This document shows positions 1-64,000 of a stretch of 64,000 bases of DNA, piece after piece. The notes beneath the pieces are model-generated. The model saw only the letters and a program-made list of their open reading frames with translations, was not told where the DNA came from and made no database searches. Source of the stretch: Caenorhabditis elegans (Eukaryota; Nematoda; Chromadorea; Rhabditida; Rhabditidae). The stretch is taken from the NCBI RefSeq assembly GCF_000002985.6, contig NC_003281.10, positions 6,696,001-6,760,000 of the forward strand, in the 5' to 3' direction. Within the stretch, counting starts at the first letter, position 1; each line of letters begins with the position of its first letter. Made by a program: the position numbers and the translations under genes.

Positions 1-877
1 TCGTAGTAAATTCTCTAAAATTTTTAATTGTTTATTCAACTGTTGCACTTTTTCTAACCTAAATGTTTTCAAATTTACATACTATGGACGAACGATCTCA
101 ATTTTATATTCATCCTTCGAAAAAACTACATAATTTAAATCTTCACATAATTCTTATTGCAAAAAGTCGCACACTACAACTAACTATAAAATCGTGGCGG
201 TACAGTCAAAAAACATCTACACGTAAGATTAATAAGAAAGATTAAGAAAAACCAGAATTTCTGCAAAAATCAAGAATGTAGTTTTTATTTTTGCCAGTGA
301 ACAATTCATAACTTAATCCAAAAGTTTTGATCTCTGACTTGATTTGTAAATATTTTCTTATTTTTCTAAAAGTGTTGATTTATATAAGGATTCTCTTCAT
401 CTTTCTTTTCAATTTTTAATACCTTTGTTTTCCTGTTATTTCCTTTTAACTACATCATCATCATCATCACTGAAATCTCTGTGCTCAACGAGCAGTTTTC
501 CAAAAAAAAAGTGTAATCGTTTTGCCCGTTGTTTCTACTACCACTGCTTTTCGCAAGGCAATCTTGTGGCTATGTGTGTATGTGTGTGCTCACCGAGCTT
601 CTGGTGGCTCACATGCACACGTAAAGCAGGAGCCAGAGCAGAAAATGAGCTTGAGCCGAAGAGATTTTGAAATTAGAATTTAGGGCAAAGAGAGGAGAAT
701 AATGTATGCGAATGAGAAAAGCAGGAATTATTGAAACTTCCTTTTTGTAGATCTGATGAATGATTGGGAAATCGGTGGAACACAGAATAAATGGGTCTGT
801 CCAAGTGATCGGCATTTGCATTTAAGAGCACAGTGAGTTTTCGTGATGTTCTAGAACTGAAATGTTTAGGCTGGCAG
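1..877. other. 5' flank of rbf-1, no gene recognised
   Basis: AT-rich sequence with stop codons in all frames and only short chance ORFs. A short CA/GT-rich patch (about 570-620) is the only compositional feature. It probably holds promoter or 5' UTR sequence for the rabphilin gene; an upstream non-coding or first coding exon could be hidden here but I could not identify one. Confidence 0.4.
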
Positions 878-3800
878 ATGCTGAATCTGCTCTTCATGAA
901 AACTTTCAGATTAAAATCAGGATGGTCCGTACGGACGGCAACAGCGCGATCCCCAACCAACTCAAAAGCTCAAACTGGATCGATTACTGCCGCCGAGCAA
1001 GAACACATTCAGAAGGTCCTTGCAAAAGCGGAAGAGAGCAAATCAAAAGAACAACAGAGGATTGGGTAAGATTTTTTCAATATTCTTAAATTTTGAATTT
1101 CGGATCGATCTCTCAATTTAAAAAATTTTAAAAAGTTCGGTGTTCAGTTGATCACTAAGAAATCTTTGAAAGTTCATGATCTTTGTCTGTGAAGCTATGA
1201 TTTTCTACGTCATTTCATCGAAAAGAAGCAGAAAAATAAAGAAATTCATTAGAAATTCCGGTGAGGTTCACCAGATTTCTCTTGCATCGTTTGAATAAGT
1301 CATGCGGACAATCCGAGAGCGTCGAAAATGAATTTCAGTTTTACACGGAAAATATGAAAATTGCTGCTTCAAAGAGGAAGGAAATTATTTGACGAATATT
1401 TCAGAAAAATGGTGGATCGTCTAGAAAAAATGAGGAGGCGGGCGACAGGAAATGGTGTAACACACTGTTTGTTATGTCATACCGAGTTCGGACTACTCGC
1501 ATCGAAAAGCTATGCAGCAATGTGTGTGGATTGTAGAAAGGTAGATTTATTGATTTTTTTTTGAGATGGGGATCGTTTAAAAGGGTGAAAAAAAAAGATT
1601 TTGAAGTGCACAAGAAAATTAAACTTTATGAAATTACAATCATTATATGGAGTTATTTGTGTTTTTTGGCAAGAAGTTAAAAAGTTAATTAAGATTGGAC
1701 AAACCTAAGCAAACCCTTGCCAAAGCTTTGTCGAAGGAAACTTCTCAATTATATTTTTTGATATATATTTTTCCCCCCAAGAGTGGGCTAGCTCTGTGTG
1801 TTACTTGGCTTCGCCTGTTCAATGTTTTAAAAAATGTAGGATAAAAGTTATGTTCGCAAATTCTGAAATGTCAGTGTAGAAGCCATGAGATAATTAGTGT
1901 AGAATAGATTTTTAACAACACTTAAAAAACGATTTTTAAACTGAAAATATTTCGAAACACTCAAAAAAATGTGCAAAATTTTAGTACGTGTGCCAACGAA
2001 ACTGCGGAGTCGAGACAACTGATGTGAATCAAACGACTGGAAAAGTGGAGACAGTATTCCTTTGCAAAATTTGCTCAGAAGCCAGAGAGGTGGTTAGTGG
2101 TTTCTGCTGGTTGTCCGCGTTCTTTCAAGAGTTTTCTCTCTTCTGTCCATGTCCTCTGTCCATTGACTTCTTTTGTCAATTTATTTCTTGAAACTTTTGT
2201 TTTTTGGGGACTGATTTTCAATTGTTTGTTGTCCATTTTTGCTTTCACTCTTTCAATCCGCATTCTCACACCCTTTGTTATGGTATCATTGTTTACGAAA
2301 ATCTTAAATCTTAAATTTAATGAGTTCTCTAGAGCTTCTATAAAAAACTAGAAGTAGGTCGAAAGTTTAGTGGAAAATTAGTCCTATTTCTTGGATTTTT
2401 TTGAACGAATTTCTGAAGCTCTACTTTTTTTAATTAGCCAAATGAGATAAATTTATTGCTATTAACTGAAGCTTAACAAAGCAATTTTATATTTCATAAT
2501 AAGTGTTTCTTTATAATTTTTACCTTTTTTGCTTGCCAATCAATTGTTTTCTTCCTAATTTGAAATTTCTCAATTTTCCAGCTATGGAAGAAGTCTGGCG
2601 CCTGGTTCTACAAAGAGATGCCAGAATTCCAACGTCCAGATGACCGACTACCCTATTACGTTCCAGTCACTACAAACGGAACTCTTCCGAATGCTTCTTC
2701 TGCAGCTACTCCACTTTCTGGAACACCCGGTGGTGCTGGACCACAGCCAATGACAATGCCATCCACATCATCTTGTCAGATGACAACACCAAAATGGGCA
2801 TCGCCGGGAGTATGTAACTCACCAGGACTTCAGATGAATGGAGGACCCACTTCACCTCTTCCAAATGGAACTCGAAGAAATACTGGACATGGCGGTATCG
2901 AATTTCCAAGGTATGTTTAGAAAGTAATTAGTGTGAAAATTGAAAAGTTTTTGCTGTTACAACTGATAACACTAACAAACTAACAAAAATTCTAAGTTCT
3001 GCACGTAACTAACCTTCCCTAACCAACCCAAATCCTATGTTGCTTTTCTCTTAACTTCGCCTTTTCTTATTTTAAGCTCAAGTCGTCCCAGCATCTGCTC
3101 TGTGCTTCAGGCCATCGAACCGCTCGACAGGTTGTTATTTTTGATTTTCATCTGCCGTTTTGTTTTCTTCGTTTTCTCGATTCCCAAATCCTAACCAATA
3201 GAAATTTATTGTCTGTAGAAAGATTAACAGAAATTGAATTTAGGTCGAAATCTCCGAGACCCAGGATTCAACCAAGATGGGTAAACGAGAAAGTGATGAG
3301 CAGTATGTCAGTGGATGATGAGGAGAAAGCAGCGTAAGTCAAAAAATATTTTACTCCGATTTTCTTTGTGAGAAAATTGAACACTTTTAGTAACTTGAAT
3401 AATTCATAATTCATGTTTCCGATAGTTTGGAAATTTACGTGATTAAATGCAGTTTCGGTTTATATTCTTCTCAAAAATCGGAATTTTCGGGAAATTTTTA
3501 AAAAAATCTGATCAGTTACGAGTCACATTCTAATATACAATCCAAGTAACAATCTGGAATATATAACTATACTCCGAATTTCAGAAGTTCGTCGGATGGT
3601 GAATCCTTCGTCCAGTCAGGCGTTCCACGTCGTGCTCTGAACAACAAAACCCCAGTTGGCTCAACTTCAGCAACCACATCTCCAGCTCCACCACCAACAT
3701 CTACAACACCGACGTCTCGTCGTGAAGCTAATATGGAACGATTCTCCCGGCATACTCATGCTCATGCAAATCGTCTCTATAGTACTGATGATGATGACGA

Positions 3801-6800
3801 CTCATCTCCAGAATCTCGTCCATCAACACGCTCAACATCTCCACGTCATTCACTTGCCACTCCTTCTTCATATGCTCATGATACATGCCATGATACTTCA
3901 CTTCCTGATGCCGATACTCGCAGCATTGACAGCGGAGGTAACTTCTCAACCTGTCAGTTCTTTTTTCGGACTCTATGACGAAAAATTTAGATTTCCAGTG
4001 ATTTCTGAAATCATTAATATTTTACAGTCGTTCAATCGGATCACTCGAATCCTCAGCAATCCGGTCTCACTTGCTCATCTTCATCTCTGACACCACTACA
4101 ACAACAAGCCAGCCACGATCATCACTCTGGAGGAGGAACTCCTAGAAGAATCTCAAATCCAGATCGTACCACGTCCCGAGTTGCTCAGAGTGCTTCAGGT
4201 TTTCATGAAATTCTGGGGAGTTAATTTCTAATCAACCAACTTCTAGGCACCTCACTTGTCACCCCACCTCCGCCAATCTCCTCCCGAACAAGCCCGGATA
4301 ATTGTAACTCGAGTCCATTAAATGTTATGGAGCACAAGTCTTCTAGTGCTAGTACGGCGAGTAGCGGTGGAAATCGAAGAGTTGGCTCCGCGGAGCCAGT
4401 TCTTAACAATCATCACGCAATGCATAATAATCAGAATCATAATGACATAAATAAGAAATTGATTTCGGTGAGTTTCTATCTTTATGATGATTTTCAAAAC
4501 CATTTGATTTTCGCAGCAAACAAGCCGAGCAGAATCTCCATTAGCAGCTTCTTCGAGCTTCTTGAGCTCACCAGATGATGATACAAGTTAGTTTTAACTT
4601 TTAAGTTTACAATTCCAGAATAATATAGTTCTTCGGAAAAAACATTGATAGAGTTTGTATGTACGGAGTTTTAAATAGTGCCTTGCAATTTAGGCGCGCC
4701 AATTTGGTTTCGTTACTTTCTAATGGTTTGTAGCATTTCTAGAATCCCTTATTTACTGCTCACTAAGAAATGTTTTTTAAGTTGCAAAAACTCTGTCCGC
4801 GTATCAAAGAATAAAGGTAAATAGCAATGTTGCGCTTCAACATCTCTACTACACCATATTACCTACATTAATTCTGTGATATCGATATTTACGCAAAAGC
4901 AAACGCAACTAGGTTATTCTGAAAAATATTCCACATCGGAAATCCTTGGCTTCTATGTAAAATGTAAAATGTACAGTTTTTGATTTATCTTGTCCAGTCT
5001 GTATGGGGTATTCTGGTATTTGCGGTGATTCTAATCATTTTTTGAATTATACATCTCTGCTTCTTAATTTTTCCTTAACCTTCTCGATTCGATTTCAGAG
5101 CAAAAGAATCGCCGTCGTGACGGTGTTGGTCGTGTCAATTCCCTGCAACTTAGAACATCTCTTGATGACGTGGCACCTCCTGTAGCTCCAATATCAAAGA
5201 TGAATGGGCATATAGTGTCGTCTGAGCCAACTTCTTCTACTACCTCTAACCAGAATCATACGTCGGTCCCAATTCCAACAGTGCCAGTTGTTCCAGAAGA
5301 AGAAGAAGAGAAGGCAATCACAGCGAGCACTGAATCGGCTTCTGAACCTGGTGCGGTTATTGAACCTCTTCTCGATATTGACGAGAATCTAGAACCCAAG
5401 CATGCTTCTCGTCGTCGTGGTGATGGTGTTCGTGGTGTATTTCGTTGTTTGTTGTGTTTTTCCAGAAAACAACGTTTGTACTTTTTTTTCGTTATTTTTC
5501 TTTTCTATCACTAACTTTTTCTTCACGTTTCACAATACTAACTATAGACTAATTTTGATTGACTGTGTTCTGAAAAGCTCTATTTTTTGGAATGCGGAAC
5601 TAAAGAAAATATTCAATTTTTAAAATTGTTCCATTTTTATTGTAAAACTTTTGAAAAAAAGTTGCCTTGCAACGTAAAAACCATACTAAACACTAATGGG
5701 GTTATTCAAGTAGTTTCGCAACATTAAAAAGTGTATTTCAATACACTTTTTGCCTTATTCAAGTAACTTCAGAAACATGTATTTCAAGACAGTTTGTGGC
5801 GTAATTTCGCGACATTTCTCGACGTTTTTCAACATTTTTCCACAGTGGTTTTATCAGAATAATTGCCCTGCGACGGCAAATTGTGTGGATTTTCACTGCG
5901 GGAGCACCTTTCGCTGTGTTTTTCATTCAGTTCCCGCTTTCTGGTTGTCTCGTAATGTCGAGAAATTACGTCACAAACTGTATTGAAATACATGTTTTTG
6001 AAGTTACTTGAATAAGGCAAAAAGTGTATTAAAATACACTTTTTAATTTCACGACACTACTTGAATAACCCCATGATTGGTTAAAAAGTCACTTCACGTT
6101 TTCAGTTGAAAGCACTTATATACATCAATATTCCATCTTCCTCTTCTTCTCACATTTTCAAAATATTCAGGTAGCCTTGGCTCAATCACATTGACACTCA
6201 CGTATCACTCAGCTGATAAGAAGCTCAAAATGCATTTAATCCGAGCGAAAAACCTTAAGGCAATGGACTCAAATGGATTCTCGGATCCATATGTTAAATT
6301 CCATTTACTTCCTGGAAATACAAAAGCGACAAAGTTGACGTCAAAAACAATTGAGAAGACTTTGAATCCTGAATGGAATGAGGAAATGTCGTATTATGGG
6401 ATCACCGAGGACGACAAGGAGAAGAAAATTCTGTAAGATTATTTTCTTGAGGATTGATATGGGAGAGAAGAGCAGATTCGGATTTCAATTCATTAAAATA
6501 TTTCAGCCGCGTAACCGTACTCGATCGTGACCGTATTGGATCCGACTTTCTTGGTGAGACCCGAATTGCGCTCAAGAAGCTCAATGATAACGAAATGAAA
6601 AAGTTCAATCTATACCTGGAAAGTGCGCTTCCAGTCCCTCAACAAACGAAGGAAGAGGAAAATGAAGATCGTGGAAAGATTAATGTTGGATTACAATATA
6701 ATATTCAACAAGGTAAGTGATGCATAGGTGTGCCTTGTACCCGTAAAAATTAACTTATACCCATAAATGGGCGGTGCTTGTCTTGACATGCCCAATGTTT

Positions 6801-7780
6801 TAATTGGATCCCACCTTCTTTGAGGGGAAGGATTTCTGGTTCCTCGCTTCTGAAACTGATACAAAATGGATATTTTGTAAATGGATATTTTGGAAAATTA
6901 TCTGCTGAACCACGTAAAAACCTGAACAGCTTAAATCAAATTCAAAAAACAAATATTAATTTTTAGGATCTCTCTTCATCAACATCAACCGATGTGTCGA
7001 ACTGGTTGGAATGGATTCTACAGGATTCTCCGATCCTTATTGCAAGGTTTCATTGACACCGATCACATCAAAAGCGCATCGGGCGAAAACGTCGACGAAA
7101 AAGCGAACTTTGAATCCAGAATGGAATGAGGTGAGAAATTGAAGAAATTTAGGTTTAAGTTTTAGAAAATCTCGATTTCAGCAACTTCAATTCGTGGTTC
7201 CATTCAAAGATCTTCCGAAGAAAACTTTACAAATCGGAGTTTATGATCACGATTTGGGCAAGCATGATGACTATATTGGTTAGTTAGGGGATTCAGAAAA
7301 TTCAGAAAGGCATTCAGAAAATTGAGCTGGACAGTATGGGAACATAAAATTCTGAGAATGCGTATTGTGCAACATATTTGACGCGCAAAATATCTCGTAG
7401 CGAAAACCACAGTAACTATTTAAATTACTACTGTAGCGCATGTGCCGGTTTACGGGCTCGATTATCGAAAAGATTCAAAGCGCTACAGTATCAATATAAC
7501 GAATTACTGTAGTTTTCGTTACGAGATATTCTCAGAAATTTGTGTTCCCGTACTATTGTTGAATGGTGTGACGTCACACTTGTCAAAAATAAAATTCTCG
7601 CAAAGTCTGGAAGTGAAATAGCAGATTTGACGGATTTACATTCCATGTATTTGCCAATTTTCAGGTGGAATTTTACTTTCCACGTCGGCAAAGGACGAAC
7701 GTGGCCGTCAATGGATAAAATGTATCGAAAATCCGGGAACTTTGGTTGAAGCATGGCATCGACTTGAATTGGATTCGTAG
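878..7780 (+). CDS. rbf-1: Rabphilin (Rab3/Rab27 effector with FYVE-type zinc finger and two C2 domains)
   Basis: Rabphilin binds Rab3/Rab27-GTP on secretory vesicles and phospholipid through its C2 domains, modulating exocytosis in neurons. Exons read as 878-1065, 1405-1540, 1985-2089, 2582-2910, 3244-3333, 3585-3937, 4028-4200, 4247-4467, 4517-4586, 5099-5425, 6171-6432, 6507-6712, 6967-7130, 7182-7278 and 7665-7780; all junctions keep frame. The Rab-binding helix ends in KEQQRIGKMVDRLEKMRRRA. A zinc finger follows with four CxxC-like pairs (HCLLC, CVDC, VCQRNC, CKIC) and the SGAWFY motif. A Pro/Ser/Thr-rich linker leads to C2A (Asp residues in AMDSNGFSDPYVKF and VLDRDRIG) and C2B (GMDSTGFSDPYCKV, YDHDLGKHDD). 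The start is uncertain: an in-frame ATG lies at 878 and another at 896, but a TTTCAG acceptor at 907-909 means the real first coding exon could be upstream. Introns 4587-5098 and 5426-6170 are long; the second contains a palindromic element. Confidence 0.93.
3077..3130 (+). other. rbf-1: Candidate 54-nt in-frame cassette exon of rbf-1
   Basis: Between the exons ending at 2910 and starting at 3244 there is a 54-nt segment preceded by TTATTTTAAG and followed by GTTGTT. Its length is a multiple of three and it keeps the phase-2 frame on both sides, adding 18 residues (roughly SSRPSICSVLQAIEPLD). Skipping it also keeps the frame. The AAG acceptor is unusual. Alternative splicing is inferred, not shown. 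Confidence 0.35.
5698..6072. repeat. Palindromic MITE-like element in an rbf-1 intron
   Basis: The left end begins GGGGTTATTCAAGTAGT and the right end finishes ACTACTTGAATAACCCC. The inverted arms extend about 115-120 nt each with few mismatches, including a nested small palindrome (AAGTGTAT..ATACACTT), around a central unique region of roughly 140 nt. No ORF of transposase type is present, so this is a non-autonomous inverted-repeat element of about 375 bp. A clear target-site duplication could not be assigned. Confidence 0.85.
7332..7556. repeat. Inverted repeat element in the last rbf-1 intron
   Basis: The left arm (outer part about 7332-7360, inner part 7388-7439 with AATATCTCGTAGCGAAAAC and CTGTAGCGC) is the inverse of the right arm (7480-7556, GCGCTACAG through GTTTTCGTTACGAGATATT to GTGTTCCCGTAC). 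The left arm carries about 25 nt not matched in the right arm. The sequence resembles a very common C. elegans interspersed palindromic repeat with CTACAGTA cores, recognised from memory. Confidence 0.8.
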
Positions 7781-7861
7781 TTATTGATTTTCTTTTTTTT
7801 TTTAATTTTTATTTCAAGATTTTCATGGTTTGGTGTTTTACAGGTTTCCACTGGTACTTTG

Positions 7862-7867
7862 AATAAA
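7862..7867 (+). terminator. rbf-1: Polyadenylation signal of rbf-1
   Basis: AATAAA lies 82 nt after the rbf-1 stop codon, within a short 3' region that converges on isw-1. Confidence 0.6.
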
Positions 7868-8215
7868 CATTTGGTAGATTTCATTTTCATTTCCTGCTAT
7901 TTTTATCTTGTTTTTCCCAGTCTCTACATTTCCTCCCCCATCCCCGTTTCAAACATTTCGTTGAAGTTTTCTTTTTGGTGAATGAAATTTTTTCAAGACT
8001 CCGAGTTTATTTGAGTAATTTACAATCATTAATAAGATATAAAAAGAAGATACGGTGAATAAATAGCATAGGTAGGTGTGCTTAGAAATACTCAAATAGA
8101 AATGAGGAGATAAGATGAGAGATGAGATGATTTAGCAGTAATCAAAGGGAGGATAGAGATCGACATTAATCAAGCAATGAATGGAGAAGGAGATAAAAAG
8201 AATATATGAATGTAA

Positions 8216-11200
8216 TTATTTAGGAGTAGCTTTGACTTTCTTAGCAGTTGGAGTTCCACTACTCTTTGACAGGTCCTTAGCGACAGATTTCTTCTTATCG
8301 GCAGCGGTCACGATGACAGGCTTTGACTCCACAACTTCTCCCATTTCACGTTCTATCAAAGTAATAAGAGTATTGCAACGGCGTTGAAGCTCCTGAAAAA
8401 ATAAGTTTCTAAATATAAATCTCAATTGAATGTACCTACCATTGCTGTACGACTCTTCAGGAACCAATCAAATCTGAATTGTGGTGCCATGCGAACAGAC
8501 TGACGCAGCTCTTCGAACACATTTTCCTTATCATGTCCCAATCGATGAGTCTCACAAACCAGGAATCGATCCTCTTCTTCGGTGTACGTTTTTCCTTTAT
8601 TTGTACCATAGGAAATACGCAACTGTTGAAACGGAGCCTTGTACTTTGCTATTTTAGCGTCAAGCGCCTTCTTCACAGCATATTTTCGTTGAATTCGTGC
8701 CTCGCCCTTCTCAATTTGACTGAGCACTTTTTCAGAGTCCTGAAGCTCTTCGATACGTTCCCAGAAAACTTTAGCGTAAGATTGAATCTCTTCAAGTGGA
8801 CGTTCCATTTCCTTCGCGATACTCTCCAAATCTTCACGACCATACTTTTCATTTCCCTGGAAATAGGATAATAATTTTAAAACTTTTCACTGAAAATTAT
8901 AAACTTACTCTAACAAACTGTTGGAACTCGCGTTTTGTCCAGTCTGTGACAGACTGAGTCAAAAGCTCAGCTTTTTCTTCTTGTTCCTTGTCAGTCAATG
9001 GTCGAGCATTGTTTATCAGTTTCTGCTCCTCGGCCTGTCGTTTTTCAGCCTCTTTCGGTGGAACATCCTTCGGTCTTTCAGCCTTAAATTAATTTTATAA
9101 TTAAATTTTCAAGTAATTTAATCTATACGATATTTTTGTAGAGCGCTCCTATTAAACTACGTATTATGCATCTTATGATTAATAACTTATTATATTCTTA
9201 GATTTCTTGATTTGCCACATGGGATACACATTTTAGGAGAGAATACCAAACGTGTCGTCAACTTCTAAGTAGCTCCGCCCATACAAAATCTCTTCTAAAT
9301 CGGCTTTTCTTTTTATCTTTTGCGTATTGGCATGCACATTCATTTCAATTTTATAAAACACCACCAAATTTCAAATGGAAAGCTCTGATGCTCAACTGAG
9401 TAATTCTGAAGAGATTGTGACAACTTCAGAAGACGACCCGGATTTTGGGAGCACTGAGAGCCCTAATAAGTTGTTCCTACTTGGATATATACCGCATGCA
9501 AAACATAATCCGTAAGTTCTATGTCAGAAAATTTCTTGAAAATTGTTAAAAGTACAGAACATTGAAAACAATCACCAATGATTTGCTATCGCATTATTAC
9601 ATTTCATGGAATTCTTCTACATGGACAGATTGTACGTAGGTTTCATTAATATAGCTCTAAAATAACATTTCCAGCTAACGGTGAATCGTGTCGTTCGAAA
9701 AACTTGATTGCTAATGCTGATGCACTTGTATTCTTCATAAATGAACAAACTCTTCGCAATAAAAACTGCCTTCTAACCTTACAATATGCTTGGAATCTCA
9801 GTCTTCCTATAATGATGCTCCGCCCACCAATGACGAAATTAGTTATTTCGAATAGAGAATCTCATCGGGAATGCGAGCAAGTTCTCCAAATTGGAGAATG
9901 TGCGATTGTTCGGAGCTCAAGTGGAGAACCTTGGCAACTACTAAATAATGGAAACTCGGATTCCATAGATTATGCTCTACTTCAAGATATTCTCTACGAG
10001 GTAACTCACTCAAATTATTGGAAATAATTTGGATATAATATTTAGGGGTACCGTTTGTCAACTATATACAATATCAAATCACACACAAAGTCAATGAAAC
10101 GATTAAGGAGAAAGCTTGCTTCTATATTTTCGAATTCAAACTTTCTGCTACCTCTTTCGAAAGATGGCTCATCATCTTCTTCTCAACCTCATTTTTATTT
10201 ATCACCGTCTAACAGCTCACTCTTCGACGCACGAAAATGTAAGCTTATTTCAAGAGAATTTGGTTCAGAAGACGGAAAATACGGATAATCTACATAAACC
10301 ATGTGAATTTTTTCAGCGTCCAGATCACGGGGAGCCGTCATCAAGTCTCCATCAACAATAAATATAGAGAAGAATCGTCACAGCTCAAATTCTGGCGAAA
10401 ATCAAAAAATGCGTCTAAATCTGTCGATGAGCACGGGAAATCTGTGTAGAGCAGGTGTTGTACGTACTCCATATCCTACATCAAAGCAGTTACATTTTGA
10501 CAATGACGACGGAGATGAAGAAGATGATACAGATGATGAGGGAGAAGCTGACTTAGTTAGTATCAAAACGCGTTCGGGGAGACGAAATGTATTAGTAAGC
10601 TGTTTGTAGAGAAAACATAGATTATTCACTAATATTTAGAAGAGCCCGCCGCCTCCAGAACGAATTCCAAGTTCGATGGGCGCCAGTGATGCTGAAGAAA
10701 TAGACATAAAAAGCCATATGAAACCACTCTCAGTTAAAATTCCAGCCAACATATTCAAAACACCAACGGTAACTGATCAATGAACTCGATTAAGAATTCT
10801 TAAATTCTTTTCAGCTAGATATTCCCGTTGACGATGACGCAGAAATTGACGCTGATGTGTTTCCTCTTCCACCACCCACTCCAGTTAATTTAAAGCATGG
10901 ATTATTCTCGATTCCGTCGGGCCGTAATTCTGAATCTGCTCGATCACGTCAAACTAAAAGAAGTCCGTTTGGATCAGTAACTAGTCGTACATCATCTCTT
11001 GATCGTCGCATGAGCTTGAGCTGTTTGGAAGACACGTCTAATTATCAAAAGACGCAATATTTGGTTTTCCCTTTGAGAACCTCAAGCAAAAAACCGTATT
11101 TGTTGAAATTCCCTGAAGACATGCAAGAAGAAGACGAAAAACACAATGGAAGTGTTTGGGGTAGTGATACTAGTTTGGAAGAAGAAATAAAGGTATGATA

Positions 11201-14000
11201 TGCTACCCTACCTAATTAAACATTAAATTAAATTTACAGCTTGCCGGAAAAATCAACGCTGGAATTATTGTCGACTACATGGATGATTCACCAATCGTCT
11301 CGCCAGCGCCATATTTAGGAGATTTAACAAAATTTTCTTGAAATATAAACTAACCACATATCCGATTGTCTTGCGATAATGATAAATCTCTTTGTCCAAA
11401 AGTTCAAATAGACGACGAGGATAGAATTGGAAATCAAAAACTTGTGGGAGCTTCGGACGAGGCGCCTTGGATTGTTTTTCAGTTGGATTTCCAGCTCGCA
11501 TTGCTTCCTTGTAGTAAAGATCTACCTGAAAAAAACTTTTTTTGAAACTAAGAAACCTTCAAAATTTCAAACCTGATAATTGGCCTTTCGTTCTCTCTTT
11601 GGTGGTTCAATCCAGAAATGACCCATTCCGTCGGCTTGCTTTGCTTTATAATTTTCACCTTCGAACTGATATACTGTGAATTTAGCGTTATCCTCGAACG
11701 TCATGTTACGAAGATTGTTCTCATCAATCTTGCCCATTTTCTCATTCAATTCAGCAGTCTTTACTTCAGCTTTTTCAAGAATTGTATCAATATCGTCATC
11801 ACTAATTGTTGAATCCTTGGCAGCAAAGACTTGTTCGGCTCCGTGTCTGATCATGCTGATCATATCACCCTTTCCAAGAGTTTTCTGGGCTTCCGACATA
11901 CGACCTTGTTGAATAACTATATTGTCAAGGCGAAGCTTGGCTTCAGCCTTTTCGATAATTCTTTCATCGACTGTATTCTCTGTGATCAGTCGGAACACAC
12001 GAACTTGTTTCTTTTGACCGATACGATGAGCTCTGTCCATTGCCTGAAGATCTGATTGTGGATTCCAATCAGAGTCGTAGATGATCACAACGTCAGCGGT
12101 AGCCAAGTTGATTCCAAGACCTCCAGCGCGAGTAGTAAGCATGAAAATGAACTTTTTCGAGTCTGGAGCGTTGTATGCCTCAATTGCGTTAGATCGATCC
12201 TCGTGAGGAGTTGATCCATCCAGACGGCAGTACTCATAATGACGCCACCAGCAAAAATCTTCAAGTAAATCGAGCATTCGGGAGAACTGAGAGAAGATAA
12301 GAACTCGAGATCCTTGTTCTTTAAACTTCATTAGCAATTTATCGAGAACAACCATCTTTCCAGAATTATCGACAAGATGTTGATCTGTGGTGAAGGGTGG
12401 TCCCGGTTCAGCACCGTCGAAGAGATAAGGATGGTTGACACATTTTCGGAGATGCATAAGAATATTCATAAGCCTAGCCTTCTCGACTTTACCGGCTCCA
12501 TTGATAATATCGATATCTTTCATGAGAACCTTCGTGTACCATTCTCTTTGCATTTTCGATAATCCAACATACACTTTCACTTCTTTCTTTGGTAACAAAG
12601 ATTTCTCAACATCAGACTTGATACGACGAAGAAGGAATGGTTGAAGAACCTGAAATTATTAATTTAATAATACGAACATCAGGCAATAACGATATAAAAA
12701 CCTTATGAAGCCGTTGCACCAGATCAGTATTTCCGCTCATTGCATCATTAGAAAACCAGGAATCAAAATCATCAGAAGAGGTGAAAATGTCAGGCAGCAA
12801 GAAATTCAAAAGAGCCCACAGCTCGTGCAAGTTGTTCTGCAGTGGAGTTCCTGTTATCAACAATCGATTCTCAGAGTTGAGTTCTCGAACTGTTTCAGAA
12901 AGTTTGCTTTTCTCATTCTTGATACGATGTGCTTCATCAATAATGATATATCTCCAATTCAACTTTTTCAATTGAGTTTTGACCTTCAGCATCATTTCAT
13001 AGGTTGTGCAGCAAACATCGAATTTTTGTGGAAGAATAACATCGCGCAGAACTTGATTCTGAAAAAGCGAGTTTTAAACCTCAGTTTTTAAATTAGAAAA
13101 AACTAACTCTCGCTGCTTCATCTCCAATCAGAACAACCGCATTAATCGATGGGCACCACTTTTTGAACTCGTTAGCCCAGTTCTGAAGAGTGGATTTTGG
13201 AACAATGACAAGATGTGGAGACGCCTTGTTTTTGTAATGTTTCATGTATCCTATCATAGAAATCGTTTGGAGTGTTTTTCCGAGTCCCTGAAAAAATTAC
13301 AATTATTATTCATTGGAATAAATTATAAGAGATACCATTTCGTCAGCTAAAATTCCATTGATTTTATTATGTTGAAGGGATGCGAGCCAGTTGAGTCCAC
13401 GAACTTGGTAATCTCTGGAATTTTTTTTTGATGCATTATTTCATAACATTTTTTATACCTCATTTCTCCATTCTCGATGTAAAACGGACTTTTGTCGAAA
13501 ATCACCAAATCATCACTTTTAATAGCATCGGCCACCATTTCTTCATCTTCTTCTTGCTCAGTTTTTCTGTGTCGATGATCTCCGTCTATTCCGTTTTTCT
13601 TCGAGGGGCGTCCACGCTTTTTGGTGTCAACTGGGGCTCCAGTTGCTACTGAAAACTTTCTTTATAAGATTTTTGCGGCTTAAACATGGACCAATACATT
13701 TCGCATCTCCAGATGATAAACAATGTGAGAAGTTTTCCGTTTTTTGTAACAATCTTTCAAATCTCTTGAAGGAATCGGCGGCGTCGGACGATTCCGGTTC
13801 ATCGTCCACTTCCATTGAGGGATCGTTCCCGGAAGACTGAAACGTAGAATGTAATGTATTGTTTTATGTGAAGAATGTAAAAAATATCTTTAATAAAACG
13901 CAAAACCTATGTACATCAAAAAATTATTTACCTCCGGGATGTTGGAATCGGTGTCCATAGGCTCGTCATTTATTTCGTTCGAAGACTCGTGAACCGACAT
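8216..14000 (-). CDS. isw-1: ISWI-family chromatin-remodelling ATPase
   Basis: ISW-1 is the SNF2-type ATPase that slides nucleosomes in ISWI complexes such as NURF. Exons (minus strand, 5' to 3') are 14000-13932, 13836-13698, 13648-13459, 13414-13336, 13287-13108, 13058-12702, 12649-11573, 11525-11355, 9082-8909, 8856-8440 and 8392-8216. They sum to 3030 nt, or 1009 residues, a normal ISWI length. Visible motifs are an AT-hook-like KKRGRPSKK, the Walker A segment ADEMGLGKT, DEAH box ([10 protein letters not shown]), TGTPLQNN, and the helicase C region with AGGLGIN and [12 protein letters not shown] ([13 protein letters not shown]), SANT and SLIDE ([10 protein letters not shown]) follow at the C-terminus. 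The 2.27-kb intron between exons 8 and 9 contains a complete gene on the other strand, and its acceptor ends TTTAAG rather than CAG. The 3' end converges on rbf-1. Confidence 0.97.
9375..11341 (+). CDS. Nested gene in an isw-1 intron: protein with TIR-like N-terminal region and low-complexity tail
   Basis: Eight exons (9375-9511, 9558-9631, 9675-10000, 10046-10238, 10317-10594, 10640-10768, 10815-11192, 11240-11341) give 538 residues in continuous frame. The first part (about residues 30-180) alternates beta-like and helical segments and has a pattern reminiscent of TIR domains: [20 protein letters not shown], then [14 protein letters not shown]. Where catalytic TIR domains carry Glu after the Cys, this protein has Thr in CLLT, so NADase activity is not supported. 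The remainder is Ser-rich, with an acidic stretch ([18 protein letters not shown]) and basic patches. The gene lies wholly within the isw-1 intron, antisense, and its stop codon is 13 nt from the isw-1 splice donor, so its 3' UTR must overlap isw-1 exon sequence. I recognise no named family; the TIR similarity is inferred by eye. Confidence 0.85.
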
Positions 14001-14474
14001 TTTCTGTGACAATCACCAATTAACAACTGTACAAATTACCTCGGGCGTTTACAGGTTTGATAAAGAAAACATTTATAATCGAACAAACCGATAATTCTAA
14101 CAAAAACGTGTGAAAAAGGTAACCAGCGCGCGAAAATGAGGCAACCAGAAATTGAACAGCATTTTCGCGGTTCTCAGTGGATACGCAGACACGGCGACGC
14201 GCAAATACACAGAAAACTAATAAATGCGCGCGAATTTTAAAAATAGATGCTTGCCGGATTTCTACAGTAATCAGTTTAAAGAACTCATTGAAAAGTTTTA
14301 TTCGAGAATAAAAAGTTGTACAAAAACAAGCTGTTTCTTTATGCTGACCCCGTATTTCAAATCTATGAGAAAAAGAAGGATGCTTTGAATTGTAAATCGA
14401 TAAATCAGAAAGTCAATCGATAAATGTCAGCCCCTCACTTAATTCGCAGAAGAACAATATTTACAAATTCAAAA
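14001..14474. promoter_or_regulatory. Divergent promoter region between isw-1 and the membrane protein gene
   Basis: About 470 nt separate the isw-1 start codon (-) from the next + strand start. The part near isw-1 has several CGCG and GCGC dinucleotide clusters (14128-14232), unlike the surrounding AT-rich DNA, and probably serves as the isw-1 promoter. No gene seen. Confidence 0.4.
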
Positions 14475-15658
14475 ATGGCTGCCACACTTCGTCAACGATG
14501 TTTCCATCGGCTTCCACTATTTTGCGCCTTATTATCTGTTATGCTCAGTGAGCATAACAGATAATAATAACAGATAATAATAAGCATTGCTCACCGCATT
14601 TTTATCCTATGACATTTTTGAATTAAAGAAAATTGTTCCAACATATCTAATTCCGATATACTTTCTACTTCATTTTGTTCCTTTTTACATTCCACACTGC
14701 CTTGTTCATTTTGGATTGACAAAAATTAGACAAAAACCATGGAAGTTTATCGCAAGTCACGTGGGAGCAGTAATTGTAAATTTAGTAATTATTTTTGTGG
14801 TGGTGAGCACAACTTTTTATAAATCTGTGAGTCAGAATAATTGTTTTGTTTGATATACATCCCTAGAAAGCGTTTGAACCTTCAACAAGGCTATATGTCG
14901 ATTTACGCAGGCTGTGTACTCCTCGAGGAGAAGTTATACTTTTTGTTGAGAATTTGTGGTCTAAACTCCTCATTTTCACTACTTTTGAGAATTCTTTTTG
15001 AGTTTTGAATTAAAATCATAATTTATTTCTTAATTATAGTGCGGTAAGCCAAAAATCAAAGTACCCTATTATAGTTTCATGCACTTTTCAGAAGGGTTTT
15101 GCCTAAAGTTCTTAAAATCTACACATGGCCGTCTTCGACGCTTTTTACGGCCATTCATTTTCAAACGAGAGAGAATTTGGAAGCTTGTGACCTACTATCA
15201 ATAATTATTTTCAGATCTACCTGCTTTGTACCTTGTATCCATTATCAATACTCTCCTACACTACAGCTTTGGGAATTCTCCAGCCTCATCATAACCTCCA
15301 ACTCTCAGTTTCAACAGATAGGCGTTTTTCTAATTCATTGGCCTTCTCGAAATCAACTCTAATTACTGCGTTCTACACGTTTCTCGTCATATTCATTTTC
15401 TTCTTTCCTATGAAAGTATTTGAAAATCCAAACCAACAAAAGTTGAGAGAAATTACATTAATTCTTCTAGAACTTTTGAACTTTTCTCTTATTGTTATGA
15501 CCTATAATACTTTGATTATCATGTCAGTGAATGTACTCACATTCGTTGGAAAGCATGTGGTCACTGGAGTAGACTGTGTAAGTCTTAAGACTAGTCTTCT
15601 TGTTAAGCTAGATGACGGGAAGTGGATTGGAGACGTTGGGATCTTGGAACGATGTTGA
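14475..15658 (+). CDS. Predicted multi-pass membrane protein with a possible 37-nt first intron
   Basis: I read exons 14475-14547, 14585-14826 and 15215-15658 (759 nt, 252 residues), all phase-consistent. Hydrophobic segments suggest about six membrane spans, for example LPLFCALLSVML running into LLTAFLSY, YLIPIYFLLHFVPFYIP, VGAVIVNLVIIFVVVSTTF, LITAFYTFLVIFIFFFPM and ITLILLELLNFSLIV. The layout resembles small nematode serpentine-receptor-type proteins, but no family signature was recognised. The first intron (14548-14584) is only 37 nt, has an AAG acceptor, and its donor sits at the centre of a perfect palindrome. Without that intron the frame breaks and the locus would be a pseudogene. A polyadenylation signal follows at 15706. 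Confidence 0.55.
14529..14567. repeat. Perfect 19-bp palindrome at an exon-intron junction
   Basis: TTATTATCTGTTATGCTCA (14529-14547) is followed by one G and then its exact reverse complement (14549-14567). The unit TAACAGATAATAA then occurs twice in tandem (14555-14567 and 14568-14580). The central G at 14548 is the first base of the predicted intron GTGAGC. Confidence 0.97.
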
Positions 15659-15705
15659 TTTGTTTATTTTTTTTAATAATTGTTACTTGCTTTGTTTTTT
15701 TGTAA

Positions 15706-15711
15706 AATAAA
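15706..15711 (+). terminator. Polyadenylation signal of the membrane protein gene
   Basis: AATAAA about 50 nt after the stop codon at 15658, following a T-rich stretch. Confidence 0.5.
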
Positions 15712-15943
15712 TTAACTGAAAATTCTCCTGTGTAAGAATTTCATGCTTCTCAAAAACACAACAAAAAACATTTCACGCGGAAAATAGTTCTCGCGTGACC
15801 TTTGCCACACACTCTTCCGACCCACGTCATCCACGTGGCAACGCCGAGACTTCTTCCGAAACTCTTTTATTAACATATTCTGCTTCGCATGTTGCTTTCG
15901 ATTTTTTTGTTCGTGCTCAATAGAATAGAAATTTCTGAAAAAA

Positions 15944-17108
15944 ATGGATCGTCTTATCCGTTCGTTGTTGATGAATCAGAACAAGCAGGCAACTGATAAA
16001 CTTGATCATCCGGACACTTCTGAAACGTAAGTTTAAATTTTTTATGGATTCCAGAATTTGTTGAAATTTCAGAGTGAACATTTCCTCGTTGGCTTTGCTG
16101 AAAATGCTGCGCCATGCTCGTTCTGGAATCCCGTTGGAGGTGATGGGTCTGATGCTCGGAGACTTTGTGGACGACTACACTATCAATGTTACGGACGTTT
16201 TTGCAATGCCGCAGAGTGGAACCAGTGTGACCGTGGAATCGGTGGATCCTGTGTATCAGACAAAGCATATGGACTTGCTGAAATTGGTTGGAAGAACTGA
16301 AAATGTTGTTGGATGGTGAGTAAAGGGGACCCAAGAATATAGGCAATCTTTTAGAATCTACGACGCAGCAGATATAGTTTTCAGTTTTTATAATCAAAGC
16401 CTCTATTGAAATTATATAACAACTTTCAGGTACCATTCGCATCCAGGATTCGGATGCTGGCTATCTTCTGTGGACGTAAACACTCAACAGTCTTTCGAAG
16501 CTCTCCATCCCCGTGCTGTTGCAGTTGTCGTTGATCCGATTCAGAGTGTGAAGGGGAAAGTTATGCTGGACGCATTCCGATCTGTAAACCCACTCAACTT
16601 GCAAATTCGTCCTCTCGCTCCAACTGCTGAACCACGACAGACTACTTCCAATCTTGGACATCTCACTAAGCCATCGCTAATCTCTGTTGTTCATGGTCTT
16701 GGCACCAAGTACTATTCGTTGAATGTCGCCTATCGCATGGGGTCGAATGAGCAGAAGATGTTGATGTGTTTGAATAAGAAGAGTTGGTATGATCAATTGA
16801 ATATGTCAACTTACTCGGAGCTTGAGAAGAAGCAGGAGGAGAAGTTCAAGAGCATCAACAAACTGATTGCAGTCTTCAATAAGGATATTGACGAAGTTAA
16901 GGAGAAACCAATTGCAGATAAGAAAGGAAAGACTCAAGAAGAAGTCAAAAAGTTTGGAAAAATCAATGCAAAACAGCAATTGCAAATGGTAAAAATCGAA
17001 TAAACGTACAGTGAAAAAATGTTTTAATTTCAGATCACTTCTAGCCTTCTCAACGATTCCCTCTGCCATCAGCTTACTGCAATGATCAACGCAAAATCAA
17101 TGACATGA
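15944..17108 (+). CDS. JAMM/MPN+ metalloprotease, paralogue of proteasome lid subunit Rpn11
   Basis: Exons 15944-16026, 16073-16315, 16430-16988 and 17034-17108 give 319 residues, close to the length of Rpn11/PSMD14. The JAMM motif is complete: Glu in [14 protein letters not shown], then [14 protein letters not shown] with both His, the Ser and the Asp spaced as in active deubiquitinases. The C-terminal part ([20 protein letters not shown] onward) matches the Rpn11 C-terminal helical region. From memory C. elegans has another, more conserved Rpn11 gene elsewhere (rpn-11, chromosome II), so this is probably a diverged second copy, with substitutions in usually invariant positions (for example Ile for Val and a Lys-rich segment [16 protein letters not shown]). 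It likely cleaves ubiquitin chains, in an alternative proteasome lid or another complex. Confidence 0.92.
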
Positions 17109-17704
17109 ACTAGCAACAATTTAAATTGTGTTTCTGAATGACGTTCTTCCCATTTCCATATCACATTCAAATCAATAAATAGAATCATTGTACAGATCTT
17201 ATCTGACTGCCCTCCTCATCTGCCTACTTACTACCTATTTTCTCGATTCAGCTGAATTTCGGTGTTCCATGTTCGCCCAGTACAGATATTAATTGTATAG
17301 TTTGTTGGCAGTGCAATTACACATTTGAAGAACCTGTTTGTGTGGTAGGCAGGTAGGCATACGTAGCCTTGACGGAAGTCAGGAATTTTTGTGCCTACTG
17401 CAAAGAATGGGCACTTTCATAGATAAAGTTCTTATCAAAAACAAAACATAAAACCCGTGAAAAATATAGAACTTCCTTCCGAGGTTACCATTTACGTGTT
17501 CCAATAACCTACTAACCTTGTTCTCTTGTTTTTGCTACATTTAGACTTCACAATCAATTCAGATTTTCAACAGCTTCACAGAAAGCATCCGAGGAGATCC
17601 GTAAGTTATACCAAACCAGTTTCAGCATGATTTGGCAAAATGTGCTTCAGTGTCGGTATTCAAAGTGAGACGTGTACTAGGAAGGAAATAAATAAGAGAT
17701 TCGC
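17109..17704. other. Intergenic region upstream of the WSN gene
   Basis: Apart from the polyadenylation signal at its start I see no gene. GGTAGGCAGGTAGGCAT at 17345-17361 is a short direct repeat. Probably holds the promoter of the following gene. Confidence 0.35.
17174..17179 (+). terminator. Polyadenylation signal of the JAMM gene
   Basis: AATAAA 66 nt after the stop codon at 17108. Confidence 0.6.
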
Positions 17705-20700
17705 ATGAAGCTTTGTCACGCTATATTTTCAACTTTTGTTGTATTCTTTGTGGCTAGTGGAGCCGGAGAAAAACAAGGTAAATTGAAAATTTCTGATTGA
17801 TTCACAAGAAAATGTCATATTCCTGGACTCTCACATGAAACTTATGTTAATTACTATTCAGGCGAATCTCAACTTCAACAAATCTACGATGAGTTATCCA
17901 TTCTGTCTCGTGTAACCAACGCAATAGCTCTACAGGCTGCAGCTCTATCCAAAACTGTCAAAATCCGTGAAGTGATCACCGAGCTTCTGAAAGTTGATAA
18001 TGGTAACTTCTCAAACTTGTTGAGCCTAGATCCTGCACATCTTGTCAAAAACCTTGACGAGCTTCACAAGAAAAGCCTTCAAGCTGTGAGTGGTTCCAAT
18101 GAACAGTTACAACAGGATCTCAAAGAAATGATAGCGATGAATGGACTATTGGCAGCTGTAGAGTCTGAAAATTACACTGAAAAAGCAACAGTGAATTCTC
18201 TGATTGTTCTGAAAAAGGTTGATGAGAAGATGGAAATTTGTGATGAAAGTTTGATCACAATTATGTTCAATATTTCTCAGGCAATGAGTGGAGTTCCATT
18301 TGCTGAATCTGACGAGATGAAAATTTTCTCGTCAATGAAAACTATGAAAAAGGCGTTTTATAAATGCATTTCCAAGTTTCCAGCATTTATGCAAAAACTA
18401 TATGAATACAACTATCCGTTATCTGGTTTCCTGGAACTCAATGACACAATGAATACAATTAAAGCATTGAATGAATTGGACATTGCAAACAAAATTCCTA
18501 ACATGCTGCAAAAGTTCAAAACTCCATTTTTGAATATTTTGGCTGTGGGGGACCACAGGAACAAAGGAAATACTGGAAAACTGTTACAATCTGCAATAAC
18601 ACTTTTCAAAAAAACAGTTTACTCGAATAGTTCAACACGCTTATTTCTGACTGCTGGATTCCCGGAGAGTGGAGACATGAAACGTGTGGCAAAGGATCTT
18701 ACAAGTGATTGGTTCAAAAAGAAAGTCTCGCGAGGAAAAAGCACAGCGGAACTGGAGACTGCTCTAAAGCCTTTTAATCAATTTGCTGAGAGTATGGCTC
18801 ATGTGTTTAAAAGTTGGAACAATTTTCGAGATGATTTTCAAACGGATTCGGCTCTTTTGGCAACTATCCCCGATTTGTTGTCCCAAATCGACGATTACGA
18901 CCGAAATGTGGATAAAAAAAAGTTTTTGGAGAATTTTGAGGCGACATTTCGAACTTGTTTCAAAAATTACAAGAATGCTCTTGACCAGGGTGAAGAAACC
19001 AAATTTCTGAAAAACTTTTCCGCCGTGTATCTGTTGGTTCGGTCTGTTCAGGCAGTAGAACAATGGGCATCTGAGATATCGACTATGTTTGATGAAAAAG
19101 CAATGGATGTGTACTTTGAAGAGCTCGAAAAACTAACACCTTCAAATATTAAGGAACAAGTTGAGAAAATCACAAACTTCGACGATTTTTTGAAAATCAT
19201 CAACAAATTTACAATGCTCAAGTCCCTTCAAACGCAATACGAATCTGCCTACAAAACTAGCAATTCGAGTGAACTTTCTCTTTCAAAAATAATCACTGAT
19301 GCTGGACTAGTGGACACATCAAAGTGCCTTGAGAAAGATAAATTAGATTCTTCAAAACTTTTGAAAATGCTTCAATTCATGCAACACATGATGCAACTAG
19401 ATATTGATTATTCAACTTTGAAGGCTAATCTCGATAACTTTTTTGAATTGAAGAAGAAAATGTTGGAGACTGAGAAATTAGTGAAAGGATTTACTTCAAG
19501 AAGTGCTCGAGCTGCATCCAATTCAGGAAGCCCGGTTCTCAAAATCAAGGACTCACAGAAGCACGCGGATCATTTGGGAAATGGCTTGCTAGCTATTAAA
19601 AAAATGATAATTTCTTTGAAGGAAAAGGCCACAATTTTAAAGTCAACGATGTTTAATGCAAAAGCCAACCAGGAAATAAGAGAGAAGAATCCTATCGACT
19701 ATATCAAAGAGTTCTGGACAAATCCTGGCCCAAGCATTGAAAAACTTGTATCTGACTTGGAAAAACTGGAACAATCTTCAAAATCCTATCGTAAAGCTGA
19801 TTTGCTAACTATCCGGAAAGTGTTTGAAGATGGCTCCAAGATTGTTGGAATTCCCGAAGTGTTCTCATATATTGACAGTCAGTTTGAGAAAAAAGGTAGT
19901 CAATATTCAAATGAACGGAAGATTACACAAGCGCTGAGCACGTTGGATTTGAATTTTGCATCACACAAAGGAGCGTTGAGTGCAGCGTCGTTGAGTGTGG
20001 ACAACTTGAAATTGTATTTTGATGATTTGTTCGGATTGACTCCCAAAGTTTCTGTGTGAGTATTTGATTTTGAGTATTTGATTTTGTTGGGAGTTTCTGT
20101 TTTGATAAATAACAACATAAGTTTTCTAGTGCAACTTTAGCTGGACGAATATCCGGACTTACTATTTATTGTATTTTTATATTAGCATGGCTGCAATACA
20201 CATTTTTAGACAATTTTTAGACAATTAATCGCTACAATATGCAATCATTTCAACTTTTTCGTAACTTAGCGAAAGATTATTCCATAAAAAAGAATTCAAG
20301 ACTAATTGAGGGATCGTATCAAAAAATATATACAGTTATAGTTGCTTGTGGATTAGGAAAAAATATTTCCATAATTTTGGAATATCGATTTTTCAGGCAA
20401 TCCGAATCCACCTCTCCAATCGTTGTTGTTCTTATTTGTGTTGCAATTGTCCTTGTTTTGGTTATTCTAGCCATAGTTGGCTATGGATTTACATCAAATG
20501 GAAGGAATCAATACATTAATCTCTACTTGTACTACTTTGGAAAAACTTCGGATTATGAGAAGCGATGGAGATACTCGGTAAAATTTTGAAACAATCTTTC
20601 TAAATGCATTGATTTTATATCTGTATTTATAGTTATTTATGGACCGAGTTGATGGGAAGAATGTCTTGATAGATTCTGTACGTGAAATCAATGCGACTAA

Positions 20701-21985
20701 CTTGCTCAAAGCTGTGAAAAGGGGCGCCTATATCAATGTGTGCAACAGTATGTTATTCTTATTTTTATTTGTATACAATAATAATTTTTATTTCAGAGTA
20801 TGGAAACACAGCTCTCCATGTTGCCACCAGAAGAGGCTATCAAAATCTTGTAGAGATCCTCATCAAACACGGGGCTGATCGTTCATTCTTGAATCCACAG
20901 AATAAGACGGCTGAACAGATGATTCCGGTTAACTATCAGGAAACACACAAAGAGAAGATTGAACGATTCAAAAGTATTGAGTCTATTTACAATAAGTATC
21001 GAAAGAAGAAGTTTAAGCTTTGTAGGTTTTGGTTATTTTCGTATATAGAGTTGGTAGTGAAGGTGACGCCTTGACCACATGCAACGTCTATTTCAGATGC
21101 ATGTACCGCCTGTATATATATTTTCAGAATGTGTAAACATTTTCAGGTGTTCCCGAGAAGTTTCCCGTTAGTTCGTTCCATATTTACATTGAAGATAGGA
21201 CTGATGATAATGTGACCAATGAGTTTACGACAAAGTTTCAATCGATTGTGAGATTTTTCTTGCAAACTTCAAAAATATAAAAACTTTCAGACCTCCGACG
21301 AAGCAATGATCACCACCACTCATGTTGTCGTGAAAACTACTGAAGACGGAATCCTCGAAACGGATGATTTGAACCTTTTAATTTGGATCTTCCACGGATC
21401 AATAATTGTTAGGGATACGTGGATGGTTGATTGCCTCAGAGACGAAAAGTTGATTGAAAAAGACTGTGACTATCTTGTCGAAAAAGTGAAATACAAGGGA
21501 ATCATCTACGATACAGTAACCCAATGGTCCAATGCAATGGCAAAAGCAACTACTCCATTCTTGTACGGTGTTCATGTGGCTCTCTGTATGAAAAATTGCC
21601 CATATTGTGAGTAGAATTTAGGTTATCAATATTTAATTTAAATACATTCAGTGGCAAGTCTGACTGCAATCATCCAAGGCCAAGGAGGAACTATGCTGGA
21701 TAAGTTCCCTGACAAAGATGCCTTTAACAAAGGATCCCATCCCTACCTTCACAAAAATCTTGGACCGATCTTTCTTCTTCACGATGGAACTGTTGGTTTT
21801 CCAGATTTAAAATGTTTTCAATTCGTTTCCTGTTTCAGGGCGACTTGGATCTCTACAGATCTGACCCAGACAAAATGTTCACCCTTTTCACCGAGCAACA
21901 GTTTATGGATCTGCTGTTCAAACGGGAAATCAATAAAGATACAAATCCGAAGATTATTCCAGTGCTTGTCGACGAAGAAGATTGA
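17705..21985 (+). CDS. Type I membrane protein with WSN domain, ankyrin repeat and tandem BRCT-like domains
   Basis: Exons 17705-17777, 17862-20055, 20397-20577, 20633-20747, 20797-21021, 21147-21247, 21291-21606, 21652-21791 and 21839-21985 keep frame and give 1163 residues. The order is a signal peptide (MKLCHAIFSTFVVFFVASG); the nematode WSN motif (LSILSRVTNAIALQAAAL); about 680 residues of helical, Lys/Leu-rich ectodomain; and a transmembrane helix (PIVVVLICVAIVLVLVILAI). Then come an ankyrin repeat (YGNTALHVATRRGYQNLVEI) and two BRCT-like units: one with VRDTWMVDCLRDEKLIEKD, the other with LTAIIQGQGGTMLDKFPD. WSN proteins form a nematode family of unknown function. BRCT domains normally bind phosphopeptides in nuclear repair proteins, so a membrane-anchored pair facing the cytoplasm is odd. 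The large second exon (2.2 kb) encodes the entire ectodomain. No named gene recognised. Confidence 0.9.
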
Positions 21986-22781
21986 TAATTGATTGAATGT
22001 AGAATGAATATTTAGTTGAAGGAATATTATGTAGAATGGTTTTCAGATATTTGAAATATGGTTGGCATTTTAAATTTGAAATACTCAAGTTGAATATATT
22101 AACTAGATTCGAGAAATCGGAATATTGTTCTTCATAATTAAAATGAGACTGTACTCATGTCCTACACAGTAATCACATCTTCAGGCAGCATCCGGGTTTT
22201 GTTTTTAATGGATTTCATGACAAATATCTTCTGATTCCTGAATGAAAGGCGCGAAGAGGCAGGTTAAAGGCGCCTCATCACGCCTCGACCTGGTGGAATT
22301 TTTATTTCAGATGGTTTGGGAAAATAGAAAACGTTTTCGTAATCTTTATTTCATTTCGGTTTGCTGCTTTCACTCACGAAAGCAAGAATTCTCTATCCTA
22401 CAAATTGTGATCCGCTATTTTCAAAAAGTGTATCTCGACTCAAATTCAGGTTTTTCCTCATTTTTTCCTCAACGTCTGGCGGAATCGTTTCTCACGCACT
22501 GCATCCTCGGCATTAGCGCAATCCCAAAATCTTTTTTCGTGCGCACCGACCAAACAGCTCTTATCTGACATGTTCCATCGAAATAGGCGACTTTTCCGCT
22601 GCCCCGCATTCTTCTACCGTTACACACGTACAATTCAATCAATTGCCCAATTCTTGTTTTTCGCCTTTTTTGTCAGATTCAAGCTGCCACATTTTGATTC
22701 TTTACTTGATCATCGGTTTTGATTTGACGGTTTTTTGCTGTTTTCCAGTTAAATTATGCACTTATTAGAGAAGATATCTGA
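21986..22781. other. Intergenic region
   Basis: No coding potential that I accept. A patch at 22240-22285 repeats GGCGC and CGCCTC words in both orientations. The region separates the WSN gene from the glycosyltransferase and probably carries the 3' UTR of the first and the promoter of the second. Confidence 0.35.
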
Positions 22782-24438
22782 ATGATGGAACCAAAATCTA
22801 TATTTTTATTGGGCTTGTTACTATTCCGAGTTGGGAAACTTATGAGAAACGATAAACTCGCATGGAGCGCGGAATACGAAGCAAAGTAATTTCATATTTT
22901 TCATTAAAATCAAAACTATAGTAGTTAACTATAAATAATTGTTTTAATTTACAGAAAATTCAAGTTTTATCACAATACATCTTTATTTCTAACTTTACAA
23001 TCTACGGGTCCTGAGATGGTGAGTTAATACTTTAAACAATGAGTTAATGTTTTTGATACGTAAATTTCAGACAAATTTATGTAAAAAGAGCTGGTGTGAC
23101 AAGGTTGATGATTATTTTGTAGTCCCACATCATTATGTCAATTGGCAAAAACCAACCGAGCAATGGCTAATTCATCATTTTTCGTGAGTTTTTGACTTAA
23201 ATGAATTAGCCTGAAGGTTTTTCTAATTTTTTAACTAAAAATTCTAATAAATTTTCCAATGGTGCGCGCAACTGCGCTCCACTGAGCAAGTTCGAAACTC
23301 TGTAAGATGTATAATAATGTTTTTTTTTTCAGAAAAATGATTCTTCATACACGACGCCTTCCCCAACAAGCTCAATGGTACATGTTTGCATTTGATAATA
23401 ATTATTTTTTCGTTGAACGTCTCATAAAAGAACTGTCGAAATTCGATTCGCATCTTCCGATATACACAATTCTCCGGGATTTTCACGCTGATGTAAATTT
23501 CAATTACTGTATTATTATGAGGACGCAACAAAATTCCCCTTTCTTTTCAAATAGACGTGGAAACGCGCTCCATGGCGATTTGAAAACGCTCCACCCCCAA
23601 ACAGTGGGTCTCGTTAGGTATTTGCCGGAAAACCCGCAAATTCAAATGTTTTCAATTAGTTTTGCTGTTTTCGTCTACTTTCAAGCATTTTTCGTCCTTT
23701 TTTGGCATATCATAGAATGCTATGTTCCGTTTCTTATGAAATGATATTTTAAATGTGCATGGGAGTTGAAAAGTGAGTTAGGTTTTCTCATGGTACTTTA
23801 GAAATTTCGTCATAAAGAGAATTACAAAATAACAAAGAAAGCGAAAAATTGGCGAAACCAGTTGAAAAACTTTGAATAAATGGTTTTTGTGCCCAAATAC
23901 CTAACGAGACCCATGACTGGGAGGCGGATCGTTTTCAAATGTACGTATGTAGAAGCGCGCTCCACAGATTTTTTGCGTCCACATAATATCAGTAATTCAA
24001 TATAACACAAAGTTTCAGATTCAACACAAACCAGTGCTGATATTCTCTCGTTCTGCGCTAAACACATTCTATGATCTTGAAGAAGAAAATTGTTCTGAAA
24101 ATGCTGAAAATGTGGAGGAATGGCTGACAACGTGTATGTCAATTCCACCCATTACTATTTCAGTGGACAGATCCAAAAAGAGCAGGTTGACTTGAATTTC
24201 AAATAAAAATTGATTTATCTTATTTAGGATATTTGCCATAAAAAGGCACTTTCAAGTTGATGAAATGAAAACAATGCCAAATGATTATCATGATGATAAA
24301 GACTACATTCATAGGCATTCGAGTTCGTTGTTATCCTTTACTAATTTATCGTTGGAAGATCTGAAGCTACTACCAATATTTGTGGAGAAAGTCCAAGGAG
24401 GATACAAAAAGAAAGCGGCTTCAAAAATTTTATTTTAG
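22782..24438 (+). CDS. C1GALT1-like (T-synthase family, GT31) glycosyltransferase homologue lacking DxD
   Basis: Six exons (22782-22885, 22955-23018, 23071-23183, 23333-23492, 24019-24185, 24228-24438) give 272 residues. An N-terminal hydrophobic segment (SIFLLGLLLFRVGKLM) would be a signal anchor or signal peptide. The family signature region is QQAQWYMFAFDNNYFFVERL followed by HLPIYTI, corresponding to the WFLKADDDTYVIVENL region of core-1 beta-1,3-galactosyltransferases. The metal-binding DDD is replaced by FDN. Later segments (a hydrophobic FSRSALNTF and the acidic, Cys-containing stretch after it, then SRIFAIKRHFQVD) follow the order of the family C-terminal half. Loss of DxD recalls the chaperone Cosmc, but inactivity is only inferred. 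Intron 5 (526 nt) holds a long inverted repeat. The start is the first of two adjacent ATGs. Confidence 0.8.
23520..23998. repeat. Long imperfect inverted repeat in an intron of the C1GALT1-like gene
   Basis: Left arm about 23520-23625 (GGACGCAACAAAATTCC ... GTGGGTCTCGTTAGGTATTTG); right arm about 23893-23998 (CAAATACCTAACGAGACCC ... TTTTTGCGTCC). The arms are complementary over roughly 105 nt with scattered mismatches and are separated by about 270 nt. No transposase ORF. The transcript could fold into a long hairpin. Confidence 0.8.
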
Positions 24439-24473
24439 AATCAAATTGTTGTGTTTATAAAACAAATCAAATC

Positions 24474-24479
24474 AATAAA
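24474..24479 (+). terminator. Polyadenylation signal of the C1GALT1-like gene
   Basis: AATAAA 36 nt after the stop codon; the MATH-BTB gene converges from the right and ends at 24649. Confidence 0.55.
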
Positions 24480-24648
24480 ACCAAATAAAAATTACACCCG
24501 AAATTGAATTCTTGAATTCAAGCGTTTTGTTTCAAAAATTTGAGATCAACTGATGAAAAAGGTAAAATACCAGCAAACAGAAGGATGAATAGATATGATT
24601 GAAGAGCAAACACATAATCAATTTGACATGAGATTTACAAAGATTCAA

Positions 24649-26257
24649 TTAAGTTAGAGTGATGCGGTCAATGATTCGGCTGTCCATTGATGTGGTCGAA
24701 GGTGAATCAGTATTTGAGAAAGCATCTCGAAGTATTTTGATGGCCAATGGTGGTTTTGCAGATTCAAGTTCGTCCCATGCCTGAAATTGGTTGCTTGTTC
24801 GACGTAATTTCATTCTCTCATTAACTTACAGTTAACTTCATGCACTCATGTTTATGATTCGAGAAGAAATCCAGAAGCACGTCATAGGTATCATCAAGTC
24901 TTAGCTCTGCAGCCATACTAATACGAGTGAGCACATTATCGACAGTCACTTTTGAACCGATGAGCCGAGCCACTTCATCACGCAATGAATTTATCATTAG
25001 TCTGATAAAAAACAATACTAGAATGTTTTAATGTAAAAATATCCAACCTATCCATTGCAGATATAAGGTCCTCGGTTAGTTGATCCTCTTCGAGCTTCAC
25101 AACTCGACCAGCAGCGGACGCGTACATATGGCGAAGCAAGACGTCAAGAGTGCGAGCAGAAATGTCATCAAACTGGAGACGCTTGGACATAAACTCCTTG
25201 GTTGAATGATTTCTCAGGAGAACTTTGAAGTATTCAGAACGTGCTGCCAGGATGCACATATGAGTTGGGAATTCACGACCACACGAAGCGACTATAATGA
25301 AGTCGCTAAATTCTCCGGTGGATAGAAACTCTGTGAATGCATCTGAAAGTGATTAAACAATGAAAATTTCCAAGCTGTTAAAATCACTAACCATGCGCAG
25401 ACGATTCGTCGATCTTCAAACATTTTGTATTGGGAGACGATAGGGATCGAGATGTTGAAGAAGCGCTGTGAGTTCTTTGATATGGCTTGAACAGGCTTGA
25501 GATCTGTGTCGTACATTCACCGAAAATTGTGAGCTCACATCCAATTGTCAGAATATCGTTAGGAATGTAGACATTCATGGCACTCTGCATTAAAATAAAA
25601 AATTGAAGTTGAAAAAAAAACAATCCGACTTACCCTGAGAATGTCTAATGAAAAGAACTTGCTTGCAGTCACGATACCACTACGATTGATCGTAACAAGA
25701 TTCTTATTGAGATGGCAACTTCTTGGACCGTCTGCTGTTTCGACTGTAAAGCTGACACGGAAACGGAGACGAGGATTAGGGCATTCTGGAAAGAATCTTC
25801 GTAAATAACATTTAATAACGAAAAATGAAACACTTAAAGTTCTCTACGTACTATTTATGAGCAGAAAAAGTGAAAGATATCCGGCGGTTTCTTCGTCTTT
25901 CCCATTCGGAAATAGTTTCATGACAAACTCATAATCCCCATCTCCAAATTTACTGAAAAATGTAAAACTGATTAATCTTAAACATATTATATTTGCTTAC
26001 GGTGCCAGCATGAATTCTGCTGGATTGTGAAGCTCTAATTGTACCGTGAAGCGCTCAACGGACCAATAATTGGTAAAGCTTCTCTCATTCATAACCGTAC
26101 GGCAGCCGGAAACAATGCTTGGACTTTTTCGTTTTTCGGACTTCCCAGACGGTGAGCTGAAAATTAAAAATTTTGGAGAAAAAGAGGTCGTCAGAACTTA
26201 CCGTGACGGAATCGAAACAGCCGCATTTTCTGGTTGAGCCCCGTTATTGATTTCCAT
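24649..26257 (-). CDS. bath-41: MATH and BTB domain protein (probable CUL-3 substrate adaptor)
   Basis: Eight exons on the minus strand (26257-26202, 26156-26001, 25952-25852, 25785-25634, 25584-25392, 25342-25048, 25001-24830, 24780-24649) give 418 residues. A MATH domain runs from about FTVQLELHNPAEFMLAPKFG to ILTIGCELTIFGECTTQ and includes GIVTASKFFSLDIL, as in MEL-26/SPOP-type adaptors. A Ser-rich linker follows, then a BTB domain (FSDFIIVASCGREFPTHMCI, AARSEYFKVLL) and a BACK-like helical tail. Proteins of this design bring substrates to the Cullin-3 ubiquitin ligase. The gene is divergent from the PRKRIP1-like gene, 298 nt away. The name bath-41 is from memory of this locus; the family assignment is firmer than the name. 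Confidence 0.9.
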
Positions 26258-26555
26258 TCTGTAAGCTGATGATGAATTGAAGTTGACTTTGAAACTATAG
26301 AATAATGAAAAGTAAATATAATTATTTGATAAACTTTATATTTTAACTGATAATAAGCAACTTCCTATCTAGAAGTAGCTTCTAAGAAAGCCAAAACAAA
26401 AAAATTGGATTTTGAAACTGCAGTACGACGCTCCGAGATGACGCAGCGCGTGTAGTTTAGCGTGCCAATCTTTTCGATTTTTCGCGGATAAAACATAAAA
26501 TTTCCCGGTTTTTTTGCACTAATTTCTTTTTTGATAATTTCTAGAAAATCTCATT
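26258..26555. promoter_or_regulatory. Bidirectional promoter between the MATH-BTB and PRKRIP1-like genes
   Basis: 298 nt separate two divergent start codons. A GC-richer patch at about 26421-26466 (ACGACGCTCCGAGATGACGCAGCGCG) stands out from AT-rich flanks. A TTTCTAG acceptor-like site at 26537-26543 shortly precedes the + strand start and could be used for trans-splicing. Confidence 0.4.
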
Positions 26556-27224
26556 ATGCCACGAGATGATCCAATCACAGAAGAAGAGCGCCGAGCAAAT
26601 TCCGCAACCGATTTAATTCGGATGAGACTGGCAAGATTGCAACAAAATATTGTAAGTTTAATTTAGCTAAAAATATAATAATTTTATTTGTTATAATTGC
26701 AGGACAAGCCCGCTCCAATTCCAATTAAAAAGGAGACACTGAGAGCGCCAAAAGAACCTTTGGAATTCGTGAGAAATGTCGTTGGTTCTTCAGCTGCTGC
26801 CGGAAGTGCTGAATTTCATATTTACAGGTTAGAAAAGTTATACTTTTAATTTGTCTTTTCATATCCAAATTTCAGAAACAACCGACGAAAAGAACAAAAT
26901 CGACTTGACTACATTGATGCGGTAGCAAAAAAAGAAGAATTGGACGATGCCTACCGTCACAAAGTAGAAAAACTTGAAAAGGAAGAAGAATCAAAAACCG
27001 CGAAGAAGAGAGCAAAGCGATTAAGGCAAAAAGCTGCTGCTAAGAAGAGAAAATTGACAAAAAAGAATAATGAATCTGACGAGAGCTCATCAGATGATTC
27101 GGATTCAGACTCAGGATCAGGATCTGATAACGAATCTGAAGGAAAACAAAACACAGAAGTCGAAGACAAAGATAAAGTTGAGAAGGAAGAAACGGATGAT
27201 GAAAAAACTGAAGTTTCTACTTGA
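26556..27224 (+). CDS. PRKRIP1 homologue (spliceosome-associated, dsRNA-binding-like nuclear protein)
   Basis: Exons 26556-26651, 26703-26827 and 26876-27224 give 189 residues. The conserved core includes [20 protein letters not shown] and [15 protein letters not shown], characteristic of PRKRIP1/C114, a C-complex spliceosome component that contacts U2 snRNP. A basic coiled-coil segment ([20 protein letters not shown]) and a Ser/Asp/Glu-rich tail follow. It is the first of three same-strand genes with short spacing, compatible with an operon. Confidence 0.92.
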
Positions 27225-27403
27225 AGTTTTTATTACGGAATAACTTATTTGTACATGTTTGATTTAATATAATTGTTTTTCTCAATTGATGTTTTTTTTT
27301 GTATCAAAATTCTGAAAAATGGTATATATGTCCATTACATTTTATATTGTCTTTTGTTAATTGTGTTTTCCCTATTTACATATTTCAGTAGCAACTAGTC
27401 GAA
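27225..27403 (+). promoter_or_regulatory. Possible intercistronic region with T-rich stretch and splice-acceptor-like site
   Basis: 179 nt between stop and next start. It contains a T-rich run (GTTTTTTTTTG near 27292) and ends with ACATATTTCAG (27378-27388) 15 nt before the ATG, as expected for a trans-splice acceptor. Spacing fits a C. elegans operon, but SL2 use cannot be read from the genome. Confidence 0.4.
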
Positions 27404-29516
27404 ATGCCGTCCTTCTGGACGCAAATTTCGGGACCACGGCTTTATGGAATTTTTGGACAACCCAATCGACAGGAACCAACACTGGAAAATCTCGGAAACA
27501 CCGTCATATCGTTTTCTGCAGGTTATATTATTTTATGAAGCATAACCTTTTCCAAACTTGTTTTTAGGAATTTACTACATTGCCAGTTCATTAGCTTTTG
27601 GCCCCGTAATATTATGTTACTTGTACAGTCGAGACTGGCTCACACCAGCTGGAATGCTGACAATTCTGAAATATGCCGGATATTTAACACTAATCGGTTA
27701 TGGAGCAAGAACATTCGGTCGGCTCTTTGACGAAACAAACTCGAGATTTTTAGATATTTGGGAAAACGAAAAAAACAAGGTATCAGTTGAAATCTTTATG
27801 TTTATGTATTAATTACGTTTCAGAAGGATGACAACAGTCATGCAGCACTAAAGAAGTACGACTTTGAACTTCTAGACGTGATTCCCGATTTTGTAGCTCG
27901 CCCCAATTCGGATTTATGGCATTTAAAACCAGAAGTCGCTGAAGCCGGCGTTGTTACTCGCGGTCTGGCGAGTTGGGCGATTCACGCATTTGGAAGACAT
28001 TTGATTTATCCCGGATCAATGGCACTTTTGAAATACATGATGAGACCAAATTTGAATGCTGCACGAAAGCTTCTGGTTCAAAATAAGGTGAACGACTTTA
28101 AAAACAAAAACAATTTAAGTTCAATAAAAAATTCTGACACGGGCAGGATTCGAACCTGCGTTCGGTTAGAACCGTTTGAGATCAAGTGTCTCATGCCTTA
28201 AACCACTCGGCCACCGTGTCAGTGGTTCTGAATTTATGGCAGGCTGTAAACGGGACAGTATAATAGTAGATTATGGTTGTAAATGAATACAGTGTTTTAA
28301 TCCTTGTGTCAAATTCTGAAAAAAAAACAAAATTTCTTTCCTGAAAGTAGATTTCTAGCTTTTGAAGAAAAAACGGTAAAACATAATTTTGCAACTAATT
28401 AATTTGCATTATTTTCAGAATGGGCAGCGTTTGTGGATCAAATCGTCAGAAGGAGACACTCTCGATGCGATGTTTTTGAGAGGCACTAATCAATCACAGG
28501 ATCTTATAATATGTTTTGAAGGAAATGCCGGATTTTATGAAATTGGAGTAATGAACTCTCCTGCTCAATTGGGATATACGGTAAAACAATCTTTTTCGTA
28601 GCCAATTTCATTTATTCGACTTTTCAGACTCTCGGCTTCAATCTTCCGGGCTTTGGAGAAAGTACGGGACTTCCATACGCAGTAAACACTTTAGCAGCTG
28701 CAGACGCAGTAATGCAGTACGCTATTCAAGTTCTTGGATATCGCCAGGAGAATATTGTTCTTTTTGGGTGGTCGATTGGCGGGTTCCCAGTTGCTTGGCT
28801 CGCGTCCAACTATCCAAGTGAGTATAATTTATGCTATAAAAAATCTTCTAATATATAATTTTTAGATGTAAAAGCAGTTGTATTGGATGCCACATTCGAC
28901 GACTTACTGCCACTTGCGCTGTTCAGAATGCCGACGGTACAAAATTGAAAAAAAAAATTGAGGTTAATGTTTCCATTTCAGTTCTTCTCTACCATTGTGG
29001 AGCATGCGATCAGAAACCATATGAATCTTCAAATCGATAAATTGGTATGTTAAGAAACCTTTAAAACTGCTCGAAAGACTACTTTAATTTCCTAATTTTC
29101 AGCTCGCTCGTTACAAGGGACCAATCCGTCTGATTCGACGCCTCCAAGAAGAGATTCTGACCACTGCAGTTGATGATCAACCCGAGAATGTTCGACGAGC
29201 AACAAATCGAATCAATTGGCTACTCAAATCGATCATCAAAGACAGACATCCCGAGTTGATTCAAAATTTGGAACCACAAGTAGATCGTTGGCTCGACATG
29301 ACTCCAACCGAACGGCTCATGCATTCGGGAGTCAGCTTGCGCGAAGAATCAACACAAAGAAAACGTCTTTTTGATGCATGTAATCACTATTTGATTGATT
29401 TCGACGCAAATCACGTTACTCCTCTCGATCCACAGTAAGTTTCTCATTTCCAGTAAATCTTTTCATCGCAAAGTTTCAGATACTTCAACATTCCGCATGG
29501 CCGTGATACCTTCTAG
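27404..29516 (+). CDS. ABHD16-type alpha/beta-hydrolase (phosphatidylserine lipase family)
   Basis: Nine exons (27404-27521, 27568-27779, 27824-28087, 28419-28580, 28628-28817, 28866-28936, 28982-29044, 29103-29434, 29480-29516) give 482 residues. The N-terminal half has two hydrophobic segments (YIASSLAFGPVILCYLYS and LTILKYAGYLTLIGYGA) typical of membrane-anchored ABHD16A/BAT5. The hydrolase fold shows the oxyanion region (LIICFEGNAGFYEIG), the nucleophile elbow GWSIGG (Ser in exon 5), and the downstream LDATFDDLLPLA where the acid residue is expected. A C-terminal HVTPLDPQ may supply the His. ABHD16A produces lysophosphatidylserine in mammals. The third intron contains an antisense tRNA-like gene. 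Confidence 0.92.
28136..28220 (-). tRNA. Class II (long variable arm) tRNA-like gene, anticodon CUU, nematode V-arm type
   Basis: The minus strand forms a complete cloverleaf: 7-bp acceptor stem (GACACGG/CCGTGTC), a D arm GCCGAGTGGTTTAAGGC, anticodon stem TGAGA/TCTCA, a V arm CGGTT-CT-AACCG, and T arm GCAGG-TTCGAAT-CCTGC. The 7-nt anticodon loop CACTTGA places CUU at 34-36, which would read a Lys codon, but position 33 is A rather than the near-universal U. The base after the acceptor stem is A, as in Leu tRNAs. A T-run (AATTTTTT) follows the 3' end and could terminate Pol III. It lies antisense in an intron of the ABHD16-like gene. Confidence 0.8.
28223..28250 (-). promoter_or_regulatory. 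Conserved 5' flank of the first V-arm tRNA
   Basis: This 28-nt block, 2 nt upstream of the tRNA, matches the block at 31079-31106 at 26 of 28 positions. It reads (plus strand) TGGTTCTGAATTTAT, then GCAGGCTGTAAA after one variable base. Confidence 0.7.
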
Positions 29517-29794
29517 GCAACCATCTCAATTATCAACTCAATTGTTCACCTTTCTCTTTGTCCCAACTCCCCAATCGCTTGTACATTTAAATAATAATTG
29601 TATTTAGAATAGTCGATAATATTGGGTGCAATATTTCTTTATTTATCGAATGTCAAAAGAAAGCTAGTATTTATTTGTATTTATTTCATTGTTTTTTAAA
29701 TAGTCAAGCAATGAGTCATGCGCTCTTCGATACCTTTTGTTATAGTTTTAATGTTCAGAAAATTCAATATTAATAACTCGATATTCAGACTGAC

Positions 29795-31791
29795 ATGTCG
29801 TTCATCACAGCATTTCGGGAACGAGTTTTCATTGCATCTGGAGACTTGATCCGTACGTTCAGAATCAGCGAAGAAACTGAATTGAAGGTGTTTCATATTT
29901 TTAAACTTGAAATTTCAAAATTTTATTTCAGAACTTCATTAGTTGGTCAAAAATCAACCCGGAACGGATTCAAAAGCCTTCCTTCGATATTGAAAAAGAA
30001 TTGAAAGCTGTTGAGAAAAGAGTGGTCAGTCCTAAAATAATCGAAACGTTTGTTCTGATAGTATTTTTTTGTAGATTCTGTGTCTCGCTCATTCCAATGT
30101 CTTGACCACTCATGGCCGGCGACTTGTTGCAGTTGGAACAAACGAGAAACAAATCCACGTCTTCGAGTATTTCGTTAATGACAAAGGAGATATCGTCACA
30201 GCGGAACACATTGTTACCTCTGTCGTTCCAAAAGCTCCAACAGCAATTGTTTTCGATAAAGAAGATGCTTATGTGGTTGTTGGCGATCGTGCTGGAGACG
30301 TTCACAGATTTTCGGTTCTAAATGGAAGTGCTATTGAAATGGCTGGAGCTATCTCTATGATTCTTGATGTTGCATTCAGTCCTGATGGAAAGAGACTGCT
30401 GATGGCGGATAGAGATGAAAAAGTCCGAGCGCTTAGATACCCAGCGGTTGGTTTACTTTTAAAAACCATTATTCACCCGAAATAGTGTTCTCAGACCTCT
30501 GTCATTGACTCATTCTTCCTTGGTCACACCGAGTATGTCAAAACATTGGCGGTGCAGGATAATGACTCACTATGGAGTTCTGGTAAGTTATCTCAGTTCC
30601 TTTCTTTCAAATGCTTAGAACTTCAGGAGGAGACAAGAACCTATATAACTGGAGCATCGCAAAATGTTCAGCTCCTCGTAGAACGCTTGATCTGTCCCAG
30701 TTTGACGCTCCCATTCGCAAGATTTCAATCAATTTGCAGCACAAGGTGTGTTAAGATTGTACAATACTAAAACGCAGTTTGTATGCTTTCAGAAAATCGC
30801 TGTCATTTTCGAGAAAATTGAGACTGTCGTGATTGTTGATCTCAACCAAGAATCATTGCAAACCACTTCTGTATCAATCGTGGGCGAATCGCAATGTCTC
30901 GATATTGCTTCTACGAAAGACTACTTCGCTGTCCTCGGAAGGTAACAATTTAATTGCAAAAATGATAACATATAGCTTTACAAAATAATTTGCCACGGGC
31001 AGGATTCGAACCTGCGATCGGTTGCCCGAAAGAGATCAGGAGTCTCACGCCTTTGACCACACTCGGCCACCGTGGCGATGGTTCTGAATTTATAGCTGGC
31101 TGTAAATGTGGTTGTCTATTATATTAACCAGTACATGTACATGTAATTATCTATATTAAAAATATTTGTTGGATCGATAATTCTTGTGCCTCCCTGTTCT
31201 ATTCTCACTTTTTTTCTAATTCTGGGATATCACACGGATAGGAGTGCGTTCAATTAGGAAATAGTGCTGCATGTATGACAGACGCAGACGCGGACACGGA
31301 TTTTCAAACAAATCGTTTGCTCCCCCAAGACATCTTGGTGTGATTTATTGTAGTTTTTTTGATGCTCTGAACAGATATATTGAAAGATATCACAGCCGTC
31401 AGCCACAAAGAAAATGAAAGATGGAGGAAACGAAAAGTAAAAGGATCATTGATGTTTCAGATCTACAGTACACCTCATCGATCTCAACAATATGGAACAA
31501 AAGTTTGTACCGATTGATGAAGAATTGACGATCACACTGACTTCTACCAATGATGCAATTGATAATCTCTTCAAAAATGTTACTCACAATAACCAGCAAG
31601 AGTATGAGAAACGGAAGGTGAGGGTTTTAATCATTTGTAGTTCAGAAGAAGTCCATGTTTCTAGAAGATTAGTTACTTTAAAAAAAATGTTTCAGGCCGA
31701 TAAGTTTGAGCAAATCGAGAAAAAGAAGAGAAGACTCAATGAAGACATTAACGGCGACGATGGTGAAGGCCCAGGACCATCAAACTCATAA
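29795..31791 (+). CDS. WDR4/Trm82-like WD40 protein (subunit of tRNA m7G46 methyltransferase)
   Basis: Eight exons (29795-29887, 29932-30024, 30075-30446, 30495-30582, 30627-30745, 30793-30941, 31461-31617, 31696-31791) give 388 residues. WD-like blades are seen in [34 protein letters not shown] and [20 protein letters not shown] (with AMISMILDV before it), then [12 protein letters not shown] and [20 protein letters not shown] is where Trm82/WDR4 proteins have their conserved GH...V blade. The C-terminal tail is Lys-rich then acidic. WDR4 binds the catalytic METTL1 to methylate G46 of tRNAs. The sixth intron (519 nt) carries an antisense V-arm tRNA-like gene. The start is 279 nt after the ABHD16-like stop and is preceded by ATATTCAG, compatible with a downstream operon position. 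Confidence 0.82.
30992..31076 (-). tRNA. Class II (long variable arm) tRNA-like gene, anticodon CCU, nematode V-arm type
   Basis: Minus-strand cloverleaf with acceptor stem GCCACGG/CCGTGGC, anticodon arm TGAGA-CTCCTGA-TCTCT (one T-T mismatch at the stem base), V arm TCGG-GCAA-CCGA, and T arm GCAGG-TTCGAAT-CCTGC. The anticodon is CCU, which reads the Arg codon AGG, with normal U33. Ordinary Arg tRNAs have short variable loops, so the long V arm and the A that follows the acceptor stem (Leu-type discriminator) are atypical. The 3' side continues AAATTATTTT, a possible Pol III terminator. It lies antisense inside an intron of the WDR4-like gene. Confidence 0.85.
31079..31106 (-). promoter_or_regulatory. 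Conserved 5' flank of the second V-arm tRNA
   Basis: A 28-nt block 2 nt upstream of the tRNA, nearly identical to 28223-28250 (two differences). On the plus strand it reads TGGTTCTGAATTTAT followed by GCTGGCTGTAAA after one variable base. Confidence 0.7.
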
Positions 31792-32282
31792 GCATCTATA
31801 CTTGCCACACTTTCCACTTTGAAAACAAGCAATCACGTTCCATTTCCAGAATACTCATTATATTTTTTTGTTTATTTTAATTGTTATCTTTGTTGACTGA
31901 TTCTCTCCCCCGTTGTTTCTATAATTTTTCCGATTCGATTCCCATCACACCACCACTTCCGATGCTTCTTTCTATTTCTTTTTTGACACTCATCTCTATC
32001 ATTTCTAACGGTTTCATTAATTCATAGTTCCGAGTTGGAAGAATACAAGCTTAAGTATATACACGTGATTGAAGGGAAAGGCAGGATGATTGGGTTTTGA
32101 ACTAAAGAAAAACCACATGTGGTTTTGAACATGACACGAAGATGCTTCTTGTATTTAATAAATTAGGGGATACACAATTGGAAGTAAAACTAAAATAATC
32201 TTGAAGTTGAGACTGGAGGATTTTAAGTGTAAAGCCAAGCGTTTTTGTGCAGTAGCTCGGCAACAGAAACGAGATCTTCCAT
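31792..32282. other. Convergent 3' region between the WDR4-like gene and the Cys-rich membrane protein gene
   Basis: About 490 nt with T-rich and C-rich stretches and no convincing ORF. It must include both 3' UTRs; AATAAA-like words occur near 32157 on the plus strand. Confidence 0.35.
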
Positions 32283-34260
32283 TTATGAGTTGGAAATGTC
32301 TGAAATTATTACAACTTTTCAACATTTGTATCTTAAAATTACCGTGTCTTATCTGAATAACGATGACGAACATTATTTGAGTGACGATTCTTCCTATCAA
32401 GATTGTCCATGCTCCAAAATCTAAAATTTGAACTTTATGTATATTTTTAGAATTTTCAAAAACAATACAAATTTGCTCCGACTCTCCGATGTTCTGCACG
32501 CCAAGAAAGTTTTAAGGTTACTGTAGATTATATTTGTTAGGCACGCTTTGAAACCTATTTTTTTATTTTTCTGTGTTTTTTACATTAAACATTTTGTCTC
32601 AGAATACGTAGACCTACTACTTCATGTAAGAAGTATCTACAAAACTACAGTAACCTTACCTTAAAGGCGCATGACTTCTTTCAAAAGTATCAGTCGTGAC
32701 GGGTTCTCGGAGTGTCGTTGCGAGCCAATCTCTGTTCGCATCATAATTACTAATTTTGGTAACAATGAAAAATTACCTGACAAATTTCTGAGCAACCGAG
32801 CTCAATTGATAATAAGATTTACATCCGGAGAAAGCGTGCATTCCGAGAATTGAGCAAAGTCTCTCTTGTTGACAAAAACAACTTTTTATCGTTCGATCCA
32901 TTTTGTAGGATTGGTCGTAGAATCTTTAACAGTTCAAGTTATTAGGAAAACTAGTCGAAACCGGGTACGACTTACCGAATATATTTAGATTCGCATCCAC
33001 CTCCACAGTTATATGGATTACAATCTCCATCGATTGGTCCTTTACACCATTGAGAATTATATTCATATCGTTTTGGTTTGCTGAAATTCAATGTGAACAA
33101 CTACAGAAAATCAAGGGTAGCACAGTAACCTTAACAATGAAAAATTTAATCGAATGGATTAAAAATTTTAGTTTATCTTTTTGGACCGCACAAAAACTAT
33201 GGAATAAACTAATGAAAAAGTAAGCAAGAATGCAAGCTACAGTAATCTTGAAGCCGCATCAGAAACTCTTTTCTATAAATGAATTTTCCGCGGTGGAACC
33301 CAAATTTCCATTTCCAGATATCTTGAGTGAATTCAAAGATCAAATAGTGTGTATTTGTAACCGAACCTCAGAATGACATCTCAAACATTTTACACTTTTT
33401 TCTACAAACTTACACTCATCCATCTCCTCCTATCCCCATTTTTTTCTCATCCTACCCCCCGACCTCTCTGAAGCAGTTTCCTACCACCGTAAATGTAACA
33501 TTTTATTCGAAAATGATCACCATCTGGTTAATGGCAAAAGACCGCCCGCAGAGCATCGTAGAGCAATGCAAAAGAAAAGAGCAAAAAGCTGAGATTTGCT
33601 GCTCATTACGAGCTCGTTGAGTTGAGGATTTGGGGCCTCCGTCGCAAAAGCTGAAGCTATTTTGCTCGAAAAATCATGACTGATTGTGTTAATGGGTAGT
33701 TTTACGGTGATAAAACAGTTTTTTGGATTAGTGAGGTACCTTATTACGAGTGTAACTACAGTAAACCTTTCCTATTTGCCCAGTGGAACAAGGAGAAATT
33801 ACTTTTTTTTTCGGCTATTTCATGATTTTGCCTACAGAAATTGAAGAAGTTGGCACCTACGCCGTTACTTGATGCGAGACTATACCTTACAATATTTTCT
33901 AAACTTCTTGCCAGTAAAAATATAATTGTTTTTGGAAAACTCAACATCTAATAGTAAGTGAAAGTTCTATAGATAAGATCAGAAATGAAGTAAGTAAGAA
34001 AAATGGCTCATTTCAGACCTGCTAAATTGGAAGAAACCATCCATAAAACCCATCAATCAAATGAACCAGTACCTGGATAAGCTGTTTGATGAGATATGTG
34101 TTCCGACAGAGCTGATCTGTTCAAAGATGACCAACAAAGTGACAAGTAGTGATGCGATTAATAATGTCATGATGTAGTAGATCAATTGATACTGATAAGA
34201 AGGTGGAGAATTGAAATAAGAAGGGGAGGTGGTCCAGTGGAAGGGAGAAGCTCTTGACAA
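32283..34260 (-). CDS. Predicted two-pass membrane protein with a Cys-rich ectodomain
   Basis: I join five minus-strand exons: 34260-34073, 33080-32976, 32881-32782, 32493-32343 and 32299-32283. They give 186 residues in one frame. The N-terminus has a transmembrane segment (LIYYIMTLLIASLLVTLLVIF). The middle is Cys-rich (QWCKGPIDGDCNPYNCGGGC, then CFCQQERLCSILGMHAFSGC). A second hydrophobic segment (AWTILIGRIVTQIMFVIVI) lies near the C-terminus before a short tail. The topology is like DEG/ENaC channels, but it is far too short and lacks their signature. Weak points are the exon 3 acceptor (AAAAAG) and the exon 3 donor (GTCAGG). An inverted repeat lies in the intron before exon 4. Function unknown. 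Confidence 0.5.
32511..32661. repeat. Short inverted repeat with TTAAGGTTACTGTAG arms
   Basis: TTTAAGGTTACTGTAG (32511-32526) is inverted as CTACAGTAACCTTACCTTAAA (about 32645-32665), and CAGTAACCTTAAC recurs near 33123. This is the CTACAGTA-type motif common in C. elegans dispersed repeats. Confidence 0.6.
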
Positions 34261-36137
34261 CTGACACTGGTCAGAAGAAACTCACGGGAAGAGACGATGG
34301 GAAACATTGGAAACAATTTCTTCAGTTTTTTGTTTTTTTCTCCGCGTCTCGTTGATTCTTATCTTGAAGCTCCACCCCAATAGATGATTTGGGAAGAATG
34401 GTTGGGTTGGGAAAAAGCTTCTGAAAAATATTCCCGTCGAAGTCAGATGTTTAAAGATGGAAAGACACTTTTAAATGAAACTCAATCATTTTGGATACAA
34501 TTTCTCAGCTGGCGGTCGAACTGGAAACCAAGCTGGAAACCTTGGGAAAACAACCCTGTTACTTAATATATAAATAAATGAAGCCTAGAAAAAAATCGGT
34601 CATCAATCCAATTATTTTCCAGGAACCAAATACCTAAATTGTTTAGGAATTGAGTAATAAAATAAATATTTCTGTGACGTCACTATCTTAATCTGCCATT
34701 TCACTAAAAAAGTCTAAAACTAATTTCAGGGTTTGGTGTTTCTATGCCCGAAAAGACTTCATATTCCACCTGCCAATTTTCGCCTTGAAAACTTGTGCTC
34801 CAACACTCACAAAGACTTTTCCTCTCTGCCTGGTTCTTCAGCCATTTTTTAAATGTTGTTTTAATTTTTATTTATCAAGACTTGACTGATTGACAGTTAA
34901 AAAATTATAGTTGATAAAACAGGAAAAAGGTTTGTTCTATCGTCATATCAAAATTGTAATAGTCGGACGTTCAGGGAATTTATTATGATTCAGTGAAGGG
35001 TCCTAGGGTAAAATACAAATATTTTAGACAACAAAATTGGTAGATGAACTATAAAACTTCGATTATTTTTTTTTTTGCAAAAGTTTGCACAGTTTTATAG
35101 AAGAAAGTATTCAATTGTTGTTCTTTTGTTCGTCTATGTTCCGATTCTCAAAACATTTCGAAAATTCAATTTCGAAAAAAAAACACTCTTTCTCGATTAG
35201 AAGAATCTCGTGGTTTCAGATTCAAACATTGAAATGACTAGAAATAGAAGAAAGTCAAAGACTACAGCTACATCTCATCCAGAGTTGCATTTGGAAAAGG
35301 TGGACCCCATGAAAACAGGTAATTGAATATTTTTTAAAATTAAATTTTCAATATTTTCTAAATATTTATCAGATAATCTGCTGTTTTCACGAAATTGAGC
35401 ATTCACGGTTATTGTTGACTTAGCTTTTAGTTAACTTATAAGTTGTTCCAAAAACTTTTGGAAATTGCCAATATTGGGGTCAGAAAGTGCGCTCTGTCGA
35501 ACTGTCCAACAAAACAATTTTTAAGCGATTTCTGTTTTTTTTCCGTCTTTTTCTTTGAGTTTTCTTCTTTTTTTTTGCTAATTTTCAGCTATTTTACAAA
35601 TAGAAAATTGTATTTCTTATTTATATTCATAAAATACAACTTTTGATTCCTAGAAATAAGTAAGGGAGTAAAATAAAACGAAGAAAGTACGATGTTCCAA
35701 TTAAATCCGACTCTTCGCAGCTGTCATTATTGAAATTTGTTTTTCAACGTAAGCGATCTCTCTTTTAACTTTCAGAAAATAAATTTAAACTCTGAAGTTT
35801 AGCAAAAACGCCTATATTTAACACGCGTGCCCACTTTACCCGTTAGATGCCTTCGCACAAAAACTAATTTCACGATTACATCTTATTTTCTCGCTCGCGG
35901 CGCTCCTCCGGCCGAGCTGGGGGTGTGCATGTTACCTGAGGAGACCGCCTTTTTCTCAATTTCTTGGGTATTCATCGTCATGGTAACCCTCTTTTTGTTT
36001 GCCACAGCAGCAGTTGGCTTATCATCCACCTCCTCTGTATACTTTTCAATCAACGTCTCCACATGTATTCTGCATAGCCTTCATACTATATTGACTCGCT
36101 AAAGTATTGTCCAAAAACTAACTATCATCTACAAAAA
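34261..36137. other. Intergenic region upstream of odr-4 and of the Cys-rich gene
   Basis: No gene I can support. Short ORFs occur (34384-34566) and a possible two-exon 42-residue peptide (35234-35318 joined to 35589-35632), but neither has supporting features. A GC-rich patch at about 35895-35955 (CTCGCGGCGCTCCTCCGGCC) is unusual for this neighbourhood and lies 200 nt before the odr-4 start; it may be part of the odr-4 promoter. Confidence 0.35.
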
Positions 36138-37846
36138 ATGACATCAACACTTGCAATTCCAGTTACAGAATCCATGATTCTGTTTGACGTCCAACTCCAG
36201 GAATGGGTGACCAAGTCAGCGAAGAATCACGAATTTGTTTTATCCGATAAAGGAATTCCGGCGTCAGCCTACTTTTTGCTCGGATCATTCTGCTCGGATG
36301 GTGACATCCACGTGGCATATGCTTCCAAATGTCCGGTTCATAGCAGTGCATTGGAAGAGGTAAAGGATTTTACTATATCACAATTTTCATAATAGTAATT
36401 ATTTTCAGAATGCTACAGAATCATCAAAGATGCTGGAAGACGAATGGATGTCAGATCACGCAGAACGTCTTCTCCGAATGCTTCCCGGTGGAATTCATGT
36501 GGTTGGAATTGCCTGGTTCTCAGATAAGAAGACTTTCTCAGATCGGAAATCACATATTCACAAGACATTGGGTCGTATTCAGAAAATGAATAATCAAATC
36601 ACAACGGCTAATGTGGATGACTCGATTTCGGATAATATGGTAGGTATCTCAAAATTAGAAAAATTTGCAATGTATATTTTATTTTTCTGGGAAAACAATT
36701 ATTGTAAAAACTAATAGTTCCTTTCAGATATTGCCAATCCTTTCTTTTCAAAAATCAGTAATATTCTTTCACTTTCAGATCACAGTGTTCTTCGAGACCC
36801 CATCCACCACCCCCATCGGTGCCATAATTGATGTGACCAATCGTGGCAACGATAGTGCCCAAAAAGTTCAATTTCAAAAACTTGAATGGATTTCTTTGGT
36901 GACAAACGCATCTGCTCGAATTGTGCACAATGTTCCAGTTGACACAGGACGCCCAACTGACTTCTACTCTGACTTGGTAGTCGCCACGAAAAACTTTGTG
37001 AATAATTTATTCCAATGTGAATTTACACTTCTTGATGGTGAGATCCGTGATGATAAGGAGCCACTGATCAAAGATATCAAGAAGAATAAAAAGACAACGA
37101 TTGAGGCACAATTGTTCTTGAATCCTCTTTGTATGTTTTTTTCTGTTTTATTTGACTATGAGACCAATCGTCAAAAAGTTCTAGATAACCGAGAGCTCGG
37201 AGCTATCGATGATATTGCGTCCAACATGCACGAAGTTCTTTTTGACATTGAAGTTCGCGCAGCTGTTCCAATCAGATCAACAGTGAAGGACGCAATCCGA
37301 GCAATCAAGCATCATTTAGTCAGGAATCTGTTTGCAAGAGTTGGTTAGTTGAAAACAATTTTTTTGAGTTTTTAATGTTCAAAATATCTATTTCAGAACT
37401 TCACTACGAATCGATGGAAGTTGTTGAAGAGGAACGATCACCAAAAACTGGAATCACCGTCCATCAACTACCTCGTCCAGCTACTACAGTACTCTACACA
37501 CATCCAGCAATTCTCATCAATGATTTCCTCTTTGAGGCTGATAATGTAGAAGATGCACAGAAGAATTTTGATGACATGATGGATTTACAGACAAGCATTG
37601 GTACAAAACATCTTTTATTCTTCGAATTTCGACTAACAAATTTCAGAACACGTGGATGAAGGCTGGGAACGCGCGCTGACACCAGAAGAGATGGAAGCTG
37701 TGCGAACACCGATTGAGGATCTTCATTTCGTTGACTTCGATGGATCAAGCGATTCATGGTGCACAACGAAAACCATACTGATTACTATTGCATTGATTAT
37801 CGGACTCTTGGCATCCATTATTTATTTCACTGTAGCACATTCCTGA
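36138..37846 (+). CDS. odr-4: ODR-4, membrane protein needed for odorant receptor trafficking to cilia
   Basis: ODR-4 acts with ODR-8 in the ER of chemosensory neurons to mature and deliver GPCRs such as ODR-10 to cilia. Exons 36138-36359, 36409-36639, 36779-37343, 37397-37600 and 37647-37846 give 473 residues. Family features are the N-terminal half (SAYFLLGSFCSDGDIHVAYA, LLRMLPGGIHVVGIAWFSD), which resembles an MPN-like fold in vertebrate ODR4. A conserved central part follows (FFETPSTTPIGAIIDV, LEWISLVTNASARIVHNVPV). A single C-terminal transmembrane helix (ILITIALIIGLLASIIYF) ends the protein. I recall a slightly shorter published length (about 445), so one exon may be trimmed, perhaps near 37130 where LCMFFSVLFDYE is read from a T-rich stretch. 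Confidence 0.93.
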
Positions 37847-37991
37847 GCTAGTTTTCCCCGAGCATTATGACGTAATTTTGCATATTTTCCAAGTATTTAT
37901 ATATTTTTTCTCTGTGATAAAATACTTCATTTAAATAATCGAATAAGTTAAATCGCATAATATTAAGTATCGAGAATTCGCGTGAAAGATC

Positions 37992-38520
37992 TTATGGTTT
38001 AATATTCGTAGAGATCTCCCCATCACACAACATTGCGTATGCATTTAAAACCACTGGTGTACCTGCATTCAAGACTTCTTCCGCCAATCTGGAATGAAAT
38101 TTGTGTATACAACAGATTTCGCACAAAACCGCATTTATCAGTATCCATTTGATATAGATACGATTTTCTTTATTATATACTATACATAGGAACTTTTTAA
38201 AACCTCCCATTGAAGTATGTTTTTTTTTTTGGAAAAATAACTTACTTCATAGCGGTCACGCATGAAACAGCAGTTAGTGTAACCTTGATTGATTTTTTAT
38301 CGATTGGCTCTCCTGTGGCGTGCACATCTGGGTGGCTAGTCCTAATTGCGTTAAGGATTTCATCTTTAGTGGTCGTCGAAGTCTCGAGCTTATGAAAAGT
38401 AATTGTGACAGTACTTGGAACATCGGATTGAGGAGTGCTGTGCTGAGTCACTGGTGCACACATTTCGGCAGCTCCAGCAAAAGTTACAAGAAGCAAAGAA
38501 ATAGAAATTAGAGCAGTCAT
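37992..38520 (-). CDS. Small secreted protein, member of a local two-gene family (copy 1)
   Basis: Two minus-strand exons (38520-38246 and 38088-37992) give 123 residues. The N-terminus is a signal peptide (ISISLLLVTFAGAAEMCAPV, cleavage expected near AAE). The mature part is Thr/Ser-rich, then an alpha/beta-like segment (VTITFHKLETS, HATGEPIDKKSIKVTLTAVS). Three cysteines are placed like those of the related gene at 39968-40642: EMC after the signal, a middle C, and one near the end (AYAMLCDGE). The family is unknown to me. The intron lies at the same position and phase in both genes, evidence for duplication. Confidence 0.8.
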
Positions 38521-39967
38521 GTTTTTTTTTCAGAAATAGGCAATAAATTGACTGACTCTTCCCACGAAACGCCATCTTTTTATACCGTACTATTTGTGGA
38601 CCTACATATTTTTTTGGTGTTTATAGAAGAATCATAAGATGTCTCTGTTTGATAATCTCGTCTCTGTTTTGATGTCTCTGTTTGATAATCTCGAAAAGAC
38701 CAAAAGAACAAACTATACAACTATTGATACTACAATAGTTTTTTATTCAGCTTCATACTTTAATGGGAAGCTTCATGTATACTCATGATCTACTGTATTA
38801 TTAGTACAACATTTAGTACAGTGAAGTTTGGTCAGTGGAAATGCTTTTAGTTTGATCAATAGAGAAATTGTAAGTATAAAAAGAAAACTCGGAGAAATCA
38901 CTTAAGATATATAGGGTAGAACAAAATAATGCCAAAATCCTGGAAACAATTTGGAATTTTGTTTTCAAACAGCTGTGCAAAGTAATTATGTAACGCAAAC
39001 CTATATATTTTAAAATCAGTTATTTAACAAATATGCAACAAAAATCAAGCGAACGGGTTCGTTCACAACTGAAGGTTTTGGGCGTGCCCTGATGGATTAC
39101 TGTAGTTATCGTTTTTACCTTACTATTAAAACAAACTTCCAAAAAATGAGAATACCACTTTTTGGTGGCACTTTGAAAGAGTTGCAGAAGACACATCAAT
39201 ATGTTGTGTGGAAATTAGGATTTTTGACTCTAAAAGTATCGACTACCTGTGCTCATTACCAACTTGGTAGTCTTTTCAAAAACTAATTCATCAAAAATGA
39301 ACATGATATTCTGAAATAACGTGTTCTCAGCTTTCAAAAAAAAATTTCCGTTCCCCATATCCCAATTTAATTTTTTGTCATTTTCCAAAAGGCAAACATT
39401 CGATTTCATTTTTCGGAGCGGAGGACGATTTTCGAGATGAGCATTATTTTCTTTATTTTTTCACACCTGATAGAACACTGAAAATGAGAATTTTTCGTCT
39501 AAATTTCAAGTTTCGGCGTTTTTATGAGTGAAACTGATTTTTTTTTGAAAAATGGCCTGTAACTTGGCTCAACATGAAAATATCAACACACTTGAAATTG
39601 AAAAAAAAAATGTGTCAAAATATTTTTAGTTACTACTCAACGAAATGTTTCTTCTGAAATTCAATGAATCAAAATTAAGAACAAATGAATCAAAATTAAG
39701 AACAAAAATTGAGTATTTGTTGCAACTTGAGAGAATCTGATGTCTCAGCTCTTTTTTTTTTTGAATTGGCAGTAGATCATTCCGTGTTTGTGTTGGATTG
39801 TGTTAGTTTTAAAATGCAAATGTGATTATGAGATTTGTCTATTGTCTTCAAACATAAACTTGTCAGTTTGCGAACAATTGTTGATCGGAAATGTTTATTG
39901 ATTAATTTAAAACAAGACTTTGAATCACCATAACCCCAAATAATAAAAAATGACAGTTTGAATAACT
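38521..39967. other. Region between the two small secreted protein genes
   Basis: About 1.4 kb of low-complexity AT-rich DNA with homopolymer runs and one imperfect direct repeat (GTCTCTGTTTGATAATCTCG twice, starting 38641 and 38672). A tandem duplication AATGAATCAAAATTAAGAACA occurs at about 39663 and 39684. No gene. Confidence 0.4.
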
Positions 39968-40642
39968 TTAGATTGTAGAAGTTTGGGTATCGCATCGAAC
40001 AGTTGCACTTGTGACGAAAGAAGTCAGATCCTTGACGGCTTGTGCAAAACTGAAATATATCAATTAGTGTGGTTAAAATGAGAAAGGTAAAATTTCCGAA
40101 TTAATTAATTTATTTATTTATTTATTTACGCTCGCGAGACGTGGAAAAAGTTGAAGAAAAAAGAAAAATGTACACATACAATAGATCAATACAATACACT
40201 GAATAAGAGGGATAGAAACAAGAAGAATAAATAGAATAAATACTATTTCATGCATTTTCAAGTCAGAACTAATCTGTTTCATTAACTTTTTCACTTACAG
40301 TTGAGCAGCTCCGCAATCAGCATTGATGGCCATATACTTCAGAACACTTCCACCTTCAACTCCAGTAGCAACTTGCTGATGAGCCTTGTTCAAAAGCTCT
40401 CCGAACTCCTCTCGGACATATTCATCGATTTTTGAGAATTCAGCGTCTCCAGCAGACGTCAATGTTGTTTGGAATTCGATGTGAACAAGACCGGATCCTT
40501 CGACTGATCTACGTTTTCTTGCACCACCTGTAGCTGGAGCAACGGTTGTGGTTGTTGTTTCAGTATGTTGCACGCTTCCACACATCTCAGAGATTCCAGC
40601 AAAGACAGCGAGAAGCAGGAAGACTTGAATTAAAGCAGACAT
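39968..40642 (-). CDS. Small secreted protein with a furin-type site, local family copy 2
   Basis: Two exons (40642-40299 and 40049-39968) give 141 residues. I chose the ATG at 40642 (MSALIQVFLLLAVFAGISEM) because it aligns with the start of the paralogue at 38520; an in-frame ATG at 40672 exists. After the signal peptide comes a Thr-rich stretch (HTETTTTTVAPATGG) and RKRRSVEG, a dibasic cleavage site absent from copy 1. The rest (LVHIEFQTTLTSAGDAEFSK, AINADCGAAQL, VRCDTQTSTI) keeps the Cys spacing and intron phase of copy 1. It could be a propeptide precursor. The intron contains a dispersed repeat. Confidence 0.8.
40105..40233. repeat. Dispersed repeat, copy 1
   Basis: TTTATTTACGCTCGCGAG, then GTGGAAAAAGTTGAAGAAAA, ACACATACAATAGATCA and ATACAATACACTGAATAAGAG follow in the same order and orientation as in the copy at about 44606-44734. 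It begins with an AT-rich (TTTA)n microsatellite. It lies in an intron of a secreted protein gene. Confidence 0.85.
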
Positions 40643-41334
40643 TTTTTTAGAGACGGATGATATTCTGCACAAATACTCTGTCTTTTATAGGATTCATGTA
40701 TAGACACATTATTTTCACTTTTATAATTTTTATGGCATACCGTGAATAGAAAATTTTTTAATGGAATGTTGAGAAACTGACCAGTACAACGACAACTACT
40801 GTTCAAATAAGGAAAAATAATAATTTTCAGTCTGTGTACATGTTTGTAGGGAAACGGAACAAAGTCCAGTGTTGATCAAGTTCAAAAAGCTCGACAACTT
40901 TTTCCTTTTTCTTAAAAAAAAATTTTCAGCGTATTTTTAAGTGAGAAAAAGAAGGGCGTAGGGCGATCAAGAGACTAGAGGAGAGCAAAACAGTACAATT
41001 TCGAGATAATCCAAGTTTTGTGCCTGACAACCGCACGATTTACACACTTTTCGAAATTTTTAGCAATCTCGAATATAGCCTGTGCTTTTTAAAAATGAAC
41101 ATCTTAATTTTGTCTACTTCTGAATTTGTTTTCCGTCCACATTTTATGATGCTTCGACGTTCCCATTGGAACTATCGGAAATCAAAAATCCCATAATTTT
41201 GTTTATGTCGTTGGCATAAATCGAATTATAATGAAACAAATAAAAACGACCAAAACGTAACGTAAGTCAATATAAGACACGTATCAAAATTTCCTATAGT
41301 TTTCGGATTATTTTGAACTTTCCAATTTGAGTCA
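40643..41334. other. Intergenic region
   Basis: No gene seen. It holds the promoters of the secreted protein gene (-) and of the small lysine-rich gene (+). A TATA-like CTTTTATAGG at about 40680 is 35-45 nt upstream of the secreted protein start. Confidence 0.35.
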
Positions 41335-41747
41335 ATGGAGGTGTCTAGATTGTAAGCTTTATTATTTCCAAAGTCTGGTTAAATACAAGATTTGATTTCA
41401 GTTGTGAGGAGAAGGAAATCAACAATTACCAAAGTCAGTTGGAGGCTCGGAAACTGAAACGTCAAGAGCTCATGGAAAAGTTTGCAAAAGAGCGACATAA
41501 AAGAAACCGGGAGAAGGAACTGAAAAAGTTGTCCGAGGGTCGAGGAAAATGGTTCAAGGGTGTAGAAACTAGAAAATCAAATAAGGAGAAAAAGAAGAAT
41601 TCGAAGAAGATCGAGGATGCAAAGAATAATGAGGGAAGTTCTGGAGCGTTGAAAATGGAACAGGAATGTTGTCTGGAAAACGTGAAGGAAAAAGTCGTGA
41701 AGATGATCAGTGTTGTCAAGGCGGAGATTAAGAAGGAAGAAGTATAG
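41335..41747 (+). CDS. Small lysine- and glutamate-rich protein, unknown function
   Basis: Two exons (41335-41351, 41402-41747) give 120 residues. Exon 1 encodes only MEVSR plus two bases and ends at GTAAGC; exon 2 follows TTGATTTCAG. The protein is strongly charged, with predicted coiled-coil character (KLKRQELMEKFAKERHKRNR) and Lys runs (NKEKKKNSKKIED). It has no signal peptide or membrane segment and is probably nuclear or nucleolar. The composition alone could arise by chance from AG-rich DNA, but intron, start and stop are consistent. Confidence 0.5.
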
Positions 41748-44700
41748 ATGAAGATGGTAACAATCAATGATTATGAATTAAAAGGGAGAATGTGAATAAA
41801 TTTCGAGACATAGACGCATATAAACGCATAGATACATCGTTTATAACAAATTGTGAATTTTCTGGCTTTCTTGGCGTTTCAGAAAACTTCGAAGACGAAT
41901 TTCCCGAAACCCGTCTGGTTGAGTTTTTAGTAGCCCTGAAAGAGTATGTTTCAAGAAACCTAGAAATTGTGTTAATTATTTACTTGAAAAATCTGGAAAT
42001 AAAATTATGGAGTACATTATGGAGTACACATTCGAAACGTTTTACATTGTGAATTTTGAGAAATTTAGAAATTTACTTCGAGCGAACTGATTACTAATTC
42101 ATAAGATTTCTCCGTCGTCGGGTTGCGCTAGCAAAAAAGTTCTTCGTCGCAAAAAAAGGTTTTCGCTTTTTGATGTTTGTCAACATTTTTATCCATTTTT
42201 TGACCCATCTGGTTTTTCTCCGTTTGGAACTTTACTTTTTTGTGTTGTTCTAAATTCCATATACGTGTAAGAGTGCAAAAAATAAAAAATAAAAAATAAA
42301 GAACAAATAAAATGAGGTCACTGATGTGTTGGGCAACATTGAAATAGAGGAATAGAGAAAAGGATTGATGGAGCATCTAAAGTGTCTCCCAAGAATATCC
42401 ATTTTCAGAAAGAACTAGAGAAAGGGACCATCTTCTTATTCTTCTCGATTTTCACTTTCTATGCAACGGAAGAGAAACAAAAAGAAAATGTTTGCTCTTA
42501 TTTACGTTATTATTTTTTGCTGTTTAGTCGTTTTTTTGTTAGCGTCTCTTCAAAGTACCAACAATTTAACAATTTCCCTCAAAACTTGTTGGCGGGCCCA
42601 AATCTGTTTCTAGTAGCTTCAAACTCTATGGTCTGGCATACTTTGTCCTTTGGCGAAACTCCATGGATCGATATGCATCGCCGTTCGGGAAAAAACCAAT
42701 TCAAACTTTATAAAAAACTCTCGAAATGCATCTTAGAACACCTCAAATGCTATACCTTACCTGTCTAAATTCTTACTTCTACGCAGTCATGAAAATCTGT
42801 GTTTTTCTTATATCCATTTTCCATGATGAATAAATAAATTTCAATTTCAATTTCAAAATGCCTACCTGCCTGCCTACAAGGAAAACATGGCTTAACTGAT
42901 AAAGTACTGAGCTTAACTGATAAAGTACTCTAAAATGCCGCTCTAATAGTAAGTTTCCGCATAGGTATGTTAGATATCGAATTAGATCTCTTTATTTCTT
43001 GCCTCTTCAGATATCTTTAAGATAAAACGTTCGTTCAGGTTCAGACTATTTGATTTTTGAAACAAGACAATTATGAATCATGTTCCGTTCCTCTCATATG
43101 CATGTATTGCTTATTTTAGCAAATTTACACCGTATGAACTCTTGATAAAAAAGAAGTAAAACCATTAGCTTCCTACTACTCTTCTGTCCAAGCTCAAGCT
43201 GCTTTTGAGCTCATAAAAACGCGTCGAAATTAATGCGATCTTACACACCACTTTTTGTGCCCGCGGCATGTCAGACTCATATCACTTAAATGTGTTCAAC
43301 ATTTGTCTTCATCTACAAATTGGTGGTCCTTCGTTTCAACTCTTGTCAGTGTTTAGAAGAAACAAAAGTGTTTTAGTAGAAGCAGAGGAACAACGCAGAT
43401 ATTTATATTTCTAATTGCGTGAAATAGTCTCTCTGGTTACTCTTCAAGATATCAAGGTTTCCTTGTTTGGTTTTGGTAACTGCTATTTTGCATTTTTATA
43501 CTACTTTTTTCCGATTAGTACTTCTTTACAATTGTATAATTCAACGTTTGGTCGCCTTGCACTTCATTGCTGAACTTTTTCAGCGTATATCTTAATTGTT
43601 AAAAAATCAAAATTTTGTCACCTGAAAAATACATACTATACCTTTTTATATAACTGTGCAGACAATTTCATAACATTTCTGAAGTAGAGTGGTGGGTGCA
43701 AAACTGATAAAGCTAATACGTATTTTCTGCCGAAGATCCATTATCTCTTGACACGGCTCTGTTCTATCATATCCCATAGAAGCATAATTTAGATGAGAAC
43801 ACTATTTCACTCCTGAACTCTTGAAGTATTTTTCTATTATTTTAATTTCCAAGTTCCATGCCATTATCACTGTTCCATGTTCCTTCCCACTCTCCTTTTC
43901 TCCATTTTTGTTTAATTTTGATTCGTTCCATGTAATTTGATTCTTTTTGGGAATCCCGCGTTCTCCGTCTCCACCGTCTTCTGCCTGTCTCCTTGTTTCA
44001 TTATTTTTCTGCAAAAATGATCGACGACCTCTTTATTCGTAGAAAACGTTACAGTAATCTTTCCCTCTCTCCATCTATCTTCAGAATAAAAAATAAACAA
44101 ATTCCGAATGTCCTTGGCAAAGTAGTGAAGCAATATTTCCCGCTATCGTCTATTTTTTGTGTTGCGACTACGACCACACCGGGGTTTTAAAAATAAATCC
44201 TAATTTTCAAAGGGAGTTGGCATCTGGAAAATGTTTGGAAACCGATTGTAAACACTTCGTACGCCTGCGCACGTTTTGTGCACTTTTTTAAAGGGCCCAT
44301 ATGGAAAAGTTTAGTATGATTCAAAGGAACGAGACAACTTGTTTTGCAGAGCTTTTCATTTACAAGTTTTAATTTCTGCATTACTGAAACTAGGGGCAGT
44401 TTTAAATAGGTCCAGGTGAGTTCAAACACCTGTTATGTGAACTTTGATTTAGATATTCCGCTAGTTTTGTGTGTAAGATTAAGTCCAAATTTCTATTTAG
44501 AGTCTCAAGCTTTCTGCTAAAAAGCTAAAAAATGAAGCTAAGACCCAGAGGAGTTAACGTCAGAAGTAGGATTTGGTATGGGTTGAACCCCCAACTTCAA
44601 ATATATTAATTTAATTTAATTTAATTTATTTACGCTCGCGAGGAGAGGTGGAAAAAGTTGAAGAAAAAACACATACAATAGATCATAAATACAATACACT

Positions 44701-47700
44701 GAATAAGAGGGATAGAAACAAGAAAAATAAATAGGAACGAAAGTTTGTTAACAGGACAGTTAGGTCAGGCGGGAGGAAATAATGTTATGTGGGTAGTTCA
44801 TGTTGCAATCATCAGTTGTCAGACATCTCGTTATTCAAGATCTGATATATGTTTTAGAAACTTGGGGATTAGTCAAATCAAGGAATCAATTTGGATTGGT
44901 TGGTGTTCCAAAAAGTGGTGAACCGTAATTTCATGTCTCATAGCACCCAACATTCTCTAGTTTCACGACTCAATTTAAAATTTAAAAAAACAAAGAAAGA
45001 AAATGGAACGTGTACATTGGCAGTATGCAGTAGGCGGGCAGACATTTAAACCCTTACTTGAAAGTCCAATTTTTAACAAATATTTTATTAATACGATTCT
45101 GTGGTTACTTTGAATTCTGATAGAGACCACCTTTGCCTTTGCTTAAACATAAAAAACTTTGAAAAACATTATTTCTCAAATGTAACAAAAACACAGTTTA
45201 GTCTCTAACATTTTGCAACATCTGAGGTTAATAAGAAGAAAAAGAGCAACATTCAAGCTGTGCTCGCGGAGCAGTTTAGAAAACAAGAAAACACACATAC
45301 ATACATACAAGACGGAATGAAATGAAATCAGTTCACACATTCTTCAACCTTCTACTCTTCCTCCCACCCGGTGCTTTTTGCGCTTAGAAAATCTATCTCT
45401 TTCTCTCTTTTTTATTTTCCAAAATAAAAGGAACATCTAACTTATTTTTATGATTTTGTTTGTTCTATTCCCGACTGAATCTTGGATTTGATGAGCTTGA
45501 TTCGTTGATTTAATACCCCCGGATTCCCATGGAAAACCTATGAAATTCCTATAAAATGCCAAGAATCCTGTTAAAATCTCTTTCTGTTTTCCTTTTTTCT
45601 TTTGAAAAGACTGGATAAATGTTTTCGTTGAGTAGAAGAAGAGCACCTTTTGACAGGTTTTTTTGCAACACATTACGAAAAATTTGAAGGTGGAAAGAGA
45701 AGAAGTGAGGGTAGGTACTCTCTACTGTCATCGATCATAACTTTAGACAATTGGCTCCTCATTGGCAAAATCAGACACCAAGAGAGAGACGGGAAGTCAA
45801 AGAGACTTAGAGATAAAAAGATAGGTAGACATGATCAGGGAAGAGTTCCAAATTTCTTTGAACTTTTTCAAACTCTTGTTTTTGATTAATTATTAGGTTG
45901 GTATTTATCTAACACGCATTTTCTGAACGACGGAGCTTCATATTTGAAATTTGACTTTGTGAAATCATTTAAATAATTATAACACCTTTATCCAACTATT
46001 TGTTTGGAAGTTTTTACTTTGAAGATGGTGAATTTAATTCTAGTTGAGAATTTTCAGAAAGTTTCATTTTTATTTCAAAAATAACAACTTGAACATCCTG
46101 AACCAATTGACTACATCAGCTGAGATGGTGCCTTTCAAAAAGTTCTTCTAAACTCGAGTCTTAAAATTTTGCAAGATTTGACTCACTCGAATATGTTATC
46201 ATGGTAGGCAGGTAAGTCGTCTGTAACCTATCTGACTTCGTGCTTGACTTTTGCCCATTTTCTGAATTTTGTTGAGGGCTTTTTGATAAGTTTATTGAAA
46301 TTAAGTATTGAAGTTTAAATAACGTCAGTTTATTGAGTCAATTCATAGAATACGTAGGAAAGCATTCAGACGTTTTTGAACAAACTTCGAAAACCTACAA
46401 CAATTTTTGAAATGAAAGAAATCACAAATTTCCATTTTTGAACTCTTAGGATTTAATTACAGCAGTACTTTTTCGATAAGCGAATTATTTTTGAAATGAA
46501 AGCTTGATTTGGAATTATTTATTTAGACTTACGATCACATACCACTGATTTCAAAAAAGATATCATTAGAGCGTATATTCCGAGAAAAAGAACATCACAA
46601 GTGCAACAACGACACCTTATGAAAAATGACAAATCAAGAAGGATGAGGACAACTTTTGACGCCTGTCATCATCAAAAAGTTGCGAAAATTTAGCCGTCTC
46701 CTTTCAGTGTCTTTCATTCAGGAGCCATCATCCCCTCATCTACTCATTTTCCCTAAATACTTTACACCTTCTCATCCACTCGTTCTCTGCGTCTCTTACT
46801 CTAATATGCTCTTCATAAACCGTCTAGCCAGTGCCCACTATCATCACCAGCGGTGCCCCCTCCCAGGTTGAAAGCGATTGTTTAGAAGTTTGGCAAAAAT
46901 GCTCCAACCTCGACACGACAAATTGCTTGCTCGCCGAGTTAGTTTGAAAGATGAAGATATTTATTTTTGATCTACTAGTTCTTCTTCCTGTCAGATAGGG
47001 GACGTTCCCTCCTGGTTCTTCCTTGACGATGGTCGGCTGGCAAAACAATCCGTCAAAAAACAAAACATGAAGAGCCGGGACTGGGAGGGGTCCCGCCGGC
47101 TAACAAACAACAACACTTGTTTCGTTACCTCTACCCTCTCGCAGTTTGCATCTTTAACTTTTTTTTTGAAAATAATTTCATCTCGTATGTAGAAAATTAT
47201 AAGCTTTTCCTGGCGGCAAGAGTTTGAATTTTGTAACTATGATATCAGAAGACTCATCAATTTTTATACAATTTAACTATTACTTAAATTTTCTGAGACT
47301 GTACACTTTGACATTTTTGAAAATGTGTTCAAACAGATGAAAACGTAGACTTTAAGGATTCTCAGTAAACCATCATTTTTCAAAGCTTTGAAGAGCAAGC
47401 GCATCGAAAAAGTACGGTTACTGGAACACTTAAAATAAGCAGAACATTATAATTTTTCTTCAAAATATCAGCTTCTGCGAAATCCACTAAAACACCCTGT
47501 TTTTGCACTTATTTCCGGTTGTTTCACACATTCGATCATCAAATAGTTTATGCATTTTTATAGTCCACACGGGGGTTATGGTGGTGCCCTAGAAGTCGGG
47601 GGAGAAACATTTTGTTTATACACTGGTGATGGAGCAGTAGCCTTCTGGTGGATGGCTCACATGTCGTCCTCACCACACTTGACTGTCAATTGCACACGTT

Positions 47701-50477
47701 CTTGGATGATATTTCTGGACACTTTTTAGTTGTTCCAATTGGAGATATGCGTGCAGATTTATGACCACTAAAATTGGATAAACTTTTGTTTAGAGGTTTT
47801 TTAGAGTTGAAAGGATGGTGATTGTATGTTTGTTTCTTCAATTTTGAACCCATTAAATGCCTAAAATGTCTCACTTTTTAGACAAGTTTATTCGAACTTT
47901 TAGATTTTGCTCTTCATTTCAATATTAAAAAATATCCAATTGAACTTTTTTATTCAATTTTTAAGCTTGGAACACCACGTTCTCATGCTAGAGTGTTTAG
48001 AGTGTTCCTGATAGTTTCCGAACCCATTTTTCTTATTTAAATCTCGACGGCCTTACGTGTTTGTCTAAACCTGTATATCTAGTTCGAGACTCCAAAAATA
48101 AAAGTATTTAAAGTGGTGACCGCGGCAACTGGCTCACAACTTTTCGACATCACACATTTTGCCAATAGAAGTCTATAAAATTAATTTTCAAGTTTTAATC
48201 ATTTACGTAACAAAACTATGAATTTCCCCATTTGATTACTTTGTTTGTTCACTTAAAGGTGATTAAAAGTTATTTTATTGATCATTCTTTCAGCAAATCT
48301 TTTTTTAAAAAGTTTTCTGAATGCCCTAATAATTATTTATGGTCTTTTATGTAAAATTTGTTCTATACTGTGCTATCAGAAAAGGATATCTGACCTTTAT
48401 TCCATTTTAACAGATGTGTTTCTCTCTTTGTGCTACTAATAAAAATCCCCAATTGCTATCAGAATCACCCACCCAAGATCCACCGCCGCCACCCATGGGA
48501 TCTGCAGCTGTCTTCTCTCTTTCAATATCATAACAATGAGGTCATAAATTTTCATAACTAGATTCCCCTGTCTGACTCATCCCACTGTTTCTCAATCATT
48601 ATCCGGTGAGCAAAAGGGTCCCGCCACGAAAATAGTGTAGCATTTTCGGACTCTCACACAAATTTTGTGGTGTGTTATGTTTCTCTGTTTCTTATCTATT
48701 TATCTCTCTTCGTCTCTGCAAAGTTCTCTTTTCAAAATGAAATGAACTCAGCCGGGGAGTCTTCCTTCTGACTTCTGGGATCTCATTTTGATGTGCTATT
48801 AATGATGAATTAGCATTTCCGTACACTTTTATTAATTGTGATTCACCTTCTACTATTATTCTTTTCCCTTCATGACTTTTCCCTTAATCTTTCATTTTTT
48901 GTTTATAATATGCTCTCATCGTTGACCTTGAAGTACTTGACGCATGTTCAATTTCTTCTAAACAATATATATGTCTTCTTGTCTAAACTATTCTTGGTGA
49001 CTCATTAGTAGTCGAAGATCTCTTCTAGAAGTTGCAAAATTGAGGGGGTCCTGTGAGGAGAAAAGAAAGTTCGTTGGAAATTCGATAGGTGTTACAATGT
49101 TCAAAATTCTTGGCACTGAATCCCAAACTTATCTGGCTAGAGAGGTGTTAAGATGACGTTAGACCAGGATCTTTGTGCTAGATTGTGTGTTTTTGATCAG
49201 ACTGTAGGTTACTGTAAGTAGAGTTGAACAACAGAAAATTATGTTTTTTTTTTCTAAATTGCACTTTAATCTACTGTACATATCTCAATGTCTTGTGTTT
49301 TTTAGTTTTTTGAATTTTTCGAAATGTCTAAAGTTCTTCATTAAAATCCATTTCTTCAAATCATTAAAAAAAAACCGTTTCGAAAAATTTTGCCTGACAT
49401 TAATGTTGAAGTCAAATGATTTTCTAAAATTGAATTAAACCGTTTTATAAAACTAATTCGAAAAAAAATTCTCAAATTTTTTAGAAAAGTTCGAATTTTT
49501 TGATAGTTTGTTTGTTTGTTGCCATGAAAAATTACAATCGAGCTTACTCCGCCTTTAATTTTATAAAAAAATTCAAATTATTTAAACCTATCAGCGAATC
49601 CTTATTCAATATTAAAAAAAAAAAAAAAGATTAAAGAAAAATTAAAATTTCGTTTAAATCGTGGTATTTTATTTCAGGTTGTGAAAATTAAGAAAAGAGA
49701 AGAATAAAGGAAATCGTAAATAGTGTTATATTTTAAGAATTATAAAATTATAGTTTGAAAATTTAGTAAGAATTTGAAGTTGTTTGGAAGTTCTTTTACG
49801 TTGTTTTTTTCCATTTTTTATATACCTCCTAATCATTCTACGCTTTCTTGTTTTGCTCTGTAGTTTATGTTATGAACTTTTTCTTTTTCAGTTCTCCAGT
49901 TACCGTACCACAGTCCTATTGCAACTATCAAATTACAATTTAGAACGTTCTATTCTTCATTCTCTATCACGTTCTATCACTGGAGGAAGTTGCAACTAGA
50001 TATATTCCACACACTAATAAATAATCGTAAACAGTTTTTCGTTTACATTGCTGATGCACACCGATTTTTTAAACAATTCTGACAATCAGTTTCACACCTC
50101 TTTCTCATTCATTCCTTCAGTTCCATCCCCCTCTTGTGAGGTTCTTTCCAGTGATTTATTTTCTTTGTCGCAATGTGTTGAACTCAGTGAGCACATATAC
50201 ATACAAATATCTTCTTTTTCTACTCTTCAGATGTCCTTCATGAATTGCGCAACACTTTAATGATAACAATGTTATCTCAAACTTTATCGATTGTTGTTTT
50301 TTTTCAGACAACACCACCAAACACAAAACATCTTTCTTCGTTTTCACCGCAAACCCACAATTCTATTCTATGGACCACTTTGATATTGTTGAATAGCATT
50401 TATTGGGTGAGTTTCCGGATACAATTGAATAATAAGTTGATTTTAATTTCAGAATTCCAGCGAAGAACTGTAGCACG
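41748..50477. other. dig-1: 8.7-kb region without convincing protein genes, upstream of dig-1
   Basis: Both strands show only short ORFs without splicing structure or family features. Contents that can be named: an A-rich (AAAAAAT)n patch near 42280; the dispersed repeat at 44606-44734; a (CATA)n patch near 45295-45310; GC-richer islands at about 46845-47130 and 47570-47700; and poly-T/poly-A runs (49610-49630). It probably contains dig-1 regulatory DNA, possibly non-coding exons and small RNA genes that I cannot recognise by eye. Confidence 0.5.
44606..44734. repeat. Dispersed repeat, copy 2
   Basis: Same order of blocks as at 40105-40233 (TTTACGCTCGCGAG, GTGGAAAAAGTTGAAGAAAA, ACATACAATAGATCATAAA, ATACAATACACTGAATAAGAG), direct orientation, preceded by (TTTAA)n. 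Non-coding and about 4.5 kb from copy 1. Confidence 0.85.
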
Positions 50478-53400
50478 ATGGGCGGCCGAAATTGGCTGTT
50501 CCGATCGGCAGTCTTAGTCTCTACTTTATTAACATGTATTAGTATTGCACAGGTATGTTCTTCGGGAGGCGTTAAAATTATGAATCGAAAATTGATTGAT
50601 ATCAATTTTCAAACAGAACATTCTCTGAAATTTTCATAACTCCATTATTGACTCTCAAAAATGGGCTACTGGAAGATGGACAAAAGTACACAAAAGTAAA
50701 AAACTAGGCTCCAATTTTGCCCATTGTGTGAGAACACACTTTTCAAAAAATTTCTTGTGTCTGGCTCACCACCTGACTCGCGATTACGGTCCATCTCGGA
50801 GGAAAACAGTTCAGAGGGGAGGAAGCGAGCCCATGCGAGGAGGGTTGTTTTGATGTATTTTCTGTTTTTTGCCTACTATTCTAATTCTCTCTTCGACTCC
50901 CAATTTCTCTTTTAAAAAGACCATTTCGATTGAGAAGATGAGAAGATTCCGAGCTAGTGAGCCGTCCGTTTGACGTCCCAATTTACACCCAGTTTAATTT
51001 ATGGAAATTTGTGTAATTTTTCGATACGATGTTGAATTTAGTAAAAAATCCTTAAAATTCTTAGTTTGTGAAATTGTCCAATCTTATAGGAACTACTTCC
51101 GTCAATCGAAGTAGAAAGCCTTGCACAAGACCTACAAATTCAAGAATGGATGCGCACATTGCGACGCGTCAAGCGTGCGCCAACCAGAAGTGAGTCTATT
51201 CTTTTTGGGTTCTGCATGAAAGCATCAACAAAAAATTTATTGAAAAAACTATCTTGAAAATTCATTTTTCTCCTTCTCTCTGCGTTTCTTCTATAGCAAA
51301 TACTATCTATTGTTCTCTCTATCTTTATTAAAATGTCACAGGTTATATCCAAGAATGCTGCACAGTCCGTAATTCCTCTCGTCGAAGTTTACCAGGTGAT
51401 TTAGAAACTACAGTCCTGTTTCTTTGATTTTGTGTCCTTGATGCTTTTTGAAAATTGAAATTTAAAGGATTTATTATCTTTCAAACAGAAAATTCCTAGT
51501 TCCAGAACTCCCGGCATTCTGTTCGACAAAACAAAACTCTGGCGGTAACTTTGCATAATTATAGGATTGCTGCAACAAAAACGGCATGCATACTTTTTCG
51601 CTGAAATGATCTGAAATCTGCCTAAATGAGTAACCTGCGTCTTTGTGCGGTGTGGCATGGTTTTTGAGATGCGCTGTTGAGATGAGATAAGGTATGCTAG
51701 ATATGCAAGAAATTCATCAATAATCAACACAATTAATTCTAACTTTGCAAATAACTGTTCGCATAAAGTTAATTTAATTTATAGGAACAAGGATTCATAT
51801 ATGGGTCCGTGAAATTAAGTAAAACTGTATTTGAGTTTCAGAATTTGTTAGAAGATTTGTAGATTTAGAATGAATAATTGGTCAAATTGCTGCCCAACAA
51901 ATTTTGACTCTAGAAGACATTTTCAAGGTTACTAAAGGAGTACGGTTGAACAGGATGTTAGAAATTTTATAATATTTACTATTTAGTTTTAGTCCTCTCA
52001 GAAATAAATAAAATCCAACCAATTTGAAAGAAAACCAAAACATTTCGAATACTGAATCTTTTATGTATCGTTAAAAAATTTAAGAAAGCTCAGGGACACA
52101 AATTCTCCGATCCTTTACCATCTCATTTATTCCTCCATCCCCACCATCTCCACCAAATCATTTCTAGACGTTCAACCGATTCTGGTAGTGTTGCCCGGAT
52201 TTGATCCGGCACGCGCATCGCCATACTTTCACAATCTGATGTATCCGGAGCCGTTGGTGAGACGGCGCGCAAAACGAGCCAGATTTTGTCCGATATTGGG
52301 TAGAGTAAAGTGATGAACGACTTTAGTTATTTTATGTGAAATGGCTGAAAATCGGAAGAAAAATTATTAATGTCGCTTTGCATCTATCAAGAATGGCTAA
52401 ATTCCAAACTCCGCTACTTCTACTCATCTTGTCCGTCCATCTTCTCAATTTTTCTCCAATGCAAAAATTAGTTTGTTTTTATTAATAAAGTAGGAAGTAT
52501 GATAATACGTACATACACAAAAATAAGAAAAAATAGTTGTTAGATCTGACAGTGAAAATAAAAGTAAAACATCTTTGACCAATTTAATATCGATAATCTA
52601 TTAGAGTTACAGCCCTAGCCATTGTTGGATGTGTTTACAGTAATCTTATTTATTTATGGTCAAATTAAAAAATATCAAAAGGGCCCTAAATCTCTAGTAC
52701 ACTTCCCCATATTAATTGCAAAAAAACATCCCCGAAAACTCTACCATCCCACATCTCAGATAATCGACCCGAACCGGTAGTTGTGGGTCGCAATGGAACT
52801 GGTAAATGCGTGATATCCGCTGATCGCGCATCTCATTTTTGCGGAATGGAAGAAGAAGGTGACCACTATGTGAACCCCCACTAATATCATAATATCATTG
52901 TATTGTGATAGTTAATTTTTAATAGTGGTGGTTTGTGATTCGTGGTCTTATCTTTCCAAACATAATATTAGCAGATAGTCGTAGTCGTCGTTGTGAGTAT
53001 CGTTCCAAAATTCATCGTTCAACTTGTGATTGTCTATTCTCCATGTTGTGGTTGTTGTAGCTCTAATTTTCAGTTTCTGCTCATCCCCAAAGTAACACTT
53101 AACCCCTTATAATTTATATTCTAACAATTCTAAATGCATGTGGCTTGGTGAGGTAGTGTATGTCATCGTAGACTGTATGCAAGTGGATCGTCGCCGATCA
53201 TCGTCCAACGCAAAAATTGCAGTGTCCGCACCTCCGATTCCGCCGCCAGATGAAGGAAAATGCATCATTTCGAAGGTAAGTTTTTTTGGAAATGGGCAAG
53301 TTATATTTATTGAAAATGTTTTCTCGAAGGAGTTTCTAATGAAAATATAATATCTCAACTTTTAGGCATCGGGCCGTGAGATTTGCTACCCATCGTACAG

Positions 53401-56400
53401 TCAGCTGGACACAAGTTGTACTGACGTCACCGGGCAGTCATCAAATGGACTTGTAGTGCCTCCTGTGGTACCACATGCCACGTAAGTCAGACTTACAGGA
53501 TATTCCTAGAAATTCAAATTTACAGAGTCCGAGCAATGGCATTTGTACCACCGGATAACCTCCGACGTCTGATCATTCAGTACTACCGACAGCAAGGGAA
53601 ACATCAACCAAAGAACGCTACATTCTCACCCAAATCATTCCTTTTTGTGAAATACCATTGTGATTACGGTTATGAAATGGTGGATGAGGTTGACACAATG
53701 TTCTGCCAGGATAAAAAATGGGTGATGACACCTCCAATGTGTCGTGGACAAGGATTGTGTGCAGCTGATAATGGAGGATGTTCACATACTTGTATTTCAT
53801 ACAACGACGAGAAGATCGAATGCAAATGCCCACGAGGAATGACGTTAGATGTTGATGAGAAGACTTGTATCAGTGAGTTTCAGTAAAACAAAAACAACAG
53901 CAAATTATGATTTTTTTCAGAGCCTATTCCTAAATCCCTCTGTCGTTCCCTGTCTGGATGTACTTGTAACGGTATCACGGAAACTCAATTTGCCTGTTCA
54001 TGTGGAGATAACAAGCAAAAGTGTCTTCTTATCGCCGGACCACCAAGGATTTACATTGAACCACAAGGACCGTATGAGGTTGCTCCAGGAGGAAATATTA
54101 ATATCAGCTGTACCAGTGTTGCTTATCCATTTCCGGATATCTATTGGTTCAAGTAAGCTCCAACGCTTATTAGACTTTAGAATAAAAACTTTGATATTTC
54201 AGAAATCAGAAAGTGAACACCGATGGACCAGACCAGAACACACTTCGGGCTTCTCAAATTCTGATTATCAAGGAAATTTATCGAAACGAAGAGTTCACTT
54301 GTGTATCTGATAACATCCATGGATCTGCTAACCGAACTGTATCAATTGTTGTTACTGGACCTGGATCCGCACCACACTTAAAATCTGCGTCCGCCGGAAG
54401 AACCTCATTGACTGTTCGATGGGAACCACCAAGCATCATAAATCGTCCAATCACCACATACACTTTGTACTACACAAACAATCCACAACAGCCTGTAAAG
54501 AACTGGAAGAAGTTAGAAGTCAAGGAACCAACAAGAGAAGTTGCGATTCCAGATCTTCGCCCAGACACTGCTTATTACATTCGTGTCAGAGCCAACGATC
54601 CTTTGGGACCTGGAAAGCTAGGAAATCAAGTTCAAATCAAAACATTGAAGCCAGCAGTCCGACCATACGTGAATATCGTGGAAGGTGATGAGATCAGAGT
54701 TCCACCAATGACAGCATTCGAAATCGATTGTAATGTGACAAGAGCCGATCCGGTTCCAGTTTTGGTCTGGCTTCACAAGTGAGTTTTTATTTTTTCACAG
54801 CTTTAATATAGACATTTCAATTTCAGAGGTCGACCACTCAACAAGGGAAGCAAGACTCAACACATCAAAATGAAGAATGGAGGAGTTCTCGAGAGCACTC
54901 AATTCTCATGTGTCGCTGAAAATGAAGCTGGAAAATCGACTAAGAAAATCAATGTAACTGTTACTGGACCAAGTGCTCCTGAAAGAATTCGCTATCAAAT
55001 TGACGGTGACAAAGTGACTCTTCAATGGGAGCCCCCACAGATTACAAATGGACCGATGGCTGGTTACGATGTGTTTTACACCGAAGATCCGAGTTTGCCA
55101 AGGGATCAATGGAAAGTTCATCATATTGATGACCCGAATGCAAGAACCACCACAGTTCTAAGACTCAATGAGAAGACTCCATACACTTTCGTTATCGTCG
55201 GTAGAAATCGTCTTGGTCCAGGACTTCCAAGTGCTCCATTCACTGCAACAACTTGGCTTGCTGCCAAGCCACCTGTTGTCCAGTTGGAACCAAGTGAAGA
55301 GATGACCAAGGAACCAAGTAATGACGAGATGATTATTGAATGTGGAGCTCAAGGAGTTCCAAAACCAAAAATCATTTGGCTTTGGAGTGGAACACTTATT
55401 GAGGATGGAAAAGAAGAGTTCAGAGTGTATGACACTACTCCTACCGATGCTCAGGATAGAACCAGAAGCAAGTTGATTGCTCAAAGTACAACAAGAAGCG
55501 GAGTCGCTACTTGCCAAGCTGTGAACTCTGAAGGATCTGATGAGAAGAAGGTTCCAGTAAAGATCTTAGGACCAGGAAGTGCACCATTAGGAATCACACC
55601 AACTCCAATGCATACTGGATTTGATGTTGCATGGAAGCCACCGAAGGTTACAAACGGAAGAATTACGGACTACGTTGTATATTACTCAAAAGACCCGGAT
55701 GCTCCACTTTCTGACTGGGAATCCAAAACTGTTCCAGCTGATACTAGAAACCTTACAGTTAATGTTGATGATGAAGATACACCATACGTAGTAAAGGTTC
55801 AGGCAAGAACTGATGACGGTCCTGGAATTATTTCTGAAGCTTACGAGGTCACTACTGGTAGAAAACGTAAGTTCTTATGAAAAATAGTTATCTAATTTCC
55901 TTTACGTTTTCAGAAGTTCCTCTCTCGGTCCGACTGGAAATCGCCGATCCTTCTGTGGATCCATCAACTGGAGAGACAATAGTCGAACCGACTCAACCGA
56001 TTCACTTCCGATGCGTTGCTGATGGCCGTCCAATGCCAAGTGTCTCCTACTCCTGGCTTCCAATCAATGCGTCAGAATCTGGTGATGAACCAGTACCAAT
56101 CCCAATTCATTCTGATGATAGCCAGCCACATCACTACAACTCTATTCAAGTCTATTCGACTACTGCTACAAAACGAATTTTGCTGTGCCAAGCCAGAAAT
56201 CCAGATGGAACTGTTGATGATCGTCACGTCTTCATCGTGAATAGTAAGTTATTACCGTAAAGGTTTTCCAAATATTTGTTTGAATATTCAGAGCCTGGGA
56301 GTGCCCCACAGAATCCAGAAGTTATTGTTGATCCAGACAATCGTGTGACTATTACATGGCAGCCACCAAAATATCCAAATGGCGAAATTACGGTTGGTTC

Positions 56401-59400
56401 AATTTTAAAACGCTTAAATAATAAAAATCTATATTCAGAGTTACAACGTTTACATCACTGGAGATCCATCCCTTCCCGTTGATCAATGGCAAGTGTTCCC
56501 AGTGGATGACGTCACAGATCCAAAGCTCGTTCTTCAGCGAGGAGCCCTTCAGCCAGAAACCCCATATTTTGTGAAAATCGCTGCAGTCAACCCACACGGA
56601 GAAGGTATCCATACGGATCCAAAACACTTTGACACAGTGAGCGGTGCACCAATTGATGCTCCAACTGATGTTCTTCCAAGTGTGTCAATTGACAACACTG
56701 TCAATATCACTTGGTCCCCTCCAACTCAACCACTTGGACCAATCAAGAGTTACACTGTGTACTTTGCCCCAGAATATGATGACAGCGACTTTAAGACTTG
56801 GCAACGAATCAGCGTAGATGCCCCAGATGGTGCAGATCATGGAGAAGTTACACTTCCAAAAGAGCAATTCAATCCGAACACTCCGTACAAGATCCGTATT
56901 TCTGCGACCAATGATCTTTCGGAAGGACCAGCATCTGATCCAGTCAGATTTGAAACTGGAAGTGGAGAAATCCCACCAACAATCACTTTGGACCCATCCA
57001 ACTCTACGTACACTGTGGAACCACTTGGTGCAGCCACAATTACTTGTACTGCAACTGGAGTTCCTCAACCAAAAGTGCATTGGATTAAGGCTAACGGGGA
57101 AACTGTTGATTCGGCTACTCTACAACTTTATGATCTTGTCAAGGACACTAGCGCCACTTGTGTCGCTGAAAATAATGCTGGGAAGACGCAAGAAGCAGTT
57201 TCAATTCAAGTAACAGGACCTGGAACAGCACCAAATGAGATTGTGCTTTTGCCGATGCCGAACCAAGAGATCAATGTTGAATGGACTAGCCCCGATGAGG
57301 TCAATGGACAGATTACTAATTATATTATTCATTATGGAGAAATTTCTGAAGGTACCATTAGTTACAACTAAAACGATTTTTTTAAATTATAATTTTTCAG
57401 ATGGAAGTGAACCGGCTACCTGGGATCAAGTTACTATTGCTCGTGACGATGTCAATCATAAATTGGCAAACTTGGAACCAAAGAAGACATATGCAATTAG
57501 AGTTCAAGCAGTCAGTGATCGTGGACCGGGAGTTATATCTGCACCCCAAGTGATTAAGACTCTTCCATTAGGTATGATATTTTGTTTAAAAAACGTTTGA
57601 TTGAAAATATGTATTTTTCAGCTCCACAAGCCATCACTAATCCAATCATTCAAGTTCATCCGAATAACAGTGTCACCATTGAATTCACGCCTCCTGATGA
57701 CCCAGAGAATCCTGGAAAGAAGGTTAAAGACTTCGTGATTCAATACACAACCGACGAAGAACCAGATGATGAGAGTGTATGGAAAGAGCTGAAATTCACA
57801 GATCCAGATGACACCGATGATACCACCATTGTTAGTATTGATGGAGAGAACTTCAACCCAGACACTAAATACAATACAAGAATTATTGCTCGTGGAGAGA
57901 TTGACTCGCAACCAAATGAGCCAACACTGTTTGCAACTGGAGACGGAGTCATTGCACCAAGTCAACCTTCATTTAACGTAGACACTGAAGACGGCGTCAT
58001 TCGTGTTCCAGCAGGCACTGATTACACCATTAAATGTGTCTCTGAAGGATATCCAGCACCTGACGTAAGATGGGTTGATTCTCATGGAAATGTAAGTTTA
58101 TTACTATTCAGCTTCACGTGTTTTCATTTTTATTATTATTTCAGCAACTATCTGATGGACCACTTCTTCGTATCATCGATATTCGTAAGACCCTCAATGC
58201 AAAATGTCTTGCTGAAAACCGTGGAGGACTCAAGGAAACCGATTTGACAATTTTCGTGGCGGGACCTGGAACTGCTCCGGAAAATATTCAACTCACTGCG
58301 AACAAGCCAACAACTATTTCTGTTCAATATGAAGTTCCAAGTATTCCAAATGGAAATATCAGCAAATATATTATCTATTACACTCCACTTGATGACCAGG
58401 ATCCTGATCACCAACTTGGACAAGTTCAAACAAAACCAATCAGTGACTGGCAGAACGTTCATGATATGAACGACGGAGTTGAGGGACCACGTAAAGTTGA
58501 CATCAAAGATTTTGTCAGCACTGACACCGCCTACGCTGTCGTTGTTCAAGCTATCAATGATGACGGACCGGGACCATATTCGAATCAGTACACCATTAGA
58601 ACAATGTCTCGTGCCCGTGAAGGCCCACCAGTGGAGTTAAGAGTCGAACCAGACGGTCAAAGATCTGCAGTTGCTCAATGGAAGGAACCAGTTACATCCG
58701 ATGTTCCACCAATTGGATATGAAATTTATTATGTCCGAGGAGACAAAAGTGTTGAGGAAGATGATTCAGCTGGATTGAATGATTGGATCAAAATTTCAAT
58801 TGACGACCCAACAAAGTTGACTCATAAGATTCAGAATCTTTTACTGCCAGACACGGACTACGTTTTCAAAATGCGTGCAATCTATCCTGATGGTCCAAGT
58901 GTCTTCTCCGAGCCATGCATCATGAAGACTCTGCCAGATGGAAATGCTCCATACATTCAAATCTCAACTGGAGATAATGGTGTCGAAGGAAGTACAACTA
59001 TTCAAATTCTTCCAGGATCCCAGATGACGATTGCTTGTAACGCGACCGGTATTCCATTGCCACAAGTGAAATGGATTAAAGCAGGAAACTATGAAATTGA
59101 TCCAAGTAGAGTCGATGCCGATGGAAATCATGCTCAATTCTCTCTTCAAGTGGCTAATATCACAGAAGATACCACTTTCAATTGTGTCGCTCAAAATCCA
59201 CTTGGACATGCCAATTGGACAATTAATGTAAACTTGATTGAAGGATTGGAACCAAACTGGAGAGACGACTTTGTAACTTCGAAGTCTGATGGAGGACAGA
59301 TTGTTCTTGTGTTTAATGATGAACTCCCAGAATACTTGAAACCTCCAAACGAGTGGACGATCCAGTATACTGATGATGCCGAACAACCAAAAGATCAGTG

Positions 59401-62400
59401 GGAGTCAATTCCTTCCGGTGGAGCACCACTTACAAGAGTAGAGGTTCCAAATATGAATCCTGGAACTTTTTATTACTTGGTTGTTGATAATCCGGAAAAA
59501 GGAATTCAAACACCAACATTGGTTGTCATGACGCCAAGTGAGTTACTTTTAATTTTCAATTTAATTCTTTAATTTTTTAGAACCACCTTCTGACATTCGA
59601 TTCGGAAAGAATAATGATGATGAGCAGATAGTTGATTTTAAACCAGCAGTTGCATCGGAACCAATTAAGGAATACACTATAAGTGTCTGGCCATCAACTG
59701 ATCCTAGTAATGTCAAGAAATTCACAACTCCAGCTGATGTAACAAGTGGTGTGGTCGTGGATGGTCTCGAACCTGATACCGAATACAATGTTCAAGTTGC
59801 CGCCGAATTCTACGAAGGCGAAGAGCTTGCCAGTGAGCCAGTCACAGTCAAAACTCCACCGAGAGATGTGTCTTGTGAATGTGATCATGGTTGCGCATTT
59901 GAAATGAATGAAGATGCTGGAACTATGGAGCCAAAATGCTATTGTCATGGTGGATTCCATTTGACATCTGATGGAAAAAGTTGCGAACGTGATGAGGAGG
60001 ATGATGCCACATCACAAGCAGTCCTGCAGGTTACCCCACCATCAATTACAACTAAAGTTGCTCCTGAAGAACTTCTAACTGGCTCTTCAGGAGAAGTTGA
60101 CTCCACACCAGAGACACTTTCCCCAGTTGTGGGTCCCGATGGAAAACCACTTGTTCTCGATAAGAAAGGGAAACCAATTGATAGTTCTGGAAAACCAGTT
60201 AAATTTGATGAAAACGGGGATCCAATTGCTCCAGAAGGAACTAAACTTGAAAAGAATGACAATGGAGAATGGGTATATCCACTGGTGGATAGGAACGGTA
60301 AACCACTTCCAGTTGATGAAAATAACAAACCAATTATTACTGTAATTGATAAGGATGGAAGAGTTGTTACTGAAACAGATGATGGAACATTTGTAACATC
60401 TGATGGAAAACAAGTTGAAGTTGATGATCTTGGAAGACCACTGGATGAAGATGGCAATCCGTACAAAACTAATGAGAACGGTCAGTTCGTTATATCAGAT
60501 GTGGATGGAGCTGTTGAAGGAGACGATGAAGAAGAACAACCACAAGTTATTCCATTGTATGTGGTTGATGTTGATGATGATGGAAAATATCTCGACGAAG
60601 ACGGAAATGAGATTCCTGTCAATGAAGACGGAGATCCTATTGACGTGAATGGTAAACCTCTTGAGAAAAATGAAGATGGAAAGTTTGTGAAACCAAAAGA
60701 ATCGACTCAGGAAACGCCACAACCAACCAAGATCACAATTGTGTCACCTGATGGAACCCCACTTCCAACTGATGCATCTGGCAGCCCGATTGGATTAGAC
60801 GGACAACCAGTTCCAACTGATGCTAGTGGAAAACCTCTTGCCAAAGATGGTTCACCACTTCCAACTGATAACAATGGAAATTATGTTATCCTACCATCTT
60901 CCAAAAACAGTGTTGATAGTCAGCCAACTGATGATGCTGGAAGAGTTATTTATCCAGTTGTTCTTCCTGATGGTTCTCCACTTGCTACTGATTCAACTGG
61001 AAACTTCGTCAACCGTCATGGAGATATTGTTGAAAGAGACGACGAGGGTAAACCAATGGGACCAGACGGTCAGCTTCTACCAACGGATGCTTCCGGAAAT
61101 TACATCTATCCAGTCACAGGTCCGAATGACGAAGTTTTGCCAACAGACGCAAATGGGAATCCGATTTATCCAGTTGTTGGACCAGATGGAACACCTCTTC
61201 CTACTGACGCATCAGGAGCAATCGTAGGTCCAGATGGACAACCAATTCCAACCGATTCTAACGGAAAACCACTGTCAAAAGAAGGATATCCGCTTCCAGT
61301 CGATAACCAAGGAAACTACATTCTTCTTCCAACAGAGATTGATGCGGCTCAATCTTTGCCTACTGATGATGCTGGTATGCCAGTCTACCCGATCGTGAAG
61401 CCAGATGGAACTCCTCTGGCTACTGATTCAACTGGAAGTTTTATCAACGATAATGGAGAAATCATTGAAAAAGACGACGAAGGAAGACCTTTTGGACCTG
61501 ATGGCCTGATTCTTCCAACAGATGCTTCAGGCAACTATATTTATCCAGCAATGGGTCTTGACGGTCAACCTTTGGCGACTGATGCGTCCGGTAAAACAGT
61601 TTATCCTATAATTGGAGAAGACGGTTCACCATTACCAACTGATGCCTCCGGAGCTACGATTGGGCCTGACGGTGAACCAATTCCTACCGATGAAAGCGGA
61701 AAACCACTTTCCAAAGATGGATCCCCACTTCCGACTGACGCTTCAGGAAACTATGTTCTTGTTTCAACTGAACAAACAGTTACCAAGAGTTATCCAGTTG
61801 ACGATTCAGATATCACGATTCACCCAATAGTGAATCCAGATGGAACTCCTCTGGCTACTGATTCAACTGGGTCTTATGTAACTGAAGATGGACAAATAAT
61901 TGAGAAAGATGATGAAGGAAGACCACTTGGACCAGATGGGCAGGTGAGAAAATTTTTTTTGAGCATTCACTGATTAAAAAACTGAAAATATCTATTTTAA
62001 GGTGGAGTAGCGCGAGTGGGGATTTTGTCTTAATGTATTCATAATGATCGAAAACGACCGAATATCATAATAAAACACTCCAAAAAATTTTTAGATTTTT
62101 CATAATTTCAGGTCAAAGTTTTGGCAAATTGCCAAAATTTTGAAAAATACGAGCTTTTGAGGAAATGTTAAGAAATGTCGCTTGTTTAGACCCTTACATA
62201 ATTTAAACAAAATTAAAACAAAAAAATGTCGAAAAAAAAATTTTTTTTAGGTCGACTTCCAAAATTATGAGTGGCAAAAACTGAGCAATTGCCACTTTTT
62301 GACAGTAAATAAACAATTTTCAAAAAATGTTTGAAAATTTTTATCATGATATTTGGTCATTTTGGGACCAAAGGAGTGGTTTTTGACAATTTCCCCACTG

Positions 62401-64000
62401 GCTCTACTCCACCTTTAAACCTAGTTCTATTTCAATTCAGCCTTATCAATGATGTTTCTTCAGGTACTTCCAACGGATGACTCTGGAAATTACATCTACC
62501 CAGTCGCTGAATCAGGCGAAGAAACAAAACCAACTGATGCATCTGGAAAGACTGTCTATCCAGTACGTGGGCCAGATGGAACTCCACTTCCAACTGATGC
62601 TTCTGGAGCTGTTATCGGGCCTGATGGAGAAGTTATTCCAACTGATGAAAATGGAATTCCATTGTCACAAGATGGATCACCACTTCCTACAGACAATCAA
62701 GGAAATTATATCCTTGTTCTAACATCGGAAACGCCAACCAAGACTCTCCCAATTGACGAATCTGGAAACGTCGTATATCCGATTACTAAGCCCGATGGCA
62801 CCCCGCTCGCTACGGATTCAACAGGTTCATTTGTGACTGAGGATGGCACAATTATTGCGAAGGATGATGAAGGAAAACCACTTGGACCCGATGGAGAGGT
62901 AAGAAAAATCCAATTTATGAACAAAAATGATGTTAATACTCTTTTTTAGGTTCTTCCAACTGATGCTTCTGGAAATTATGTCTATCCGGTAACGGTTTCG
63001 GATGAACAAACGCTGCCAACTGATGATACTGGAAAAACCGTGTATCCAATTCGTGGACCAGATGGAACTCCACTGCCTACTGATGCTTCTGGACCTGTTA
63101 TCGGGCCAGACGGCGAAATTATGCCAACTGATGAGAATGGAATTCCGCTATCAAAGGACGGAACTCCTCTTCCAACTGATAACGACGGCAACTACGTTAT
63201 TGTTCCATCTGATGAGGAAACTAGCAAAGAACTACCAATCGACGATTCCGGAAATGTAATTTATCCAATTACTAAACCAGACGGAACTCCACTCGCAACT
63301 GATTCAACTGGTTCTTTCGTCACTGAAGATGGAACAATTATTGAAAAAGATGATGAAGGAAAGCCTCTTGGCCCAGACGGACAAATTCTTTCAACTGATG
63401 CATCTGGGAACTATGTGTATCCAGACCCTGGATTGGATAGTCAAATTCTGACCACAGATGTATATGGAAAGCCTATATATACTGTCATCGGTCCAGATGG
63501 CACTGCTCTGCCAACAGATGCTTCTGGAGCTGCTATTGGACCTGACGGAACTCCAATTTCTACTGATGAAACCGGTGAACCACTTGATAAGGATGGTTCT
63601 ATACTCCCAACTGACGATTATGGAAACTTCGTTTTTGTTGTCTCTCAAGAACTTCCAACCGACGCGGAAGTTCAAACACCAATTACAAAACCGGACGGCA
63701 CTTTACTTGCTACTGATTCTTCTGGGAACTATGTCAATGACAATGGAGATATAATCGAAAAAGATGACGAAGGAAAACCGCTTGGCCCAGATGGAGAAGT
63801 TCTTCCAACAGATGGCACAGGAAACTTCATATATCCAGCAACAACTTCTGATGGAGAAGTTATACCTACTGACGATTCTGGAAAACCATTGTACACCATT
63901 CGTGGACCAGATGGTACACCACTTCCTACTGATGAGACCGGTTCGGCTCTCGGACCAGATGGAGAACCGATTTCCACGGATTCAAGCGGTAAGCCGTTGT
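50478..64000 (+). CDS. dig-1: DIG-1, giant secreted extracellular matrix protein (5' part, runs off the window)
   Basis: DIG-1 is a very large secreted protein needed for gonad placement and maintenance of neuron and tissue position. Exons: 50478-50552, 51090-51189, 51342-51395, 52168-52299, 52760-52858, 53223-53275, 53366-53481, 53526-53872, 53921-54152, 54203-54778, 54827-55866, 55914-56243, 56292-56392, 56439-57351, 57401-57571, 57622-58091, 58145-59537, 59581-61943, 62464-62898 and 62950 onward. A signal peptide ([17 protein letters not shown]) is followed by basic sites ([13 protein letters not shown]), a Sushi-like module and an EGF ([12 protein letters not shown]). Then come 7 Ig and 11 FN3 domains as single Ig-FN3 or Ig-FN3-FN3 units; the linker VTGPG often joins Ig to FN3. 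A second EGF-like stretch ([12 protein letters not shown]) precedes Asp/Gly/Pro-rich 145-residue repeats. An optional 18-nt microexon may lie at 52975-52992. Introns 50553-51089, 51396-52167 and 52300-52759 hold nothing I recognise. Confidence 0.95.
61074..64000 (+). repeat. dig-1: Tandem 435-nt coding repeats in dig-1
   Basis: Units start at 61074, 61509, 62464, 62950, 63385 and 63799, each at the codon before [12 protein letters not shown]. The distances 61074-61509, 61509-61944, 62464-62899 and 62950-63385 are all exactly 435 nt (145 codons); 63385-63799 is 414 nt, seven codons shorter. Each unit contains in order [17 protein letters not shown], [19 protein letters not shown], [17 protein letters not shown] and EKDDEGxPLGPDG. 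More degenerate copies extend back to about 60100. The array continues past the window end. Confidence 0.95.
61998..62416. repeat. MITE-like inverted repeat in a dig-1 repeat-array intron
   Basis: The left end AAGGTGGAGTAGCGCGAGTGGGG is inverted at the right end (CCCCACTGGCTCTACTCCACCTT), and internal blocks (GACCGAATATCATAATAAAA versus TTTTTATCATGATATTTGGTC) are also inverted. The element is about 420 bp with no ORF and fills most of the 520-nt intron between 61943 and 62464. It resembles a very common C. elegans repeat with GGTGGAGTAGCGCCAGTGGG ends, recognised from memory. Confidence 0.85.

Follow-up and report, generated by a model that had tools for sequence, protein, structure and literature searches.

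Two neighbouring Caenorhabditis elegans genes for long-variable-arm tRNAs with CUU and CCU anticodons as probable members of the nev-tRNA family

How are two neighbouring tRNA genes to be understood whose products would combine a long variable (V) arm with anticodons for a lysine and an arginine codon? We examined this question in a window of 64,000 nucleotides of Caenorhabditis elegans DNA (contig NC_003281.10, positions 6,696,001 to 6,760,000), for which an original prediction had proposed a pair of leucine-like tRNAs belonging to or extending the nematode class of V-arm-containing nev-tRNAs. Our preferred reading, to which we assign a probability of about 0.6 on the strength of sequence comparison, is that the pair represents neighbouring members of this family, complete Pol III genes whose products would be leucylated but quiet in translation.

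We confirmed that the window holds two minus-strand class II tRNA genes with A73 and the anticodons CUU and CCU. ARAGORN called tRNA-Lys(ctt) at 28134-28221 and tRNA-Arg(cct) at 30991-31076, both on the minus strand. Both genes also passed the covariance-model check that had been suggested for them, as Rfam RF00005 (gathering score 29) gave 55.4 bits (E 3.2e-9) for the CUU gene and 55.2 bits (E 3.6e-9) for the CCU gene. In the same genome, tRNA-Leu genes that look intact scored 62.0 (L051), 61.2 (L035), 56.6 (L021), 55.2 (L020), and 52.9 bits (L054), and three decayed-looking Leu copies scored 56.1 (L052), 50.5 (L034), and 40.4 bits (L038). Both window scores lie inside the range of the tRNA-Leu genes, and a chance cloverleaf is therefore ruled out. 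Inspection of the stem pairs bore out the perfect acceptor and T stems, the V arm, A73, and both anticodons: 24 of 24 pairs form in the CUU gene and 23 of 24 in the CCU gene, a single mismatch in 48. The A- and B-box pattern fits both genes, and neither shows the broken helices or boxes that mark tRNA pseudogenes. The predicted ends (28136-28220 and 30992-31076) located the genes correctly but omitted the discriminator base; the spans including A73 are given in Table 1.

Table 1. Features of the two tRNA genes and their surroundings (positions counted from the first base of the window)
Feature	Positions	Strand	Basis
nev-type tRNA gene, anticodon CUU (Lys codon AAG), A73, V region 17 nt with 4-bp stem	28135..28220	-	ARAGORN, Rfam, stem inspection
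Leader element TTCAGAA at -12..-6 of the CUU gene	28226..28232	-	leader comparison
3' trailer of the CUU gene, GAATTTTTTATTGAA, T6 run, Pol III terminator-like	28120..28134	-	sequence
Intron of an alpha/beta-hydrolase gene, CUU gene antisense inside	28088..28418	+	GT...TTTTCAG; frame continuous across
nev-type tRNA gene, anticodon CCU (Arg codon AGG), A73, V region 15 nt with 4-bp stem and GCAA loop	30991..31076	-	ARAGORN, Rfam, stem inspection
Leader element TTCAGAA at -12..-6 of the CCU gene	31082..31088	-	leader comparison
3' trailer of the CCU gene, AATTATTTTGTAAAG, T4 run, Pol III terminator-like	30976..30990	-	sequence
Putative intron of a WDR4/Trm82-like gene, CCU gene antisense inside	30942..31460	+	30941 joined to 31461 gives an open frame to the stop

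Twelve nev-type genes were found in this genome: four for Ile-UAU and a deletion variant, three for Gly-CCC, the Lys and Arg genes of the window, and two odd ones. The nearest relatives of the pair are nev genes (identity 85% for Lys-Arg, 87% for Arg and the C4 gene, and 85% for Arg-Ile), and since these are class II genes, ordinary lysine and arginine tRNAs with an artefactual V arm can be dismissed. In a tree rooted on Ser, where the attachment point of nev is not settled, the six nev families formed one branch with moderate support (80/91), recovered in 75% of 200 bootstrap trees; the G73 nev gene sits on a long branch and its placement was flagged as unsure by the tree program. When four nev sequences were aligned with four Leu sequences, both partners had changed in 18 of 24 stem pairs. 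Together, the long V arm, the non-Leu/Ser anticodon, A73, a branch shared with Ile-UAU and Gly-CCC genes, and a common leader support the predicted assignment of both genes to the nev-tRNA family, a kind of tRNA that is already known; both are probably in the list of the founding paper (Hamashima 2012). Judging from anticodon and V arm, the UAU and CCC genes of this genome would be the published Hamashima nev-tRNAs. The published C. elegans nev-tRNA-Ile(UAU) and nev-tRNA-Gly(CCC) resemble the pair in class II body, A73, and a V region of 15-17 nt, and the Ile-UAU and Gly-CCC genes have the non-Leu/Ser anticodon, the leader element, and the branch in common with it. The pair differs from these members in its anticodons, in A33 of the CUU gene, in the U27.U43 mismatch and longer D loop of the CCU gene, and in being present as one copy each. 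The nev genes of this genome look as if they had a single origin, judged from their sequences; the review PMC4810241 has the nev-tRNAs of C. brenneri grouping with class I tRNAs and argues for multiple origins of long V arms within nematodes. Searches of PMC5372738 and PMC11415595 yielded no nematode passages.

Overall identity hardly separates a leucine-type from a serine-type body. The CCU gene is 0.69 identical to Leu-UAA, its best Leu match, and 0.68 to two Ser-UGA sequences, and a Ser-rooted tree cannot settle the parent. Cytosolic tRNA-Leu is like the pair in its long V arm, A73, D stem GCC/GGC, and G37; it differs in anticodon and V-arm sequence, and no examined tRNA-Leu leader carries TTCAGAA within 25 nt. 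Cytosolic tRNA-Ser has the class II shape, but G73 ends all 11 distinct Ser-type bodies fetched, and the four Ser sequences in the tree have A37 in common and form a branch of their own (94/96). A serine-type identity is thus opposed by A73, the D stem, and G37, which are common to nev and the aligned Leu sequences and absent from the aligned Ser sequences.

Several features of the pair had been overlooked in the original prediction, including the common leader element and the antisense position within introns of protein genes. The anticodon loop of the CUU gene (CACUUGA) has 7 nt but carries A33, and so lacks the U33 of a decoding-competent elongator tRNA. U27.U43 is the lone stem mismatch of the CCU gene, and its D loop is at least two bases longer than in seven co-aligned sequences; its anticodon loop (CUCCUGA) is normal, with 7 nt and U33, as expected for decoding competence. 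Decay would be an equally good account of A33, U27.U43, and the longer D loop. Both genes might then be tRNA pseudogenes, duplicates still tRNA-shaped because they are young, with the loop changes as the earliest damage. We regard this explanation as doubtful, although A33 and U27.U43 fit it, as does the finding of one copy each of the Lys and Arg nev genes among the matches. Moreover, the anticodon loop is abnormal in 4 of the 12 nev genes (A33 in the CUU gene; 5, 6, and 11 nt in three others), and some Leu copies also decay: one of the four inspected, L034, matches the odd nev genes in combining an abnormal loop (8 nt) with acceptor, anticodon, and T stems that are all intact. However, stem mismatches were found in three of four decayed-looking Leu copies and in none of the four loop-defective nev genes. 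Pair 2-71 differs on both sides between the window genes (C-G in one, A-U in the other), and the leader core is unchanged even between families that show only chance-like identity in their more distant flanks; both observations also speak against decay.

The leader element TTCAGAA lies shortly upstream of all 12 nev-type genes; in the single representative compared from each of the six families, it occupies -12 to -6. It was found within 25 nt of none of 115 other tRNA loci, mostly of six isotypes (117 listed minus 2 with an empty body), which suggests separate transcriptional control. Transcription probably starts at this element. PMC4300185 nowhere uses the words upstream, promoter, leader, or flanking. 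The leader TTTTCAG/A could be mistaken for a 3' splice site; this was rejected, as the invariant part continues into GAA, the T-tract is lost in the Lys, Arg, and G73 genes, and the window host genes are on the opposite strand. Rather unlikely, in our view, is that the leader is common only by descent within a small duplicated unit, without selection. Ile copies on two chromosomes (the C1 copy of L007 and the C6 copy of L006) have exactly 32 identical upstream bases and differ beyond, and this identity followed by divergence fits a copied unit. Between families, however, the other positions of the leader block have drifted to a mean identity of 0.36-0.37, while TTCAGAA is identical in all six and its distance fixed; farther upstream the mean identity is 0.24. 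Visual comparison shows the two window leaders to be similar as far upstream as about -31.

Under the preferred reading of leucylated but quiet nev-tRNAs, each gene would be a full Pol III unit, with A and B boxes, a T-run terminator, and the family-specific leader. By analogy with the published Gly and Ile members, the RNA would be expected to fold as a class II tRNA, to gain CCA, and to be charged with leucine via A73 and the leucine-type body, not via the anticodon. In PMC4300185, these two members are described as CCA-ended, exported, and leucylated in vitro, where they took leucine only. Leucine-only charging is less certain for the pair than for the Gly and Ile members because U35 (CUU) and C35 (CCU) are read by LysRS and ArgRS. 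C35 is an arginine determinant in cytosolic tRNA (the passage found in print treats mitochondrial Arg), and the CCU gene carries it. LysRS and ArgRS might thus charge the tRNAs partly or mainly with their cognate amino acids, harmlessly. For lysine, anticodon bases are determinants, and a UUU anticodon gives lysine identity to other human tRNAs (PMC9976931). We nevertheless consider such dual or cognate charging improbable, given the class II body with A73 and the leucine-only charging of the Ile and Gly members.

The low-level codon misreading originally suggested is poorly backed for the CUU gene and no more than possible for the CCU gene. Against one nev gene each, the genome gave 29 Lys-CUU-type matches, one of which (C6:14486219) was only partly scored by Rfam, and 3 ordinary CCU-type matches; ordinary tRNA-Lys(CUU) and tRNA-Arg(CCU) have the same anticodons as the pair but are class I with U33. 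Lys-to-Leu misreading by the CUU gene appears unlikely because A33 replaces U33. Having lost U33, its tRNA would be poorly accepted in the ribosomal A site, with little or no decoding of AAG. Arg-to-Leu misreading at AGG by the CCU gene is possible, and this copy, with its normal loop, could bring leucine to AGG at a low rate. The net outcome would be leucine-bodied tRNAs that are quiet in translation. That the CCU (and CUU) tRNAs are instead active mistranslators, placing leucine at AGG (and AAG), perhaps under stress, seems to us a long shot. The CCU loop and the ratio of 1 to 3 would allow it, and PMC4300185 cites the use of nev-Gly in a cell-free system from insects. A33 and the ratio of 1 to 29 argue against it for the CUU gene, and proteomics on nev-tRNA-Gly in worms detected no Gly-to-Leu peptides, according to the same paper.

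The nev-tRNAs pose a standing puzzle: they are mischarged in vitro and reported as conserved, yet mistranslation by them went undetected (PMC4300185). The leader element and the loop damage make this puzzle more testable, and the CCU gene marks AGG codons as a good site at which to seek misreading. That 4 of the 12 genes have damaged loops but undamaged helices suggests that selection may not be for decoding. It is conceivable, if quite unlikely, that the nev family consists of leucine-bodied Pol III RNAs that have a start element of their own and are retained for a folded, chargeable body and not for decoding; binding of LeuRS or a role as tRNA fragments would be examples. The helices and leader would then be held while the anticodon loops (A33, 5, 6, and 11 nt) drift, because the body is what is kept. 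Both window genes lie antisense within introns of protein genes, the second of these introns being putative.

The window (C3:6696001-6760000) holds two tRNA genes according to ARAGORN and to Rfam, and both genes are encoded on the minus strand. Their Rfam scores fall inside the range of the genome's intact-looking tRNA-Leu genes (52.9-62.0 bits). The anatomy described for this pair in the original prediction was borne out by ARAGORN, Rfam and stem partition, although its coordinates lacked the discriminator base. In the CUU gene all 24 stem pairs are formed (acceptor 7, D 3, anticodon 5, V 4, T 5), and in the CCU gene 23 of 24, with U27.U43 as the sole mismatch. The two genes are 85% identical, and pair 2-71 differs on both sides (C-G in CUU, A-U in CCU). 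Both have A73, match the A-box/B-box pattern for tRNA-Leu genes and are closely followed by a 3' T run. The anticodon loop of the CCU gene is ordinary (CUCCUGA), whereas that of the CUU gene (CACUUGA) has A at position 33, making it the exception among partitioned class II sequences with 7-base loops, all others of which have U33. Position 33 is normally U and makes the U-turn (PMC5372741, PMC5311481). An A33 loop in a nev-tRNA was not found in the limited library of literature searched. The pair are additional members of the known class of nev-tRNAs, nematode V-arm tRNAs whose anticodons are neither Leu nor Ser. Presumably both were already in the 2012 nev-tRNA list.

Relatives were gathered by non-exhaustive pattern searches of the genome (7 contigs, 100,286,401 bases). 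Searches for tRNA-Leu-like bodies gave 36, 52 and 12 matches, in overlapping sets with some chance matches, and a tRNA-Ser-like search gave 38, several of them not tRNAs. Among these, 12 genes are nev-type by our own reading (Table). The Ile copy at L011 lacks two bases in the anticodon region and is otherwise alike in body and leader. The gene at L010/L041 has perfect stems; ARAGORN assigns it to Pro in one reading and, with a 4-nt intron, to His in another.

Table. Nev-type genes and other features (window coordinates unless a contig prefix is given).
Feature	Position	Strand	Basis
CUU tRNA gene (nev Lys)	28135-28220	minus	ARAGORN, Rfam 55.4 bits; pattern searches
CCU tRNA gene (nev Arg)	30991-31076	minus	ARAGORN, Rfam 55.2 bits; pattern searches
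nev Ile-UAU	four places		pattern searches
nev Ile copy, 5-base anticodon loop	L011, C1:9558792		pattern searches, partition
nev Gly-CCC	three places		pattern searches
nev-type, 11-base anticodon loop	C4:11721149 (L010/L041)		pattern searches, partition
nev-type, 6-base loop and G73	C1:8781165-8781231 in L050 (C1:8780900-8781500)	minus	pattern match
Intron around CUU gene	28088-28418	plus	frame continuous across intron
WD-repeat gene	about 29777-31791	plus	
Intron around CCU gene	30942-31460 (inferred)	plus	
tRNA-Ser(CGA)-like gene	L076, C3:6158958-6159039		

A tree was built from 17 class II sequences, the anticodon being masked in all but the G73 gene. The six nev families grouped on one branch (80/91; 75% of 200 bootstrap trees), and the Ser sequences on a separate one (94/96). 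The Leu sequences were not a single group, and the long branch leading to the G73 gene was flagged as unsure. Identity of the CCU gene to Leu-UAA (0.69) versus Ser-UGA (0.68) does not settle the parent; Leu is favoured by A73, the D stem and G37. The one-branch result concerns the C. elegans genome only. A published passage mentions an Arg-type nev-tRNA for C. brenneri, groups the nev-tRNAs of that species with class I tRNAs and contends that long V arms originated more than once (PMC4810241).

We found TTCAGAA immediately upstream of all 12 nev-type genes, with the C of CAG at exactly -10 in one representative of each of the six families. Identity between families is 1.0 over this element, 0.36-0.37 in the preceding 23 bases and 0.24 further upstream. 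Across 128 distinct tRNA loci it lay within 25 bases upstream of 11, all nev-type (of the three Gly copies, two count as a single locus), and was absent there from 117. Of these 117, two are program artefacts whose body is empty, and a few others have implausible introns. Most control loci belong to the Leu, Ser, Lys, Ile, Arg and Tyr isotypes; Gly, Val, Pro, Glu, Asp, Gln, Cys, Met, Phe and Trp are not among them. Because nev genes are related, a Fisher value is not a fair probability; the case for the element is that its core stayed unchanged while its surroundings drifted. No mention of the element was found in the limited library of literature searched.

Pol III would transcribe both window genes, probably starting within the leader, and by analogy the matured RNAs would be charged by LeuRS through A73 and the class II body. 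Dual charging, by LysRS or ArgRS besides LeuRS, is a real rival for these two genes specifically, because ArgRS reads C35 and LysRS reads the anticodon. Anticodon reading by LysRS is described in a paper that also gives human leucine identity as A73 plus tertiary contacts, and yeast A35 as required in vitro and marginal in vivo (PMC9976931). For leucine charging, Gly and Ile nev-tRNAs were leucylated in vitro, received CCA, were exported from the nucleus and were low in abundance; the part of that work consulted reports no Gly-to-Leu peptide in worms (PMC4300185). Codon misreading by the pair, as originally proposed, divides between the genes: A33 should block most decoding by the CUU gene, whereas the CCU gene may decode AGG. 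A genome search for CUU/CCU-type genes gave 35 matches, so that one nev CCU faces three ordinary counterparts and one nev CUU faces 29; the remaining three are neither type.

Four of the 12 nev-type genes have abnormal anticodon loops (A33, or 5, 6 or 11 bases), but all pairs of their acceptor, D, anticodon and T stems are intact, whereas three of four decayed-looking Leu copies from the same searches have stem mismatches. The contrast is not absolute, since one such copy (L034, with an 8-base loop) keeps all four stems intact. These small numbers hint that the nev body is retained and decoding is not; alternatively, nev loops may simply have broken last. The G73 gene has intact helices and the shared leader. 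From its discriminator this gene would be expected to accept serine, not leucine; a change of A73 to G73 can convert leucine identity into serine identity (PMC9976931).

An intron of an alpha/beta-hydrolase gene contains the CUU gene in antisense orientation, and a putative intron of a WD-repeat gene contains the CCU gene in the same way. A search with one exon-sized ORF of the WD-repeat gene matched, among solved relatives, WDR4 (E 1.7e-11) and yeast Trm82 (8.9e-6), ranked below designed or generic WD40 proteins; by sequence this host resembles WDR4/Trm82, which serves the tRNA m7G methyltransferase as its non-catalytic subunit. According to the parts consulted of one study, 47% of C. elegans tRNAs are intronic, with Pol III occupancy below that of others, higher for opposite-strand than same-strand copies, and influenced by host promoters (PMC4999229).

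Ahead of the tRNA-Ser(CGA)-like gene at L076 lies a partial repeat of the gene's 5' portion, giving two tandem A boxes; the second of these lacks the usual 5' acceptor strand before it. A-box/B-box pairs (TGGCGCAGTGGGATTTTC ... GGGGTTCGAGTCC) that do not resemble ordinary tRNAs cluster at C1:12.675-12.683 Mb, C5:19.35-19.56 Mb, C5:20.03-20.05 Mb and elsewhere; these may be Pol III promoters of the UM2 type, as described for snoRNAs in PMC2527325.
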